Shown here: positions 1 to 59,938 of the stretch, piece by piece
Numbering within the stretch: the stretch's first letter is position 1
Layout: each line of letters starts with the position of its first letter
Assembly: GCA_017548075.1 (NCBI GenBank)
Contig: JAFYNL010000051.1
Span: forward strand, 1 to 59,938
DNA from: Bacteroidaceae bacterium
GTDB taxonomy: Bacteria; Bacteroidota; Bacteroidia; Bacteroidales; Bacteroidaceae
DNA: 59,938 bases
Direction: 5' to 3'
The notes under the pieces: generated by a model
Database searches by the model: none
Seen by the model: only the letters and a program-made list of their open reading frames with translations
Told to the model about the DNA's origin: nothing
Position numbers and translations under genes: made by a program

Positions 1-936
1 CTGTTCGAGGACTTCTGCGAGTTCGGTCTCGGTATGGCTCTCGGCAACAAGAAGATGAAGGAAAGAGTGGCTAAACTTTTGGCTGAATCTGCTGCAAACG
101 AAAAGTGTCCTGCTGAGTACAAGGCACTTGCAGAGGAATGGATTTCCAATAAGGACGATGCAGACAAGACCAAGGAGATTGCTCCGAAGCTTCGCGAGTA
201 TATCAAGGCAGCTGCAGAGGCTGGTTGCGAAATCAACAAGGAGCTGCAGACGCTCGACCACTATCTGGTAAAGCGCAGCCAGTGGATTATCGGTGGCGAC
301 GGCGCAAGCTATGACATCGGTTACGGCGGCCTCGACCATGTGATTGCCAGCGGCGAAGACGTGAACATCCTCGTGCTCGATACTGAGGTTTACTCCAATA
401 CTGGCGGTCAGGCTTCAAAGGCTACGCCTCTTGGTGCTATTGCTCAGTTTGCAGCTCAAGGCAAGCGCATCCGCAAGAAGGACCTCGGCATGATTGCAAC
501 CACTTATGGCTACGTTTATGTCGCTCAGATTGCTATGGGCGCAGACCATTCGCAGACCCTCAAGGCTATCCGCGAGGCTGAAGCTTGGCACGGACCTTCA
601 ATCATCATCGCTTATGCTCCTTGTATCAACCACGGCCTCAAGGCTGGTATGGGCAAGAGCCAAATTGAGGAGAAGAAGGCTGTAGAGTGCGGTTACTGGC
701 ACCTCTGGCGCTTCAATCCCGCTCTCATCGAGGAAGGCAAGAATCCGTTCAGCCTCGACTCGAAGGAGCCGAACTGGGAGAACTTCCATGACTTCCTCAT
801 TGGCGAGGTTCGTTATCTCTCTGTCAAGAAGGCTTATCCCGACGAAGCAGAAGAACTCTTCGCAGAAGCTCAGCGCATGGCTCAGATTCGCTACAAGAGC
901 TATGTCCGCAAGACTCAAGAGAACTGGGAGAACTAA
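1..936 (+). CDS. nifJ: pyruvate:ferredoxin (flavodoxin) oxidoreductase, C-terminal part
   Basis: Oxidises pyruvate with CoA to acetyl-CoA and CO2, passing electrons to ferredoxin or flavodoxin in anaerobic central metabolism. Only the last 311 codons are present and the frame is open at the left window edge (first residues LFEDFCEFGLGMAL). The visible part is the thiamine-diphosphate-binding domain of the long single-chain enzyme: GGDGASYDIGYGGLDH is the GDG-type Mg/ThDP motif, followed by LVLDTEVYSNTGGQ with the conserved Asn, and then ATTYGYVYVAQIAMGAD. The C-terminal tail ending in RKTQENWEN is normal. A strong terminator follows 16 nt after the stop, so this ends its transcript. The upstream domains, including the ferredoxin-like insert, lie outside the window. 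Confidence 0.95.
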   Translation: MFEDFCEFGLGMALGNKKMKERVAKLLAESAANEKCPAEYKALAEEWISNKDDADKTKEIAPKLREYIKAAAEAGCEINKELQTLDHYLVKRSQWIIGGDGASYDIGYGGLDHVIASGEDVNILVLDTEVYSNTGGQASKATPLGAIAQFAAQGKRIRKKDLGMIATTYGYVYVAQIAMGADHSQTLKAIREAEAWHGPSIIIAYAPCINHGLKAGMGKSQIEEKKAVECGYWHLWRFNPALIEEGKNPFSLDSKEPNWENFHDFLIGEVRYLSVKKAYPDEAEELFAEAQRMAQIRYKSYVRKTQENWEN

Positions 937-951
937 ATCCCTATCTATATC

Positions 952-981
952 AAAAGGAGCATCCGTTTGGGTGCTCCTTTT
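952..981 (+). terminator. Rho-independent terminator after nifJ
   Basis: Stem AGGAGCA (955-961) pairs with TGCTCCT (972-978) around a 10-nt loop and is followed by a T run. It separates nifJ from the mannanase gene. It also argues against an upstream start at 967 for the next ORF, which would lie in the loop. Confidence 0.85.
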
Positions 982-1011
982 TCTATTTCAAACGACACAC
1001 AGGCAAATCCC

Positions 1012-2163
1012 ATGAGAACCCTTACCACCCTAGTCTTAGCTCTAACCTTGCTTTCTGCAAAGGCACAGGTGCAGAATATGATTGTTTACAAAGCCGACGG
1101 CTCTGCAGTTCGTATCGATATAGAAACGGTAGATAGCGTTGCCTTTGAGCAGATTCCAAAATGGAGCAAACGCTCGCAGGAAGCGCAGAACCTACTCACT
1201 TATCTTGAGGAAAACGTCGGGCAAAAGATTCTGACAGGCACTCATGCCTGCGTGAACTACAACACCAACGAAGCCGATTGGGTCTATAAGCACACGGGCA
1301 AGTACCCCGCCATCAACACAATCGACTACATCCACGACATCTATTCCACCTCTGGAGGCTGGATAAACTATGCCAGCACTACTACTTGGCGGAACTGGAC
1401 GAACAAAGGAGGCATCATGTCGGCCATGTGGCATTGGGGAATGCCCACAAATAACGGAAAGGATTGGACTTGCACACCTGGCTCCGACTCCACTCAAACC
1501 GGCTTCCATCCCTTAGCCATCTTCTCTCCCAATAGTGACGACTACAAGACGATGATAAGCCGTATCGACAAGATAGCCAACTGGTTGAAGCCCTTGAAGA
1601 ATGCCAAGATTCCTGTCCTCTGGCGGCCTTTGCACGAAGCACAGGGCAACTGGACAGAGGCCAATCCTGGCACCAGTTGGCACAAAGCTTGGTTCTGGTG
1701 GGGTATAGACGGACCTGAAGCCTTCGTCGAGCTGTGGAGAGTGATGTACGACCGCATGGTGAACTACCACGGACTCACAAATCTTATTTGGATTTACAAC
1801 TCAGGCGACTCGAAACGATGGTACCCTGGCGACGAATATGTCGATATCGTGGCCTTCGACTTCTACAACAAAAGCCTCAGCGAAATGCGGTGGTGGTATG
1901 ACTTCTTCCACGAGAACTTCCCAGGCAAACTTTATGCCATCAGCGAGTTCGGCAACATCCCCAAGGTCTCGGAGTTATGGGCAGACGGGCAGTACTGGAG
2001 CTTCCTCATTCCTTGGTACGACTATGATCGCACCAACAAGCCCAGCGACGAAGCCTACGAGAGCACCGAACACAGCAACGCAAACATCGATTACTGGCTC
2101 GATGCACTCGGTCAGGACTATGTCATCACTCGCGACGAACTGCCGAGTTTCAAGAATCAATAG
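1012..2163 (+). CDS. secreted GH26 beta-mannanase-like glycosidase
   Basis: Predicted endo-beta-1,4-mannanase of family GH26 (retaining, two catalytic Glu). The start at 1012 gives a clean signal peptide (MRTLTTLVLALTLLSAKAQ). A short beta-rich segment follows (about residues 22-50, KADGSAVRIDIETVDSVAF), of a kind often found at the N-terminus of secreted Bacteroidota proteins. The catalytic domain covers about residues 60-380. WRPLHEAQGNW holds the expected acid/base Glu and AISEFGNIP the expected nucleophile, in the order and spacing of GH26. No lipobox is visible, so periplasmic or outer-surface release is likely. It stands alone between a terminator and a repeat array, with no susC/susD partner. 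Substrate assignment to mannan rather than a related beta-glycan is inference. Confidence 0.88.
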   Translation: MRTLTTLVLALTLLSAKAQVQNMIVYKADGSAVRIDIETVDSVAFEQIPKWSKRSQEAQNLLTYLEENVGQKILTGTHACVNYNTNEADWVYKHTGKYPAINTIDYIHDIYSTSGGWINYASTTTWRNWTNKGGIMSAMWHWGMPTNNGKDWTCTPGSDSTQTGFHPLAIFSPNSDDYKTMISRIDKIANWLKPLKNAKIPVLWRPLHEAQGNWTEANPGTSWHKAWFWWGIDGPEAFVELWRVMYDRMVNYHGLTNLIWIYNSGDSKRWYPGDEYVDIVAFDFYNKSLSEMRWWYDFFHENFPGKLYAISEFGNIPKVSELWADGQYWSFLIPWYDYDRTNKPSDEAYESTEHSNANIDYWLDALGQDYVITRDELPSFKNQ

Positions 2164-2191
2164 ACAGCGACACAGCCTGCGTTTTCAAACA

Positions 2192-2301
2192 TAACAGGGA
2201 ATGATGGCAAACATAACGTGTTACGATTGCAATCATAACATGTTATGATGAACGACATAACACGTTATGTTTGGCATCGTAACTGGAGGCGTTGACAGAT
2301 G
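2192..2301. repeat. 22-bp-period TAAC/GTTA array A
   Basis: TAAC starts at 2192, 2214, 2236, 2258 and 2280, an exact 22-bp period over five units. The three central units carry a full palindrome (TAACGTGTTA, TAACATGTTA, TAACACGTTA). A second, weaker dyad (GATTGCAATC) lies half-way between the first two of these palindromes. The array fills the gap between the mannanase stop and the ilvD promoter. Function unknown. Confidence 0.9.
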
Positions 2302-2392
2302 CGACTTTGAGGCTGCTTTTACAGCTTTGATAGCATATTTATGCCTAAAAGCGACTTTTTGCGCATATAATATATAATAATGTGGCATTTTG

Positions 2393-2423
2393 TTGGCTAA
2401 ATGAAAGTTTTATGCTAACTTTG
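2393..2423 (+). promoter_or_regulatory. Bacteroidota-type promoter for ilvD operon
   Basis: TTGG (2393-2396), 19 nt, then TAACTTTG (2416-2423) match the TTTG/TAnnTTTG consensus. Transcription would start near 2430, giving a leader of about 55 nt. I see no leader peptide rich in Ile, Leu or Val and no attenuator hairpin there. Confidence 0.6.
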
Positions 2424-2446
2424 CCGCCAATTCGCGTATGCGTAAC

Positions 2447-2484
2447 GGATTAAGGATTAGAGATTAGGGATTATAGATAAGGAT
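2447..2484 (+). repeat. heptamer leader repeat upstream of ilvD
   Basis: Consecutive 7-mers GGATTAA, GGATTAG, AGATTAG, GGATTAT, AGATAAG occupy 2447-2481, and the ilvD start codon falls within the next heptamer (GATATGG). Similar heptamer tracts lie before other starts in this window. Confidence 0.8.
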
Positions 2485-4281
2485 ATGGTTCATCAACTAA
2501 GGAGTTCGGTCTGCACAGAAGGCCGTAGAATGGCTGGAGCAAGGGCACTTTGGGTTGCTAACGGCATGAAGCGAGAGCAATTCGGCAAACCTATCATCGC
2601 TGTCGTCAACTCGTTCACTCAGTTTGTGCCTGGTCACACTCACCTCCACGAAATAGGACAAATCGTAAAGCAAGAGATAGAGAAGCTCGGCTGCTATGCC
2701 GCAGAGTTTAACACCATCGCCATCGACGACGGCATCGCTATGGGGCACGACGGAATGCTCTATTCCCTGCCTTCTCGCGACATCATTGCCGACAGCGTCG
2801 AGTATATGGTGAATGCGCACAAGGCAGATGCCATGATTTGCATCTCCAATTGCGACAAAGTGACGCCTGGAATGCTGATGGCTGCAATGCGACTGAACAT
2901 TCCTGCAGTCTTCGTGAGCGGCGGTCCGATGGAATCTCACAAGTTGAATGGTGAGAATGCCGACCTCATCACAGCTATGGTGAAAGGCGGCGACCCGACT
3001 GTCAGCGACGAAGAACTGGCGAAGGTAGAGCAGATGGCTTGCCCTGGTTGTGGCGCTTGCTCAGGTATGTTCACGGCGAACTCAATGAACTCACTCACCG
3101 AGGCTATCGGGCTTTCTTTGCCTGGCAACGGAAGCATCCTCGCTACCCACAAGAACCGCATTCAGCTCTTCAAGGACGCAGCCAAGCTCATCGTCAAGAA
3201 TGCCCTCGCATACTACGAGAACGGCGACGAAAGCGTTCTCCCCAGAAGCATCGCTACAAGGCAGGCTTTCCTCAATGCAATGACGCTTGATATCGCCATG
3301 GGAGCCTCCACAAACACTGTGCTCCACCTCCTTGCAGTTGCTCAAGAAGGCGAAGTCGACTTCAAGATGCAGGACATTGATGCTCTCAGCCGCAAAGTGC
3401 CCTTCCTCTGCAAGCTTGCCCCGAACTGGCAGAAGTACAGCATTCAGGAAGAGAACCGCGCTGGTGGCATCCTCGGCATCCTTGGCGAACTCGCTAAAGG
3501 TGACTTGCTCGACCTCTCTTGCAAGCGCGTGAATGGCTCGACTCTTGGCGAAGACATCAAGAAATACAGCATCACCGGCGAGACTATCGACCCAGAGGCA
3601 AAGCGCATCTATAGTAGCGCTCCTGGCGGAAAGTTCAGCAATGTGATGGGCTCGCAGGAGACCTATTACGAGAGCCTCGATACTGATAGAGAGAACGGCT
3701 GCATTCGTGACATAGAACACGCTTATATGAAGGATGGCGGAATGGCTGTCCTCTTCGGAAACATCGCCCAGGATGGCTGCGTAGTCAAGACTGCCGGAGT
3801 CGCTCCTGAGCTTTGGCACTTCGAAGGTCCTGCAGTGGTCTTCGACTCTCAGGAAGATGCTTGCGAAGGCATCCTCGGCGGCAAAGTGAAGAAGGGCGAC
3901 TGTGTGGTCATCACGCACGAAGGTCCCAAGGGCGGTCCTGGAATGCAGGAGATGCTCTACCCCACTTCCTACATCAAATCGATGCACATGGGCAAGGAAT
4001 GCGCCCTTATTACCGACGGACGCTTCTCCGGAGGCACAAGCGGTCTCTCAATCGGACATATCAGTCCTGAGGCAGCCAGCGGCGGCAATATCGGCAAGAT
4101 AAAGGACGGCGACATCATCGTCATCGACATTCCCAGCCGAAGCATCAACGTAAAACTCAGCGACGAAGAACTGGAGGCTCGTCCGCAGCAACCTCTTCGC
4201 CGCAACAGAATAGTAAGTAAAGCGCTCCAGCACTATGCCAAAAGCGTAAGTAGTGCAGATAAGGGAGGAGTTAGATTATGA
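2485..4281 (+). CDS. ilvD: dihydroxy-acid dehydratase
   Basis: Dehydrates 2,3-dihydroxy-isovalerate and 2,3-dihydroxy-3-methylvalerate to the 2-keto acids, the third common step of valine and isoleucine synthesis, using an Fe-S cluster and Mg. At 598 residues it is the usual length. The N-terminus [18 protein letters not shown] is the family start. [12 protein letters not shown] (Cys123, Lys125) and [18 protein letters not shown] (Cys186, 189, 192) are the IlvD/Edd signatures, with [16 protein letters not shown] near the C-terminus. The segment [12 protein letters not shown] lacks the extra Cys of the [2Fe-2S] subgroup and resembles the E. coli type, which carries an oxygen-labile [4Fe-4S] cluster. 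It is the first gene of the operon and overlaps ilvB by ATGA. Confidence 0.97.
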
Positions 4282-5975
4282 ATACAAAGATAAGCGGTGC
4301 TGAGGCATTGATGAGATGCCTTGAGCACGAAGGCGTAGATGTGCTCTTCGGTTATCCAGGAGGCGCCATCATGCCTACCTACGATGCTCTCTACGACCAC
4401 AAGAAGACCTTGCATCACATTCTTGTTCGTCATGAGCAAGCGGCTGTTCATGCAGCTCAGGGCTATGCTCGAGTGAGTGGAAAAGTCGGCTGTGCTATGG
4501 TGACGAGCGGACCTGGTGCGATGAACACCATTACTGGCGTTGCCGATGCCATGATTGACTCTACTCCGATGGTCGTCATTTGCGGTCAGGTAGGAGCTGC
4601 AATGCTTGGTACAGACGCTTTCCAAGAGGTCGATGTGGTTGGTGTGACTCAGCCTATCACGAAGTGGAACTTCCAGATTCGTCGAGCTGAGGACATTCCT
4701 TGGGCAGTTGCCCGAGCTTTCTTCATTGCCAAGAGTGGCAGGCCTGGTCCTGTTGTGCTCGACTTCGCAAAGAATGCGCAGACGGCCATGATTGAGTATG
4801 CTCCGCAGAAGGTCGATTTCATCCGCAGCTATAACCCCAATCCTCAGCCCGAAGAAGGCGCCATCGAGAAAGCGGCTCAAATGATAAATGAGAGTGTGAA
4901 GCCTTTCATGCTGGTTGGTCAGGGTGTTGAACTGGCGAATGCAAACAAGGAGCTGCTTGCGCTTTGCGAAAAGGCTCAGATTCCTTTCGGCTCGACCATT
5001 CTCGGCCTCTCAGCCGTTCCTTCCGACCATCCGCTGAATATGGGCATGCTTGGTATGCATGGCAACCTAGCTCCAAATGTGATGACCAATCAGTGCGACC
5101 TTCTCATTGCCGTTGGTATGCGCTTCGACGATAGAGTGACAGGCAACCTGAAGACTTATGCCAAGCAGGCTAAAATCATACATTTCGAGATTGACCCATC
5201 CGAATTAGGCAAGAATGTGAAGCCCACGCTCTCCGTTCTCGGCAACTGTAAACTAACTTTGCCTGCAGTGACAAAGCTTGTGGAGAAAACCACTCACAAG
5301 GCTTGGGTGGAAGGTTTCAAGCCCTATCAGGAAAAGGAATACACGAAGGTCATCGACGCAGCTCTTCATCCAAAAGAAGGTCCGCTCTTGATGGGCGAAG
5401 TGGTTCGCAAGGTCAGCGAGGCAGCCAAGAACAAAGCCATTCTCGTGACCGATGTCGGCCAGAACCAGATGATGGGTTGTCGCTACTTCAAGTTCACAAA
5501 GCCTCGCTCGGTCGTTACTAGTGGCGGTTGCGGAACTATGGGCTTCGGCATTCCTGCGGCCATGGGAGCCTGCTATGGTGCTCCCGACAGGACCGTTTGC
5601 CTGTTTTGTGGCGACGGAGGCTTCCAGATGACCATTCAGGAGCTGGGAACCATCATGGAGAACCGCATTCCAGTGAAGATGATTCTGCTGAACAACAACT
5701 TCCTCGGCAATGTTCGCCAATGGCAGTATATGTTCTTCAACAAGCGCTACTCTTTCACGCCGATGCTCAACCCCGATTACGAGAAGATTGCAGCGGGCTA
5801 CAACATTCCTTGCAAGACCGTCATAGACCGCAAGGACCTCGATGCAGCCATCAAGGAGATGCTCAAGACGGAAGGCCCGTACCTCCTGCAATGTGCTGTG
5901 AAAGAAGAAGATAACGTACTCCCCATGACGCCCCCAGGTGCCAATGTGGATGAAATGCTATTAGAAGTAAAATAA
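4278..5975 (+). CDS. ilvB: acetolactate synthase large (catalytic) subunit
   Basis: Condenses two pyruvates, or pyruvate and 2-ketobutyrate, to acetohydroxy acids. It needs ThDP, Mg and FAD. The 565-residue chain has the usual three-domain order. Near the N-terminus [15 protein letters not shown] and [15 protein letters not shown] carry the catalytic Glu (Glu53). A central FAD/DHS-like domain follows, then a C-terminal ThDP domain with [14 protein letters not shown] and the NNNFLG end of that motif. The ATG overlaps the ilvD stop (ATGA), so translation is probably coupled. ilvN starts 3 nt after the stop, as expected for the catalytic/regulatory pair. Confidence 0.97.
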
Positions 5976-5978
5976 GAC

Positions 5979-6836
5979 ATGGAAGACAAGAAAAAGAAAA
6001 AGGGGGCCGTAGCTGGCGGTCGTAAGGGCGGCCAGTGTGGCGATTGCAATACTTGCGGCAAGTGCGATGAGCTGGAGCAGGCTCAGGAGATGCAGGGCTT
6101 CAACGATGCCGTTCGAGCCGCTGCTGCCATTGAGCGCGATAGTTTCGAGAAGAACCTCGCTCGCCAGCGCAAAGCTACCCTCGCCCGCGATACTGCCAAA
6201 GGCAGCCAAGTGGAGACCTTCAGCCGCAATGCAGTGGCTCGTCCGGCTGTACCTGGTCACGAAGGAGCGCTCCTCAGTCACGATGGCCTGACGCTCTACA
6301 CCCTCATCGTCTATTCCGAGAACTTCGCAGGTATCCTGAACCAGATTACCGCCGTCTTCACTCGTCGCCAGGTCAACATCGAGAGCCTGAATGTTTGCGC
6401 CTCTTCCACCCCTGGCGTCCACAAGTACACAATCACTTGCTACTGCAAGCAAGAGATGGCGGAAATGCTGACCAAACAGATTGAAAAAAAGGTTGATGTA
6501 CTGCAGGCTAACTGCTTCATCGACAACGAGATATTCATCCTCGAGACTTCCCTGCTGAAACTCTCCACACCGATGGTACTTGCCAATCAGGACATATCCT
6601 GCATCGTTCGTCGCTACGATGCTCGCATAGTGGAAGTGAACCCCACCTACACCATCGTCGAGAACACTGGCATCACAAAGGATGTGATTGAACTTTTCAC
6701 CCAGCTCGATGCCCTTGGCTGCGTCCTGCAGTTCGTCCGCACAGGCCGAATAGCAGTCACGAAGTCCTGCATAGAGCGCCTCGATGCCTACATAGCAAAG
6801 CGAGAAGAAGAACACAATTCTTTTAGTGAAGAGTAA
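5979..6836 (+). CDS. ilvN: acetolactate synthase regulatory subunit with unusual N-terminal extension
   Basis: ACT-domain regulatory subunit that activates IlvB and gives feedback control by valine. The ACT domain starts near residue 105 (LYTLIVYSENFAGILNQ) and continues through FTRRQVNIESLNV. The C-terminal half (FVRTGRIAVTKSCIERLDAY) is normal. Family members are usually about 160-190 residues and many Bacteroidota proteins start directly with a short MEDKK-like segment before LYTL. Here about 100 residues lie between MEDKK and LYTL: a Lys run, a Gly-rich stretch, four Cys at positions 20, 23, 26 and 29 (CGDCNTCGKC), then a charged, Ala/Arg-rich, probably helical or disordered segment. The frame is open throughout and starts 3 nt after ilvB, so the extension is probably real. 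The four Cys could bind a metal (inference). Confidence 0.9.
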   Translation: MEDKKKKKGAVAGGRKGGQCGDCNTCGKCDELEQAQEMQGFNDAVRAAAAIERDSFEKNLARQRKATLARDTAKGSQVETFSRNAVARPAVPGHEGALLSHDGLTLYTLIVYSENFAGILNQITAVFTRRQVNIESLNVCASSTPGVHKYTITCYCKQEMAEMLTKQIEKKVDVLQANCFIDNEIFILETSLLKLSTPMVLANQDISCIVRRYDARIVEVNPTYTIVENTGITKDVIELFTQLDALGCVLQFVRTGRIAVTKSCIERLDAYIAKREEEHNSFSEE

Positions 6837-6898
6837 AGAATTAAGAGTGAAAAATTAAAAAAACTCAATAACTTATAAACTCATAAACTCAAATCCAA

Positions 6899-7942
6899 AT
6901 GGCAAAAATGAATTTTGGCGGCGTCATCGAGGAAGTTATGACCCGCGAAGAGTTCCCTCTTGAGAAAGCGCGTGAAATACTGAAAGACGAGACCATCGCC
7001 GTCATCGGTTATGGCGTGCAAGGTCCTGGTCAGGCTTGCAATCTGCGCGACAATGGCTTCAATGTCATCGTTGGTCAGCGCCAGGGCAAGACTTTCGAGA
7101 AAGCTATCGGCGACGGTTGGGTTCCCGGTCAGACTTTGTTCTCCATCGAGGAGGCAGCCGAGAAGGGCACCATCGTAATGTGTCTGCTCTCCGATGCAGC
7201 TGTGATGAGCGTTTGGCCCACTCTGCAGAAGTACCTCACTCCCGGCAAGGCTCTCTATTTCTCTCACGGCTTCGCCATCACTTGGAGCGACCGTACCGGT
7301 TGCGTTCCTGCAAAAGATATCGACGTCATCATGGTGGCTCCTAAGGGCAGCGGCACCAGCCTTCGCACAATGTTCCTCGAAGGTCGCGGCCTGAACAGCT
7401 CTTACGCAGTCTATCAGGATGCTACAGGCAAGGCACTCGACCGCACGCTCGCACTCGGCATCGGCATTGGCTCAGGCTACCTCTTCGAGACCACATTCCA
7501 GCGCGAAGCAACCTCCGACCTCACTGGCGAGCGCGGCTCTCTGATGGGTGCCATTCAAGGCTTGCTCCTGGCTCAGTATGAAGTGCTCCGCGAGAACGGA
7601 CATACTCCTTCCGAAGCCTTCAACGAGACCGTAGAAGAGCTGACACAAAGCCTCATGCCTCTGTTTGCTCAGAAGGGAATGGACTGGATGTATGCCAACT
7701 GCTCGACAACAGCTCAGCGCGGCGCACTCGACTGGTTCCCCCGTTTCCACGACGCCATCAAGCCCGTTATGGAGCAATTGTATGCAAGCGTGAAGTGCGG
7801 CAACGAAGCTCAGATCAGCATCGACTCCAACTCTAAGCCCGACTATCGCGTTGGCCTTGAGAAGGAACTTGCAGCTCTCCGCGAAAGCGAAATGTGGCGC
7901 ACAGCCGAGACCGTTCGCAAACTCCGCCCAGAAAACAACTAA
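6899..7942 (+). CDS. ilvC: ketol-acid reductoisomerase (class I)
   Basis: Isomerises and reduces acetohydroxy acids to dihydroxy acids with NAD(P)H and Mg, the step between IlvBN and IlvD. The 347-residue chain has an N-terminal Rossmann fold (AVIGYGVQGPGQACNLRDNG) and a single knotted C-terminal helical domain. Acidic metal ligands lie in the SDLTGERGSLMGA segment. The cofactor loop after the second strand reads VGQRQGKTFEKA, a form whose NADH/NADPH preference cannot be settled by reading. The gap from ilvN (62 nt) contains AT-rich repeated text (AACTTATAAACTCATAAACTC) and no obvious promoter, so it is probably the last gene of the ilv operon. Confidence 0.97.
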   Translation: MAKMNFGGVIEEVMTREEFPLEKAREILKDETIAVIGYGVQGPGQACNLRDNGFNVIVGQRQGKTFEKAIGDGWVPGQTLFSIEEAAEKGTIVMCLLSDAAVMSVWPTLQKYLTPGKALYFSHGFAITWSDRTGCVPAKDIDVIMVAPKGSGTSLRTMFLEGRGLNSSYAVYQDATGKALDRTLALGIGIGSGYLFETTFQREATSDLTGERGSLMGAIQGLLLAQYEVLRENGHTPSEAFNETVEELTQSLMPLFAQKGMDWMYANCSTTAQRGALDWFPRFHDAIKPVMEQLYASVKCGNEAQISIDSNSKPDYRVGLEKELAALRESEMWRTAETVRKLRPENN

Positions 7943-7980
7943 GGCCCTTTCCTCCGTCGAGGGAAGACTTAAACAAAGAG

Positions 7981-8012
7981 AAAGCCGCTTCAAAACCGAG
8001 GCGGCTTTACTC
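7981..8012 (+). terminator. terminator after ilvC
   Basis: AAAGCCGC (7981-7988) pairs with GCGGCTTT (8001-8008) around a 12-nt loop. The T tract after it is interrupted, so termination may be moderate. It sits between convergent transcripts. Confidence 0.65.
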
Positions 8013-8020
8013 ATTTTCTG

Positions 8021-8044
8021 TTGTTGCGGTGTTGCGGTGTTGCG
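8021..8044. repeat. octamer-triplet tract 1 (TTGTTGCG, 2x GTGTTGCG)
   Basis: Three consecutive 8-mers end exactly at the stop codon of the primase-helicase gene. Equivalent triplets occur at 12341-12364, 12463-12486 and 14734-14757. Together they bound and divide the accessory island. Confidence 0.85.
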
Positions 8045-10336
8045 CTATACTTTCGGTGGTATCTTTTTGAAAAGTTTGCCACAGGTCATTATCAGTTCGC
8101 GCTCTATCATTCTGCCTGTGTAAGTCCTTGAACATTCGGGGTTTAGACCTTTCTTGATTAACACTTCTTTGAGGTCGGTCCGACTGAACTCTTCGGGCAG
8201 TTCGCCGAGCAACTTTGTGAGGGCGTCGTTCCTGGCAATGCGACTGGCGGCGAGGTCTTGCTTGCGCTGGATGGCGTCGTTCTGACGGCTGCTTTCGTTG
8301 ATGGCGTCGGCGAACATGATGTACTGGTTCAGAAAGATTTCGTTGGCGAACCACCTTGCCATTTCCCTGCCCACCTTCGTTTCGCGGTTCCTTTCCAGAG
8401 CATAGCAGACTTGCGATGCACGGAAGAGAATGACTGCTGAACGGCGACGGAGGAGGTCGATGGCTTCGTCTCTGTGCTCTTCGTCGGGCCCGCTGGCTTC
8501 CCACTCGGCAATCTTCTCTTCGTTGAAGTCGTAGGCGTCTTTCTTGGCCTTCGGAAGGGCGAAGGAGATGATGTTCTCGGGGGCTTGCAGATCGGTGGTG
8601 GAGCCTTGTTCGTAGAGCCTCTGCACTTCTTTTGCCGCACGAACATCGTCGTTGGTTTCGATGTCTTTGCGCACCTCGACATTCTTGCCGCAGTCGCGAG
8701 CCATTTCGGTGAAGAAGAAGCGCGTCATCAAGCCGTTCTCCACATTGTTGAAGTAGTTGCGGATGCTCACATAAGTGCCTGCAAACAAGAGGTTTACGAA
8801 GATGTGGACGCTGCCAGAGTAGATGAGGTAGTCCTGTCCCCAGTTTGCGCCGTCGAAGGCTTTGCGATAGATGTCGCTCTTATCCGCCCAAGCGCCGTTC
8901 TTGTTCGAGCGGGCACTCTCGTCGATTTCTTCTGTAATGACGCATAGCGGCTGACCGAGGCTGGATTGCGCTCTTTCCATCAGGAAGCCGTTCGAGGAGG
9001 TGGCATTGAGCACTCGGATGCAGGGCTCGGGCTTGTCGGGCAACTGCTTTGCTCCCTTCTTCTTCTCGCTCTCCTTCTTGTAGGCAAGGAGTTCGGCCCT
9101 ACCCTTCTCGTCGTCCTCTATGACGGGTTTCAGGAGCCAGTCCTGCATATCTGCGAGGAAGCCTTTTCCGCTGCCGGCATGACCGCAGATGACGACCATG
9201 AAGACGGGCCTGTGCTTGCGACCATCGAGGTACTTGCACTCGAACCTTCCCAGCAGAGTGCCGAGCATGGGCAGGGCTGCAATCAAGGCGGAGCGACCGT
9301 TGCGCCCATACCTTCGGTAGATGTAGTCGAAGAGCCAGGGCATCTTCTTGGGCAGGGGATTGAGGCGCTGGAGGTATTCCTGACGCTTGGCTGTGGTGGA
9401 GAGGTCGGGCTTGGTGATGGACCTCATGACTGCGTTGAGGTCGTAGGGGAAGTCTTGCGACCTTGTAGAGCCGATGGCGCTTTGGATGGTGCTCCGCACT
9501 TCCTCGTCGCTCAGGCCCCAACTGGGCAGGACGGCTTGGAGTTGCAGAGGGTTGAAGTCGCAGATGTAGCGCAGTTGGCGAGCCAGTTTGTAGAGGGTGG
9601 TATTGCGGACTCCTTCGGGCACATAGCCGTCCTCGAAGCCGAACCTTTCGAGCAGAGCATTGACGATAATACTATATGGAATACTATTGTATTCCAGTTT
9701 AGAGTTTAGCGTTGAGAGTTTAGAGTCAGTAGCGAGTTTAGAGTTCTCAGTACTTTCTACTTTCAACTTTTTAAACTGACTCTCAACACTACACTCTACA
9801 CTCTCAACTTCTTCTATTTGGAAGATCTCATCGTCCAAATAGATCAGGTCTTCCTCTGAGGCGGTGGTCGTAAAGAACACTCTTGTAATGTCCTTGGCGC
9901 CTTTGTCGTACTCCACTCCGAGGAGGTCGGAGGCCCAGCGCAGATTCTCTTCCTGACTGAGTTCGGGGCGACGGCGGAAAGCCAGATGATAACCTCCTCC
10001 GCGAGCACTCAGTTCGAGCATCAAGAGTCCCAGTTCGTCCTTCTTCTGGAGGATGGTCTGCTTCACTCCCTCCATAACAGAGGCAGGGATGTGGTCGATG
10101 TCCATGCCCACGGCCGTGCTCATTCGAGTGGAGCCTCGGAGCGAGCCGTCGTCGTTGGGCAGACAGGAGTAGTTCATCTGGACGAGGTTCTTCTTAGCCG
10201 ATTCGTTGCCAAGCCCCGCCATTACGCGGTTTGCCACATTCGCCTTGCTGCCTCGGAGCGCCAGATACTCCTCTCGGTTTTGAACAGGACGGCAGACCTT
10301 CCTGCCATCCTGTATAATGATCTGATAACAACTCAT
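8045..10336 (-). CDS. primase-helicase-like protein (BT4734-type primase N-terminus, DUF3987-type P-loop C-terminus)
   Basis: Likely replication protein of a mobile or domesticated element. The start at 10336 is chosen over one at 10369 because it forms an ATGA overlap with the upstream gene. Residues 1-170 resemble the BT4734 branch of archaeo-eukaryotic primases: a DxD metal motif in GMDIDHIP (Asp79, Asp81), a conserved His in SARGGGYHLAF (His117), and KDITRVFF (Asp149). Residues 220-330 are helical. A P-loop domain follows, with Walker A GHAGSGKG (385-392) and a Walker B-like CVITEEIDE. Residues 175-217 form a low-complexity linker (KLSTLNSKLEYNS) encoded by a 7-bp repeat. This protein family is common in Bacteroidota beside HU-like and smalltalk genes, as here. 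Catalytic activity is inferred, not shown. Confidence 0.85.
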   Translation of the reverse strand: MSCYQIIIQDGRKVCRPVQNREEYLALRGSKANVANRVMAGLGNESAKKNLVQMNYSCLPNDDGSLRGSTRMSTAVGMDIDHIPASVMEGVKQTILQKKDELGLLMLELSARGGGYHLAFRRRPELSQEENLRWASDLLGVEYDKGAKDITRVFFTTTASEEDLIYLDDEIFQIEEVESVECSVESQFKKLKVESTENSKLATDSKLSTLNSKLEYNSIPYSIIVNALLERFGFEDGYVPEGVRNTTLYKLARQLRYICDFNPLQLQAVLPSWGLSDEEVRSTIQSAIGSTRSQDFPYDLNAVMRSITKPDLSTTAKRQEYLQRLNPLPKKMPWLFDYIYRRYGRNGRSALIAALPMLGTLLGRFECKYLDGRKHRPVFMVVICGHAGSGKGFLADMQDWLLKPVIEDDEKGRAELLAYKKESEKKKGAKQLPDKPEPCIRVLNATSSNGFLMERAQSSLGQPLCVITEEIDESARSNKNGAWADKSDIYRKAFDGANWGQDYLIYSGSVHIFVNLLFAGTYVSIRNYFNNVENGLMTRFFFTEMARDCGKNVEVRKDIETNDDVRAAKEVQRLYEQGSTTDLQAPENIISFALPKAKKDAYDFNEEKIAEWEASGPDEEHRDEAIDLLRRRSAVILFRASQVCYALERNRETKVGREMARWFANEIFLNQYIMFADAINESSRQNDAIQRKQDLAASRIARNDALTKLLGELPEEFSRTDLKEVLIKKGLNPECSRTYTGRMIERELIMTCGKLFKKIPPKV
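9695..9812 (-). repeat. 7-bp repeat tract inside the primase-helicase coding region
   Basis: About 118 bp of degenerate heptamers (AGTTTAG, CGTTGAG, and further on GTGTAGA and GTTGAGA in plus-strand text) are read in frame as a linker rich in Ser, Lys, Leu and Glu between the primase-like and P-loop domains. The style matches the heptamer tracts in front of start codons elsewhere in the window. Confidence 0.8.
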
Positions 10337-10656
10337 GCGTGCGTCCTCCGTGCCAAGTAGTTCATGCACTCGTAGAAGCTCTCTTCTGCGTCGAGCGACC
10401 AGTCGTCGGCGTTTGCGTCGATGTTGACGCTGATGCGGTACTTCTGCGTTTCCGTGTTGAAAGTCACGTTGTAGCCGCGACGGTGGAAGAGCATAATGCG
10501 TTTGCGAGGTCCCAGAATGTAGAGTTCTTCTTCGTTGAAGTCTGCGGCGTCGAGGTCCTTGTTCAACTTGAGGCAGCCAAAGATTCTCTTCTCTATGGGC
10601 AGACTGTTCTTCTTAGTGTCAATGGTGAGTGTTACACCTTCAATTCTTGATTTCAT
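10333..10656 (-). CDS. conserved hypothetical protein of the island
   Basis: 107 residues, not recognised. Mixed alpha/beta composition with a basic middle (ILGPRKRIMLFHRRGYNV) and alternating hydrophobic stretches suggesting beta strands; no signal peptide, membrane helix or Cys cluster. The stop overlaps the start of the primase-helicase by ATGA, so the two are probably co-translated. It could be a small DNA-binding or accessory replication factor; that is only context-based. Confidence 0.7.
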   Translation of the reverse strand: MKSRIEGVTLTIDTKKNSLPIEKRIFGCLKLNKDLDAADFNEEELYILGPRKRIMLFHRRGYNVTFNTETQKYRISVNIDANADDWSLDAEESFYECMNYLARRTHA

Positions 10657-10673
10657 AGTTGTATAAAGTTTAG

Positions 10674-10709
10674 TGGTTAGTGTTAAGGTTAGCGTTAAGG
10701 TTAAGGTTG
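10674..10709 (-). repeat. GGTTANN-type leader repeat before the 107-aa gene
   Basis: Alternating 5-7-mers GGTTAGT, GTTAA, GGTTAGC, GTTAA, GGTTAA, GGTTGA (plus-strand text) lie just upstream of the minus-strand start at 10656 and run slightly into the end of the preceding gene (10701-10970). Confidence 0.7.
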
Positions 10710-10970
10710 AATGATTCTGATGTCGTTGGAAACAAATCCGCTTTGGAACTTTCTTGTACGAAAGCGGAGTGTAATGGATGCAAGGTCACCTTCCCGAAGA
10801 TTGAGTGTCTTCCACAATTCTTCATCGACAACTGCATTGATGTATTCTTCGCCGTCTTCGTCCTCAAATGCAAGGAGAATGTTGCGTCTAGCCCAAGACT
10901 TACCAGTTGTAGAAGAAGTGCCCTGATGCAACTCCCCGACTAATTGAATTTTGATATTTTCTAATAACAT
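10701..10970 (-). CDS. small OB-fold-like protein (DUF3127-like)
   Basis: 89 residues. The pattern of a strand, a polar loop with STTGKSWARRNILLAFED, then INAVVDEELWKTLNLREGD and ITLRFRTRKFQSGFVSNDIRII resembles DUF3127 proteins, which look like a small OB-fold and occur in Bacteroidota elements. This could be a single-strand-binding accessory for the primase-helicase downstream. Gene order is 10970, 10656, 10336, all minus strand with short gaps, so one operon is likely. Family assignment is by pattern only and is moderately sure. Confidence 0.65.
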   Translation of the reverse strand: MLLENIKIQLVGELHQGTSSTTGKSWARRNILLAFEDEDGEEYINAVVDEELWKTLNLREGDLASITLRFRTRKFQSGFVSNDIRIIQP

Positions 10971-11036
10971 AGGTTTTGTTTGTTTTGATGTTGAACTTAA
11001 TTTTGCTTTTTCGTTGATTGTCGACTTTCAACACTG

Positions 11037-11044
11037 CAAATTTA
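11037..11044 (-). promoter_or_regulatory. -7 box for the primase-helicase operon
   Basis: TAAATTTG on the minus strand, about 67 nt before the start at 10970. No good TTTG box lies 19 nt further upstream, so support is partial. Confidence 0.4.
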
Positions 11045-11137
11045 CGGCAACTTCTTGAGGAGGGAATGGCTTTCAGAAGGGCGTTCTCGAACATTCTCAA
11101 CCTTTCTCGAACTTTCTCTTTTCTTCTCGGAAAAGGC

Positions 11138-11170
11138 ACAAAAAAACCGCCCTGAAAAATCAGAGCGGCT
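11138..11170 (-). terminator. terminator after smalltalk gene
   Basis: Minus-strand hairpin CCGCTCTGA/TCAGGGCGG with a TTTT loop (11147-11168), followed on the minus strand by seven T (11140-11146). It separates the HU/smalltalk unit from the primase-helicase unit. Confidence 0.85.
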
Positions 11171-11192
11171 TCCTAAATTCTTCACTCTTCAC

Positions 11193-11303
11193 TTAGAACG
11201 GCCCATAGCCGATGCAACTTGTAGTTGTGATTGCGGTCAGGGCTGCCGTTATGGCTGCGACGATGACCTTCAGGATGAGTTCCCAGATGCTATTTTTCTT
11301 CAT
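11193..11303 (-). CDS. smalltalk family mini-protein
   Basis: 36 residues: MKKNSIWELILKVIVAAITA, then ALTAITTTSCIGYGPF. A basic N-terminus, one hydrophobic helix and a terminal TSC motif match the very short smalltalk proteins of Bacteroidota, which are nearly always next to an HU-like gene. The Cys29 context resembles a lipobox, so the peptide may be membrane-anchored or lipidated. Biochemical role unknown. It lies downstream of the HU-like gene on the same strand and is followed by a strong terminator. Confidence 0.8.
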   Translation of the reverse strand: MKKNSIWELILKVIVAAITAALTAITTTSCIGYGPF

Positions 11304-11306
11304 AGT

Positions 11307-11327
11307 GGTTAGCGGTTAGAGGTTAGC
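11307..11327 (-). repeat. heptamer leader repeat before smalltalk
   Basis: Three perfect heptamers GGTTAGC, GGTTAGA, GGTTAGC (plus-strand text) end 3 nt from the start codon of the smalltalk gene. Confidence 0.85.
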
Positions 11328-11434
11328 GAAAAAATTCTTCACTCTTCATTCTTGACTTCGTCGTGACTGCTTCCGCTCGGCAATACATGCAAGCATGGTA
11401 TTGCTCTCGCTTATTCGCAGCCTTCACTCTTCAC

Positions 11435-11896
11435 TTACTCAAGTCCCTGGATAGTTTCTTCATTCCTAATCACTTCGATGGCGTCGGCCTGAGCCTTTCG
11501 GCTAGGAACGAGATTGAAGACGGCGTCGTCGCGGAGGTTCTTGAACTCCTGACCAGGCGTCCAGCAAACATTCACGGCCTTGATCTTCTGAGCGTTGAAC
11601 TCGTCGGTGGTGTCGGCACCTTCGGTGGCAAGTTCGCAATGGAAGCTGCCGAGGTCGCCAAGACTTACCTTGTTGCCTGCGAGAAGTTGCTCGCGAAGAC
11701 AAGCGACGGCGTCGGTGAGAATGCCCTTCACAGTACCCTTGGAGAAGGGGCTGTTGTGGTCGGCGATGTGCTTACAGAAAGCGTCGAGGTCGAGAACCTC
11801 ATGAACCTGAGCGGTTCCGTAGGCCTTGGTCTCGGTGATGTCGGCCTTCTTCGTTCCGGGCTTCGTGCCCATAATCATAATACTGTAGTTAATCAT
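11435..11896 (-). CDS. HU-like DNA-binding protein (HIG type)
   Basis: 153 residues. The HU/IHF fold is visible in LDAFCKHIADHNSPFSKGTV, TDAVACLREQLLAGNKVSLG, DLGSFHCEL and a long C-terminal arm; the N-terminal extension with Lys/Thr (GTKPGTKKADITETKAYG) is typical of the Bacteroidota HU-HIG family. A nucleoid-type or element-specific DNA-bending protein is expected. It is paired with smalltalk and divergent from an HTH mini-protein, the usual constellation around the BT4734-type primase. The start at 11896 is followed by several Met; MIMGTK could be the real start. Its promoter region has two TAACTCGTTA palindromes. Confidence 0.88.
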   Translation of the reverse strand: MINYSIMIMGTKPGTKKADITETKAYGTAQVHEVLDLDAFCKHIADHNSPFSKGTVKGILTDAVACLREQLLAGNKVSLGDLGSFHCELATEGADTTDEFNAQKIKAVNVCWTPGQEFKNLRDDAVFNLVPSRKAQADAIEVIRNEETIQGLE

Positions 11897-11899
11897 GTT

Positions 11900-11927
11900 G
11901 GTTTACGGTTTAAGGTTTACGGTTTAA
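11900..11927 (-). repeat. heptamer leader repeat before HU-like gene
   Basis: Four perfect heptamers GGTTTAC, GGTTTAA, GGTTTAC, GGTTTAA (plus-strand text) lie 3 nt from the start codon. Confidence 0.88.
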
Positions 11928-11952
11928 GTGTTTTTCTCTCGTGTGTCGTGGG

Positions 11953-11990
11953 CAAAGATAACTCGTTAAATTGCGCACTTTAACTCGTTA
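11953..11990 (-). promoter_or_regulatory. proximal promoter and paired operator of the HU-like gene
   Basis: Minus-strand -7 box TATCTTTG (11953-11960) overlaps the edge of the first of two identical palindromes TAACTCGTTA, at 11959-11968 and 11981-11990. Their spacing is 22 bp, two helical turns, exactly the period of the intergenic arrays. Binding of a dimeric regulator here would block the promoter (inference). Confidence 0.6.
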
Positions 11991-12027
11991 AGATTGCCAA
12001 GAACCCTGCAGTTGTTCTTTGACGATA

Positions 12028-12035
12028 CAAAGGTA
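12028..12035 (-). promoter_or_regulatory. distal -7 box for the HU-like gene
   Basis: TACCTTTG on the minus strand, with a TTTC box at the -33 position after 19 nt. Transcripts from it would run through the paired palindromes. Confidence 0.45.
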
Positions 12036-12097
12036 CAACCTTTCCAGAGAGCGTTGAAAACTTCTGAAAAGATTTGAAAAGATTAGCAAAGATTTTC

Positions 12098-12128
12098 TTG
12101 CAAATGTCAAATATTTTTCGTAAATTTG
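12098..12128 (+). promoter_or_regulatory. promoter of the HTH mini-protein
   Basis: TTG (12098-12100), 20 nt, TAAATTTG (12121-12128). The start codon is 18 nt after the -7 box, so the leader would be only about 10-12 nt. Confidence 0.6.
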
Positions 12129-12146
12129 CAGAAAAATTTAAGACCT

Positions 12147-12326
12147 ATGAAAAGTGCATACAAAAACGAGTTAGCAGACGCGGCGGGAGTGAGTTATACT
12201 ACTTTCTACCGCTGGCTTTCCAGCAACCGCGACACTCTGGCAAGCTTCGGAGTGAAGCCCAGCGCAAAAATGCTTCCCCCTAGAGCAGTGGAGTGGATTT
12301 GTCGCGAATATGGCATCGACTTCTGA
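12147..12326 (+). CDS. small HTH protein (DUF4248-like)
   Basis: 59 residues from the start at 12147. YKNELADAAGVSYTTFYRWL is a helix-turn-helix, followed by FGVKPSAKMLPPRAVEWICREYG, a pattern seen in DUF4248 proteins that are usually divergent from HU-like/smalltalk genes. Probably a small DNA-binding regulator of the island. The start is fixed by the promoter, since upstream Met codons lie at or before the transcription start. It could equally act as an excisionase- or terminase-like factor; only context favours regulator. Confidence 0.7.
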   Translation: MKSAYKNELADAAGVSYTTFYRWLSSNRDTLASFGVKPSAKMLPPRAVEWICREYGIDF

Positions 12327-12340
12327 ACAAATGTCGCAAG

Positions 12341-12364
12341 CGCAACAGCGCAACAGCGCAACAG
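12341..12364. repeat. octamer-triplet tract 2 (3x CGCAACAG)
   Basis: Three perfect CGCAACAG copies, preceded by a partial one. It is inverted relative to tract 3 at 12463-12486, with about 100 bp of AT-rich DNA between them. Confidence 0.9.
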
Positions 12365-12462
12365 TTGAAAAAATGAGGAAGTCGATTTTCGCTATATACG
12401 CTAATTATCGTACGATTATTATTTAATATATATAAATAGTCATCGCCATCTCTCGGGAACAG
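12365..12462. other. AT-rich core between inverted octamer tracts; candidate origin
   Basis: This 98-bp stretch contains an AT-rich run (TTTAATATATATAAATAG, 12422-12439) and self-complementary bits such as ATCGTACGAT. It is flanked by inverted triplets of 8-mers. The layout of iterons plus an unwinding region beside a primase-helicase gene resembles a plasmid-type origin. No DnaA box was identified with certainty. The 12327-12755 gap holds no gene that I can support. Confidence 0.4.
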
Positions 12463-12486
12463 TTGTTGCGTTGTTGCGTTGTTGCG
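12463..12486. repeat. octamer-triplet tract 3 (3x TTGTTGCG)
   Basis: Three perfect TTGTTGCG copies, inverted relative to tract 2 and in the same orientation as tract 1. Confidence 0.9.
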
Positions 12487-12646
12487 TTTTACACCGGTCA
12501 AGGAGAATTTATGCTAACCAACTGATACACTGGCAATTAACTGCCCGAGAGAAAAGGATTACAAGAGCCAAACCAGCGGATGTGCTTGACTTTCAGACAC
12601 ATCATTTTCTACCCTAAAAAAACTTCAAAAAAAGTTGTGAAAATGC

Positions 12647-12677
12647 TTGCAGAATTTCAAAAGTCGATGTAATTTTG
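12647..12677 (+). promoter_or_regulatory. promoter of the GGIN-motif gene pair
   Basis: TTGC (12647-12650), 19 nt, TAATTTTG (12670-12677), in good agreement with the Bacteroidota consensus. The leader would be about 70 nt, ending in AATATCTAACCAA before the start codon. Confidence 0.6.
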
Positions 12678-12755
12678 CAGTCGCTTTTGCTTCCATGAAA
12701 CATGGCTGCTTGGAAGTGAAAAACACTGAATATTCACCATCTAATATCTAACCAA

Positions 12756-13175
12756 ATGGATAACAACTATTTAACCGAAACTATGGGCGAAGACCCTCTA
12801 AAAGTCGTAGAGACTGCCTTGAATTGCTTCAAGGATTTGACTGCCAAAATCAAGGCACAAGATACTCAAATTCAAGAACTTACAAAGGAAGTTGAACGAC
12901 TCAGGAACGACCCTTGGTCGAGCCGAGTGACCTACGAGAATGTGGTGGAACTGATTGCGCAGAACGAGGACTCTGCCGTGAGAGACGAGACTCGCAAAGT
13001 GTTCGAACCTCTGCTGAAGAAGGAGCAGGTAAGGATGCTCCGTCGCGATGTCAGGAAGAAGGTGAAGGAGTGGGAACAGGCCGACGGCATGGAGCCTCGC
13101 ACCCTCAACAACTACGGGACTGTGGTGCAGGCAGGCGGAATCAATGTTCAACAGGCTAACTCGGTGCAGAAATGA
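12756..13175 (+). CDS. coiled-coil protein with C-terminal GGIN motif
   Basis: 139 residues, not recognised. Residues 20-55 (ALNCFKDLTAKIKAQDTQIQ to KEVERLRND) form a predicted coiled coil. A helical middle follows and the last residues read NNYGTVVQAGGINVQQANSV. The same VQxGGINxQ motif opens the next protein, whose ATG overlaps this stop (ATGA). Such a shared short Gly/Gln/Asn motif could be a homotypic interaction or beta-stacking tag that joins the two products; this is inference. No signal peptide or membrane segment. It belongs to the accessory island. Confidence 0.75.
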   Translation: MDNNYLTETMGEDPLKVVETALNCFKDLTAKIKAQDTQIQELTKEVERLRNDPWSSRVTYENVVELIAQNEDSAVRDETRKVFEPLLKKEQVRMLRRDVRKKVKEWEQADGMEPRTLNNYGTVVQAGGINVQQANSVQK

Positions 13176-13624
13176 AGACGGACAAGGATTTTTCCGCCGT
13201 CACCCACTTCACTCAGGTGGATGTGCAGCCAGGCGGCATCAACATCCAGCATGTCGAAAACCTCTATCAGGCCGACATCCTGAAGGATTTGGGCATCGAG
13301 TTGGCGGTAAGGCAGAAGCCCTCGACAGAGAGCAGGACTCTCGGCAAGACCGACGAAGAACTGTGCCATTTCATCCATCCCACTCTGGATGAGGAAGGCA
13401 GTTGGAAGGCTCACGAAGAGATAAAAAGTCTGGTGGCGCGCCATCAACTGAAGGACATCATTTCCTATCTGAGGCGGATGGCTGCCGAGAAGCGAATCCT
13501 GCTTCCGCAAAGCGTTGACAGCGCCTACAAGGAACTCGAACGCATGGGCCTGCCCACTTCCGAAAAAGGCTTTAGCCTGAAGAACTTCTACCGGGAATAC
13601 CCCAGTTCAGGAGTGCTGAAATGA
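13172..13624 (+). CDS. hypothetical protein with N-terminal GGIN motif
   Basis: 150 residues, not recognised. The N-terminus VTHFTQVDVQPGGINIQHVE (residues 10-29) repeats the motif at the end of the upstream protein. The rest is mostly helical, with CHFIHPTLDEEGSWKAHEEI and a basic C-terminal part (YLRRMAAEKRILLPQ, GFSLKNFYREYP). The C-terminal segment with the pattern LPTSEKGFSLKNFYREY could be a small DNA- or protein-binding module. It is translationally coupled to the upstream gene and followed by a strong terminator, so the pair forms a closed two-gene operon. Confidence 0.75.
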   Translation: MKTDKDFSAVTHFTQVDVQPGGINIQHVENLYQADILKDLGIELAVRQKPSTESRTLGKTDEELCHFIHPTLDEEGSWKAHEEIKSLVARHQLKDIISYLRRMAAEKRILLPQSVDSAYKELERMGLPTSEKGFSLKNFYREYPSSGVLK

Positions 13625-13644
13625 AGCCTTTCAACACAGATTTT

Positions 13645-13677
13645 TCTCTCTTCTTTTTGTAGAAGAGAGATTTTTTT
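13645..13677 (+). terminator. strong terminator after the GGIN pair
   Basis: A perfect 10-bp stem TCTCTCTTCT/AGAAGAGAGA (13645-13654 / 13661-13670), 6-nt loop and seven T. Confidence 0.9.
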
Positions 13678-13686
13678 GTATATTTG
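13656..13686 (+). promoter_or_regulatory. promoter of the NERD gene, embedded in the terminator
   Basis: TTTG (13656-13659) lies in the terminator loop; 19 nt later TATATTTG (13679-13686) starts just after the T run. The box spacing is ideal. Confidence 0.7.
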
Positions 13687-13717
13687 CAAGCGAAAGAATA
13701 AGCCCATATGACATAGA

Positions 13718-14506
13718 ATGCAGTCTGTTCTTTTTATCTTTTTACTGGCTATCCTCATATTAATTGTCTTCTCCGCTTGGTATAATTCAGCAAGCCAAAA
13801 GGGGAAGAGGGGAGAAAAATATGTGCATTCTATATTAACAAGACTACCTGAGGAGTATATTGTTCTAAGTGACCTGGTTTTTCGCAAAGAGAAAGGAACA
13901 ACGCAGATAGATCATATTGTGGTATCAAAGTATGGAGTATTTGCTATTGAAACAAAAAACTACCGAGGTGAAATCTATGGAGATGATAATCGCAAAGAGT
14001 GGACACAGATAATTGTGACAAAAGTAACATATATGAAGAAATGGTGGAAAACGTATACATATGTTACCAAAAACAATTTATACAATCCTGTAAAACAATC
14101 CGTTGGTCATGCTTTGAGAATACAAGAATTATTACATGATTTCCCTTACCTAAAGGTTGTGCCTATCGTTGTTTTTGTGGGCGATGCAGAGTTGAATGTC
14201 AATACCAAACATCATGTAGTATGCGAAGATGAACTTTTGTCTGTAATTAATATATACAAGACGACATACTTAACAGAAGATAATGTGCAAACGGTTCTCA
14301 ACATAATTCAAGAGAACAATGTTCGCGACCAAGTAAATGATTGGCAGCACATAAGCAACCTTCGTGCCGCTGAGAAAGAAAAGAAAAAGAAAATAAAATC
14401 TGGTATTTGTCCCAAATGCGGTGGGAACCTCATAAAACGAAGCGGAAAGTATGGCTCTTTCTACGGCTGCTCTAATTATCCTAAGTGTAGATTTACAGTA
14501 GAATGA
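13718..14506 (+). CDS. membrane-anchored NERD-domain protein with C-terminal zinc ribbon
   Basis: 262 residues. An N-terminal transmembrane helix (residues 4-22) precedes a NERD (nuclease-related) domain: GKRGEKYVHSILTRL, then TTQIDHIVVSKYGVFAIETK, which has the D...ExK arrangement of the restriction-endonuclease fold. The C-terminus is a topoisomerase-type four-Cys zinc ribbon (CPKCGGNLI ... YGCSNYPKC). A short lysine-rich linker (EKEKKKKIKSG) separates them. Base composition is clearly more AT-rich than the flanking genes, which suggests separate acquisition. NERD proteins are associated with nucleic-acid processing and appear in some defence loci; the role here is unproven. Confidence 0.88.
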   Translation: MQSVLFIFLLAILILIVFSAWYNSASQKGKRGEKYVHSILTRLPEEYIVLSDLVFRKEKGTTQIDHIVVSKYGVFAIETKNYRGEIYGDDNRKEWTQIIVTKVTYMKKWWKTYTYVTKNNLYNPVKQSVGHALRIQELLHDFPYLKVVPIVVFVGDAELNVNTKHHVVCEDELLSVINIYKTTYLTEDNVQTVLNIIQENNVRDQVNDWQHISNLRAAEKEKKKKIKSGICPKCGGNLIKRSGKYGSFYGCSNYPKCRFTVE

Positions 14507-14568
14507 TTGTTTCTTGCAAATTAGAAGAGTCTGAATACCAAATGGCAGCAGAAGAATAGTTGTTGATT

Positions 14569-14718
14569 ATGTGGATAATAGGCTTCATCATATTAGTTGT
14601 AGCAATGTTCTTCTTTAAAGCTGGTGGAAGTTCCTTCAATAGCGGAAGTGGAGGGAGCAGAACTCAATGGAGGCAAAAGGAAGAAGACTGGGCTCAACTG
14701 GATGAAGACTTAGAATAA
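14569..14718 (+). CDS. small membrane protein downstream of NERD gene
   Basis: 49 residues, starting MWIIGFIILVVAMFFFKAGG, one N-terminal membrane helix, then a Gly/Ser-rich linker and an acidic tail ending QLDEDLE. It follows the NERD gene by 62 nt on the same strand with the same AT-rich style. No known family recognised. It may be a partner of the membrane-anchored NERD protein; it could also be chance, though the helix-linker-acid pattern is coherent. Confidence 0.5.
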   Translation: MWIIGFIILVVAMFFFKAGGSSFNSGSGGSRTQWRQKEEDWAQLDEDLE

Positions 14719-14733
14719 TCACAGCTTCCCAAC

Positions 14734-14757
14734 CGCAACATCGCAACATCGCAACAG
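14734..14757. repeat. octamer-triplet tract 4 (2x CGCAACAT, CGCAACAG)
   Basis: Three 8-mers marking the right edge of the island, inverted relative to tract 1 at its left edge. Confidence 0.88.
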
Positions 14758-14773
14758 CGTAAAAAAAAGAAAT

Positions 14774-14801
14774 AAAGCCACACCTTTTGGAGTGCGGCTT
14801 T
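14774..14801 (-). terminator. terminator of the 409-aa secreted protein gene
   Basis: On the minus strand, AAGCCGCAC pairs with GTGTGGCTT (one G-T pair) around TCCAAAAG, followed by a T-rich tract. A near-copy lies at 16061-16086. Confidence 0.75.
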
Positions 14802-14807
14802 TGGTTG

Positions 14808-16037
14808 CTAGTACTTAGAGTCCCTGGTATCTACGACCTTGGGGATGGGGATTTTCTTTTCTTCGTGTTGGGTGCCTGGCCACCAGATAATCAGGTGGAT
14901 AAACGGCTTTTCGAGCACCGCACCAAGAGCTTTGGAATCTTCAACAGAATAGTCCTTTATGGTATACGTCTTTTTGTCAGGATTCAGTATCAAATCGTAG
15001 GAACGGGGGTCCCAGATGGCATATCGATTGTATGCCACATTGATGACGGTTGGCAACCCGCTCTTCTTCTCGTTGGTGAGCAACTTGATATAGGATATAA
15101 TATCGTCCTTTGTGTCGAAGTGGGGCAGCTCGTACTCCTCGCCCTCTTTTTGACTGTTGTTGACGGTGCCCTTATCCGCTTCGCCCGTCTTTGATTCTCC
15201 GCTGGCTGAGGTGCCCGACTGCGCAGAACGCCTCTCGTTGGCCTTTGCTACGGCTTCTGCAGCCTCCTGGAATGTTTTGCCATTGGCCATCAAGGTGGCG
15301 GTCATCGATACTCGCCACTCCTCTTCCATGCGATTGCTGGCTTTTTGCTCCTGATACTTCTGCTTCTGGTATTTATAGACAGCGTCGCTCCAGGCTTGAG
15401 TCCATTCGTTGTAATTCTCGAATATGGCATTTGTTAACGCATTTTTAGCGCGGTCGACAACATTCAGATTGAAATCGGCAGCCTCCTTGAGGGCTTCCAA
15501 AGTGTTGATGGGAATGATGGGGTTATCTGTTTTCTTGGCTGCCTCGAGAGCTTCCTCGAAACAAGCGGCGATGGGATTCTCCAACTTGTCGGTAATGGCA
15601 CTGACAACGCCGCCAATCAGTTTTGCTCCTCCTCCAGCCAGGAAGTTGTCTATCTTATCGAGCGTAGAAGGGTTGCTGACGAACTTTTTGTACTCTTCGC
15701 GATAGCTGAGCACTTTATCGGAATTGAGTGGCACTCGGTCGGTCTTCGTCTGGCCGTTGACCGTTTGCGTTACATTGACATTGCTGGTGCCAGCATAGCT
15801 GAAGCTGACCGTAGCCATGCTGTTGGTAATTTCCGTGGGCATGCCATAGCTGTTGACCTCGATGGTTGTCTGGTCCTCTCCTGTGTAGACGATGGTTTCC
15901 ACAGAGTTGCCATAGCCATAGCGAAGGGTAGTCAGCGAGTTTGAACTCTTGTCGTAGCCAATATCGCTGTGTGGCTGTGCCCGCATGACGACAACGGCCA
16001 ATAGTGCACAAAGTGTGAGTTGCAATTTCCTTTTCAT
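14808..16037 (-). CDS. secreted hypothetical protein
   Basis: 409 residues, family not recognised. The N-terminus MKRKLQLTLCALLAVVVMRA is a signal peptide. Residues 25-105 look beta-rich (LRYGYGNSVETIVY, VSFSYAGTSNVNVTQTV), a central part about 110-270 is helical (AACFEEALEAAKK, WSDAVYKYQKQKYQEQKA), and a Ser/Gly/Glu-rich linker leads to a C-terminal alpha/beta domain (DIISYIKLLTNEKKSG onward). No lipobox and no catalytic motif seen. It is followed by a terminator that is duplicated after the next upstream gene, so the two genes are probably separate units with related 3' ends. Confidence 0.8.
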   Translation of the reverse strand: MKRKLQLTLCALLAVVVMRAQPHSDIGYDKSSNSLTTLRYGYGNSVETIVYTGEDQTTIEVNSYGMPTEITNSMATVSFSYAGTSNVNVTQTVNGQTKTDRVPLNSDKVLSYREEYKKFVSNPSTLDKIDNFLAGGGAKLIGGVVSAITDKLENPIAACFEEALEAAKKTDNPIIPINTLEALKEAADFNLNVVDRAKNALTNAIFENYNEWTQAWSDAVYKYQKQKYQEQKASNRMEEEWRVSMTATLMANGKTFQEAAEAVAKANERRSAQSGTSASGESKTGEADKGTVNNSQKEGEEYELPHFDTKDDIISYIKLLTNEKKSGLPTVINVAYNRYAIWDPRSYDLILNPDKKTYTIKDYSVEDSKALGAVLEKPFIHLIIWWPGTQHEEKKIPIPKVVDTRDSKY

Positions 16038-16060
16038 ACGTATTATTCAAATTAAGGATT

Positions 16061-16086
16061 AGCCGCACCCCTTTTGGAGTGCGGCT
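16061..16086 (-). terminator. terminator of the outer-membrane protein gene
   Basis: Perfect 8-bp stem AGCCGCAC/GTGCGGCT with a 10-nt loop. Loop and 3' flank match the terminator at 14774-14801. The minus-strand T tract is poor, so efficiency is uncertain. Confidence 0.6.
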
Positions 16087-16114
16087 TTTGGTTGAGGCTT
16101 AGGATTGGGCTCTA

Positions 16115-16597
16115 TTAGAAGTAGTAGCCGAAGCCGATGCGCAAGCCAATCTTCGTGTAGTCTGCGAAGTGGTTCAGGCACATATCAATATAGACTGCGG
16201 GCTCGATGCTGACATGATTGTTCAGATAGAAGCAGTAACCAACTTCGGGAGATACGAGGAAGTTGTCGTTCTTGTACTGTGTGCCTACATGATTGTACTT
16301 CAAAAGGCTGCCGAAGAAGAGACCGTTCTGCTGCATGTAGTAGCGAACGCCAGCTCCAAGATTGAACTCGTTGAAATGCTTGCGATGAGCCCAGCCGAAC
16401 TGACCAAGCACCATCCAGCTGTCGGCAACAAAGTAACCGCCTGTAGCGTCGAGACCAAGCTCGAAGCCTGCATTGTCTTGCCAACTCATTCCAAAACCTG
16501 TGAGTGAAGCACTAACGTACTTTGTGTCTTGCTCGAACTGTGCGAATGCACCCATTGAAACGACTGCGAAAAGCAGAGAAAGAATGATTTTTTTCAT
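16115..16597 (-). CDS. outer-membrane beta-barrel protein
   Basis: 160 residues with signal peptide (MKKIILSLLFAVVSMGAFAQ). After it, alternating amphipathic strands (YVSASLTGFGMSW, FELGLDATGGYFV, LGAGVRYYMQQNGLF, HVSIEPAVYIDM) end in a C-terminal IGLRIGFGYYF with terminal Phe, as recognised by the BAM machinery. It fits small eight-stranded outer-membrane proteins of the OmpW/porin-like group. Substrate or role unknown. Confidence 0.85.
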   Translation of the reverse strand: MKKIILSLLFAVVSMGAFAQFEQDTKYVSASLTGFGMSWQDNAGFELGLDATGGYFVADSWMVLGQFGWAHRKHFNEFNLGAGVRYYMQQNGLFFGSLLKYNHVGTQYKNDNFLVSPEVGYCFYLNNHVSIEPAVYIDMCLNHFADYTKIGLRIGFGYYF

Positions 16598-16606
16598 AAT
16601 AAAACT

Positions 16607-16634
16607 GGTTAATGGTTATTGGTTATAGGTTATT
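16607..16634 (-). repeat. heptamer leader repeat before the outer-membrane protein gene
   Basis: Four heptamers GGTTAAT, GGTTATT, GGTTATA, GGTTATT (plus-strand text), ending 9 nt from the start codon. Confidence 0.88.
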
Positions 16635-16637
16635 GAA

Positions 16638-18071
16638 TTATGCTTTATTTTTCTTGATTGCGAAGAGCCCTCCCAGCACTACCATCATGGCGAGGCCGGC
16701 GGAGAGGCCTATGTTGAGCGAGAGGCCGAAACCTTCTGGGGCGATGAGGATGTAACTGGTGCAAACGACGGTCATGAAGAGGGCCGGCAGGAGTGCTATC
16801 CAATAGAACTTCTTCTGCTTTCGGAGCCAAACTGCCGCTGCCCAAAGCATGATGCAAGCAAGGGTTTGGTTCGTCCAAGCGAAGTAGCGCCAAAGAGCGT
16901 TGAAGTCGATGAAGAACAGGGCTGTCGTGATGGCGAAGAGAGGCAGGCAGAGCATGAGTCGCTTTGCAATCTTCTTTTGGCTGAGATGCAGAAAATCGGC
17001 TGCTATGAGTCGAGCACTCCTGAAAGCTGTATCGCCACTTGTAATGGGGGCTGCAACTACGCCGAGAATGGCAAGAATGGCTCCAACGGCTCCCATCCAA
17101 CCTACGCTAATCTCCTTGACCACAATGGCGGGATTGCCCAGGGCGGCAAGTTTTTCATAGGCCGTTGCTCCTTCTTCGCCTGGCAACATGCTGGCGAACT
17201 TGACGGCTGCGGCCGCCCAGATGAGCGCCACAACGCCCTCGGTTATCATGGCTCCGTAGAAGATGGGGCGACCAAGGCGTTCGTTGGTGAGGCATCTTGC
17301 CATCAAAGGACTCTGGGTTCCGTGGAAGCCGCTAATCGCTCCGCAAGCTATTGTGATACAAAGCATTGGGAAGATGGGCAGGCCTTTCGGATGATGGGTA
17401 ATGAAGGGTGCATCGGTAATCTCTGGCATCCAGCCTTCCTTCGTGTAAATGCCCCAGCAAATGCCGATGGCCATCAGCAGAAGGGCGAGTCCGAAGACTG
17501 GATAAACTCTGCCGATGAGTTTGTCGATGGGCAGAAGCGTGGCAAGAATGAAGTAGAGGAAAATGACTGTCAGCCAGAAGCCGTTTGTGAAGAACCAGCC
17601 TTTGTCGGGAGTCATATTGTCGAGCAAGGAAGCTGGCGTCGTTACAAAGACTGCGCCCACCAGAACCAGAAGGACAAGGGCTCCAACTCGCATCACAATT
17701 CTCATTCCGTTGCCCAGCTCGTTGCCGATAATCTCTGGCAAGGAAACGCCTCCCTGACGAATGCAAATCATGCCGCAAAGGTAGTCGTGGACGGCTCCAG
17801 CGAAGATGCAGCCAAGCACTATCCAAAGATAGGCTGCAGGGCCGAACAGAATGCCCATGATGGCTCCGAAGATGGGGCCTGTGCCTGCGATGTTGAGGAA
17901 CTGAATCAGGAAGACTCGCCAAGCTGGCATGGGAATGAAGTCCACGCCGTCTCGCTTTGTGTAGCAAGGCATCTGAGTCGTGTCGCTCGGACGAAGAACT
18001 CGCTCAACAACGGCTCCGTAAAGCAAATAGCCTAACAAGAGGCATACGAGGGAAACTGAGAATGTTATCAT
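16638..18071 (-). CDS. CstA-family transporter (second of tandem pair)
   Basis: 477 residues with about 12 or more membrane helices. Family motifs include NIAGTGPIFGAIMGILFGP and WIVLGCIFAGAVHDY near the N-terminus, HGTQSPLMARC in the middle and TSGDTAFRSARLI further on. CstA-type carriers import peptides or pyruvate during carbon limitation in other bacteria. Shorter than E. coli CstA (about 700 residues) but normal for Bacteroidota. The start overlaps the stop of the upstream paralogue by ATGA, so both are made from one message. Substrate not predictable from reading. Confidence 0.9.
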   Translation of the reverse strand: MITFSVSLVCLLLGYLLYGAVVERVLRPSDTTQMPCYTKRDGVDFIPMPAWRVFLIQFLNIAGTGPIFGAIMGILFGPAAYLWIVLGCIFAGAVHDYLCGMICIRQGGVSLPEIIGNELGNGMRIVMRVGALVLLVLVGAVFVTTPASLLDNMTPDKGWFFTNGFWLTVIFLYFILATLLPIDKLIGRVYPVFGLALLLMAIGICWGIYTKEGWMPEITDAPFITHHPKGLPIFPMLCITIACGAISGFHGTQSPLMARCLTNERLGRPIFYGAMITEGVVALIWAAAAVKFASMLPGEEGATAYEKLAALGNPAIVVKEISVGWMGAVGAILAILGVVAAPITSGDTAFRSARLIAADFLHLSQKKIAKRLMLCLPLFAITTALFFIDFNALWRYFAWTNQTLACIMLWAAAVWLRKQKKFYWIALLPALFMTVVCTSYILIAPEGFGLSLNIGLSAGLAMMVVLGGLFAIKKNKA

Positions 18072-19555
18072 CGTTTAATGTTCTTTATCATGAAGGATAT
18101 AGCCACGATTGCGGTAAAGTTCCACCCTATACAATAGCCCAAAGTTGTATCGAGGCCGAAGCCGTTCTCTTTGTCTATCAGGATGAAACAAGCACTCACA
18201 GCACACATAAAGACTGCGGGGAAGTAGGCTATCAGCCAAGACCAATTCGGCAGGATGCCTTTTCCGTCGGTCCGATGCTTCAGGAAATGTGCGATTGTAA
18301 AGAAAGTGAAGGTCGCCAAAACCTGATTGAACCAAGAGACATAGAGCCAAAGCACCTTGAAACTGCTGACATTCAGCATGGCAATAGCGACAGCAAACAA
18401 GGGGGCTGTGAGGATGAGACGCTTCAGGAGAGGCTTCTGGTCGTAGTGGCTGAAATCGGCCACAATCATTCTGGCTGCTCGGAAAGTGCTGCCACCAGTA
18501 CTCATCGGGGCTGCCACGATGCCAAGCACAGCCAGCACCAGTCCGGCATTACCCAGCCAATCGTTGCACATTCGCTCTACCAAAAGACCAGGATTCATCT
18601 TAACTGTGCCGCAATTAGTCATGGCGTTATAAAGCTTCTCATAAGGCGTCGCACCAGCAATATCGAGCATATCGACGAACTTCATCGCTGCCGCAGCCCA
18701 AATGAGAGCCACAACTCCTTCGGTCACCATAGCTCCATAGAAGCAACGGAGGCCATATTTCTCGTTCTTGATGCATCGAGCCATCATGGGACTTTGCGTG
18801 GCATGGAAGCCGCTTACAGCTCCGCAGGCAATCGTGATGAAGAGGCCTGGGAACAGAGGTGTGTAGCTGACAGGATAATGGTCGGTAAAGGCTTCTGCAA
18901 GGCTGGGAATGTTGCCTTCGTGAGTGAAGATGCCGAAAGCCATGAGAATGGCCATGATGAGCAGGGCCGCTCCAAAGACGGGATAGATGGTTCCGATGAC
19001 TTTGTTGATGGAAAAGACGGTGACAGCAAGGTAGAAGACGAGTATCAGGACCGTCCAAATCAGGTTGGTATCGCCGACATCGAACAACCTCAAGGTCAGT
19101 TGCTCCATCAGTCCTGCAGGAATCAGCACAAAGGAAGCGCCCACACAAATCATCAGGACAAGCGTCACCACTCGCATCACCAATCGACAAACGCTTCCCA
19201 ATTCGTCGCCAATAATCTCAGGAAGTCCCATTCCATCTCGGCGAATGCTTATCATGCCCGCCATATAATCGTGCATGGCTCCGCCAAGAATGCAGCCCAG
19301 CACTATCCAAAGATAGGCTGCAGGGCCATAAAGAACGCCCATCATGGCTCCGAAGATAGGTCCTGTACCTGCGATGTTGAGGAACTGGACCGTATAGACT
19401 TTCCAAGTGGGCATTGGAATGTAGTCGGCTCCGTCCTGCTTTGTGTAGCAAGGAGTCTTGCGATTCGGATCAACGCCGAACACCTTCTCCACAAATGTGC
19501 CGTAGATAAAGTAACCCAGCACCAAGCAAGCCAAAGCGATACAAAATGTTAACAT
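18068..19555 (-). CDS. CstA-family transporter (first of tandem pair)
   Basis: 495 residues from the Met at 19555; an upstream in-frame Met at 19585 would add a charged segment in front of the first membrane helix and lies at the promoter. Same motifs as its neighbour: NIAGTGPIFGAMMGVLYGP, WIVLGCILGGAMHDY, HATQSPMMARC and STGGSTFRAARMI. The two proteins are clear paralogues that have diverged strongly in loops, so they may form a pair with different substrates or a heteromer. The promoter region is divergent with the GHL10 gene at 19648. Confidence 0.9.
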   Translation of the reverse strand: MLTFCIALACLVLGYFIYGTFVEKVFGVDPNRKTPCYTKQDGADYIPMPTWKVYTVQFLNIAGTGPIFGAMMGVLYGPAAYLWIVLGCILGGAMHDYMAGMISIRRDGMGLPEIIGDELGSVCRLVMRVVTLVLMICVGASFVLIPAGLMEQLTLRLFDVGDTNLIWTVLILVFYLAVTVFSINKVIGTIYPVFGAALLIMAILMAFGIFTHEGNIPSLAEAFTDHYPVSYTPLFPGLFITIACGAVSGFHATQSPMMARCIKNEKYGLRCFYGAMVTEGVVALIWAAAAMKFVDMLDIAGATPYEKLYNAMTNCGTVKMNPGLLVERMCNDWLGNAGLVLAVLGIVAAPMSTGGSTFRAARMIVADFSHYDQKPLLKRLILTAPLFAVAIAMLNVSSFKVLWLYVSWFNQVLATFTFFTIAHFLKHRTDGKGILPNWSWLIAYFPAVFMCAVSACFILIDKENGFGLDTTLGYCIGWNFTAIVAISFMIKNIKR

Positions 19556-19582
19556 GAACCGTTCTTTTTGTCTTTCCGTTTG

Positions 19583-19590
19583 CAAAGATA
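19583..19590 (-). promoter_or_regulatory. -7 box for cstA pair
   Basis: TATCTTTG on the minus strand preceded by TTCG, the extended form seen before several genes here. It lies 27 nt upstream of the chosen start at 19555. Confidence 0.55.
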
Positions 19591-19600
19591 CGAAAAAATT

Positions 19601-19628
19601 CTCTAATCTCTACTCCCTAATCCCTAAT
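19601..19628. repeat. heptamer repeat in the divergent cstA/GHL10 promoter region
   Basis: CTCTAAT, CTCTACT, CCCTAAT, CCCTAAT; the reverse complement reads GGATTAG-like units as before ilvD and the amidase gene. Confidence 0.8.
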
Positions 19629-19635
19629 CTTTTTA

Positions 19636-19643
19636 TATCTTTG
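19636..19643 (+). promoter_or_regulatory. -7 box almost abutting the GHL10 start codon
   Basis: TATCTTTG ends 4 nt before the ATG at 19648, so the transcription start would be at or next to the start codon. This implies a leaderless or near-leaderless message. Confidence 0.55.
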
Positions 19644-19647
19644 TGGC

Positions 19648-21186
19648 ATGAAACGCACATTTTATATAATATTAAGCCTTTCTGCCATTCTTTTCTGCGC
19701 AGAAACAAGGGCTCAAAGCCTCCATAAGAAAAGCGATTACCTACCAAAAAACACTCAAATACTCTCCAAAGAGGAGGGGAATCTGGACTTTTTCCATTCT
19801 GCTCCTCCTTCCCCCAAACACGAAGTCAGAGCAGTTTGGCTGACGACCATAATGGGTTTGGACTGGCCCAAGACGAAGGCTACGAACTCGATTAGCAGGG
19901 AAGAGCAGAAACAGGAACTCTGCGAGATTCTCGACCGGTTGCAGGCTTGCCGCATCAATACCGTTGTCCTGCAGACCAGAGTCCGCGGCTCCGTCATCTA
20001 TCCGAGCAAGATAGAGCCTTGGGACATGTGTCTGACTGGCACTTTCGACCGCGATCCGGGTTACGACCCGCTTGCTTTCGCCATAGAAGAGACTCACAAA
20101 CGCGGAATGGAACTCCATGCCTGGATGGTTACCGTTCCTGCCTTCAAGATTGAGAATGCCAAGAAGATGGGCAAGCGAAGCCTGCTCAAAACGCATCCTG
20201 AACTCCTGAAAAAGCATGGCGACCAATACTATCTCGACCCAGGTCTGCCAGGCTCTTCCACCTACCTGACCGCCCTTTGCAAGGAGCTTGTGAGCAATTA
20301 CGACATCGACGGTATTCACTTCGACTACATTCGCTACCCCGAGAATGCCGAGAGTTTTGGCGATGCGGCCACTTATAAGAAATATGGAAAGGGAGAGAGT
20401 AAGCGAACTTGGCGGTTGGACAACATCACCAGGATGGTTCGCGATGCCTACGAGGCCGTCAAAGACATCAAGCCTTGGGTGCGCGTAAGTTGTTCTCCTG
20501 TAGGCAAATACAAGGATTTGAGTCGCTACTCTGCAAAGGGTTGGTCAGCTTATGGCGCAGTCTATCAGGATGCTCAGGGCTGGCTCAAAGAGGGCATTAT
20601 GGACATGCTTTTGCCGATGATGTACTTTCAGGGCGACCACTTCTACCCCTTCGCAGTCGATTGGCAAGAGAATTGCTATGGTCGGACGGTTGCTCCTGGC
20701 CTCGGAATCTACTTCCTCCATCCCAGAGAGAAGGATTGGGATTGGGGCGTCATTCAGCGAGAGCTCTGCTATCTGAGGCAAATGGGACTGAGCGGACAGG
20801 CTTACTTCCGCAGCCAGTTCCTGACCGACAATGTGAAAGGCATCTACGACTATCTGCAGAAGACTTTTTATCCCTACCCTGCCCTCTTGCCTCCAATGAT
20901 TTGGCAAAGCACTTCCACTCCAGAAAAACCTCAACTTGTTTCGAGAGAGAGAGTTGACGGCATTAACGAAAGACTTGAGTGGAAGACGGAAACCGAGGGT
21001 TGCAGGTTTGTGATTTATGCCAGTTCGAAGACGCCAGTCGATACAAGCAATCCCGCAAATATCGTCAAGATGACCTACGACACAAGCTTTGTCTACAGCC
21101 TTCTTGGCACCTATTATCACGACTATCACCTCGCCATAACCGCCCTCGACCGCTTCGGCAACGAAAGTCAACCCTTAGAATTGTAA
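19648..21186 (+). CDS. secreted GHL10-family glycoside hydrolase-like protein
   Basis: 512 residues with signal peptide (MKRTFYIILSLSAILFCAET). The GHL10 (formerly DUF187) TIM-barrel shows in VRAVWLTTIMGLDWP, RINTVVLQTRVRGSVIYPSK, HKRGMELHAWMVTVPAF, IDGIHFDYIRYPE and MLLPMMYFQGD. A C-terminal fibronectin-III-like domain (about residues 420-512) ends in AITALDRFGNESQPLEL. Family members act on cell-wall or polysaccharide glycans. The next genes encode a beta-propeller and an amidase_3, which supports an envelope or peptidoglycan role. A paralogue lies at 28048-29529. Confidence 0.88.
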   Translation: MKRTFYIILSLSAILFCAETRAQSLHKKSDYLPKNTQILSKEEGNLDFFHSAPPSPKHEVRAVWLTTIMGLDWPKTKATNSISREEQKQELCEILDRLQACRINTVVLQTRVRGSVIYPSKIEPWDMCLTGTFDRDPGYDPLAFAIEETHKRGMELHAWMVTVPAFKIENAKKMGKRSLLKTHPELLKKHGDQYYLDPGLPGSSTYLTALCKELVSNYDIDGIHFDYIRYPENAESFGDAATYKKYGKGESKRTWRLDNITRMVRDAYEAVKDIKPWVRVSCSPVGKYKDLSRYSAKGWSAYGAVYQDAQGWLKEGIMDMLLPMMYFQGDHFYPFAVDWQENCYGRTVAPGLGIYFLHPREKDWDWGVIQRELCYLRQMGLSGQAYFRSQFLTDNVKGIYDYLQKTFYPYPALLPPMIWQSTSTPEKPQLVSRERVDGINERLEWKTETEGCRFVIYASSKTPVDTSNPANIVKMTYDTSFVYSLLGTYYHDYHLAITALDRFGNESQPLEL

Positions 21187-21206
21187 TACAAGCAAAAACA
21201 TACAGA

Positions 21207-22049
21207 ATGAGACAAATTCTATTGTTACTGATGAGCTTTTGTCTGACAGCTCAGGCTCAAGTGTTCCAAAGCGTCAGCCTTGAGAAGATGTCCGGCTCGA
21301 TGCCAGGAGACTGCCGCTTAGCAGGAATCAGTCCCGACGGAAGCTACATCCTGACCACAACCCTGACAAACAAGGGATTGAAGCAAGTCAATCTGGAAAC
21401 CGGCCAGACCAAACTGCTGACGGACAATCCTGGAGCCGGATTCCAACCACACATCTCAGCCGATGGGCGAAGCATCGTTTGCAAGAAAGTCAGCTTCGAC
21501 GAAAGACTCATGAGGCAGACGGCTCTGGATGTGCTCGACCTCGAAAAAGGGACTCAAAAGCAACTTCGTGCTCCCGCAAGAGAGATTCGCGAAGGCGACG
21601 GAAAAGGCCGACCTGAAGTGTTCATTGAAGATATGCAGTTGATGGTCACCATAAATGGAGTGACGAAGAACCTCTCTCCCAACGGAATCGACGACGAGAC
21701 CAGCTACATTTGGCCAAGCCTCTCGCCCAATGGCAAACGAATCCTCTATTATGTTTGTGGCGTGGGAGCCTATGTCTGCAACCTGGAAGGCAAGGAGGTG
21801 AAGTTCATTGCACACGATTGCAGAGCCCCTCAATGGTATGACGACGAAACCATCATAGGAATGAACGACCAAGACGACGGCAAGATGCTACTTTCGAGCA
21901 GCATCATGGCCTATACTCTCGACGGAAAAGTACAGGAACTGACCGACAAAACGAAGGTGCTCATGTATCCGCAATGCTGCTCCCAGAAGGGCCTCATCGT
22001 CTGCTCGGCTGCAAATGGAGAGATTTTCGTTCTGCGAACGAAGGATTAG
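21207..22049 (+). CDS. secreted WD40/TolB-like beta-propeller protein
   Basis: 280 residues from the Met at 21207, which begins a signal peptide (MRQILLLLMSFCLTAQAQ); a longer ORF upstream overlaps the previous gene and is rejected. Repeats with the SPDG/SPNGKRILYY pattern (GISPDGSYIL, SLSPNGKRILYY) indicate a TolB-type propeller. The protein is short, perhaps five or six blades. It lies between GHL10 and amidase genes in the same operon, so a role in substrate recognition or envelope assembly is plausible. Confidence 0.8.
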   Translation: MRQILLLLMSFCLTAQAQVFQSVSLEKMSGSMPGDCRLAGISPDGSYILTTTLTNKGLKQVNLETGQTKLLTDNPGAGFQPHISADGRSIVCKKVSFDERLMRQTALDVLDLEKGTQKQLRAPAREIREGDGKGRPEVFIEDMQLMVTINGVTKNLSPNGIDDETSYIWPSLSPNGKRILYYVCGVGAYVCNLEGKEVKFIAHDCRAPQWYDDETIIGMNDQDDGKMLLSSSIMAYTLDGKVQELTDKTKVLMYPQCCSQKGLIVCSAANGEIFVLRTKD

Positions 22050-22062
22050 GGATTAGAGAACT

Positions 22063-23319
22063 ATGAAAAAGACTATCATACTGCTGGCTCTCCTCATGGC
22101 AACGACCATGCAGGCTCAGCAAATAAAAGTATACCTCAATGCAGGACACGGTAGTTGGGGCCCCAATGACCGTCCGATGCCGACAATTCCATACCCGATG
22201 CTTCCGGAAACCGGTCGGCCTGATACCTGCGGCTTCTACGAGAGCAACACTAATCTGTGGAAGACCCTGGAATGTGGCACTCGACTGAAAAGGAACGGGA
22301 ACTTCAAGGTGAAGTATTCGCGCACCAAGAACGGCCCTTACCCCTATAGAGAAGGAGCATCCAACGAATTCAGATACAATCGTTCGCTTAGCGAAATTTC
22401 GGCCGAAGTTGATACTTGGGGAGCCGATATGTTCCTCTCCATACACTCCAATGCAACCAGCGAAGGCGCTCTGGTCAACTATCCGCTTTTCCTGTATCGA
22501 GGAACTGATGCCGAAGACTATGCAGCGAACAGTAAGGCTATGTGCCAGAAGATATGGCCTCGACTGACCGAAGCCATGCACGCAGATTTCGAGCCGATGA
22601 CTCACTACCAATCCTCCACAAACATTCGCGGCGACATCGACTTCTACCATAGCAGTTGGACCAACGACAAGGGCATCACAGGCTATCTGGGTGTATTGCA
22701 CCACTTGTCTCCTGGCTTCCTAAGCGAAGGATTCTTCCACACCTATCAGCCCTCTCGCCATCGAGCTTTGAACAAGGACTGGTGTCGTCAGGAAGGCATC
22801 CGATACTACAGAGGCATCCTCGACTATTTTAATGTGAACACCGATAGCTTGGGCTGCATCATGGGACAACTGCATTCAAGGAAGAAAAGCAGCGACCTTG
22901 AACTCTTCGCGGCAATCTCAGGTTCGCTCGATGAATATATGCCAGCAAACGGCATTACCGTGAGACTGAAGGACAACAACGGAGAAATTGTCGATACCTA
23001 CGAGACAGACCAGAACTACAACGGCATTTTCGTATTCTACGACCTCCGTCCTGGCCGGTACTACATCGAGATGAAAGGCGAAGGCTTCAGAACCCGCCAG
23101 GGCAAAGTAAACGCCACAACGGTTAAGGCAAAGACCACTACCTACAAAAGCATCTTCATGATTGATGGCGAGAGTACACCTTTCGACGACGAAACAGGCA
23201 TAGAAGGAGTCAGCAGTTCGCAGTCAACGCCACAAAATATCTACGACCTCAGTGGACGCCGCGTTACCACTCCACGAAAAGGAATCTACATCATAGATGG
23301 CAAAAAAATAGCTTTCTAA
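22063..23319 (+). CDS. secreted amidase_3-type N-acetylmuramoyl-L-alanine amidase with C-terminal tag
   Basis: 418 residues with signal peptide (MKKTIILLALLMATTMQAQ). The zinc-amidase fold is marked by YLNAGHGSWG (first His ligand), FLSIHSNATS (second His) and LSEGFF (catalytic Glu region). A carboxypeptidase-regulatory-like beta-sandwich follows (about 285-365; NGITVRLKDNNGEIVDTY). The end IYDLSGRRVTTPRKGIYIID then GKK is a Prevotella-style C-terminal tag, also on the GH2 protein at 37225. The start follows two GGATTAG heptamers, one containing the previous stop. It cleaves the amide between N-acetylmuramic acid and peptide in peptidoglycan, by family. Confidence 0.87.
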   Translation: MKKTIILLALLMATTMQAQQIKVYLNAGHGSWGPNDRPMPTIPYPMLPETGRPDTCGFYESNTNLWKTLECGTRLKRNGNFKVKYSRTKNGPYPYREGASNEFRYNRSLSEISAEVDTWGADMFLSIHSNATSEGALVNYPLFLYRGTDAEDYAANSKAMCQKIWPRLTEAMHADFEPMTHYQSSTNIRGDIDFYHSSWTNDKGITGYLGVLHHLSPGFLSEGFFHTYQPSRHRALNKDWCRQEGIRYYRGILDYFNVNTDSLGCIMGQLHSRKKSSDLELFAAISGSLDEYMPANGITVRLKDNNGEIVDTYETDQNYNGIFVFYDLRPGRYYIEMKGEGFRTRQGKVNATTVKAKTTTYKSIFMIDGESTPFDDETGIEGVSSSQSTPQNIYDLSGRRVTTPRKGIYIIDGKKIAF

Positions 23320-23326
23320 CGAAACA

Positions 23327-23458
23327 ACCCCAGTTACGTTGGCAAAGTTAACGTGTTATGATTGCAAAGTTAACGTGTTATGTTGGGCTACGTAACTGCA
23401 GTCGTTTGGAATGTTAACTGCAGTCGTTTGGAATGTTAACTGCAGTCGTTTTTCTACT
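23327..23458. repeat. 22-bp-period TAAC/GTTA array B
   Basis: Six units start at 23327, 23349, 23371, 23393, 23415 and 23437, exact 22-bp steps. Units 2-3 carry TAACGTGTTA; units 4-6 carry TAACTGCAGTCG, and units 4 and 5 are identical over all 22 bp. The array fills the convergent gap between the amidase gene and uvrA and touches the uvrA stop codon. Confidence 0.93.
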
Positions 23459-26318
23459 TCCCTGCCTTCAACTTTTCTTTGAGGAAGCGAGCCGTATAAC
23501 TTTCCTTGCATTTGGCGACTTGTTCGGGAGTTCCTGAGGCAAGGAGGAAACCGCCTGCATTGCCGCCTTCAGGACCTAAATCGATGATGTTGTCGGCACA
23601 CTTTATGACCTCCATATTGTGCTCGATGATGATGATGGTGTGACCTCTCGAAATCAAGGCGTCGAAGGCTTCGAGCAACTTGCGGATGTCGTGGAAATGC
23701 AGGCCAGTTGTGGGTTCGTCGAAGATGAAAATGGTGGGCTGATGCTTCTCCATTCCGAGGTAATAAGCCAACTTTACTCGCTGGTTCTCGCCTCCTGAAA
23801 GCGTGGACGACGACTGCCCAAGTTTAATGTAACCCAAGCCTACATCCTGTAGGGGTTTGAGCAAAGAAATGATACGCTGCTCTTTGTGCTCTGTGAAGAA
23901 TTCAATTGCCTGATTTATAGTCATATCGAGCACATCGCAGACATTCTTTTCGTAGAAGCGGACATCAAGTATTTCGGGCTTGAATCTTTGTCCGTGACAA
24001 CTCTCGCAAGGCAGCACCAAATCGGCCATGAACTGCATTTCTATGGTGACAGTTCCCTCGCCCTTACACTCCTCGCATCGGCCTCCATCGGTATTGAAAC
24101 TGAAATAGGCTGGTGTGAAACCCATTTGCTGAGCCAAAGGTTGGGCTGCAAAGAGTTTCCTTATCTCGTCCCAAGCCTTGACGTAAGTAACTGGATTTGA
24201 GCGGGTACTCTTGCCGATGGGGTTCTGGTCGACGAACTCGATAGCCTTCACCATCTTGGTGTCGCCTTCCAAAGAAAGGAACTCGCCAGGTCGGTCAGCC
24301 ACCTCATCCAATTGTCGCTTCATGGCATTATAGAAAATGTCGCGAACCAGACTGCTCTTTCCGCTACCGCTAACGCCTGTAACACAAGTCATTACGCCCA
24401 AAGGAAAGCGCACATCAATGCCCTTCAGATTGTTGGCTCTGGCTCCCTTCACCTCAATATAACTGCTCGTGCGACGACGGCTCGCAGGCAAAGGAATCAC
24501 CTCTTTGCCTGTAAGGAAATCAAAGGTGTAGGACTTTATTTTCTCCCCCTTTATGGGGGAGTTAGAGGGGGTCTGCCCTTGATAGACGACTTCACCACCC
24601 AATCTTCCTGCTTCAGGACCGATGTCGATGAGCCAGTCTGCAGAACGAATGATGTCTTCGTCATGCTCGACCACAATCACAGTATTGCCCAAGTCGCGAA
24701 GTTGCTTCAGAACCTTGATAAGTCGCTCTGTATCACGACTATGAAGGCCGATGCTTGGCTCGTCGAGGATGTAGAGACTGCCCACAAGACTGCTTCCCAA
24801 AGAGGTTGCAAGATTGATGCGCTGGCTCTCGCCACCAGAAAGGCTGTTCGAGGTTCGGTTGAGCGTCAAATAACCCAAACCCACATCCATCAGATATTGC
24901 AAGCGGTTCTTAATCTCAGTCAGGACTCGCTTTGCAATCTTCTCTTCATGCTCGTTCAACTTGAGACTCTCCACCCAAGGCAACAACTCGCTGACGGAAA
25001 TGTTGACCAAGTCTGTGATGCTCTTTCCGCCTACCTTCACATAATTGGCTTCTGGACGAAGCCGAGTTCCATGGCACTTCGGACAAATCGTCTTGCCACG
25101 ATAGCGAGCCAGCATGACTCGGTTCTGTATCTTGTATTGTCCTTGTCGCAGATAGTCGAAGAAAGCGTCGATGGAGAGCAATCCCCATTCGCGCTCTTCA
25201 GGCATTATCTGCCAGCTTTCAGGCACAAGGATTTCCTTTCCGCACAAGGTCTCGACCTTCATCTTCTGGTTCGATGGAACGCCGTGCCAAAGCCAATCTT
25301 TCTCCTCTTGAGTCAGCTCGAAATAAGGCTTGAAGATAGGGAAGCCGCGCTCCGAATTCATACGGATGAACCACTCCTTCCATTCGCTCATCTTCTCGCC
25401 TCGCCAACAGACAACCGCGCCTTCGTAAACGCTCATGGCCGTATTGGGAATGACCATTTGCTCGTCGATGCCGATGACTTGACCAAAGCCCTCGCATTCA
25501 GGACAAGCCCCAATTGGCGAGTTGAAGGCAAAGAGCTTATCTGTCGGCTCCTCGAAGGTAATGCCATCAGCCTCGAAACGAGTACTGAAGACATGCTTCT
25601 CGTTATTTGGGACAAACTGCAGAATAGCTGTTCCGTGGCCCTCATAGAAAGCCGTCTCGCAGGAATCCACAAGTCGGGCAATCGTATCGCGATCATTTCC
25701 CGTCACTAATCTGTCTATAACGAGGAACAAGTCACCTTCCTGACCTTTGTATTCCTCAATTCGGACCACCTCGTCGCCAGCATATAGACGAGCGAAGCCG
25801 CTCTTTCTATACATTTCAAGTTGTTGCTCGAGGGTGCGGTCTTCTGGACAAAGGATGGGGCACATTACCATCAACTTTGTGCCTTCAGGTTGAGCAAGCA
25901 TGCATTGGACGGCATCTTCGGTCGTGTGGCGCTTCACCTCTTTTCCGCTTACAGGCGAGAAAGTGCGACCAACTCGGGCAAAGAGAAGACGAAGGTACTC
26001 GTAAATCTCCGTACTAGTGCCGACGGTACTTCGAGGATTGCGGCTCGAAACCTTTTGCTCGATGGCAATTGCAGGCGGAATGCCTTTGATGTAATCGCAT
26101 TCAGGCTTGTTCATGCGGCCAAGGAACTGCCGGGCATAAGCACTCAGGCTCTCCACATAACGCCTCTGCCCTTCTGCATAAAGCGTATCGAAAGCCAAAC
26201 TGCTCTTGCCGCTTCCGCTCAAGCCTGTGACAACCACCAACTTGCCTCGCGGAATCTCAAGGCTGACGTTCTTGAGGTTATTGACTCGAGCCCCTTTTAT
26301 CTGAATGCAATCGTCCAT
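23454..26318 (-). CDS. uvrA: excinuclease ABC subunit A
   Basis: DNA-damage recognition ATPase of nucleotide excision repair. 954 residues with two ABC ATPase halves: Walker [11 protein letters not shown] near residue 33 and [10 protein letters not shown] in the second half, two LSGGE signatures, and zinc modules ([40 protein letters not shown]). In the inter-half linker about residue 585 the sequence [11 protein letters not shown] is encoded by a GC-rich hairpin that looks like an inserted repeat; the frame is kept and the conserved motifs are intact, so the protein should work. No linked uvrB or uvrC here. Its 3' end abuts array B. Confidence 0.97.
24543..24571 (-). repeat. palindromic repeat inserted in uvrA
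   Basis: CTCCCCC, TTTAT, GGGGGAG form a perfect 7-bp hairpin followed by a second G run (GAGGGGG). Read on the coding strand it gives the peptide SNSPIKGE. Such C/G-run palindromes are common between genes in Bacteroidota, which suggests capture of an intergenic element by the coding sequence. Confidence 0.7.
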
Positions 26319-26336
26319 CCTTCGGAATTCGCCGAC

Positions 26337-26885
26337 TTAATCAAAGAGGTCGTTCAACTCATTACCCAGTTTGTCCAGCTCATCGCTGAGATTGTCCAAG
26401 TCTTTGCTCATGCCCTCGTCGAAGCCCTGTAGCTCATCTTCGAAAGACTCCATGGCATCCTTGAATGCGTCTTCCAGCTCGCCAAACTGTTCCTCGAGGC
26501 TGTTCTCGTCCAGACTGTCAATTTGCAAGCCTTCTTTGAGGCCCTTTGCGTAAGCGCCGAAATTGGAGAAAATCTTCGAGAGTCCACTGGAAAAGACGTT
26601 CTTGCCATTCTTCATGATAGCTTTATAGAATTTGGCTTGCAGACGACCAACCTCCCTCATTTGCTGGCTTGTTAGGTCGCAATCTTCGATATCCTCGCTG
26701 ATGGATTCCATTTTCTTCATAATTCCATTCCAATCCTCAACATCATAATTTGCGCCATCCTCTTCGATTTGTTCCGACAACTGCTGAAGCTTGCTGATGG
26801 TTCGCTCTTCTTTCGATTGGCAAGAGGTTAAGCAGAACAAGCCAAGCATGATGACTGTCAAGGTTAACAAAGCTTTCTTTTTCAT
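26337..26885 (-). CDS. lipoprotein, acidic helical
   Basis: 182 residues. Signal peptide with lipobox LTSC (Cys22). The rest is almost entirely helical and acidic (LEEQFGELEDAFKDAMESFE, KDLDNLSDELDKLGNELND), a predicted coiled coil. No catalytic motif. Domain family not certain. It lies between uvrA and the asparaginase gene on the same strand, 29 nt after the latter, so it is probably co-transcribed with asparaginase. Role unknown. Confidence 0.82.
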   Translation of the reverse strand: MKKKALLTLTVIMLGLFCLTSCQSKEERTISKLQQLSEQIEEDGANYDVEDWNGIMKKMESISEDIEDCDLTSQQMREVGRLQAKFYKAIMKNGKNVFSSGLSKIFSNFGAYAKGLKEGLQIDSLDENSLEEQFGELEDAFKDAMESFEDELQGFDEGMSKDLDNLSDELDKLGNELNDLFD

Positions 26886-26914
26886 CTTTCTACTGATTAT
26901 AAGTTGTTAGACAT

Positions 26915-27961
26915 TTATTTCGTAATTTCCCCGCAAAGGTCGCTATTCATCATTTCCTGAATCTTCTCTTTGGGGAGTTTGTGGCCGAGCAGGAACATGA
27001 GTTTAGTGATGGCACACTCGGGAGTGCTATCGTAACCGCTCACTACCCCAGCCTCTATCAAAGGCAGACTCGTTTCGTAAAGTCCCATGTGGACGCAACC
27101 TGACTGACATTGGGTAATGTTGACCATCAAGAGTCCTCGCTCGTTCGCGTCCTTGAGTTCCTCTTTGAGCCACTTCAACTGAGGCGCGTTTCCTGCTCCA
27201 AAAGTCTTTATCACAACGGCTTTCAGGCCAGGGATATTGAGTACAGAATGTACGAGGCTCTGCTGAATGCCAGGGAAAAGTGTGAGTACAACCACATCTG
27301 GAGCAACGAGATAATGCGGCTTGAAAGGCTTGTTAGGATCGGGCTTTCGGATGGCTGCCTCGTTGAACTTGATGTGCATTCCAACGGTTGCCAAGTCGGG
27401 ATAGTTGAACGAACGGAAAGCATTGAACTGCTCAGCGTTAATCTTCGTCGTCCTGTTTCCTCGCATCAGTTTCTCCTTGAAGTAAATGCAAACCTCAGGC
27501 ACAACTGGAGAGCCGTCTTCGTGCTTAGCTGCAGCAATCTCGATGGCGGTAATGAGGTTCTCCTTTCCATCAGTCCTAAGCTTTCCTATAGGCAATTGCG
27601 AGCCCGTAAGGATGACGGGCTTGCCCAGATTCTCGAGCATAAAACTGAGGGCAGAAGCCGTATAGGCCATCGTGTCTGTGCCATGAAGGACAACAAATCC
27701 ATCATAATGGTCGTAGTTGTCGGCGATAATCCTTACCAGTCGAGCCCAATGCTCAAGTCCCATATCACTGGAATCGATAGGCGGGTCGAAGGTACACGAA
27801 TGAATTTTGTAATCGAAACGCTTCAGTTCAGGCACTTCTTCGAGGATGAGGTCGAAGTTGAAACTTTCGAGAGCTCCCGTCTCCGGATTCTCCCTCATTC
27901 CTATGGTTCCGCCTGTATAAATGAGGAGTACACTTGGGCGATGTGTCTTATTATAGCTCAT
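26915..27961 (-). CDS. ansA: type I L-asparaginase
   Basis: Hydrolyses L-asparagine to aspartate and ammonia. 348 residues with the two signature sites: LIYTGGTIGMRE (first catalytic Thr) and VVLHGTDTMAYTASAL (second Thr and Asp), then LTGSQLPIGKLRTDGKENL, in which the catalytic Lys lies nearby. No signal peptide, so it is a cytoplasmic type I enzyme. Divergent from the GHL10 gene at 28048 with an 86-bp shared promoter region. Confidence 0.95.
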   Translation of the reverse strand: MSYNKTHRPSVLLIYTGGTIGMRENPETGALESFNFDLILEEVPELKRFDYKIHSCTFDPPIDSSDMGLEHWARLVRIIADNYDHYDGFVVLHGTDTMAYTASALSFMLENLGKPVILTGSQLPIGKLRTDGKENLITAIEIAAAKHEDGSPVVPEVCIYFKEKLMRGNRTTKINAEQFNAFRSFNYPDLATVGMHIKFNEAAIRKPDPNKPFKPHYLVAPDVVVLTLFPGIQQSLVHSVLNIPGLKAVVIKTFGAGNAPQLKWLKEELKDANERGLLMVNITQCQSGCVHMGLYETSLPLIEAGVVSGYDSTPECAITKLMFLLGHKLPKEKIQEMMNSDLCGEITK

Positions 27962-27980
27962 GCAATTTGGTATATTTGTG

Positions 27981-27988
27981 CAAAATTA
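27981..27988 (-). promoter_or_regulatory. -7 box for ansA
   Basis: TAATTTTG on the minus strand, 19 nt upstream of the ansA start codon; no clear -33 box. Confidence 0.5.
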
Positions 27989-28032
27989 CAAAAAAGTCTG
28001 CTTATAACAGGGTATGTATGAATTATTTTTTG

Positions 28033-28040
28033 TATATTTG
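28033..28040 (+). promoter_or_regulatory. -7 box almost abutting the second GHL10 gene
   Basis: TATATTTG ends 7 nt before the ATG at 28048, predicting a leader of only a few nucleotides. Confidence 0.55.
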
Positions 28041-28047
28041 CAGCATT

Positions 28048-29529
28048 ATGAAGCAAAAACTACTTATTCTGCTGCTCTTGGTAGCGGCAACCGCAATGGG
28101 AGAGAATCCCAAGAGAGAATTCCGTGGAGCTTGGATTCAGGCAGTCAACGGACAGTTTCAGAACATTGGTCGCGACCGTATGCAAGCTATGCTTACGAGC
28201 CAGCTCGACGACCTTCAGAAGGACGGCATCAATGCCATCTTCTTCCAAGTTCGAGTGGAAGGCGATGCGCTCTATCCCAGTCAACTGGAGCCTTGGAGTC
28301 GTTATCTGACCGGTCAGCAAGGCCTTCCTCCTAACCCTTATTGGGACCCTCTGCAATGGATGATTGAACAATGTCATGCAAGAGGTATGGAGTTGCATGC
28401 ATGGATTAACCCTTATCGTGCCAAGACAAAGGGAACGACGGCTTTGGCTTCGAATCATGAATATGCTCGCCATCCTGAACGTTTCTTCAACTACGACGGC
28501 TTGTTCCTCTTCGACCCGGGAATCCCCGAGAATCGCGACTATATCTGCCAAGTGACTTGCGATATTGTGAGCCGATATGATGTGGATGGCATCCATGTGG
28601 ACGACTATTTCTATCCCTATCCTGTGGCTGGCGTTCCCATTCCCGACGATGCTTCCTATAATATGTATGGGAACGGAATGAACCGCAACGATTGGCGCAG
28701 AGAAAACGTCAACAAGTTCATGAAACAGATGTGTGTGCAGATTCGCAGGACAAAGCCTTGGGTGAAGTTCGGTGTCTCTCCTTTCGGCATCTATCGCAAT
28801 CAAAGAACCGACCCTAAGGGAAGTGCTACAACAGGCCTCCAGAACTACGACGACCTCTATGCCGATGTGCTGGAATGGGTGCGTCAAGGTTGGGTGGACT
28901 ACAATATTCCGCAGATTTATTGGGAGATTGGCAACAAGGCTGCTGATTATGAGACGCTTATCCGCTGGTGGAGCGCAAATGCCGGTCAACGTCCTATCTT
29001 TGTTGGTCAGGATGTGAACAGAACCGTTAAGTTCGCCGACCCTTACGACGCCAACCAGCATCAGATGAACCGCAAATACCAATTGCAGAGAGCTTTGCCA
29101 GGCATTTATGGCAGTTGCCAATGGTATGCCGCAGCCGTTTGTGAGAATCCTGGCAACTATCAGGAAGTCTTGCGTCAGGTTTATCATAATACGCCTGCAC
29201 TTCAACCCAAGATGCCATGGATTGACAAAAAGGCTCCAGGAAAGCCTCGCAAGGCTGCAGTCGTTTGGACAGAAGATGGTCCGATGCTCTTCTGGACAGC
29301 TCCTAAAGGCGATGATGAGCTGGATAAGGCTCAGCAATATGTTGTTTATCGCTTTGGTCCTGGCGAGAAGGTCAATATCAACGACGCCTCGAAGATACTT
29401 TGCATCACCAAGAACACAATCCTCGCTCTGCCCTATCAAGGTGGCACAACGAAATACACCTATGTCGTTACGGCTCTCGACCGCTTGCAGAATGAGTCGA
29501 AAGCCGCCAAGAAGAAGGTGAAATTGTGA
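28048..29529 (+). CDS. secreted GHL10-family glycoside hydrolase-like protein (paralogue)
   Basis: 493 residues from the Met at 28048, which starts the signal peptide MKQKLLILLLLVAATAMGEN; earlier in-frame Met codons lie upstream of the promoter. GHL10 barrel motifs: FRGAWIQAVNGQFQNIG, DGINAIFFQVRVEGDALYPS, ARGMELHAWINPYRAKTKG, VDGIHVDDYFYPYP, WVKFGVSPFGIYRN, and a C-terminal fibronectin-like domain (YVVTALDRLQNES). It differs from the 19648 paralogue in many barrel positions, so specificity may differ. First gene of a tight three-gene run with a GTG-overlapping downstream gene. Confidence 0.9.
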   Translation: MKQKLLILLLLVAATAMGENPKREFRGAWIQAVNGQFQNIGRDRMQAMLTSQLDDLQKDGINAIFFQVRVEGDALYPSQLEPWSRYLTGQQGLPPNPYWDPLQWMIEQCHARGMELHAWINPYRAKTKGTTALASNHEYARHPERFFNYDGLFLFDPGIPENRDYICQVTCDIVSRYDVDGIHVDDYFYPYPVAGVPIPDDASYNMYGNGMNRNDWRRENVNKFMKQMCVQIRRTKPWVKFGVSPFGIYRNQRTDPKGSATTGLQNYDDLYADVLEWVRQGWVDYNIPQIYWEIGNKAADYETLIRWWSANAGQRPIFVGQDVNRTVKFADPYDANQHQMNRKYQLQRALPGIYGSCQWYAAAVCENPGNYQEVLRQVYHNTPALQPKMPWIDKKAPGKPRKAAVVWTEDGPMLFWTAPKGDDELDKAQQYVVYRFGPGEKVNINDASKILCITKNTILALPYQGGTTKYTYVVTALDRLQNESKAAKKKVKL

Positions 29530-30041
29530 TAAGACGTCCGCGCTATACGCCTGATACTCAAATCGATGCGGAGGATTTTCGGCTACGGTTTGAGCAGAAA
29601 GATGTGTCTTTTGTGAGAGCGGAGATGGACGAAGAAGGTGTCGTCTGTTACTACCAATCGCCCGAAGTTTTTGCGGACAAAGACATACAAGTCTGGATTA
29701 CGAAAACCTTGGAGGCTTTTGCACGGAAGCGAGTGAAAGAAAGGCTTGTGCCGCGGCTTCTCAATATGGCAGAGGAACGAGGAATCAGCGTGAATGGCGT
29801 CCGCGTTTCCTCCGCCAAAGGTCGTTGGGGTAGCTGCAGTTCGAAAGGCAGCATCAATCTTTCTCTCTACCTTGTTCTGCTTCCCAGACACTTGCAGGAT
29901 TATGTCTTGCAACATGAATTGACACATCGAATCGAAATGAACCACAGCCCTCGTTTCTGGGCGCGACTGGATGAAGTTTGTGGCGGAAAAGCCAAAGCCT
30001 TGAGAAAGGAAATGCGAGGCTACAATACATCGTTTCTATGA
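29526..30041 (+). CDS. YgjP-like M48-type metalloprotease (DUF45)
   Basis: 171 residues. RWGSCSSKGSINLSLYLVLL and LQHELTHRIEMNHSPRFWARL give the zinc motif HELTH with the downstream NHSPRFW segment, typical of the YgjP/DUF45 group. No signal peptide, so cytoplasmic. The GTG start overlaps the previous stop (GTGA) and the next gene starts inside this stop (ATGA), a coupled trio. The biological substrate of this family is not well defined. Confidence 0.85.
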   Translation: MIRRPRYTPDTQIDAEDFRLRFEQKDVSFVRAEMDEEGVVCYYQSPEVFADKDIQVWITKTLEAFARKRVKERLVPRLLNMAEERGISVNGVRVSSAKGRWGSCSSKGSINLSLYLVLLPRHLQDYVLQHELTHRIEMNHSPRFWARLDEVCGGKAKALRKEMRGYNTSFL

Positions 30042-30979
30042 AATACATTCTCGCCCTTTTGATGCTCTTATCTTGCTCTGAATCAAGGGCTCAGAGGATT
30101 ATGTTCTGGAACGTAGAAAACTTGTTCAACTGCTCCCACGACTCGCTCAAAGAGGACTATGATTTCTTGCCGGAAGGCAGCTACCATTGGACTCGTGGGC
30201 GTTATTGGAAGAAGCTCGACGACCTTTCGCGAACCATTGCTGCGATTGCTGGCGAAGATGCTTGGCCGATGGTTGTCGGATTGTGCGAAGTGGAGAACGA
30301 TTCCTGCCTTTACGACCTAACTCGCCGCAGCCCTCTTCGGATGGCCCATTATGCCTATATTCACGAGGAAGGGCCGGATTTGAGAGGTGTGGATGTTGCT
30401 GCATTATACGATTCAACTCAATTCAAGCCTTTGGGGCACCAAGCCGTCCGCATTCCTTCGGCAGAACAAGGATTCCGCCCAACTCGCGACATTCTGCATG
30501 TTTGGGGGGTTTGCCCTACTCTTCCCGACACATTACATATCATTGTTGTGCACCTTCCAAGTCGGGCTGGAAGCGGAAAGGAAGGCGAAAGGCATAGGAA
30601 ACTTGCGGTCTCAACTCTTTGCAATCTGCTCGATGAAATGGAGGGCAAAAGCGTCTTGCTTATGGGCGACTTCAACTCCGAACCGACAGACAAAATCTTT
30701 CAGGAAATCGGGAAACGCCTGATCTCACTTATGCCGCAGAATCGAAAGGAATTGCGACAGGCTCAAGGTACTTATTACTTCAGAAATATCTGGGGATTCC
30801 TCGACCATATCCTTGTGAGTGCGAGTCTTTTATCTTCAATTGATAAAAGCGTTAATGTAGGAAGATTCCCGTTCCTACTAAACGAGAAGGATGCGCCTTC
30901 ACGAACCTATCAAGGTCCAATATATAAGGGCGGAATTAGCGATCACTTGCCCATCTGGGTGGATTTGTTGAGCAAGTAA
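30038..30979 (+). CDS. secreted endonuclease/exonuclease/phosphatase (EEP) family protein
   Basis: 313 residues from the ATG that overlaps the previous stop. Signal peptide [19 protein letters not shown]; the Cys is in a poor lipobox. The EEP fold is marked by [11 protein letters not shown] (Asn/Glu metal site), [33 protein letters not shown] (catalytic Asp-Asn) and [11 protein letters not shown] (terminal Asp-His). A phosphodiesterase or nuclease acting outside the cytoplasm. Its last 37 nt overlap the convergent aroC 3' end. Confidence 0.87.
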
Positions 30980-32025
30980 GCGTCCAGAATCGTAATGGCC
31001 GCCATTGCCTCCACAACAGGAACGGCTCTTGGCAGAACACAAGCATCATGGCGACCTCTTGCAGTCAGCTTTGTCGCATTCCCCTGATTGTCAACCGTTT
31101 CCTGCTCCTTAAGCAAAGTAGCAACGGGCTTAAAGGCAACTCGGAAATAAATATCCTGGCCGTTTGAAATGCCGCCTTGAATGCCGCCACTATTGTTTGT
31201 GCGAGTCGTAACACCGCCTTTGCCATCTGGCGCGAAGATATCGTTTTGCTCACTTCCCCTGCCACTTGCTCCTGCGAAACCAAGACCATATTCGAAGCCT
31301 TTTACGGCATTTATACTGAGCATTGCAGAGCCAAGTTTAGCCTGAAGTTTATCATAAACTGGTTCTCCAAGCCCGACAGGACAACCTTTTACAACACAAG
31401 CAATTATGCCACCAATAGTATCACCTTCAGCCTTCACATCCAAGATGAGTTTCGACATCTTCTCTGCTACCCCTGCATCAGGACAACGAACCGCATTCTC
31501 TTCCGTTTTCGAGAGGTCGTAATCTTTGTACGAACCAGGCAGAACCACATCGCCAACCTGCTGCGTATAAGCCTGAACGGAGATGCCAAGCTGACGAAGC
31601 GCAAGCTTGGCAAAGGCTCCTGCCACTACCCTACTGATTGTTTCGCGAGCCGAACTGCGACCACCTCCCCGATAATCGCGGATGCCATACTTCTGCTCAT
31701 AAGTGAAGTCGGCATGAGAAGGACGGAACAGATTGCGAAGGTTCTCGTAATCCTCGCTATGCTGATTTGTGTTGCGAACGAGGAAACCGATGGGCGTTCC
31801 AGTCGTCTTTCCCTCGAAAATGCCGCTCAGCAGCTCCACTTCATCCTCCTCTTTGCGAGCAGTCGTAAGGTTACTCTGACCAGGCTTGCGACGAGCTAAC
31901 TCGCTCTGGATGAAAGACATATCAACTTCTATACCGGAAGGCATACCGTCGATAACGCCACCAATCGCAGCACCATGACTCTCGCCAAAAGAGGTCAAAC
32001 GGAAAAGTGTTCCTATTGAATTCAT
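30943..32025 (-). CDS. aroC: chorismate synthase
   Basis: Converts 5-enolpyruvylshikimate 3-phosphate to chorismate with reduced FMN. 360 residues from the Met at 32025 ([20 protein letters not shown]); the upstream Met at 32091 is before the promoter. Motifs: [50 protein letters not shown] and a C-terminal [20 protein letters not shown]. Full length and intact. The 3' end overlaps the EEP gene tail-to-tail by 37 bp. Confidence 0.97.
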
Positions 32026-32060
32026 ATATCGCAGAAGCTTATTTGAAACGATTTCGCTTG

Positions 32061-32092
32061 CAAAGGTACGAATAAGTGAGCATAATACCAAA
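32061..32092 (-). promoter_or_regulatory. aroC promoter with the conserved spacer
   Basis: On the minus strand TTTGG, 19 nt (TATTATGCTCACTTATTCG), TACCTTTG. The 19-nt spacer is nearly the same as at lysS, the MBL gene and GH27. Confidence 0.75.
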
Positions 32093-32114
32093 GGAAACCA
32101 TGAAAATCTGTCTT

Positions 32115-33107
32115 CTAGGTGCCGACCACAGCACGGAAGACGACTTCAAGGCCGTCGGAGGCGGCACGGAGGGGAACGGGAAGGGACTTGTTGAGTTCGT
32201 CCTGCTGGAGGCTGCCGTGAAGGGGATTGGAGATGTGGGTGAGGTAGACGGGCTGGCCTGCTGGCGGGGTGTAGCGCTTTGTGCGGGCGAGCATGCGAGC
32301 GATTCTGCAGACAACTTCGGGGGTGGAATGGTTGAAGAGGCGGAAGTCCTCCTCGTGCCCGAGGCCCATCGTAGCTTCCATGACGAAGGCTGTTATCGGG
32401 CGGTCCGGGATGTCGCTCTTGTGCGAGTCGATGCCAGCCAGTCGTGCCGCTTTGCCCATGATGCCGCTTGTGTCGGTGGCATAGAGCATACGCACGCCAA
32501 GACGCTCTGCCGTCGTACCCTTCTCCACAAGGTATATCAGAGCTTGTTCTTCGTAGAAGTTTGTTGTGTGGTTGGCCGGAAGGGGTGTGAAGGTGAGGCC
32601 TTCCACAGCGACGGGGACGCCAATCTTCAGGGTGACGAACTGCGGGGCAGGCAGTTTGTTCTCCGATGCGAGCCGTTGGAAGTCGGACTTCGCGCGGTCA
32701 ATCCACGTATCGGAGACATAGACCTTCTTCACTCCCAGCTTCAGCGCTTCGAGGGGCTGATAGTGGTCGCCGTGGGAATGCGTATAGAAGATATGTTCGG
32801 GGTGGCAGTCCTCGGGCAGCATATCGCGCACGCTGACAGTAAGGTCGATGAGCACCTTCCCGTCGAGCAGAACGCTGCTGTTGCGTCTTTCGGTTGTTGT
32901 GCCGGGTTTCCATCCGGCGGCTCCCGTGCCGAGGAATCGCACCCGAAGGTCGGCATCGGAGGCCTCGGCGTTCTCGCAGGTGACAGGCGCAAAGCCCTTT
33001 TCTTCGTCTGTATTGGCGGCCACGGGCTTTGCATAAGCCTCCACGCCGCTCATTCCGGTCAGTGCTATCGTAGCAATTCCGGCTTGCATGAATTCTCTTC
33101 TGTCCAT
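32115..33107 (-). CDS. exported metallo-beta-lactamase-fold hydrolase (RR-type signal)
   Basis: 330 residues. The N-terminus [18 protein letters not shown] has a twin-arginine-like RR and hydrophobic core, suggesting Tat or Sec export. The MBL motif [11 protein letters not shown] holds the zinc ligands; [10 protein letters not shown] and LYATDTSG give further ligands, and a late HISNPLHG His. [15 protein letters not shown] resembles PhnP/RNase Z-like members. Substrate unknown. Preceded by four stacked promoter modules (33127-33371). Confidence 0.85.
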
Positions 33108-33126
33108 ATTGACTTAGATTTGGCAA

Positions 33127-33371
33127 CAAAGTTACGAATAAGCGAAGACAATACAAAATAAATTTACTTATTTTTGTTGTTGAGCGAGAGTAAGTTCGAG
33201 ATTTATCTCAAAGTTACGAATAAGCGAAGACAATACAAAATAAATTTACTTATTTTTATTGTTGAGCGAAAGTAAGTTCGAGATTTATCTCAAAGTTACG
33301 AATAAGCGAGCAAAAAGCCAAATTTAATTGAACTTTTTCGAGCGAGAGTAATTTCGACGATAGTCAAAGTT
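33127..33371 (-). repeat. tandem 82-bp promoter repeats
   Basis: Minus-strand TAACTTTG boxes at 33127-33134, 33209-33216, 33291-33298 and, degenerate, 33364-33371. The first three are exactly 82 bp apart. The first two have a TTTTG box 19 nt upstream with the same spacer (TATTGTCTTCGCTTATTCG). The repeated unit also contains GAGCGAGAGTAAGTTCGAG. All point at the MBL-fold gene. Confidence 0.9.
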
Positions 33372-33398
33372 ACGGAAAAAATTGAAAATGCCCAAACT

Positions 33399-33447
33399 TA
33401 GCACAGGTAAATAACAATTTTAACGTGTTAAGTTGGGTAACTCGACT
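33399..33447. repeat. weak TAAC/GTTA array C
   Basis: TAACGTGTTA at 33421-33430 with a degenerate unit 22 bp before it (TAGCACAGG at 33399) and another TAAC at 33438, which breaks the phase. Related to the arrays at 2192, 23327, 41880 and 47090 but poor. Confidence 0.5.
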
Positions 33448-33683
33448 GGCATCTTTGGTCACTTTTGCCTTCTCCGGTCTCAACCCATTATGCAGACACC
33501 CTCTAAAATGCCCCTAAAACGCCCCAGAATCGATTTTCTCCCCTCGGGTGGATATATCATACCCCTGAGCCGAGAAACGCGCTCAGAGGTGCCTTAAAAC
33601 GCGAAATAGAATTTCTGTTAAGTCAAAGACTTAAAATCTCAATTTTGTGCAATCTCCTAGATACATTTTATTGTGGCAAGGAA

Positions 33684-33836
33684 ATCTAACAATCTAACAA
33701 AACTAACATTGTTAGAAATGAGATGTGCCCTGCATTATATATATTATATATTAACAACAATACCTAATAAATATAGAAATAGAGAACTTCCGTTTTCTCT
33801 CAAAATCGCTTGTTAGATTTGTTAGATTTGTTAGAC
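33684..33836. repeat. inverted CTAACA / TGTTAG repeat tracts around an AT-rich segment
   Basis: Left tract 33684-33708 (ATCTAACA twice, then a CTAACA unit) and right tract 33810-33836 (TTGTTAGAT twice, then TTGTTAGAC) are inverted to each other and enclose an AT-rich run (ATTATATATATTATATATTA). The layout is the same as the octamer tracts at 12341-12486 with another core. The whole 33372-33884 gap holds no gene that I can support. Confidence 0.7.
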
Positions 33837-33884
33837 GGAATTTTTGCAGTTTGAGAAATTAGTAAGAATAACCTCTATAGAAAC

Positions 33885-33919
33885 AAAGGTCGGGCTCCGT
33901 TGGGAATCCGACCTTTTTT
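33885..33919 (-). terminator. terminator after SlyD-like gene
   Basis: AAAGGTCGG (33885-33893) pairs with CCGACCTTT (33908-33916) around a 14-nt loop, with A/T-rich flanks on both sides; it can act in both directions. Confidence 0.8.
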
Positions 33920-33939
33920 GTATGTCTCTGCTTTTTCAG

Positions 33940-34515
33940 TTACTTGCAGCCGCCGCAATCGCTATTACAACTGTTGCAGTCGCCTCCGCTGCAACCGCCG
34001 CAACCGCCTCCGCAACCTGTTATCTGGTTCAGGGCATCGCGAACCTCGTCGTTAGTGGCCTCGCGACTCTCCAGCACCTCTCCCACAAAGTTCAGGCTCT
34101 TGCCAGCAAGGGGATGATTGAGGTCAACGGTAATATTTTCCTCGCCTATCTCGACAATAGTGCCGTTGAAACGCGCTCCATCAGGACTTGCGAGAGGAAC
34201 CACCGCACCTTCGTAGATGAAACGAGAATCGAGTTTTCCGTTGATTTCGAAGACTTTGCGAGGGAGACTTTGCTTGCCAGAAGCCTCGTATTCGCCATAA
34301 GCATCGTTCGGATTGAGGGTGAAATCGAACTTGTCGCCCACCTGCAAAGGCACAATCTGAGCCTCGAAGGCATCGAGCGTCATTCCCAGAGCACTCACGA
34401 AAATGAAGGGCTCGCCCTCAACTGTTTCCTCAATCAGTTCGGGTTTCTCGTCCGAACCACTCGTATAGAGCTTATATGAAACGGAAATGTACTTGTTTTT
34501 GTTCTCTGTAGCCAT
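33940..34515 (-). CDS. slyD: SlyD-like FKBP-type peptidyl-prolyl isomerase with Cys-rich tail
   Basis: Catalyses cis/trans isomerisation of proline bonds and acts as a chaperone in the cytoplasm. 191 residues. The FKBP domain with inserted flap reads VSYKLYTSGSDEKPELIEET, EGEPFIFVSALGMTLDAFEA, PLQVGDKFDFTLNPNDAYGEY and NHPLAGKSLNFVGEVLESRE. The last 25 residues hold seven Cys (CGGGCGGCSGGDCNSC, then CGGC) and no His, unlike the His-rich metal tail of enterobacterial SlyD. A metal-storage or metallochaperone role is inferred. Confidence 0.88.
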   Translation of the reverse strand: MATENKNKYISVSYKLYTSGSDEKPELIEETVEGEPFIFVSALGMTLDAFEAQIVPLQVGDKFDFTLNPNDAYGEYEASGKQSLPRKVFEINGKLDSRFIYEGAVVPLASPDGARFNGTIVEIGEENITVDLNHPLAGKSLNFVGEVLESREATNDEVRDALNQITGCGGGCGGCSGGDCNSCNSDCGGCK

Positions 34516-34546
34516 AATTCTGCTGCTTTTAGTATAAATTAATGTG

Positions 34547-34554
34547 CAAAGGTA
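34547..34554 (-). promoter_or_regulatory. -7 box for slyD
   Basis: TACCTTTG on the minus strand, 31 nt upstream of the start; no clear -33 box. Confidence 0.5.
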
Positions 34555-34576
34555 ATCATTTATTTCGTATTTTGCT

Positions 34577-34584
34577 TATCTTTG
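34577..34584 (+). promoter_or_regulatory. -7 box for the GH92 gene
   Basis: TATCTTTG, 19 nt before the ATG at 34604, divergent from slyD. Confidence 0.55.
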
Positions 34585-34603
34585 CATAAAAAATTGAGCT
34601 TTT

Positions 34604-36652
34604 ATGAAGATAAAACTTTTCTTGTCACTCGTTTTTGCCGCACTTTTCTGTACGACGCTAAAAGGACAACAGACAGCAGACAACAGACAACAGAGTTCTT
34701 TGCTCGACAAAGTGAACCTCTACATGGGAACTGCCGACGACTACGGGCAGATGACGCCTGGAGCAACGGTTCCTTATAGTCAGATTCAGGTTTGTCCCGA
34801 CAGCAAACCTCGTCAACATCCGGGTTACGACTATGAAGTGCCCACCATATCGGGCTTCAGCATCAATCGCCTTTCTGGAGTCGGCGGAAGTGGTTGCGGA
34901 GGAAACGTTTCGCTGATGCCTGATGCAACGGGGAAAGACGTTCGACTCGTGAAGCACACCGAAGTGGCGAAGCCCGGCTACTACAGCGTTCAACTGAGCA
35001 ATGGGGTGTGGTTCACGGCAACTGCCGACCATCGGATGGCTGTAGAGCGCTTCTCCTTTCCAGATCCATCAAAGGCAGTCCTCCTGCTCAATCCTCGCTC
35101 TGCCTTCGACAAAGTCTTTGGTGCTTACTTCGACCAGAAGTCTCCCACTATGGGACAAGGCTTTGCAGAGTGCGCAAACACCTGTGGCAGAGGACATTAT
35201 CTGCTGTACTATCGCCTCTATACAAACTCGCCTTTTGTGCTCGACACAATAGCCGATGGTCGCAAACGCTTGACCTTCCCAGAGCTTTCTGCAAAGTATG
35301 TGGAGGTTCGAATCGTAGTTTCTACGGGTTTTGCCGACGAGTTGGACAAGATGAACGAACAAGCAGTTTGGCGAACAGACTTCCAAACAATGATGGGAAG
35401 GGCTAAGCGTCAATGGCAACGTTTGCTCTCGACGGTCGAGATTGAAGGCGGCACGGAAGACCAGCAGACCATCTTCTATACCTCTTTATATAGGACTTTC
35501 CATAGCCCGTTCCAAGTCACGGACCAGATAATGAAGAACTATCTGGGAACCGACAACCAGGTGCACGCGGCAAAAAGCTATGAATACTACAGTTCTTGGT
35601 CGCTTTGGGACACCTATCGCACAAAATTCCCGCTCATCACCTTGCTCGATGAAGGTCACTCTTCCGCCATTATGCAATCACTTTCACAGCTTTATCTGAC
35701 GGGCAAGAAGGACTGGAGCACCAACTACGAATGTGTGCCGACAGTTCGAACCGAGCACGCCATCGCAACCCTTCTCGACGCTTACAGGCAAGGCATCAAC
35801 ATCCCCTCTCTTCGGGATGCATATCCTGGGATGGTGAAGGAAGTGAAAGGACTCAGCCTGAAGAGCCCAGACCAATGTCTGGAGGCAAGTGGCGACTTCT
35901 GGTCGCTCGGACAATTGGCTGAGGAACTGGGAATGAAGGGAGATGCGGCGAAGTGGACTAAGCGAGGTCAGGAAATCTTCGACAGCATCTGGCCAAAAGA
36001 GTTCAAGGACATCGACGAGACTTACACCAAAATGAAGGGCAACGGCCTCTATCAGGGCACTCGTTGGCAATATCGTTGGGGCGCTCCGATGTATCTGCCG
36101 CGAATGATTGAGTTGGTCGGCAAGCAGGAACTCGGAGAGCAGTTGCAGAGATTCTTCAAGGAAGAGCTTTACAATCAGGGCAACGAACCAGACATTCATG
36201 TGCCTTTCCTCTTTGGCCGACTCGGAATGCCTCAGAAGACCGCAGGAATCGTTCGTACTCTTGCCACAGAAAGCATTACTCATCGCTATGGAGGCAATGA
36301 CGCCTACCCCACTCCCTTCATCGGTTGTGCCTTCGTGAACCAGCCTCGAGGCTATTGCTTTGAGATGGACGAAGACGATGGAGCCATGAGTGCCTGGTAT
36401 GTGTTTGCCAGCATCGGCATGTATCCGTTGGTAGTTGGCGAAGCCGTCTATGAACTCTTCCCGCCACTCTTCGACAAAGTGACGCTTCATCTTGGAGCCG
36501 ACAGGCAGACAACTGTCGTCATCAGGACTGAAGGCCGCACCTCTGAAAAGCAGGAAGTCAAGAAAGTCACTTGGAACGGCAAAGCCCTCTCGAACTTCCA
36601 AATTCCCGTCAAAGAACTCAAGAAAGGCGGCGAACTCGTTTTCAAATTCTAA
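34604..36652 (+). CDS. secreted GH92 alpha-mannosidase
   Basis: Predicted exo-acting, Ca-dependent inverting alpha-mannosidase. 682 residues with signal peptide MKIKLFLSLVFAALFCTTLKG. GH92 marks: VNLYMGTADDYGQMTPGATV, FSINRLSGVGGSGCGG, GNEPDIHVPFLFGRLGMPQK and MDEDDGAMSAWYVFASIGMYP near the C-terminus, where the acid residues of the active site lie. Family enzymes trim N-glycan mannans. No susC/susD nearby. A lipoprotein gene follows 25 nt later and then a GH2 hybrid, probably one operon. Confidence 0.92.
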   Translation: MKIKLFLSLVFAALFCTTLKGQQTADNRQQSSLLDKVNLYMGTADDYGQMTPGATVPYSQIQVCPDSKPRQHPGYDYEVPTISGFSINRLSGVGGSGCGGNVSLMPDATGKDVRLVKHTEVAKPGYYSVQLSNGVWFTATADHRMAVERFSFPDPSKAVLLLNPRSAFDKVFGAYFDQKSPTMGQGFAECANTCGRGHYLLYYRLYTNSPFVLDTIADGRKRLTFPELSAKYVEVRIVVSTGFADELDKMNEQAVWRTDFQTMMGRAKRQWQRLLSTVEIEGGTEDQQTIFYTSLYRTFHSPFQVTDQIMKNYLGTDNQVHAAKSYEYYSSWSLWDTYRTKFPLITLLDEGHSSAIMQSLSQLYLTGKKDWSTNYECVPTVRTEHAIATLLDAYRQGINIPSLRDAYPGMVKEVKGLSLKSPDQCLEASGDFWSLGQLAEELGMKGDAAKWTKRGQEIFDSIWPKEFKDIDETYTKMKGNGLYQGTRWQYRWGAPMYLPRMIELVGKQELGEQLQRFFKEELYNQGNEPDIHVPFLFGRLGMPQKTAGIVRTLATESITHRYGGNDAYPTPFIGCAFVNQPRGYCFEMDEDDGAMSAWYVFASIGMYPLVVGEAVYELFPPLFDKVTLHLGADRQTTVVIRTEGRTSEKQEVKKVTWNGKALSNFQIPVKELKKGGELVFKF

Positions 36653-36677
36653 AATAATCTAACTCAATATCGACATT

Positions 36678-37214
36678 ATGAAACGCTTTTTGATTATAGG
36701 ACTCGGATTAGTTTTTCTCGCATCTTGCGGACCTCAGAAAATTGAACAGGAAGGCTCTGACCAGACAGAACAGAACGACGACGGAATTCACAGAATGTCC
36801 GACTATGCCTACACAGATTCTTTGATGCAAGGTAGCCACAAAGTCGTCTTTACCATCAATCGTCATGCCGACGAGGAACTGCCCGAAGTCGTTGACGAAG
36901 ACGGAGTTAAGTACAAAGACAACCGCTTCAACTTGCTCATTGTAAAGGACGGGCGGACGCTCTTCGAACGCAGTTTCACAAAGGCCGACTTCAAATCGCA
37001 ACTCCCTGAAGACTTTCAGAAACTGGGCATCATGGATGGCTTGCGTTTCAACCATGCAGAAGAAGGCAAGCTCTACTTCAATACTTGCGTCAGCTTCCCT
37101 GATAGCGATATGACCTGTCCCTTCATCCTTACCATCGGTCCTGACGGTAGCTTCACTCTTGCTCCTGACCCCACTTTTGGCGAAGAAGAGGACGACGAGT
37201 TCCCAAGCATCTAA
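36678..37214 (+). CDS. lipoprotein (DUF4738-like)
   Basis: 178 residues. Lipobox LASC with Cys17. The body is beta-rich (HKVVFTINRHADEELPEVVD, RFNLLIVKDGRTLFERSFTK) and ends in an acidic tail (FGEEEDDEFPSI). The arrangement resembles DUF4738 lipoproteins of Bacteroidota; identification is by pattern only. Ten nt separate it from the next gene. Possibly a surface or periplasmic accessory to the GH92/GH2 enzymes. Confidence 0.75.
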   Translation: MKRFLIIGLGLVFLASCGPQKIEQEGSDQTEQNDDGIHRMSDYAYTDSLMQGSHKVVFTINRHADEELPEVVDEDGVKYKDNRFNLLIVKDGRTLFERSFTKADFKSQLPEDFQKLGIMDGLRFNHAEEGKLYFNTCVSFPDSDMTCPFILTIGPDGSFTLAPDPTFGEEEDDEFPSI

Positions 37215-37224
37215 TAAACAGACA

Positions 37225-40200
37225 ATGAATAACAGAATCAGCCGTAGCATGATAGCTGTCGCAGCCATCTTGCTAACCCTTTCCGAGAGTGCTTTTGCGC
37301 AGAGTACATGGACAAAGCAGACTGCCCCGGTAATGACGCCTTGGGGTGAGGAACTGACAGCAGAGAGCGTTTGGCCGGAATATCCGCGTCCGTCTATGAA
37401 AAGACAGAATTGGATGAACCTGAATGGTGTCTGGCAGTACTTCAAACGCTCTTCCATCAACTACGACTACGAGACTCGCGCCTCATCCTTCTCGAAAGCC
37501 ATTCTGGTGCCCTTCCCCGTCGAATCGGCCCTGTCCGGCATTATGGACAAGAGCTACTCCTCGAACAGGAGAGCGACGCATATGTACAGAAGGACTTTCA
37601 CTCTGCCCGAAAACTTTAGCGGAAAGAATGTTCTCCTGCATTTCGGAGCAGTCGATTGGCGTTGCTATGTTTACGTAAACGGACAACTGGTAGGCAATCA
37701 CGACGGCGGTTCTGTGCCTTTCTACTTCAATATTACGCCTTTCCTGCAAGAAAGTGGCGAACAAGAACTTCAAGTGGCCGTTTGGGACCCAACCGATGGC
37801 GGACAGCCTAATGGCAAGCAAAGTGTTTCGCCAAGCGGAATCTGGTACACTCCCAATAGCGGCATCTGGCAAACAGTTTGGCTGGAACCCGTCAGTCCCG
37901 CTCACATAGAAAGCTACGAGCCTATTCCCGATATCGACAATTCCACCGTTTCTGTAAAGGTAAAGACTTCGGCTCCAGCCTCTTTGATTCTGACCGTAAA
38001 AGACGAAGGCAATGTAATTGCTGAGCAGACTGGAAGCTCGGACGACACATTCACGCTCTCCATTCCTTCTGCAAAGCTTTGGAGCCCGGATGAGCCTAAC
38101 CTCTACGACCTCGAAATATCCTTGAAAGAAGGAGGAACCGAGATTGATAAGGTGAGCGGATACTTTGGCATGAGGAAGTTCTCTCGCGCTATGGTGGACG
38201 GACACCCGGCAATCCTCCTCAACAACAAGCCTCTCTATATGTATGGTCCTCTCGATCAAGGCTGGTGGCCCGACGGACTCTTGACGCCTCCTTCCTATGA
38301 AGCTATGGTCTATGACTTGCAAGTAATGAAGGACTTCGGCATGAATATGGTCCGCAAGCACATCAAACTCGAAAACGACCTTTGGTTCGAGTGGTGCGAC
38401 AGAAACGGACTTGTTGTCTGGCAGGATATGCCTTCGGGTTGCGGAAGTGGTGCGATAGGCAATCTCGAGTATGCTATGGAGAACTTCTATCGCGAGAACG
38501 AAGCCCTTATCGATGCTACTCGCCAACATCCTTGCATTGGTGCTTGGGTGGTCATCAACGAAGGTTGGGGACAGCATACAGAACGAGGAATGGGACATAC
38601 TCATAGAGCCGTCAATAGTGTAATAAATGCCAATCACGATCCAGGTCGTTTCGTTCATGCAGTAACGGGTTGGACCGATGTCGAGATGGGAGATTTCCTC
38701 GATGTGCACTCCTATCCCTCTCCAGGAGCAGCCACAAATGCTGTAAACGAGCGAGTGGCTTCTTGTGGCGAGTTTGGCGGCATCAACCTCTTTATTGAAG
38801 GGCATATGTGGGCAGGTTCCGACGTCAATTATACTACCGTCGAAGATGCCAGCACTTATACAAACCTTTATGACCGCTATACAGACCGCTTGCAAGAACT
38901 TCAGGCTGATAAAGGGCTTTGGATGTCGGTTTACACACAGATTACCGATGTCGAGCAGGAATGTAACGGCATCTTGACCTACGACCGTAAAGTCCTGAAG
39001 GTTTCTCCGGCTCAGCAAGCCACTATGAAAGCAAAGATTCAGCGGACCATAAACTCTCGCTACAAGGATGCTACAACCATAGTTTCGGCTGGCGACCAGA
39101 GTTCTAGCATCCAATGGAGATACACTACTTCCGAGCCTGCTGAAGATTGGTTCACGACGGATTTCGATGCTTCGAGTTGGAAGACGGGTTATGCCGGCTT
39201 TGGTGGAAGCGGACGAACCGCTTGGTCGAGTAGCGACATCTGGATAAGGCGGAGTTTCAAGATCAACAACTTCGACGCCAATCGCCTTCAAGACCTTCGT
39301 CTCTGGCTCTTCCACGACGAAGATGCAGAGATTTATATCAACAGCGTTCTTGCAGCCAAAATGACAGGCTACAACACCAAATACGAGCTTTGGCCGATGT
39401 TGCCAGAAGGTCTTCAGGCTTTGAAATTGGATGGCTCGGACAATGTAATCGCCATTCATTGCAAGCAGACCACAGGTGGCCAGTTCATCGATTGCGGATT
39501 CAAGATGAAGAACTATGTTTCAAATTCCGACCTGCAAGTTGAGCCGATGCCCGAAAAGACTCCCGCTCCCGAATTCACAACTGTCAGCGGAAAAGCCTAT
39601 CTGATGGCCTATACCCGCTCTACAAGCAAGAAGATGCATTATGCCTATAGTTTCGACGGAGCAAAGTGGATTACCCTCAACGGCAACAGGCCCGTTCTTG
39701 GTGGAGAATTTGCCGACACAGAGCTGAAAGCGCCTTTCATTCGCAGAGTCAACATCGACGGGAAAGATGTCTTCCACCTAGTTGCCGGAATGGCAGACAC
39801 CAGTCAGCCTGGCTTCTATCACTTACAGAGCGAAGACCTCGTCAACTGGCAAGTTGGAGAAAGTGGAAACATTCGCGTCAAGCCTACCACTACTGACCTC
39901 AGCAAAGCCGAGTCGCCAGAATGGATCTACGACGAAACCTCGGGCAAGTTCTTCATTTATTGGAGCGCAAAGAATGGTGACAGAAACAACATCTATTTCT
40001 CCACTACAAGCGACTGGAAGAGGTTCGGCACTCCTCGCGCCCTATATTCCACCTCCTATTCTGTCTATGACATGCATATCGAGAAAACGGGCGACTCCTA
40101 TATCGGCATCTTCTACAATTCCGACAGGAATCTGCTCCAGACACAGACAAATGCCATAAAGCAATCGGGAGCAACCTTCTCCGAAGCCCAGCGCGTCTTC

Positions 40201-41049
40201 AGTTCGCAGATACCCAAGCAACGGGCTCCACAGACTTTCCCCGCCCTCGACGATTCCGGTTGGTTCCTGCTCTACAACTCTACCGAGAAGAGCTATCAGG
40301 CCATAAGTCATAGTGGAAATCCTGCCGAGAACAAATGGTATCCATGCGACGAGAACGAGCTTTCGTTGCCCGATGGAGCAGAGGAAGGTTCCATTCTGGT
40401 CATCACAGAGCAAGAACTCCGAAACCTCCTGAGAAACTTCATCTACGAGGAATGCGATGTATTGCCGACGGCTGAGGTTGAGCCTCAAACTTGGAAATAC
40501 CAGACTGCCTCAAGCTTAGCGACGAACACCAATTGGACCAAACAGGACTATAACGATGCCACGTGGAAAGACGGCTTGTCGGGCTTTGGAGCCAATAATC
40601 CTCCTGGAAGCGTTGTAAATACCTCTTGGACCAGTTCAGTCATTCGTCTTCGCTACCATCTCGACCTGACTGGATTCACTCCAGAGCAAATGGCGGCTCT
40701 TACGGCCAGGATTCATCACGACGAAGATGTGACGGTCTATTTCAATGGGGTTCTTGCCTTCGAAGAAACCAACTATCTGACCGCCTACAAAAACATCGTC
40801 ATCAATCAGGAGGCTATGGATGCTCTGACTCCCGACAACAACAACATCATCGCCATTGAATGTTTGAACAGAGGCGGCGGAGCGTATATTGACTTCGGAC
40901 TTACAGGCATTCGTCCGCTTCCAGATGGAATGAGGGACCTCAACTACATTCCCGACCTTGACAAAGGCATCTACAATCTTGCAGGACAACGACTCCCTTC
41001 TCCCAGACAGGGAATCAATATCATCAACGGGAAGAAGATTCTGTATTGA
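37225..41049 (+). CDS. large secreted GH2 protein with inserted beta-propeller and two jelly-roll repeats
   Basis: 1274 residues from the Met at 37225 (signal peptide MNNRISRSMIAVAAILLTLS). Order: GH2 sugar-binding and Ig-like domains (about 50-340); GH2 catalytic barrel with VVINEGWGQHTERG (acid/base Glu) and SCGEFGG (likely nucleophile Glu); jelly-roll copy 1 (about 650-770; DIWIRRSFKINN, WLFHDEDAEIYIN, NVIAIHCKQTTGG); five-bladed-propeller-like region (about 785-1060; MHYAYSFDGAKWITLNG, FFIYWSAKNGDRNNIYFST), similar to GH43/GH32-type folds; jelly-roll copy 2 (about 1090-1230; RIHHDEDVTVYFNGVLAFEE, NIIAIECLNRGGG); C-terminal tag NLAGQRLPSPRQGINIINGK. Beta-galactosidase, mannosidase or glucuronidase specificity cannot be told apart by reading. 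The propeller may be catalytic or binding. Confidence 0.88.
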   Translation: MNNRISRSMIAVAAILLTLSESAFAQSTWTKQTAPVMTPWGEELTAESVWPEYPRPSMKRQNWMNLNGVWQYFKRSSINYDYETRASSFSKAILVPFPVESALSGIMDKSYSSNRRATHMYRRTFTLPENFSGKNVLLHFGAVDWRCYVYVNGQLVGNHDGGSVPFYFNITPFLQESGEQELQVAVWDPTDGGQPNGKQSVSPSGIWYTPNSGIWQTVWLEPVSPAHIESYEPIPDIDNSTVSVKVKTSAPASLILTVKDEGNVIAEQTGSSDDTFTLSIPSAKLWSPDEPNLYDLEISLKEGGTEIDKVSGYFGMRKFSRAMVDGHPAILLNNKPLYMYGPLDQGWWPDGLLTPPSYEAMVYDLQVMKDFGMNMVRKHIKLENDLWFEWCDRNGLVVWQDMPSGCGSGAIGNLEYAMENFYRENEALIDATRQHPCIGAWVVINEGWGQHTERGMGHTHRAVNSVINANHDPGRFVHAVTGWTDVEMGDFLDVHSYPSPGAATNAVNERVASCGEFGGINLFIEGHMWAGSDVNYTTVEDASTYTNLYDRYTDRLQELQADKGLWMSVYTQITDVEQECNGILTYDRKVLKVSPAQQATMKAKIQRTINSRYKDATTIVSAGDQSSSIQWRYTTSEPAEDWFTTDFDASSWKTGYAGFGGSGRTAWSSSDIWIRRSFKINNFDANRLQDLRLWLFHDEDAEIYINSVLAAKMTGYNTKYELWPMLPEGLQALKLDGSDNVIAIHCKQTTGGQFIDCGFKMKNYVSNSDLQVEPMPEKTPAPEFTTVSGKAYLMAYTRSTSKKMHYAYSFDGAKWITLNGNRPVLGGEFADTELKAPFIRRVNIDGKDVFHLVAGMADTSQPGFYHLQSEDLVNWQVGESGNIRVKPTTTDLSKAESPEWIYDETSGKFFIYWSAKNGDRNNIYFSTTSDWKRFGTPRALYSTSYSVYDMHIEKTGDSYIGIFYNSDRNLLQTQTNAIKQSGATFSEAQRVFSSQIPKQRAPQTFPALDDSGWFLLYNSTEKSYQAISHSGNPAENKWYPCDENELSLPDGAEEGSILVITEQELRNLLRNFIYEECDVLPTAEVEPQTWKYQTASSLATNTNWTKQDYNDATWKDGLSGFGANNPPGSVVNTSWTSSVIRLRYHLDLTGFTPEQMAALTARIHHDEDVTVYFNGVLAFEETNYLTAYKNIVINQEAMDALTPDNNNIIAIECLNRGGGAYIDFGLTGIRPLPDGMRDLNYIPDLDKGIYNLAGQRLPSPRQGINIINGKKILY

Positions 41050-41054
41050 GGGCT

Positions 41055-41792
41055 TTATTCGTAGTGTCTGAGTCTCACATCAATGCCTACGTCCTTGAGC
41101 TGTGATGGGAGAACGCTCACATCCGTCTGCCCATAATGATACGGGAACAGAACTTTCGGCTTGACAATCTTTGCTGCCTTTACCAACTGATCTGTAGTCA
41201 TTGTATAAGGCTGATTGCAAGGCAGGAAAGCTATGTCGATGTCCTTAACTGACGACAATTCAGGAATGTCTTCCGTATCGCCTGCAATATAGATTCTCAA
41301 GCCATCGAGAGTCAGGATGTAGCCATTGTCCCTACCCTTTGGATGGAATTGCTGACGCCCTTCGGTCGAGTTGTAGGCTGGAACGGCCTCAACCTTAATA
41401 TCATCGAACAGATAAGTTTGTCCGTTCTCCATAGTCAAGCCTGATCCGTACATTTCTGCGCAACGCTTGTTCAGGACGATTCTTGTTTTCTCTTTCGAGA
41501 GGAGTTTCATCGCCTCTTTGTCGAAGTGGTCGCCATGTTCATGGGTGATGAAGATGTAGTCAGCCTTCGGCATAGCGGAATAGTCAATCGTTTTATTGCC
41601 AAGTTTCGTTACCGGATCGACCTCAATCTCCAGGCCGTCGTACTCGATTCGGATGCTCGCATGAACCAAAGCATGAAATTTCACCGTCTTCCCACTCTTT
41701 GTCTTGAACGCATCCACCTCGTAAGAAGCCGCCTGGCTACATGCAGTCGTCATTCCAATCGCAGCCAAAAAACAAGTAATAATCTTTTTCAT
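41055..41792 (-). CDS. metallo-beta-lactamase-fold lipoprotein
   Basis: 245 residues from the Met at 41792, which begins a lipoprotein signal (MKKIITCFLAAIGMTTACSQ, Cys18); a longer ORF upstream adds only a charged leader. ITHEHGDHFDKEA is the MBL zinc motif, with YIAGDTEDIPEL and LFPYHYGQTD for later ligands; the fold is of the UlaG/RNase-Z-like type (DGLRIYIAGDTE). Convergent with the GH2 gene, 5 bp apart. A periplasm-facing hydrolase of unknown substrate. Confidence 0.87.
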   Translation of the reverse strand: MKKIITCFLAAIGMTTACSQAASYEVDAFKTKSGKTVKFHALVHASIRIEYDGLEIEVDPVTKLGNKTIDYSAMPKADYIFITHEHGDHFDKEAMKLLSKEKTRIVLNKRCAEMYGSGLTMENGQTYLFDDIKVEAVPAYNSTEGRQQFHPKGRDNGYILTLDGLRIYIAGDTEDIPELSSVKDIDIAFLPCNQPYTMTTDQLVKAAKIVKPKVLFPYHYGQTDVSVLPSQLKDVGIDVRLRHYE

Positions 41793-41836
41793 AGCAATAT
41801 CTTTTACCTTAAAACCTTCACTCTTCATTTCCTCTG

Positions 41837-41866
41837 CAAATATACGAATTATTTCTCAACTGCAAA
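41837..41866 (-). promoter_or_regulatory. promoter of the MBL lipoprotein gene
   Basis: Minus-strand TTTG, 18 nt, TATATTTG; the TTCG before the -7 box matches the extended form of other promoters here. Confidence 0.6.
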
Positions 41867-41879
41867 TTTTTAGGACGCA

Positions 41880-41989
41880 TAACAAGTTACGATTGTCAAC
41901 ATAACACGTTAAATTGACAAACATAACACGCTAAGTCGGGCAACTTAACACGCTAAGTTTGCGATTTAACCACGTTATGATTTCCGAAG
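41880..41989. repeat. 22-bp-period TAAC/GTTA array D
   Basis: TAAC starts at 41880, 41902, 41924 and 41946 (exact 22-bp steps) and a fifth unit is shifted by 1 bp (41967) but its GTTA keeps phase. Cores include TAACAAGTTA, TAACACGTTA and TAACACGCTA. The last GTTA supplies the stop codon of the HAD gene. Confidence 0.9.
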
Positions 41990-42667
41990 TTCCCGAAATA
42001 GGTCCGCGACATCCTTCAAGCCTGGAACGACAATGTCAGCTCCAGCCTTTTTAAGTATCTCGTCCTCGAGGGGACCTGTATTGGCTGCAATGGTGAAGAT
42101 GCCAGCTCCTTTGGCAGATTCCACTCCAAGCGGAGCATTCTCAACCACAATTGCTTCCTCGGCTTTAACACCCGCCTTCTCTAAGCCCATCAGATACGGC
42201 TCTGGATCAGGCTTTCCACGCTTGACATCGAAACCCGTTACCATCAATTCCTCGCAGAAGAAACCAGGGTAATGCTGCTCCAGACTTTCGAGCAACTTAA
42301 CCTGCGCACTACCCGTTACGAGGACAATCTTGCAATCGAGTTCTTTGGCTGCAGTAAGGGCTTCAAAGGCTCCGACCATCGGTTTTGGCTTGGGAAGCGT
42401 GTTGAAGAGGTCGGCTTTGGCGGCATAAATGCGCTCTATCTCCTCCTCCGTCGCATCGCGTCCCCAATAACGTTGAGTCAGGATGTCAATTGTGCCGCTA
42501 CCCGTCCTTCCTTCGTGCAGATAGGCTTCGTAGGCAGTCATCTCGAGCCCGAATTGCGTCATGGCATGCGACCACGCATAAGCATGATTGGGCATACTGT
42601 CGAACAATACGCCATCCATATCAAACAGCACGGCTTTGGGCCGTGCTGCTAGTTCAAGATTCATCAT
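41975..42667 (-). CDS. HAD-superfamily phosphatase (beta-phosphoglucomutase-like)
   Basis: 230 residues. VLFDMDGVLFDSMPNHAYAW has the nucleophile Asp and acid/base Asp of class I HAD enzymes. VLVTGSAQVKLLESL (Thr/Ser), GKPDPEPYLMGLEKAG (Lys) and AIVVENAPLGVESAKGAG (acidic motif IV) follow. A helical cap domain sits after motif I, as in beta-phosphoglucomutase and sugar-phosphate phosphatases. The start overlaps the pgi stop by 1 nt (TAATG), so it is probably translationally coupled to the sugar-phosphate gene. Confidence 0.88.
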   Translation of the reverse strand: MMNLELAARPKAVLFDMDGVLFDSMPNHAYAWSHAMTQFGLEMTAYEAYLHEGRTGSGTIDILTQRYWGRDATEEEIERIYAAKADLFNTLPKPKPMVGAFEALTAAKELDCKIVLVTGSAQVKLLESLEQHYPGFFCEELMVTGFDVKRGKPDPEPYLMGLEKAGVKAEEAIVVENAPLGVESAKGAGIFTIAANTGPLEDEILKKAGADIVVPGLKDVADLFRELRKS

Positions 42668-43998
42668 TAAAGGCGGGCTTTAATTGCTTCTGTTTCAGCT
42701 TCGTAGCCGGGTTTACCGAGGAGGGCGAACATATTCTTCTTGTAAGCCTCAACACCAGGCTGGTTGAAGGGATTAACGCCAAGGATGAGTCCACTCACGC
42801 CACATGCCTTCTCGAAGAAGTAAATCAGCTGACCGATGTTGTATTCGTCCAAGCGAGGAACACTGATGCGCATGTTGGGCACGCCACCATCGACGTGAGC
42901 AAGCTGAGTGCCAAGCTCAGCCATCTTGTTCACCTCATCCACACGCTTGCCTGCCAAAAAGTTCAGGCCATCGAGGTTCTCTTCGTCACTTGGGAAGAGC
43001 AGCTTGTGCTCTGTCTCTTCGACGCTGACAACAGTCTCGAAGATGGTGCGCTCGCCTTCCTGAATCCATTGTCCCATCGAGTGCAGATCAGTACTGAAGT
43101 CGACAGCTGCGGTAAAGATGCCCTTCAGGTCCTTGCCCTCGCTCTCGCCGTAAAGCTGCTTCCACCACTCGTTCATGTAATGGAGTTTGGGCTGGAAGTT
43201 GACGAGAATCTCGATCTTCTTGCCCTGAGCATAGAGAGCATTACGAACGGCTGCGTATTGCAGGCAGATGTTCTTCTCAAAGGGAACGTCGACACCAACG
43301 GCAGCCTCCATATCGGCAGCACCCTTCACGAGCTTGGCAATGTCGAAGCCGGCAACTGCGATGGGCAGCAAACCTACAGGAGTGAGCACACTAAAGCGAC
43401 CGCCCACGTTATCGGGAATAACGAAGGAAGTATAGCCTTCCTTGTCGGCACAAGTGCGGGCAGCACCCTTCTTGGCATCGGTAATAGCGACGATAACCTT
43501 GCGAGCCATCTCCTTGCCGCGTTGTTGTTCACATTGCTTCTTAAGAAGACGGAAAGCAAGTGCCGTCTCGGTCGTTGTGCCGCTCTTGGAGATATTGATG
43601 ACGCCAAAGCGACGGTTCTTCAGATACTCCGTAAGTTCATAGAGGTAATCCTCGCCGATGTTGTTGCCTGCGAAGAGAATATTGGGGTTCTCGCCATTGT
43701 TGGTGAGCCACTGGAAGCTGTTGCTAAGAGCTTCGATGACGGCACGAGCACCAAGATAAGAGCCTCCGATGCCAGCCACAACAACTGTGTCGCAATTGTC
43801 GCGAAGCGTCTGAACACAACCTTGAAGGCGAGTCATGAACTCAGCCGTGATGGAACTGGGCAAGTGGAGCCAGCCAAGGAAATCATTACCTGCACAAGTA
43901 CCAGCCTCGAGAGCCTTCTGTGCTTCTTCTGCCTTCGGAGCGAAGGCTGCAATCTGCTCCGCACTCAGCAGAGCCTTAGAATAATCGAGTTTCAACAT
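42667..43998 (-). CDS. pgi: glucose-6-phosphate isomerase
   Basis: Interconverts glucose 6-phosphate and fructose 6-phosphate. 443 residues, the shorter bacterial form. Signature segments: [38 protein letters not shown] and [20 protein letters not shown] (PGI signature 1), with [20 protein letters not shown] and a C-terminal [20 protein letters not shown] that includes the catalytic Lys region. Located between gpsA and a HAD phosphatase on the minus strand, in the lysS-gpsA-pgi order often conserved in Bacteroidota. Confidence 0.96.
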
Positions 43999-44030
43999 AT
44001 CTTTTATACCTTATATTTACTTCGTAGGAA

Positions 44031-45026
44031 TTATCTGAACGCTTCGCTCAGCAACTTGATTTCGATGGTTGGGCTGATGCGTTCGTAGAGGATGTTATAG
44101 ACGGCATCGAGGATGGGCATGTTGACGTGCAAGTGCTTGTTGATGTCCTTCATGCACTTCGTAGCAAAGTAGCCCTCGGCAATCATCTCCATTTCGAGCT
44201 GAGCGCTCTTCACGCTATACCCTTGCCCTATCATTGTGCCGAAGACACGATTGCGGCTGAAGTTCGAGTAACCCGTCACAAGCAAGTCGCCAGTATAGAC
44301 GCTTTCCGTGATGCTGCGGTCTATTGGATGGACGGTATTGAGGAAGCGTTCCATCTCTTGAATGGCGTTGCTGATGAGGACAGCCTGGAAGTTATCGCCG
44401 TACTTCAGGCCGTGACAGATACCTGCTGCGATGGCGTAGACATTCTTCAGGACACTTGCGTACTCGATGCCAATCACGTCGTCGCTGGTCTTTGCCTTCA
44501 CGTAGTCGCTTGCTAGCATTTTGGCAAACGCCATCGCCTTCTCCTTGTCGGCACATCCGACGGTCAGGTAAGTGAGACGATTCAATGCAACCTCCTCAGC
44601 ATGGCTCGGTCCGCCAAGCACGGCCAGATTGTCCTCAGGAACATTATACATCTGGTTGAAGTAGTCAGAGCAGATGAGGTTCTCGTCGGGCACGATGCCC
44701 TTGATGGCAGTCACGATGAACTTATCGCGAAGGCGGACATGAAGGCGCTTGAGGTGACCCTTCAGGTAGGGCGAAGGCGTAACGAAGATGAGCGTCTGAC
44801 AAGCCTCGACCACCTTGTTGATGTCGCTCTCGAAGGTGATGCGGTTCACGTCGAAATGCACGCTCGTCAAGTAGGCGGGGTTGTGTCCGAGCCGCTTGAA
44901 GTCCTCGATGCGGTCGTCTCTGCGAAGGTACCACCAAATGTGGTCGTTCTTCTCGAGCAACATCTTGGCGATAGCCGTTGCCCAGCTTCCGCCGCCCAGC
45001 ACTGCTATGTTTCCTAAGCTGTCCAA
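44031..45026 (-). CDS. gpsA: NAD(P)-dependent glycerol-3-phosphate dehydrogenase
   Basis: Reduces dihydroxyacetone phosphate to sn-glycerol 3-phosphate for phospholipid synthesis. 331 residues. Rossmann site [20 protein letters not shown] at the start, [49 protein letters not shown] (catalytic Lys region in the second half: [20 protein letters not shown]). Its start overlaps the lysS 3' end by 13 nt, supporting translational coupling. Confidence 0.96.
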
Positions 45027-46789
45027 GTTGCTATCAAGTCTTGTGAGGGCTTTTCGACCTCGAGTTTATATTTCTTGATGATTTCGATAATCTGTTGTTG
45101 TATCTTGGCTGGAGCGACGCCTTGCAGAGTGCTCACCAAGTTGTAGCCTGCTTTGCGCAGGATGGGGATGATGTCAGCTGGGACACCTTTCTCGAGGAAA
45201 AGTTCGTCCTTGTCTCTCGGAGCCTTCACTTCGGGCTTCATCTGCGGGAAGAAGAGGACTTCCTGAATGAAGGGCTTGCCCGTCATGAGCATTGCCAGAC
45301 GGTCGATGCCGATGCCAATGCCGCTGGTTGGAGGCATTCCGTATTGCAGGGCACGCAAGAAGTCGTGGTCGATAACCATTGCTTCGTCGTCACCCTTGTC
45401 GGCAAGTTTCATCTGGTCGATGAAGCGCTCTTCCTGGTCGATGGGGTCGTTAAGCTCGGAGTAGGCATTTGCCAACTCCTTGCCGTTCACCATCAACTCG
45501 AAACGCTCGGTCAGGCCGGGCTTTGAGCGATGCATCTTCGTAAGCGGCGACATCTCGACGGGATAGTCGGTGATGAAGGTCGGTTGAATGAACGTGCCTT
45601 CGCAGAACTCGCCAAAGAGTTCGTCAATGAGCTTACCCTTGCCCATTGTCTCGTCCACCTCCATGCCTTTCTGCTTGCAGAAGTCGCGAATCTCCTCTTC
45701 GCTCTTGCCCTCGCAGTCGTAGCCCGTCTTCTCCTTGATGGCATCGAGGATGGGCAAGCGGCGGAACGGAGCCTTGAAGCTGATGACCTTGCCGTCAATC
45801 TCTGTCTCAGGCTTGCCATTCACGGCGACGCAAATCTCCTCGAGAAGCTGCTCCGTGAAGGACATCATCCAGTTGTAGTCCTTGTACGAAACGTAAAGCT
45901 CCATGCAGGTGAACTCGGGGTTGTGGTTCTTGTCCATGCCCTCGTTGCGGAAGTTCTTGCCGATTTCGTAAACGCCCTCGAAGCCGCCAACAATCAGCCT
46001 CTTCAGGTAGAGTTCGGTGGCGATGCGCATATACATTGGGATGTTCAGGGCGTTGAAATGCGTGATGAAGGGACGAGCCGTTGCACCTCCGGCAATGGCC
46101 TGAAGGGTTGGTGTCTCGACTTCTGTATAGCCGTGACGGTCGAAGAAAGCTCGCATCGTCTTGAGGATGACGGCACGCTTCAAGAAGGTATCCTTCACGC
46201 CATCATTCACGACGAGGTCAACATAACGCTGACGGTAGCGGAGTTCTGGGTCGTCGAAGGAGTCATAGACATTACCCTCAGCATCTGTCTTGACGATTGG
46301 CAGAGGTCTGAGACTCTTGCTCAACACCGTCATTTCCTGCGCATGAACGCTTATCTCGCCAGTCTGAGTGCGGAACACATAGCCCTTGATGCCGATGAAG
46401 TCGCCCAAGTCGAGCAACTTCTTGAAGACGGTATTGTAGAGCGTTGTGTCCTCGCCTTGTGCGAGGGCATCACGAGTCACATAAACCTGTATTCTTCCCT
46501 TCGAGTCCTGCAACTCAGCGAAGGCAGCCTTACCCATGATGCGCTTCGACATGATGCGGCCAGCAATGCAGACATTCCGACTATTCTCGGGTGTCGCAGC
46601 CTCGCGAACGTCATTGCCTTCCTCGTCCTTGCCGACGATGGGCAGGTCAACGAAGCTCTCCTTGATTTCTGTACTAAAGGCATTTGTGGGATATTCTGCT
46701 GCAGGATAGGGATTGATACCCAATTCGCACAGTTGTTGCAGGTTATTACGACGGATTATCTCCTGTTCACTCAATTCAAGTATATTCAT
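45014..46789 (-). CDS. lysS: lysyl-tRNA synthetase, class II
   Basis: Charges tRNA-Lys. 591 residues from [20 protein letters not shown]; the Met at 46840 lies before the promoter. N-terminal OB-fold anticodon domain ([20 protein letters not shown]), class II motifs 1-3: the tail of [13 protein letters not shown], motif 2 [18 protein letters not shown], motif 3 [20 protein letters not shown]. Length is slightly above the bacterial norm because of a C-terminal tail ending in LIATWTA. First gene of the lysS-gpsA-pgi-HAD operon. Confidence 0.97.
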
Positions 46790-46810
46790 CTTTAATCTAT
46801 ATTTCGCCTG

Positions 46811-46842
46811 CAAAGGTACGAATAAGTGAGCACAATACAAAA
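46811..46842 (-). promoter_or_regulatory. lysS promoter with the conserved spacer
   Basis: On the minus strand TTTTG, 19 nt (TATTGTGCTCACTTATTCG), TACCTTTG; the spacer agrees with those at aroC, GH27 and the MBL gene. Confidence 0.8.
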
Positions 46843-47051
46843 AGAAAACTTGAGTTTTTCTTTTTATTGTCGAATTATAGAACTTTCGAGTGTCTCAGTT
46901 GAGATTCTTAAGGAATCGAGATGCGCATTTAATACCAAAAGTAAGTACTGACAGACATCTGATTTAATCCTGCCGAAGAGTTCTCGTCGCAAACATCCGA
47001 AAAACATTTGACAAAACACCCTAAAAAGTGCTTCGTGAAAAGACGAAAAAT

Positions 47052-47373
47052 TTTGTAAAGATTTTGGTAAAAGGTCAAATTTGAGGTCTCAAAGCAGGTT
47101 GATTTCAAACTTAACTAGGGTTGTTTGCAAACGTAACAGGTTAAGTTTGCCAACTTAACACGTTAAAATTGCCAATTTCACTAGTGAAGTTGGACCTCAA
47201 AACACGCCTTTTTGCCCTGTTTTTCTGCCTTTGTAAACAAATTTTACACGCTAAGTAATTGATTATCAGCAGATGTCTTTCCCCTCTGAGAATCGATTCT
47301 TTTCGTCCGTCGCTCGTCTCGCTCGCAAATAAGCCATTCTCAGAAGGTCAAAAATTTCCAAAATCTTTACAAA
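47052..47373. repeat. 16-bp perfect inverted repeat with nested dyads
   Basis: TTTGTAAAGATTTTGG (47052-47067) is the exact reverse complement of 47358-47373. Inside lie TCTGAGAAT/ATTCTCAGA (47285-47293 / 47336-47344), the palindrome AGAATCGATTCT (47289-47300) and the TAAC array E. The 46790-47456 gap has no gene that I can support. Confidence 0.8.
47090..47265. repeat. 22-bp-period TAAC/GTTA array E
   Basis: TAAC at 47112, 47134 and 47156 with exact 22-bp spacing; degenerate units in phase at 47090, 47178 (TCACTAGTGA), 47200 and 47244 (TTACACGCTA). It lies in the gap between the lysS operon start and the 3' end of the flavodoxin cluster. Confidence 0.85.
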
Positions 47374-47456
47374 GTAGGTATATTGTATAGTCTGATGACA
47401 TCAGAGAAATAAAGATAATCTTGCCTCAACAAAGGCAGAAAGCTCAAGTAATGTTC

Positions 47457-48065
47457 TTATGTTCCTGAAATTCCAAGTTCTTTCAGCCACTTCTCCACCT
47501 TTGCTCTCTCTGTACGGACTTCGTGTCCATAAATGGCAAAACCCTTAGTCACATTAGCTTTGGGGAAGGCTTTCTTTACGTCGCTGACACAAGATGCCAA
47601 GCCGCTGCCCTCGTGAGTGGTGAAAGGAATGACGGTTTTACCATCAAGGTTGATGTCCTTGAACAACGTAAACATCACCTGCGGATAGGTGCCCCACCAA
47701 ACGGGACCGCCGATGAATACGGTATCATACTTTGCGAGGTCTGGAGCCTTCCCTTCATAAGGAGGCAGCTCGCCTTTGTTAGCTTCTTCCTGAGCCAGCT
47801 TGGTAAGCGGCCCGTATGCCATTCCATCGTACTTGTGAGTAACGATTTCGTATTGGTCGGCACCAGTAATCTCACTGATATAGTCGGCCATAATCTTTGT
47901 GTTACCCACCTTGATGTTTCCCACTGCGTAGTTGTCGCCTGCGTGCGAAAAGAATATAACGATTGATTTACCCATATTTGTTTGTTTTACTTGTTTGTTC
48001 TGACTATTGCAACCCGTAGTCAAGAAAAGCCCTACGGCTGCAATGATGATTGATTTCAGTTTCAT
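47457..48065 (-). CDS. flavodoxin-fold lipoprotein
   Basis: 202 residues. Lipobox LTTGC (Cys19) after a signal peptide. SIVIFFSHAGDNYAVGNIKV replaces the usual phosphate-binding loop and VFIGGPVWWGTYPQVMFTLF is the flavodoxin core motif, with FTTHEGSGLASCVSD near the C-terminus. This flavodoxin_4 type is often annotated as a secreted flavodoxin and binds FMN. The only gene after the SDR (13-nt gap), so they may be co-expressed. Partner and electron source unknown. Confidence 0.85.
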   Translation of the reverse strand: MKLKSIIIAAVGLFLTTGCNSQNKQVKQTNMGKSIVIFFSHAGDNYAVGNIKVGNTKIMADYISEITGADQYEIVTHKYDGMAYGPLTKLAQEEANKGELPPYEGKAPDLAKYDTVFIGGPVWWGTYPQVMFTLFKDINLDGKTVIPFTTHEGSGLASCVSDVKKAFPKANVTKGFAIYGHEVRTERAKVEKWLKELGISGT

Positions 48066-48078
48066 AATTTATCTTTAT

Positions 48079-48927
48079 TTATCCCTGAAGTTTGAACATT
48101 CCCGTGCGGATGGCGGGGATGACACCGCCGTCGATGAGCAGGTCGGTGCCGTTGATGAAGGCGGCATGCTCGCCCAAGAGGAACGCGGCGGCATCGGCTA
48201 TTTCGTCGCTGGTAGCTACGCGGCGGGCAGCAGAGGCATCGATCATGGCCTGATAACCGTCGCCATTGGCATTGAACTCGTCGTAGGCCAAAGGGGTGAC
48301 GATGATGCCTGGCGAAATGGTATTGATGCGAGCACGGCGCTCGCGCCATGTGGTGGCTGCTGCACGCTGCGCCTGGAGGTGGTTCACGCGCTTGGCAATC
48401 ATGTAGGCCAGGCCGCTGTTCTGCATGGCTACGTTCTTGACGATAGGCAACGTGGCGAGTTCGTCGGTGGTGGCGTTCACTATCTGCAGCTCGTCCTCGT
48501 TGGGGATGGGGTACATGTAGGCGGCCTGACTCGAGATGATGAGTCCTGCGCCTCCCTCGGCCATCACCCGTCCGAAGGCATCTACGGCATAGCCCGTGCC
48601 CACCATGTCGAGGGCGACGATATGCTCTGGTGAGGCCTGGTTGGGCGATGCGCCAGCCGTGTCGATGAAGTACATCACGGGGCCGAGCTCAGCCGCACGT
48701 TTGGCAAAAGCCTCGATGCTCTCCCGTTCCAGGGCGTTCACCACGCAGGTCTCCACATCGTAGCCGCTACGACGGAAATCATCGCCCACGCGTTCCAGCG
48801 TCTGTTCGCTAATGTCGCCCAGCAGAATCTTCTTGCCTGCTGCAATGCGTCGCACGATGGCCGTCCCCATACTACCGGCACCCAGCAGTGCCACTACCTC
48901 TTTCTTCTCGTTTCGGTCGAATATCAT
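48079..48927 (-). CDS. short-chain dehydrogenase/reductase
   Basis: 282 residues. VALLGAGSMGTAIVRRIAAG is the nucleotide-binding loop, in a GxGxxG form rather than the usual TGxxxGxG. YMIAKRVNHLQ gives the catalytic Tyr-x3-Lys and SSQAAYMYP the Ser region. RINTISPGIIVTPLAYDEF and INGTDLLIDGGVIPAIR are classic SDR C-terminal motifs. NAD(P)H oxidoreductase with unknown substrate. Three CACGAATT repeats lie upstream, possibly a regulator site. Confidence 0.88.
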   Translation of the reverse strand: MIFDRNEKKEVVALLGAGSMGTAIVRRIAAGKKILLGDISEQTLERVGDDFRRSGYDVETCVVNALERESIEAFAKRAAELGPVMYFIDTAGASPNQASPEHIVALDMVGTGYAVDAFGRVMAEGGAGLIISSQAAYMYPIPNEDELQIVNATTDELATLPIVKNVAMQNSGLAYMIAKRVNHLQAQRAAATTWRERRARINTISPGIIVTPLAYDEFNANGDGYQAMIDASAARRVATSDEIADAAAFLLGEHAAFINGTDLLIDGGVIPAIRTGMFKLQG

Positions 48928-48946
48928 ATCTTCTTTTTTCTTTTAA

Positions 48947-48975
48947 CACGAATTGCCACGAATTAAACACGAATT
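48947..48975 (-). repeat. three CACGAATT repeats upstream of the SDR gene
   Basis: CACGAATT at 48947, 48957 and 48968, 10 and 11 bp apart, i.e. on one face of the helix. Directly 5' of the SDR gene start (48927). Confidence 0.6.
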
Positions 48976-49030
48976 TTTCATTAATGATAATTCATGGGTA
49001 ATTGTATGGTAATTTATGTTTAGATTAAAC

Positions 49031-49555
49031 TTAAATGTTCTTGATGAACTTGGCGGGATTTCCACCGACTATGGCGTTGGCAGGCACATCCTTGGTCACG
49101 ACGGCAGCAGCAGCCACCACGGCATTTTCTCCTACGGTCACGCCGGGCAGGATAGTTGCACCAGCACCAATCCACGCGTTCTTGCAGATATGTACTGGTT
49201 TACAGATGAGAATCTGACGGTCGTAGAGGTCGTGATTATTGCTAATCAGCTGCACATTTGCCGCAATCATCGCTCCATCGTCAATCGTGATACCTCCGCG
49301 TGCCATCATCAGACAGTCGGGCATAATCATCACGCCTTTGCCGATATGCACCATATCAAAGCACACACCTTTAAGAGGTGGTTGAACCATACTGCCTTCA
49401 CCGAGGTTGTCACCAAAGAGCGCTTTGGCTGCCTCTTGCTTTTCAGCAGAATAAGGCATACAACTGTTAAAACGATGCAACAGAGCGCCCTGCTGCATAT
49501 ACTTTGCTTGTTCTTCAGGCGATGTCAATCGCGGGTCAACTCTAAATCCTTCCAT
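49031..49555 (-). CDS. sugar O-acetyltransferase, hexapeptide-repeat (maltose acetyltransferase type)
   Basis: 174 residues. The N-terminal Mac-type segment (PEEQAKYMQQGALLHRFNSC) precedes a left-handed beta helix of hexapeptide repeats (CFDMVHIGKGVMIMPDCLMM, ITIDDGAMIAANVQLISNNH, AWIGAGATILPGVTVGENAV). The conserved active-site His is within LISNNHDLYDRQI. Transfers acetyl from acetyl-CoA to a sugar hydroxyl. Separated by about 190 nt from the upstream acyltransferase gene; a separate promoter is possible. Confidence 0.88.
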   Translation of the reverse strand: MEGFRVDPRLTSPEEQAKYMQQGALLHRFNSCMPYSAEKQEAAKALFGDNLGEGSMVQPPLKGVCFDMVHIGKGVMIMPDCLMMARGGITIDDGAMIAANVQLISNNHDLYDRQILICKPVHICKNAWIGAGATILPGVTVGENAVVAAAAVVTKDVPANAIVGGNPAKFIKNI

Positions 49556-49742
49556 AATTATAACTTAGCTACAAGTTTCTGAACTTTGTGATACGTTACC
49601 CTACTTATTTCAGTTTTATTATTTTGTTTAATTACTTTGTTTGTGCAAGCCGCGATTCCAAAAAGTATTGCAAATGGGAATATTTATTTTTCATTGTATT
49701 TCTATTATCGTTTGACATTGTTGTGTTGCAGATAAAGAATAG

Positions 49743-50927
49743 CTATTGGACATTTGTCTTGAACCACTTCTTCTTCAGCCACTCGCGAACAGGCAGGTCG
49801 TAGAGTTTGTAAGCTCCGTAGGCTACGAGGATAGCGAGGATGAACACGCAAATGGAAGCAAAAATGTGTGTGGCAAGCGGTGCGTCCTTGTGGCTGTCTG
49901 TCCATGACATCAGCATGTAGATGAGCGGGAAATGGGTGATGTAGAGAGGATAGGAGATATCACCAAGAAAGCGATTGATGGCTTCTGACTTGCCTCCTTT
50001 TACACTACTGCCTGCTCCTATTGCTACGATGAGAGGGAAGCAAACGAGGATGCAAAAAGCTTCGTAGAGTCCGTTCGTCCAACGGCTTTCGCCTTCTGTA
50101 CCTAATCCCATCCAAGGCATACAGAATAGAATCGTTATCATCAACGAGCACCACCAGAAGCCGCCACTCACCTTTATCAGTTTGCCAACACGCGAGACGA
50201 GCAAGCCACTGAAGAAGGGATAGAGCAGACGGGTAAGACCTACCTGAAGCTGGTCAGGTGTCGTGCTCCATCCACCTACTACGGTATATGACGCATAACT
50301 GCGCTCCTGAAGGAATCCCGTCACATCAATATCCAGACAAAGGGTGATGGTCAAGACGGCAAAGATAGCTACGCAAATACTCAATGTGACTTTCGAGAAC
50401 CTGCGGAAGAGCAAAGCATAGAGAACGTTGGCCAAATACTCCCATTGTAACGACCAGGCAGGACCATTCAAGGGGTTGGTTTCTGCCCAGCCTCGAATAT
50501 CCATCGAGTGCGGCAGCGGTATCATCGTGAAGCACCAAAGCATCACAAGTGCCACCATCCACCATGGCGTTTCGTTAATCAGAGGGAATGCCTCACAACT
50601 GCCGAAGCAGAACATCAAGGCTCCGAACAACGTGCCGAATATAACCATAGGATGCAAGCGAATAAGACGACGCTTGAAGAATGCCCAGGTTGACATCTTG
50701 TTCCAGCGGTCATCGTAGGCATAGCCTATTACAAAGCCCGAAAGCACAAAAAAGAAATCCACTGCAAGATAGCCATGATTGATGGGCTGGTCAGGTCCTC
50801 CATGATAGTGTATCTCTAAAAGATGATAAGCCACCACCAGCAAGGCAGCCACTCCACGCAGTCCATCGAGAATCTCATAACGCGGCTTCGAGGCGAGGTA
50901 AATGCTGGAATATGTTATCTGTTTCAT
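49743..50927 (-). CDS. acyltransferase family 3 membrane protein
   Basis: 394 residues with about ten membrane helices. The N-terminus RYEILDGLRGVAALLVVAYH, with the RG..A..V..H pattern, and AVDFFFVLSGFVIGYAY are the acyltransferase-3 signatures, followed by KRRLIRLHPMVIFGTLFGAL. Enzymes of this family acylate sugars, peptidoglycan or lipids. It lies downstream of the GH59 gene and flavodoxin fragment and may modify an envelope glycan. The exact acceptor cannot be inferred. Confidence 0.9.
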   Translation of the reverse strand: MKQITYSSIYLASKPRYEILDGLRGVAALLVVAYHLLEIHYHGGPDQPINHGYLAVDFFFVLSGFVIGYAYDDRWNKMSTWAFFKRRLIRLHPMVIFGTLFGALMFCFGSCEAFPLINETPWWMVALVMLWCFTMIPLPHSMDIRGWAETNPLNGPAWSLQWEYLANVLYALLFRRFSKVTLSICVAIFAVLTITLCLDIDVTGFLQERSYASYTVVGGWSTTPDQLQVGLTRLLYPFFSGLLVSRVGKLIKVSGGFWWCSLMITILFCMPWMGLGTEGESRWTNGLYEAFCILVCFPLIVAIGAGSSVKGGKSEAINRFLGDISYPLYITHFPLIYMLMSWTDSHKDAPLATHIFASICVFILAILVAYGAYKLYDLPVREWLKKKWFKTNVQ

Positions 50928-50952
50928 ACGTTTCTATACGCTTTTACCTAAT

Positions 50953-51057
50953 TCAAATGCTTCCCGCAGCTTTGACACCTTCCACGAACTTGTCGGCGAG
51001 CAGGTCGCTGTTCGACCCACGGCGAAGACTCGTCGAAATAACAATCACACGTTTCAT
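50953..51057 (-). pseudogene. truncated flavodoxin/NADPH-FMN reductase fragment
   Basis: A 34-residue ORF, MKRVIVISTSLRRGSNSDLL then ADKFVEGVKAAGSI, matches the first strand, FMN loop (SxxxxSNS) and first helix of NADPH-dependent FMN reductases, then stops where the family usually continues with GHEVE-like residues. It sits between the GH59 and acyltransferase genes. The similar complete gene at 53906-54604 shows what the whole product would look like. Probably a remnant after deletion. Confidence 0.7.
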
Positions 51058-51073
51058 TTTCTTATTCTATGTT

Positions 51074-53164
51074 TTATTTCAGATAATATAGCGGTTTGAT
51101 GTTGGAGGCAGGTTGCAACGAGGAAACCTTGCTTTTGCCGAGAGGCGCGATGCGGAGGTTGTCGAAATAGGGCGTGCTGACATGCTTCTTTCCAAGCAGT
51201 GCGATGAGTCCTGCCATGCCTTTCTTGTAATGGTCGGAAGTGGCGCTAACCACCTCTGCGCCATCCACGTAGCCTATAATCTTGTCGCCCTCGAACCGCA
51301 GCTTCAGGTTGTGCCATTGAAGGGCAGTAACACCTTCTGCCTGCGCTGTGTCCAAAGTATATTCGCCTCCTATCTCAACATCCTTACGAGCGAGTATAGC
51401 TTCCTGCTGCTCTTTGTCGCCAATAAGTTCCTTCTGGTCGCGCTTGCCTCGGGTGATGACAAGCGAGCAGGTGCCCTTCTCGTCAAGTTTCAGATAGTAG
51501 CCCTTGGCCCATATGCCATAGCCGGAGCCCACGTCGCAAAGACGTCCCATAAGGCCTGCCTCGTCTCCTGGGTTCAAATAGACATCAGCACTTACCTCAT
51601 AATCTCTCCAAGCGGAATCGCCCAGGATGGTATAGTGATGCCATTCGGGAGCCCAGCTCAGCGTATGCTCGCCCACTGTCTGACGGATGCACAATCCTTT
51701 GCTGTCAGGACGTTCCACCAGCTCATAGGCTCCGATGAGGTCGGCCAGATAATGCGGCAGATAGCCCCACTCCCCCGGTTTGCTGTAGCCTTCGAAGTCG
51801 TCCTCGTAAGGCAAGGGGAAAGGCTTCGATGCAGGGACGTTTGCGAAAGTGCCCTTTTGCTGACCTGTGGTCGTGGAGAGGGAATAGACAGTACGGGGCT
51901 GCAGGGTGATGGTGAACTTGCCGCCCTTCGGCGTGATGTCCTGCTGGCGCACGAACTGCTGCTGCGCGTTGCTCAGCCATACACAGAGAGGCTTCCGTCC
52001 TATCTTCTTGTCGAGGAACAACTCGACGGTCTGCGCCTCCTTTGCTTCTTTGGTCTCGAAGATAACGCTATAGTCGTTGGTGGCCGGATTGCGCAAAGTG
52101 ACCATCGAACCCCCGCCATCGAGCTTGCGGCAGCCCTCATCCACGTATTGCCACCCGACCTCGCAGAACTGACCGTAATGGGCATAACCCCATAGTGCCT
52201 CGCGTACCTCGTAATGCCCGCTCCAAGGCTCGCGAGCGAGAAGCATGGCAGGGTCGCAGCTATAGGGTTCCAGGGGATAGACGCCAGCGATGTCGTACCA
52301 GTTGATGATGCGCGTGGCACCGCTGATGATGTAATTCTCGTTGAAGCACTTCACGATGCTGATGAGGCAGTCGAAGCCCTTGAGATAGACGTGGTCCTCG
52401 CTGTTCCAAATGGGTTTGCCCATGGCTTCTGCAGCATCGCGCTGTTCTCTTGTCAAAGGTATCTCGCTATAAGTGTGGGCGCAGACTGCATCGAGGGCAT
52501 CGGCCAGCTCCTTATCTTCCTGCATGGCTCCCAGAAACTCCATCTTCCTGTCGCCCCAATTGCCAAAGCCGTGAAGCTTAACGTTCCTGAAGCCTCGCTC
52601 GTTCATGGCTCGACGCAGATGTTTGGCGAAGTCGCCGCTCCAGCCTTTTTCGTTGTGACAGCCGAGAGCATCAAGCTCAAGGTCATGCACCTCGCGCAAG
52701 CCCCTCAACCAAGCAATATAGTAATCAACCATATCGTCCGACCAGAAGTTACCTACCCAAGCCGGCGCGCTCCAAGCCGTTGCATCCAAAGCCAGTTTAT
52801 GGTTACGCTCTTGAGCTTCGTGCATCACCCACCAGGTATAGCCTCGCAGGAAGTCGTAGTCGCCGCGATAGTGGCTGTGCGATGGCATAGAGCCCTGCGT
52901 GCTGTTGCCGTCACCGGGAATCTCGACCAGCAGGGCACTGACACTCGCTCCAAATTTCGGTTTATACACCATATCCATAATCTGCGAGCGCTGCGGCTCG
53001 GGATAATCCTTGAGCAGGACAGACGTCGCACCGCCGCCATTGACGGCTCCTATGCCATCGAAGCGCTTGCCTTGTTGAGTCTTGGTAATGCATATGACCT
53101 GCGTGCCAGCTGCAGCGGTCGCAGCCAACGCCATCAAAAGTGTCGATATAAAAAACTTTCTCAT
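51074..53164 (-). CDS. secreted GH59 galactosidase (galactocerebrosidase-like)
   Basis: 696 residues with signal peptide (MRKFFISTLLMALAATAAAG). FDGIGAVNGGGATSVLLKDY, PKFGASVSALLVEIPGDGNS and EPWSGHYEVREALWGYAHYG closely match the galactocerebrosidase family. The catalytic pair is placed in CHNEKGWSG (acid/base Glu) and WNSEDHVYLKG (nucleophile Glu). A C-terminal lectin-like sandwich (about 470-680; VSADVYLNPGDEAGLMGRLC) follows. Family members are beta-galactosidases of glycolipids, and bacterial relatives act on galactans. Substrate here unknown; the neighbours GH27 and GH16 suggest a galactose-rich polymer or lipid. Confidence 0.9.
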   Translation of the reverse strand: MRKFFISTLLMALAATAAAGTQVICITKTQQGKRFDGIGAVNGGGATSVLLKDYPEPQRSQIMDMVYKPKFGASVSALLVEIPGDGNSTQGSMPSHSHYRGDYDFLRGYTWWVMHEAQERNHKLALDATAWSAPAWVGNFWSDDMVDYYIAWLRGLREVHDLELDALGCHNEKGWSGDFAKHLRRAMNERGFRNVKLHGFGNWGDRKMEFLGAMQEDKELADALDAVCAHTYSEIPLTREQRDAAEAMGKPIWNSEDHVYLKGFDCLISIVKCFNENYIISGATRIINWYDIAGVYPLEPYSCDPAMLLAREPWSGHYEVREALWGYAHYGQFCEVGWQYVDEGCRKLDGGGSMVTLRNPATNDYSVIFETKEAKEAQTVELFLDKKIGRKPLCVWLSNAQQQFVRQQDITPKGGKFTITLQPRTVYSLSTTTGQQKGTFANVPASKPFPLPYEDDFEGYSKPGEWGYLPHYLADLIGAYELVERPDSKGLCIRQTVGEHTLSWAPEWHHYTILGDSAWRDYEVSADVYLNPGDEAGLMGRLCDVGSGYGIWAKGYYLKLDEKGTCSLVITRGKRDQKELIGDKEQQEAILARKDVEIGGEYTLDTAQAEGVTALQWHNLKLRFEGDKIIGYVDGAEVVSATSDHYKKGMAGLIALLGKKHVSTPYFDNLRIAPLGKSKVSSLQPASNIKPLYYLK

Positions 53165-53173
53165 ACCTTATTA

Positions 53174-53902
53174 TTATTCATCCGGTTGCTGACCATCGTG
53201 AGCCTTCCAGGCGCATTCGGTTATCTTCATGCCGGTAAAGACTGCCGTAAAGGAAGACTCTTCTGGCGAACAAGCATAAATGCCGAAGCTTATCTCATCG
53301 GCACCAGCATACATGTGGCAGATGCGCATCTGACTGAAATCAATGCCGTTGGTGGAACACTCGATGCAGTAGTCATCCTCTCGACGGGATAAACGATACC
53401 ACATGGTCTTCACGTCGGCAGGGATAGCCGTTGTTGCCCAATCGGAGTAGCCATTGTTCGTGGCCACGCTTCCCAAATGCTGAAACTTGTCGTTCTCGTA
53501 TTCCACAGATCCCTTCAGCCAATTCTCGCTGTCGAGGTACATCACGATACCGCATTGGTCAAAGCGCTGATGGCTCTGGGTAAAGTCTGTCTTCACCACA
53601 AAGCTGAAGAACTTCTCGCGCGTCTTCATCTGCAGGACAGGGGCATTGTCGTTCTGGAAGTGATAGTACGTACGTTGCCAGAGATCGGTGTGCGGTGCAG
53701 TGGTGATAAGTATGGTGTCGTCCTTCACCTCATATCCACCTGGTTCCCTTATCCACTGAAAGCTGTTCAGATCAATGCGCCCACTATCTGCAAGGGACAC
53801 TTTCACGTTATCAATAAAATCCACTGTAGTTTCATTCTGGATTTTCTGCTTGCAACTTATGAGTAAGCTGAAACATATTAAGGAAAAGATAATTTTCATC
53901 AT
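53174..53902 (-). CDS. DUF1349-like lectin-fold lipoprotein
   Basis: 242 residues. Lipobox LISC with Cys17. The body resembles DUF1349/concanavalin-like sandwiches: FSFVVKTDFTQSHQRFDQCG, IVMYLDSENWLKGSVEYEND, WYRLSRREDDYCIECSTNG, and MRICHMYAGADEISFGIYAC. These often bind glycans or are fused to glycosidases. It lies 9 nt upstream of the GH59 gene, in the same operon, and may dock substrate for it (inference). Confidence 0.85.
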   Translation of the reverse strand: MMKIIFSLICFSLLISCKQKIQNETTVDFIDNVKVSLADSGRIDLNSFQWIREPGGYEVKDDTILITTAPHTDLWQRTYYHFQNDNAPVLQMKTREKFFSFVVKTDFTQSHQRFDQCGIVMYLDSENWLKGSVEYENDKFQHLGSVATNNGYSDWATTAIPADVKTMWYRLSRREDDYCIECSTNGIDFSQMRICHMYAGADEISFGIYACSPEESSFTAVFTGMKITECAWKAHDGQQPDE

Positions 53903-53905
53903 ATT

Positions 53906-54604
53906 CTACCTGATAAAATGCATGGGTTGCCATTCTTCGCGCTTGGGATAGTCGGGATTACCGTCGGCATGAATCTTCTTCAGCAGCCAGGCCATGTTGT
54001 TGGCCATCGTGCGCATGGTCTGCATTCCCTCGGTATCAAGTGCTGCCTGACCTTCCTCGCGACCATAGACGATGTTCCAGTACTGGGACGTCACAACAGG
54101 CATGTTCATCATCTCAAAAGGCATGTTCATCGTTTGGATAGCTGCCGTAGCACCACCTCGACGACAGACGCAGACGGCTGCGGCAGGCTTGTTCTCTGCC
54201 TTGGCTCTAGCCGAGAAGAACATGCGCTGGATGAGTGACAGCACCGAGCCATTGGGCTGCCCATAATAGACAGGAGAACCCACTATCAAAGCATCTGCCT
54301 CTCCCAACTTCTCGGAGATGCGGTTGCAGATGTCATCATCGAACACGCAACGCCCGAGTTGCTTTGTCAGGCACTGTCCACAAGCGATGCAGCCACGCAC
54401 GGGCTTCACGCCAATCTGTACAATCTCAGTCTCTATTCCTTGCTGCTCTAAGGTCTTTGCAGCCTCGCTCAATGCCAGAAATGTATTGCCATTCTTACGC
54501 GGGCTACCGTTTATCAACAGGACTTTGCACTTCGTGCGAACATCCTTACACTCGGTAGAATTGGAGCAAGCACCATTCTGTTCTCGTTTAATCGAATCTT
54601 TCAT
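53906..54604 (-). CDS. flavodoxin-family NAD(P)H-dependent FMN oxidoreductase
   Basis: 232 residues. CKVLLINGSPRKNGNTFLAL is the FMN-phosphate loop, and VRGCIACGQCLTKQLGRCVF is the Cys-rich insertion of iron-sulfur flavoproteins and related reductases. IVGSPVYYGQPNGSVLSLIQ completes the FMN site. An N-terminal extension with Cys residues precedes the fold; the true start could be downstream. No signal peptide. It sits 3 nt after the DUF1349 gene within the same operon. Role perhaps redox supply or detoxification; unproven. Confidence 0.87.
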   Translation of the reverse strand: MKDSIKREQNGACSNSTECKDVRTKCKVLLINGSPRKNGNTFLALSEAAKTLEQQGIETEIVQIGVKPVRGCIACGQCLTKQLGRCVFDDDICNRISEKLGEADALIVGSPVYYGQPNGSVLSLIQRMFFSARAKAENKPAAAVCVCRRGGATAAIQTMNMPFEMMNMPVVTSQYWNIVYGREEGQAALDTEGMQTMRTMANNMAWLLKKIHADGNPDYPKREEWQPMHFIR

Positions 54605-54611
54605 AATCTGT

Positions 54612-55634
54612 TTAATCTTCTATATTTACCAATGTATACTTGCGGCACCCGAGTCCTATTTTCTCTGCATGCTCGATGGTATGGATGCCATGCTGCTGGT
54701 CGATTCGGCTTAACAGGTCGGTGGGGTCGTTCTTTGCCGTCACCTGCTGGTTGTTGATGATGTCGATACAAGCCTGGTCGAGGGCAACGGGGTCGGTACT
54801 GGCCAAGATGCCATAGTCTTCGAGTTTAACGGGCTCGGGATGGTCCACGCAGTCGCAGTCAATAGACATATTGTTCATCACCGAAATATAAATGATGCCC
54901 TGCTTTTCGTTAAAGTAATCTACTACGGCCTGCGCAGCGGCTGCCATGCTCTCAAGGAATCCATCTTGGTCGCCGATGTACTCAGGTGTCCAGAGCTTCT
55001 CCATATCGAGCTTCTCCATCTTGCCTGCAGAGTGGATATAGGCCTTGCCGTTCTGACTGGCACATCCGATGGAGAGGTTCTTCAACGCACCGCCATAACC
55101 GCCCATGGGATGTCCCTTGAAGTGATTGAGAGCAATCATGAAGTCGTAGTTAGCCATGTGAGCCCCCACAATGTCGTACCTCAGGTGCGTCGAATCCTGT
55201 ACAGGGATCCGCATTTCACCCTCCTCGTCCATGATATCGACCTTGAACATTGGCGTGAATCCATGCCGCTCGATGACTTTCCAGTGGTTGGCAGAATTGT
55301 TGCGGTCATCCTGTTCGTCTTCAGGCGCATTGCCATAGGCAGTATTGCACTCCACGATGGTGCCATCTACTTCGAATATGAGTCCATTAATAAGCTCGGG
55401 CTTCAGGTAGTTGGGATTTGAGCCTTCACCTGTGCTCATCTTGACGGCTACACGTCCTGTGGCTGGGACACCCAGAGCCTTGTATATTCTCACTAACGAC
55501 TCAGGGTTGATCTCCCTGGTCAGATAAACCGTTGGGGTACACTTGCTTTCCATTATATTCTCTTTTTGATTGTTTTGCTGCGTACATGCTGTCATAATCA
55601 GTAGCGCACAAATTGATAATAATGTCTTTTTCAT
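54612..55634 (-). CDS. DUF362-domain lipoprotein
   Basis: 340 residues from the Met at 55634 (MKKTLLSICALLIMTAC, lipobox Cys17); the upstream Met at 55709 adds an implausible leader. DUF362 marks: VAVKMSTGEGSNPNYLKPEL, VGAHMANYDFMIALNHFKGH, GGYGGALKNLSIGCASQNGK and ILASTDPVALDQACIDIINN. In cytoplasmic relatives the domain is joined to a ferredoxin-like iron-sulfur module, which is absent here. Function unknown; reported contexts are redox proteins. Neighbour of FMN reductase (7-nt gap), which suits a redox link. Confidence 0.85.
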   Translation of the reverse strand: MKKTLLSICALLIMTACTQQNNQKENIMESKCTPTVYLTREINPESLVRIYKALGVPATGRVAVKMSTGEGSNPNYLKPELINGLIFEVDGTIVECNTAYGNAPEDEQDDRNNSANHWKVIERHGFTPMFKVDIMDEEGEMRIPVQDSTHLRYDIVGAHMANYDFMIALNHFKGHPMGGYGGALKNLSIGCASQNGKAYIHSAGKMEKLDMEKLWTPEYIGDQDGFLESMAAAAQAVVDYFNEKQGIIYISVMNNMSIDCDCVDHPEPVKLEDYGILASTDPVALDQACIDIINNQQVTAKNDPTDLLSRIDQQHGIHTIEHAEKIGLGCRKYTLVNIED

Positions 55635-55657
55635 TTTATCATATTTACTATATAATG

Positions 55658-56596
55658 TTATAGGAAACGATAACTTACGAATGCCAGGCGACGGTTGTCG
55701 GGTGCCCATGAATTTGTGTTGATGGTTCCCTGACCACCGAAGAGTTTTGTAATCAGTTTGGGCTTTCCGCCTTTAGCAGGCATTATCCAAAGCTCAACAT
55801 TCTTGTTGGCGAGATGCTGGTCGGGTTCCAAGTCTCCTTTATGATACGTAATATAGATGACACGCTTCCCATTGGGACTGACGTGAGGGAACCATGCATT
55901 TCGGTCTTCGTGATAGGTCATTTGCTTCTGCTCCGAGCCGTCGGCTTTCATGCGCCACACCTGCATCAAATCAGAACGAACGCTATTGAACCAGATATAT
56001 TTACCATCAGGACTGTACTCCGGTCCGTCATCCAATCCGGGAGCATCGGTCAGTTGTACTTCTTTGCCGCCATTAACGGGAATGGTATAGATGTCGGCTC
56101 CCTTCTCATAGTCACGGAAAGCGCAATAAGCCAAGGTCTTGCCGTTGGGACTCCAGCCATGAAGGTATGATGGGGATTTAGGCGTTACCTTACGAGGAGT
56201 GCCTCCATCGACAGGAAGCACATAGACATAAGAAGACCAACCCGAAGGGGAGTTATCTGCTGAACTTATTGCCAGCCATTTGCCATCGGCAGAGAGAACA
56301 TGGTCGTTGTTGCAACGGCTTATGGGATGGGTGTTTACCACTTGCGGCTCACCCTTGCCCTCAACGTCAATCTTGTAGATTAACCCGCCTGAGTTGTAAT
56401 ACAACCACTTCCCATCCTTAGTCCAGTTGGGAGCTTCAATAAGATAGTCGAACTCCTTGACGATGGTACGTTTACCTGTTTTTGTGTCAAGAACCTCTAG
56501 AATACTTGTCACACCACTCTGCTGTGCCTGAATGCCTGTTGTCATGCAAAGCATCAATAGACATAAGATAATGTATGGTATGTGTGCTCTTCTCAT
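55658..56596 (-). CDS. secreted TolB-like beta-propeller protein
   Basis: 312 residues with signal peptide (MRRAHIPYIILCLLMLCMTT). Six or so blades with TolB repeats: APNWTKDGKWLYYNSGGLIY, VLSADGKWLAISSADNS, SPNGKTLAYCAFRDY, YSPDGKYIWFNSVRSDLM, and SPNGKRVIYITYHK. Probably a binding or scaffold module, as with the propeller at 21207. The next gene starts 23 nt after the stop, suggesting one operon. Confidence 0.85.
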   Translation of the reverse strand: MRRAHIPYIILCLLMLCMTTGIQAQQSGVTSILEVLDTKTGKRTIVKEFDYLIEAPNWTKDGKWLYYNSGGLIYKIDVEGKGEPQVVNTHPISRCNNDHVLSADGKWLAISSADNSPSGWSSYVYVLPVDGGTPRKVTPKSPSYLHGWSPNGKTLAYCAFRDYEKGADIYTIPVNGGKEVQLTDAPGLDDGPEYSPDGKYIWFNSVRSDLMQVWRMKADGSEQKQMTYHEDRNAWFPHVSPNGKRVIYITYHKGDLEPDQHLANKNVELWIMPAKGGKPKLITKLFGGQGTINTNSWAPDNRRLAFVSYRFL

Positions 56597-56675
56597 AATC
56601 TGTTTAATGGTTTTTCCCTTCGTAAAGGTACGAATTCTTTTTGAGTTTCTTAAATCCTATATGATATTCTATTTA

Positions 56676-57884
56676 CTATCTTTCGAAGACGCGAACGTAG
56701 TCCACATACATTTCCGAAGTGTTATTGTAACGCTCTAGATTGATTTTCCAACCGCTGGAGCCACCGATGGCATAGTTGATAAGCAGGACGTGGGGCTGCT
56801 GGTAGGAATAGCTGTTGGTGGGGTGACTCCACACGACTTCATCGTCTAGATAATAGGTGGTTGTCTCTTTTTCAATCAAAAGGCCATAGGTATGGAAAGT
56901 CTGACTCCATGAGGTTCCCAGCCTGCCCTTTGTCATCTCGATGAGCTTGCCCGGATGCCTGAGCGGTTCACCCTGCGCATCTTTCTGCCCCCAGAAGTGA
57001 GACGTCACATGATAGCCCGTATTGCTGGGATTGCCTTCACCCCACCCTCCGTAGGCTTCGAGGATGTCCAGTTCGTCACCTTCGCCTCGATGAATGTTGG
57101 TAATCGTCCAGAATGCAGGCCATGTGCCAGGCGCAGAGTGAGCCACCAGGCGGCATTCCATATAGCAGGGAGGAGTGGCACGAAAGCCTTTGCCATCCAT
57201 ATCTACGGTAGCTATCAGGCCAGTGCTTCCACGAGAAGCCTCGGCCTTGTGTGCACGTATGATTAAATAGGTATCTCTTTGCCTGAAAGGATTCTGTGAG
57301 CCTTCAGGGTCGCTGAATGGCCAGCCGCTAAAGTCCCCGAACGTAGGTTTGTGGGCATTGTATCGAGTTCCCCTTCCGTCGCGGGAGATAGACAGTGGAC
57401 CATCGAAATCGTCGCTGAACACCAGTTGCATATCTCTCGCTGCCGAAGGGATGGTATCTGGAATACCGCCTGTTGTTGCCCTTCCCTTCGTATTGTAGAG
57501 TTGCAGCTCATATAAGTCTCGTTCACCAGCCTCGTTGTTGCCGGTAATCTGAATCGTCAGCGGTCCGTGCGGAAGCTTCTTCGCATTCAGCCAGAATGAA
57601 CCTTCTCCATCTTTATTGAGCTTTATTCCTTTGGGCGTTAGCACCAGCTTCTGTGGAATTCTTTCATCAGCCACATAGCATTGAGCTTTCAACTGCTTCA
57701 TTCCTTTTGCCTCCAAGTTGACCTTCACCCGCCCATTGACATCGGAACACGGAGCAGGGGAAAGCACCTTAATGGACTCCACCCACCGAGTAGCCTTATC
57801 CTGTGCCGATACTCTGGCGGAACATAGCAGCACAATTAATAAGAAGAAGCCTTGCAACAACTGTTTATACTCTTCCTTGGCCAT
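56676..57884 (-). CDS. secreted GH16 endo-beta-glycanase
   Basis: 402 residues with a long N-terminal helix/signal region (GFFLLIVLLCSARVSAQ). An Ig-like domain (about 30-130) precedes a GH16 jelly roll. EGDELDILEAYGGWG carries the E-x-D-x-x-E catalytic core; PGTWPAFWTITNIHRG and HTYGLLIEKETTTYYLDDEV are further marks. Family members cut beta-1,3/1,4-glucans, agarose, porphyran or carrageenan. Together with GH27 and GH59 a galactan is the likeliest target, by inference. It lies 10 nt after the GH27 gene. Confidence 0.88.
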   Translation of the reverse strand: MAKEEYKQLLQGFFLLIVLLCSARVSAQDKATRWVESIKVLSPAPCSDVNGRVKVNLEAKGMKQLKAQCYVADERIPQKLVLTPKGIKLNKDGEGSFWLNAKKLPHGPLTIQITGNNEAGERDLYELQLYNTKGRATTGGIPDTIPSAARDMQLVFSDDFDGPLSISRDGRGTRYNAHKPTFGDFSGWPFSDPEGSQNPFRQRDTYLIIRAHKAEASRGSTGLIATVDMDGKGFRATPPCYMECRLVAHSAPGTWPAFWTITNIHRGEGDELDILEAYGGWGEGNPSNTGYHVTSHFWGQKDAQGEPLRHPGKLIEMTKGRLGTSWSQTFHTYGLLIEKETTTYYLDDEVVWSHPTNSYSYQQPHVLLINYAIGGSSGWKINLERYNNTSEMYVDYVRVFER

Positions 57885-57894
57885 GGGCTTATGG

Positions 57895-59556
57895 TTATTC
57901 TTGTGTAGTCGTGATGATTCGCTCTACTCCTCGCGCAGATTCAACGATACGGCGATGCGGGTTGCCGGGATAGAACTTCAAGAGCACTACGCCGTGCGGG
58001 TTCACTTCGGTGTCGAAGCGTTCTTTGGCATCGATGGTCTTGAGGTCCTGCTGCCGCCAAACGTCGCGGATGGTCTGTGGCGCGCGCATACCGAGGGAAT
58101 GAGGAATGAAGCCGATGGTTTGCGGTTTGTCCGTGAGGTTGAAGAGACCAACAGCCATAGAGCCGTCCTCCAGTTGCTTGACATATGTGACATAGTCCTT
58201 GCTTCTGTAGCGGGGATAGGCCTGAATGCCCAACGGGTCTTGGTTGATGTCGTTGACCTCGTTGTTGCAAAGCAGGCTGATGGTGAACGGGTCGAGCTGT
58301 GACATGTCGCACCCGATGAGCATCGGAGAGGCCAGCAATGCCCAGAGCGAGATATGCGTGTACTGCTCGTCGGGAGTCAAGCGGGTATAGTGCAGGTTAG
58401 GCCCCCAACCCACCATTCCGAGGACAAGCATGTCGGCATCTGCCCAATGGCCGGGACGATTGAAGCTAATCCACATGTCCTGTCCCTCGAAGCCAATCTT
58501 GGACATGCTCTCCCAATTGTCGCGGATGTCGCCCGTAGTGCGGTAACAGTTAGACTTCTCTAGCCAGACAGGAGCCGAACCGTAGGGCGCTGAGTTTGAG
58601 AGACTGAGGATGATGTCGCGCCCTGTGGCATGCAAGGCATCCCACATCTCTGTAGTGTGGGCGTAGTCGTTGGGATTCCAGTCGTATTTCAAGTAGTCCA
58701 CACCCCAGTCAGCCCACTGGCGGGCGTCGTTCTCTGCGAAGGAATACATACCGAGGTACCAGTGTTCTCTGCGGGCTTCCTTATCGTCGGGCTGGAAGTA
58801 GCGATAGTTTTCGTCATGCTTGCCTTCCTTAATCCAATCGTAAGTGCCATCGGGGTTATCGGAATAGCTGCCGATGTGTCCTGCATAAGTTCCGACCCAC
58901 GGGCCAGAGTAGATGCCCAACTTCAGTCCCCAGGCATGAAGCGAGTCAGCCAGCTGCTGCATGGCGGGGAACTTGTCGTTGGGCTGTATGCCATTATGCT
59001 TCTCGCCACGAATGCCCTGCCATCCGTCATCGATATTGATGTAGGTCCATCCGTAGTTCACGAGTCCTTTCTCGACCATAGCTCGTGCGGAACTCATCAC
59101 TTTCTCCTGGCTAACGCTTCTGCCCCAGCAGTTCCAGGAGTTCCAACCCATAGGCGGAGTCAAAGCAATAGTGTTGCCAATCTCGATACGCAGGTCGCGC
59201 TCGGCTTTTCCAAGGGAGTTGGTAGCATAGAGCTTGACCTTATAAGTGCCAGCCCGCTTCACTCGTCCCGTGATGTGACCGGTCTGCTTATCCAGTTTCA
59301 ATCCCTTCGGAAGTCCTGTGGCCTCGAAGGTCATCGGACGCTCGCCAGTTGCAGCGATACAATAGAAGAAAGGAGCGCCAGGAGTTGCACCGAAGACTTT
59401 TGCGCTGTTGATGCGTGGTGCCTTTGGAGCAGGCGGGGTGAGGATGTAGGCACTATAGTCGGGAATCACTGTTGATGGCTGTGCGCTGACAGACATTCTG
59501 CTAAGACCGCTAATGAGGACAGCGGCAATGATGATGAGATACTTTTTCATTTGCAT
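57895..59556 (-). CDS. secreted GH27 alpha-galactosidase with N-terminal Ig-like domain
   Basis: 553 residues with signal peptide (MQMKKYLIIIAAVLISGLSR; Met1 or Met3). A He_PIG-type Ig domain comes first (about 30-135; GLPKGLKLDKQTGHITGRV). The GH27 barrel follows: LTPPMGWNSWNCWGRSVSQE, TYINIDDGWQGIRGEKHNG, GVDYLKYDWNPN (nucleophile Asp), TTGDIRDNWESM (acid/base Asp) and ISFNRPGHWADADMLVLGMV. Removes terminal alpha-galactose. First gene of the GH cluster, with a conserved promoter upstream. Confidence 0.93.
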   Translation of the reverse strand: MQMKKYLIIIAAVLISGLSRMSVSAQPSTVIPDYSAYILTPPAPKAPRINSAKVFGATPGAPFFYCIAATGERPMTFEATGLPKGLKLDKQTGHITGRVKRAGTYKVKLYATNSLGKAERDLRIEIGNTIALTPPMGWNSWNCWGRSVSQEKVMSSARAMVEKGLVNYGWTYINIDDGWQGIRGEKHNGIQPNDKFPAMQQLADSLHAWGLKLGIYSGPWVGTYAGHIGSYSDNPDGTYDWIKEGKHDENYRYFQPDDKEARREHWYLGMYSFAENDARQWADWGVDYLKYDWNPNDYAHTTEMWDALHATGRDIILSLSNSAPYGSAPVWLEKSNCYRTTGDIRDNWESMSKIGFEGQDMWISFNRPGHWADADMLVLGMVGWGPNLHYTRLTPDEQYTHISLWALLASPMLIGCDMSQLDPFTISLLCNNEVNDINQDPLGIQAYPRYRSKDYVTYVKQLEDGSMAVGLFNLTDKPQTIGFIPHSLGMRAPQTIRDVWRQQDLKTIDAKERFDTEVNPHGVVLLKFYPGNPHRRIVESARGVERIITTTQE

Positions 59557-59624
59557 ACATGAAAACTTTATGAGTTGGATCTAATTATTGAGTTTTTTCA
59601 TCACAGATAATATGTACTCCGCTA

Positions 59625-59656
59625 CAAAGTTACGGATAAGTGAAGACAATACAAAA
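59625..59656 (-). promoter_or_regulatory. GH27-cluster promoter with conserved spacer
   Basis: On the minus strand TTTTG, 19 nt (TATTGTCTTCACTTATCCG), TAACTTTG. Spacer and boxes match those in front of the MBL gene, aroC and lysS. Confidence 0.8.
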
Positions 59657-59682
59657 TAAATTCACTTATTTTTATTGTTGAA

Positions 59683-59722
59683 CGCGGAGGACTCCGGCTT
59701 TGCCACCTGAGCTACCAGCGAA
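59683..59722 (-). other. tRNA 5'-half-like remnant
   Basis: The minus strand reads CGCTGGTAGCTCAGGTGGCA then AAGCCGGAGTCCTCCGC, like the acceptor end and D arm of a tRNA. There is no T arm, no variable arm and no CCA end, so this is not a functional tRNA. It is embedded between copies of the promoter-repeat text. Confidence 0.4.
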
Positions 59723-59833
59723 GAACTTCGACAAAGTCAAAGGTACAACTTTTAATTCAAAACAACTAACTTAATAATTCAAAAAGCTAAAAAGTACAAA
59801 AAGACGAGCTAAGAACAATTATTTTCTTCATTA

Positions 59834-59867
59834 TTTTGCTCAATTATAAAATATTTTTGTACCTTTG
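59834..59867 (+). promoter_or_regulatory. promoter near right edge
   Basis: TTTTG (59834-59838), 21 nt, TACCTTTG (59860-59867), followed by a 42-nt A-rich leader and an ATG at 59910. Confidence 0.55.
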
Positions 59868-59909
59868 CACTCGGATTCAATTAAAAACCTAAGTTTAGGA
59901 AGCTAAAAA

Positions 59910-59938
59910 ATGAAGTTAAATAGGGAGATACGCCAGCA
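59910..59938 (+). CDS. possible start of a gene cut by window edge
   Basis: Nine codons (MKLNREIRQ) follow a plausible promoter and leader. Too short to identify; it might also be untranslated RNA. Confidence 0.25.

What the first reader, a model, noticed from the sequence alone, without database searches (positions are those of the whole stretch)
23327..23458. Exact 22-bp intergenic arrays built from TAAC-NN-GTTA palindromes
Six in-phase units here, with two identical neighbouring units, and independent arrays at 2192, 41880 and 47090 (weak at 33399). A 22-bp step equals two helical turns, so dyads lie on one face. The arrays sit in gaps and touch gene 3' ends (uvrA, HAD stop codons). I know no named element with this form.
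Basis: seen in the sequence. Interest (0 to 1): 0.75.

Follow-up and report, generated by a model that had tools for sequence, protein, structure and literature searches.

The report
Evenly spaced 22-bp palindrome arrays
An uncultured gut bacterium and its close relatives carry many short DNA arrays, all built on an exact 22-base step, mostly at the ends of genes; the sites tend to stay put between species while the repeated letters change, which suggests landing strips for a fast-changing DNA-binding protein not yet identified.

Summary
The window holds 12 TAACNNGTTA sites against 0.26 expected. Its genome holds 323 pairs at exactly 22 bp, against 0 for the reversed pattern. In a 29% genome sample, 69 arrays of at least two units all lie between genes. 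They are densest in convergent gaps and, in tandem gaps, near the upstream 3' end. They are more evenly spaced than chance, about 9 kb apart.

Close relatives carry 22-bp arrays too, often with other palindromic cores (CCGCGTGCGG, ACTAGTGTGA, GGCACGCC, CCCTATAGGG). Where this genome has an array, the orthologous gap in five relatives has a 22-bp array in 22 of 28 comparisons; where it has none, 1 of 37. Position and period are inherited while the half-site changes. Within the genome the arms do not covary and no transcribed strand is favoured, so RNA hairpins are not supported.

Best reading: in-phase binding arrays for one or a few dimeric DNA-binding proteins with fast-evolving specificity, at transcription-unit ends; REP/BIME-like in place, but not a REP or BrickBuilt element by the tests made. 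The protein and the cellular effect are not shown.

The parts
2192..2289 (+). 22-bp array, five rows (2192, 2214, 2236, 2258, 2280), three exact cores; the whole array is nearly an inverted repeat (GT, AT, AC centres)
   Evidence: RNAfold pairs the two sides of the array
23322..23425 (+). 104-bp stretch (from AAACAACCCCAG) with a 90%-identical copy elsewhere in the sampled genome (L006:11918-12021)
   Evidence: family boundaries
23327..23458 (+). the reported array: six rows of 22 bp, two exact cores plus three CTGCAG-type outer rows, in the convergent gap between an Amidase_3 gene and uvrA
33399..33430 (+). weak array: one exact core (33421) and a degenerate row before it
41880..41977 (-). 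five-row array; last row overlaps the stop codon of the HAD gene
47112..47187 (-). array of four rows, two exact cores, inside a longer (336-bp) dispersed repeat
23454..26318 (-). uvrA (neighbour, 3' end at the array)
   Evidence: TIGR00630, 1098 bits, over its cut-off

Best explanation
The arrays are double-stranded DNA binding sites. Each 22-bp row carries a dyad (here TAAC-GT-GTTA, with a directional GTGTTA half-site), and rows are kept exactly 22 bp apart, about two turns, so that dimers of a sequence-specific protein line up and bind cooperatively. The arrays lie mostly just after the ends of transcription units, evenly spread along the chromosome, where they most likely act as a boundary: a nucleoid or topology anchor, or a two-way roadblock between transcription units. 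The recognition half-site changes between species and the arrays follow at unchanged positions. Shown: exact phasing, place, even spacing, conserved positions, changed cores. Inferred: the protein, cooperative binding, the boundary role and the co-evolution.
For: Exact-core pairs up to 90 bp apart: 98 at 22, 38 at 44, 2 at 66, none at any other distance. Lag 22 leads lags 16-28 in a 392-kb sample of the genome (35 vs 0-1) and in 204 kb of motif-positive relatives (24 vs 0-1). Adjacent rows differ at 1.03 of 10 core positions, while spacers in one array differ as much as spacers of different arrays (5.35 vs 5.02 of 12): kept by selection rather than by fresh tandem duplication. Within the genome the arms vary independently (observed about equal to expected pairing), as for a protein motif. 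Orthologous positions: 22 of 28 vs 1 of 37. At 21 aligned orthologous exact cores the second base and its mirror stay A/T in 13, are C/G together in 6 and changed on one side in 2. Leading triplets after GTG: TTA here (130; next AAG 19), CGG in G026, CGG and TTA in G127, CCA and TTA in G123, TTA and TGA in G100, TGA and TTA in G129 (ACG counts as high as TGA there and second in G100; I read it as the second GTG of GTGTGACG). Spacing CV 0.56 vs 0.85 +/- 0.10 and 5 of 47 spacings under 4 kb vs 15.7 expected, 0 of 2000 permutations. Exact cores: 174 outside, 3 inside genes. No bias to the transcribed strand, 14 vs 16.
Against: No binding protein was identified. At the third core base the same 21 orthologous cores do not show paired change: kept 8, complementary on both sides 2, one-sided or unpaired 11; and of 25 aligned cores only 10 are palindromic at all four pairs, with cores such as TATAGTGTTA and ACTAGTGTGA. 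Several relatives carry more than one core family, so one protein is not enough there; in G076 and G012 few arrays have GTG in register (4 of 10, 1 of 3). The across-array covariation rests mostly on two families (TAA..TTA 15 and CCG..CGG 12 of 62; 30 of 62 fully complementary, 5 kinds). Divergent gaps are not avoided: 0.54 arrays per kb vs 0.57 tandem and 2.10 convergent. Arrays fold better than control gaps on both strands, as an RNA role would also give.
Confidence: 0.45

Rival explanations
1. A selfish, MITE-like repeat: an element of roughly 104 bp copied by a transposase in trans, surviving between genes because insertions in genes are lost.
For: Defined ends: information falls to about zero beyond the outer rows. 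A 90% copy over 104 bp at another locus. One array present in this genome and absent from all five relatives at the same gap (C2:116894). Burst-like abundance: 323 pairs here, 1-49 in 15 other genomes of 139. Divergent gaps hold arrays as densely as tandem gaps.
Against: Positions are conserved across species, 22 of 28 vs 1 of 37, with outer rows still alignable by eye between this genome, G129 and G100. Even spacing. No RAYT-type transposase, PF01797, in the 88%-complete genome; other transposases were not searched for. Genes between eight close array pairs look like ordinary cellular genes from their first residues, by eye. The 22-bp step is kept while spacers diverge.
Confidence: 0.22
2. 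RNA-level element: hairpins at transcript 3' ends that stop exonucleases or help termination on both strands.
For: Place in convergent gaps and near upstream 3' ends. Mean folding z -3.12 and -2.81 on the two strands of 35 arrays vs -0.76 for 75 control gaps. Terminator-like hits at 47 of 71 array ends vs 76 of 214. At L005:7832 the relatives without a 22-bp array (G088, G076, G012), and G035 at L005:18642, show GC-rich hairpins by eye.
Against: With arrays masked and the hairpin limit raised from -5 to -7, terminators are about equally frequent with and without arrays (19 of 71 vs 67 of 214), so the first excess lay largely in the arrays themselves. No covariation of arms within the genome, and slightly less pairing than expected at several variable positions. 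No strand bias of the GT strand (14 vs 16), although only that strand would give G-U pairs between rows. Independent hairpins would not need an exact 22-bp step.
Confidence: 0.19
3. Topology element: phased bendable DNA that wraps gyrase or a histone-like protein without strict sequence, after genes where positive supercoils collect (BIME-like).
For: Length of about five rows, convergent and 3'-end place, even spacing, very different sequences sharing one period. REPs/BIMEs lie downstream of genes (PMC3733652, abstract) and bind several proteins (PMC2817692, start of abstract in the listing).
Against: The strict core within this genome and the GT/AC centre (151 of 177 exact cores) point to sequence reading, not shape alone.
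Confidence: 0.12

Closest known systems
REP / BIME elements (GTAG- and CGTC-tagged palindromes)
   Same: High copy, extragenic, palindromic, downstream of genes and in convergent gaps; the CGTC type is reported from Bacteroidetes among others (PMC3733652, abstract and passages seen)
   Different: No GTAG/CGTC tag seen in the consensus, head-to-tail rows at an exact 22-bp step (84 same vs 14 opposite orientation) instead of mostly head-head dimers, no RAYT found, core changes between species at the same position
BrickBuilt (Porphyromonas gingivalis MITE with 23-nt tandem repeats)
   Same: Intergenic tandem repeats of similar unit length in Bacteroidales (PMC4596501, passages seen)
   Different: 19 copies in strain ATCC 33277, 23-nt consensus AGAYCATARTATCCTCTCRTRTG, terminal repeats like those of IS5-family elements, one copy of 991 nt; no resemblance to the unit here
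Plasmid iterons and other in-phase operator arrays
   Same: About 22-bp step and directional repeats for cooperative protein binding (recalled, no call)
   Different: Hundreds of chromosomal loci; one array (23322-23425) had no match in the plasmid or phage collections
Dispersed chromosome-organising sites (matS/MatP, SlmA and Noc sites)
   Same: Palindromic sites spread over the chromosome (recalled, no call)
   Different: Those are mostly single sites with a conserved recognition sequence (recalled); here arrays between genes whose sequence changes between species; no polarity with GC skew (32 vs 37)

Membership tests
REP (GTAG or CGTC type) | extragenic high-copy palindrome downstream of genes | tested here: met
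   69 arrays, 0 inside genes; 2.10 per kb in convergent gaps vs 0.57 tandem and 0.54 divergent; 29 of 32 tandem arrays nearer the upstream 3' end
REP (GTAG or CGTC type) | unpaired GTAG or CGTC tag at one end of the palindrome | tested here: not met
   aligned consensus of 35 arrays, read by eye, shows no GTAG or CGTC at unit ends
REP (GTAG type) | RAYT transposase (Y1_Tnp, PF01797) in the genome | tested here: not met
   0 matches in the 88%-complete genome; control rings in 5 of 14 genomes. CGTC REPs lack one anyway (PMC3733652, abstract)
REP (CGTC type) | 8-9 bp stem with 4-5 nt loop, CCA-like tail, mostly head-head dimers, clusters rare (PMC3733652, passages) | tested here: not met
   84 same vs 14 opposite neighbouring rows; 69 of 78 core clusters have two or more rows; arms do not covary within the genome
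BrickBuilt MITE | 23-nt consensus unit and IS5-type terminal repeats | tested here: not met
   135 of 140 unit steps are 22 (only 21-23 were allowed); the consensus differs from that printed in PMC4596501
MITE in general | terminal inverted repeats and target-site duplication at an empty site | tested here: inconclusive
   weak mirrored ends, AAACNA.. and ..GTNGTTT; one array-less orthologous gap seen but too diverged to read a duplication
Known structured RNA | match to an Rfam family | tested here: not met
   0 matches at gathering score in the window, 4227 families
Protein operator array | a protein that binds it | not testable with these tools
   no candidate identified

The most novel reading that the evidence does not exclude
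A clade of uncultured Bacteroidales has a genome-wide boundary system: a dimeric protein binds some 240 evenly spaced 22-bp arrays at transcription-unit ends, and its half-site (GTG followed by a triplet) is rewritten between species across the arrays of a genome while the sites keep their place: a bacterial counterpart of fast co-evolving binding proteins and satellite DNA.
Probability: 0.3. Interest if true: 0.9.

Novelty: new variant of a known kind. Interest (0 to 1): 0.72.

Why it matters
Bacterial intergenic repeats are usually explained as mobile debris or as conserved protein sites. Here position, period and spacing are kept while the letters turn over between species, which neither account predicts. 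If a protein reads these arrays, its recognition code and its targets have changed together within one genus, giving natural replicates of specificity switching. The even spacing and convergent place make a direct test of chromosome boundaries possible.

Tried and rejected
Local RNA hairpins with compensatory change: the across-array covariation (0 of 5000 shuffles reach stem positions 1-3) looked decisive, but it is mostly a difference between two large families, and within the genome pairing equals expectation. Directional KOPS-like polarity: no link with GC skew (32 vs 37), neighbouring arrays 27 same and 23 different. Arrays as intrinsic terminators: the first excess vanished when arrays were masked and the hairpin limit raised; arrays that terminate by themselves are not excluded. 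RAYT-driven REP: no PF01797. Autonomous element flanked by arrays: eight close array pairs enclose what look like ordinary cellular genes from their first 70 residues (not scanned with Pfam). Plasmid or phage origin: one array searched, no match in either collection; the single exact GT-GT pair in IMG/VR (L021) has a different spacer and looks like a chance duplication. Printed motif: 44 papers hold one of three strings; the titles of the 15 listed name no bacterial repeat. Not done: whole-proteome search for the binding protein; search for transposases other than PF01797; strain-level comparison.

Limits. Gene calls come from my own dicodon scorer, not a standard gene finder; some 'divergent' gaps may hide missed genes. 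Unit steps were sought at 21-23 only; with one mismatch allowed a few pairs at 21, 43, 65 and other distances appear. Array detection in relatives used a lag-22 score, so degenerate arrays are missed; the threshold was 11 and 14-18 elsewhere. Six of the 22 positive orthologous comparisons used long relative gaps (1.0-1.4 kb); without them it is 16 of 22. Relatives G129, G098 and G100 resemble each other, so comparisons are not independent. The 48 arrays held duplicates of one locus, so (distinct arrays) is the one to use. In one search masked N matched N in this genome's row, so I did not use it. In one search the reversed control also had 1-3 hits in five genomes, so counts of 1-3 there may be chance. 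The genome is 88% complete in 66 contigs.

Full report
What is there. The window has 12 TAACNNGTTA sites against 0.26 expected; six pairs lie exactly 22 bp apart, one pair at 44, and none at other lags from 8 to 49. The reported stretch has six rows in register with two identical rows, but only two of the six hold the exact core; the outer rows carry CCCCAG or CTGCAG centres. A further array at 11959 was missed.

Genome scale. The window is contig 45 of a 2.66-Mb, 66-contig genome, which holds 612 cores against 51 for the reversed pattern and 323 pairs at 22 bp against 0. I sampled 783 kb (5.7 kb of it N). It has 78 core clusters, 69 of them arrays of at least two units; unit steps, sought at 21-23, are 22 in 135, 21 in 4 and 23 in 1. 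The 138 exact-core pairs within 90 bp are at 22, 44 or 66; with one mismatch allowed a few pairs at 21, 43, 65 and other distances join them. By proportion the genome has some 240 arrays. A lag scan with no motif assumed, on the first 392 kb, gives 35 arrays at lag 22 and 0-1 at each other lag from 16 to 28.

Anatomy. Aligned arrays (35) show an element of about five rows with weakly conserved mirrored ends, AAACNA.. on the left and ..GTNGTTT on the right; information is near zero beyond. Neighbouring rows mostly point the same way (84 vs 14), and the centre is GT or AC in 151 of 177 exact cores. Adjacent rows differ at 1.03 of 10 core positions but 5.35 of 12 spacer positions, no less than rows from different arrays (5.02). 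So the rows are not fresh tandem copies (the identical rows at 23393-23436 are an exception); the core and the step are what is kept. Left and right arms vary independently within the genome.

Place. Of 69 arrays, 32 are in tandem gaps, 22 convergent, 13 divergent, 2 at stretch edges, 0 inside genes. Against gaps of at least 100 bp that is 2.10 per kb convergent, 0.57 tandem and 0.54 divergent, so divergent gaps are not avoided. In tandem gaps 29 of 32 lie nearer the upstream 3' end (median 54.5 vs 164.5 bp). The GT strand is sense in 14 and antisense in 16. Exact cores: 3 inside genes, where codon shuffling expects 2.1, and 174 elsewhere; 65 of 234 gaps hold an array. Arrays avoid each other: spacing CV 0.56 against 0.85 +/- 0.10, and 5 of 47 spacings under 4 kb against 15.7, with 0 of 2000 permutations of array status among gaps of the same class as extreme. 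There is no polarity with GC skew.

Relatives. TAACNNGTTA pairs occur in 16 of 139 genomes of the genus (323 here, 1-49 in the other 15; the reversed control has 1-3 in five genomes) and in none of 24 genomes of other families. But relatives have 22-bp arrays with other cores. In a lag scan of fetched stretches there are 24 arrays at lag 22 in 204 kb of motif-positive relatives (other lags 0-1), 6 in 483 kb of genus members chosen as motif-negative (lag 21: 9, probably coding; lags 24 and 28: 3 each), 1 in 261 kb of other families (lag 23: 2), and 8 in 649 kb around 80 uvrA genes (lag 21: 5). So it is strong in the near clade and weak elsewhere in the genus. G088 showed none in 55 kb.

Same place, other letters. 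I compared orthologous gaps (60-700 bp here) in three stretches with five relatives. Nine gaps with an array here gave 28 comparisons, 22 with a 22-bp array in the relative; twelve gaps without gave 37 comparisons, 1 with an array; six control lags gave mean fractions of 0.000 and 0.0045. Eight of the nine gaps have an array in at least one relative; the ninth (C2:116894) has one here only. At L005:7832 this genome has TAACGTGTTA, G026 CCGCGTGCGG, G129 six rows of which four are ACTAGTGTGA, G123 GGCACGCC, G127 TAACACGTTA, G035 an ATCACGTG-type array; G088, G076 and G012 have none that I see. Where orthologous rows align without gaps (25 of 35), the second base and its mirror stay A/T in 13 of 21 exact cores, are C/G together in 6 and changed on one side in 2; at the third base the figures are 8 kept, 2 changed together, 11 one-sided or unpaired; 10 of 25 are palindromic at all four pairs. 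At C3:31887 second base and mirror are C/G in all four rows of G129 where they are A/T here. One to three triplets after GTG lead in most of the better-sampled relatives. Among 62 distinct consensus units outside this genome, the three bases on each side of CGTG pair 44, 46 and 43 times against 25.5, 22.4 and 22.9 expected, but two families give 27 of the 30 fully complementary cases.

Mechanism. An exact step, a constrained core, independent arms, no favoured transcribed strand and conserved positions fit in-phase DNA-binding sites better than RNA hairpins or plain mobile debris. The one-sided changes fit a site read mainly through one half (GTGTTA) rather than a strict dimer site, so the dimer is the weaker part of the claim. 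The whole element can be copied to a new place, so a mobile past is likely. The boundary role is inferred from place and spacing alone; no protein is named.

Known kinds. REP/BIME elements share the place but not the tag, layout or transposase (PMC3733652, abstract and passages). BrickBuilt differs in unit, ends and number (PMC4596501, passages). The window has no Rfam match and one array had no plasmid or phage match. Eight paper searches listed nothing whose title or abstract start describes these arrays; the library holds only open-licence papers, so this is not proof of absence.

Noticed in passing
window 33127-33309: 82-bp unit repeated 2.2 times with 98% match in an intergenic stretch, with partial copies elsewhere in the sampled genome.
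   Followed up: no
window 47038-47373: 336-bp dispersed repeat, 95% identical to L001:4858-5193, that contains the 47112 array.
   Followed up: partly
window 46802-46890: Stretch at the 5' end of the class II tRNA synthetase gene with many similar copies (about 79-97% identity over 37-109 bases) in all five relatives searched; a second dispersed element, probably of another kind.
   Followed up: no
L188:7537, L189:12225, L191:5118, L192:19165, L198:19831, L102:10080: Relatives carry three-row 66-bp elements of 22-bp units that are self-complementary at 16-22 of 22 positions (such as TTGCTTCATCGCGATGAAGCAA); in L188 and L189 rows 1 and 3 are reverse complements of each other, by eye.
   Followed up: partly
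window 11435-11896: HU-HIG DNA-binding protein gene beside the 11959 array.
   Followed up: no
L008:9126-9300: Another multi-copy dispersed stretch found in all five relatives searched; L006:15477-15641 likewise in G129, G098 and G100 among the listed hits.
   Followed up: no
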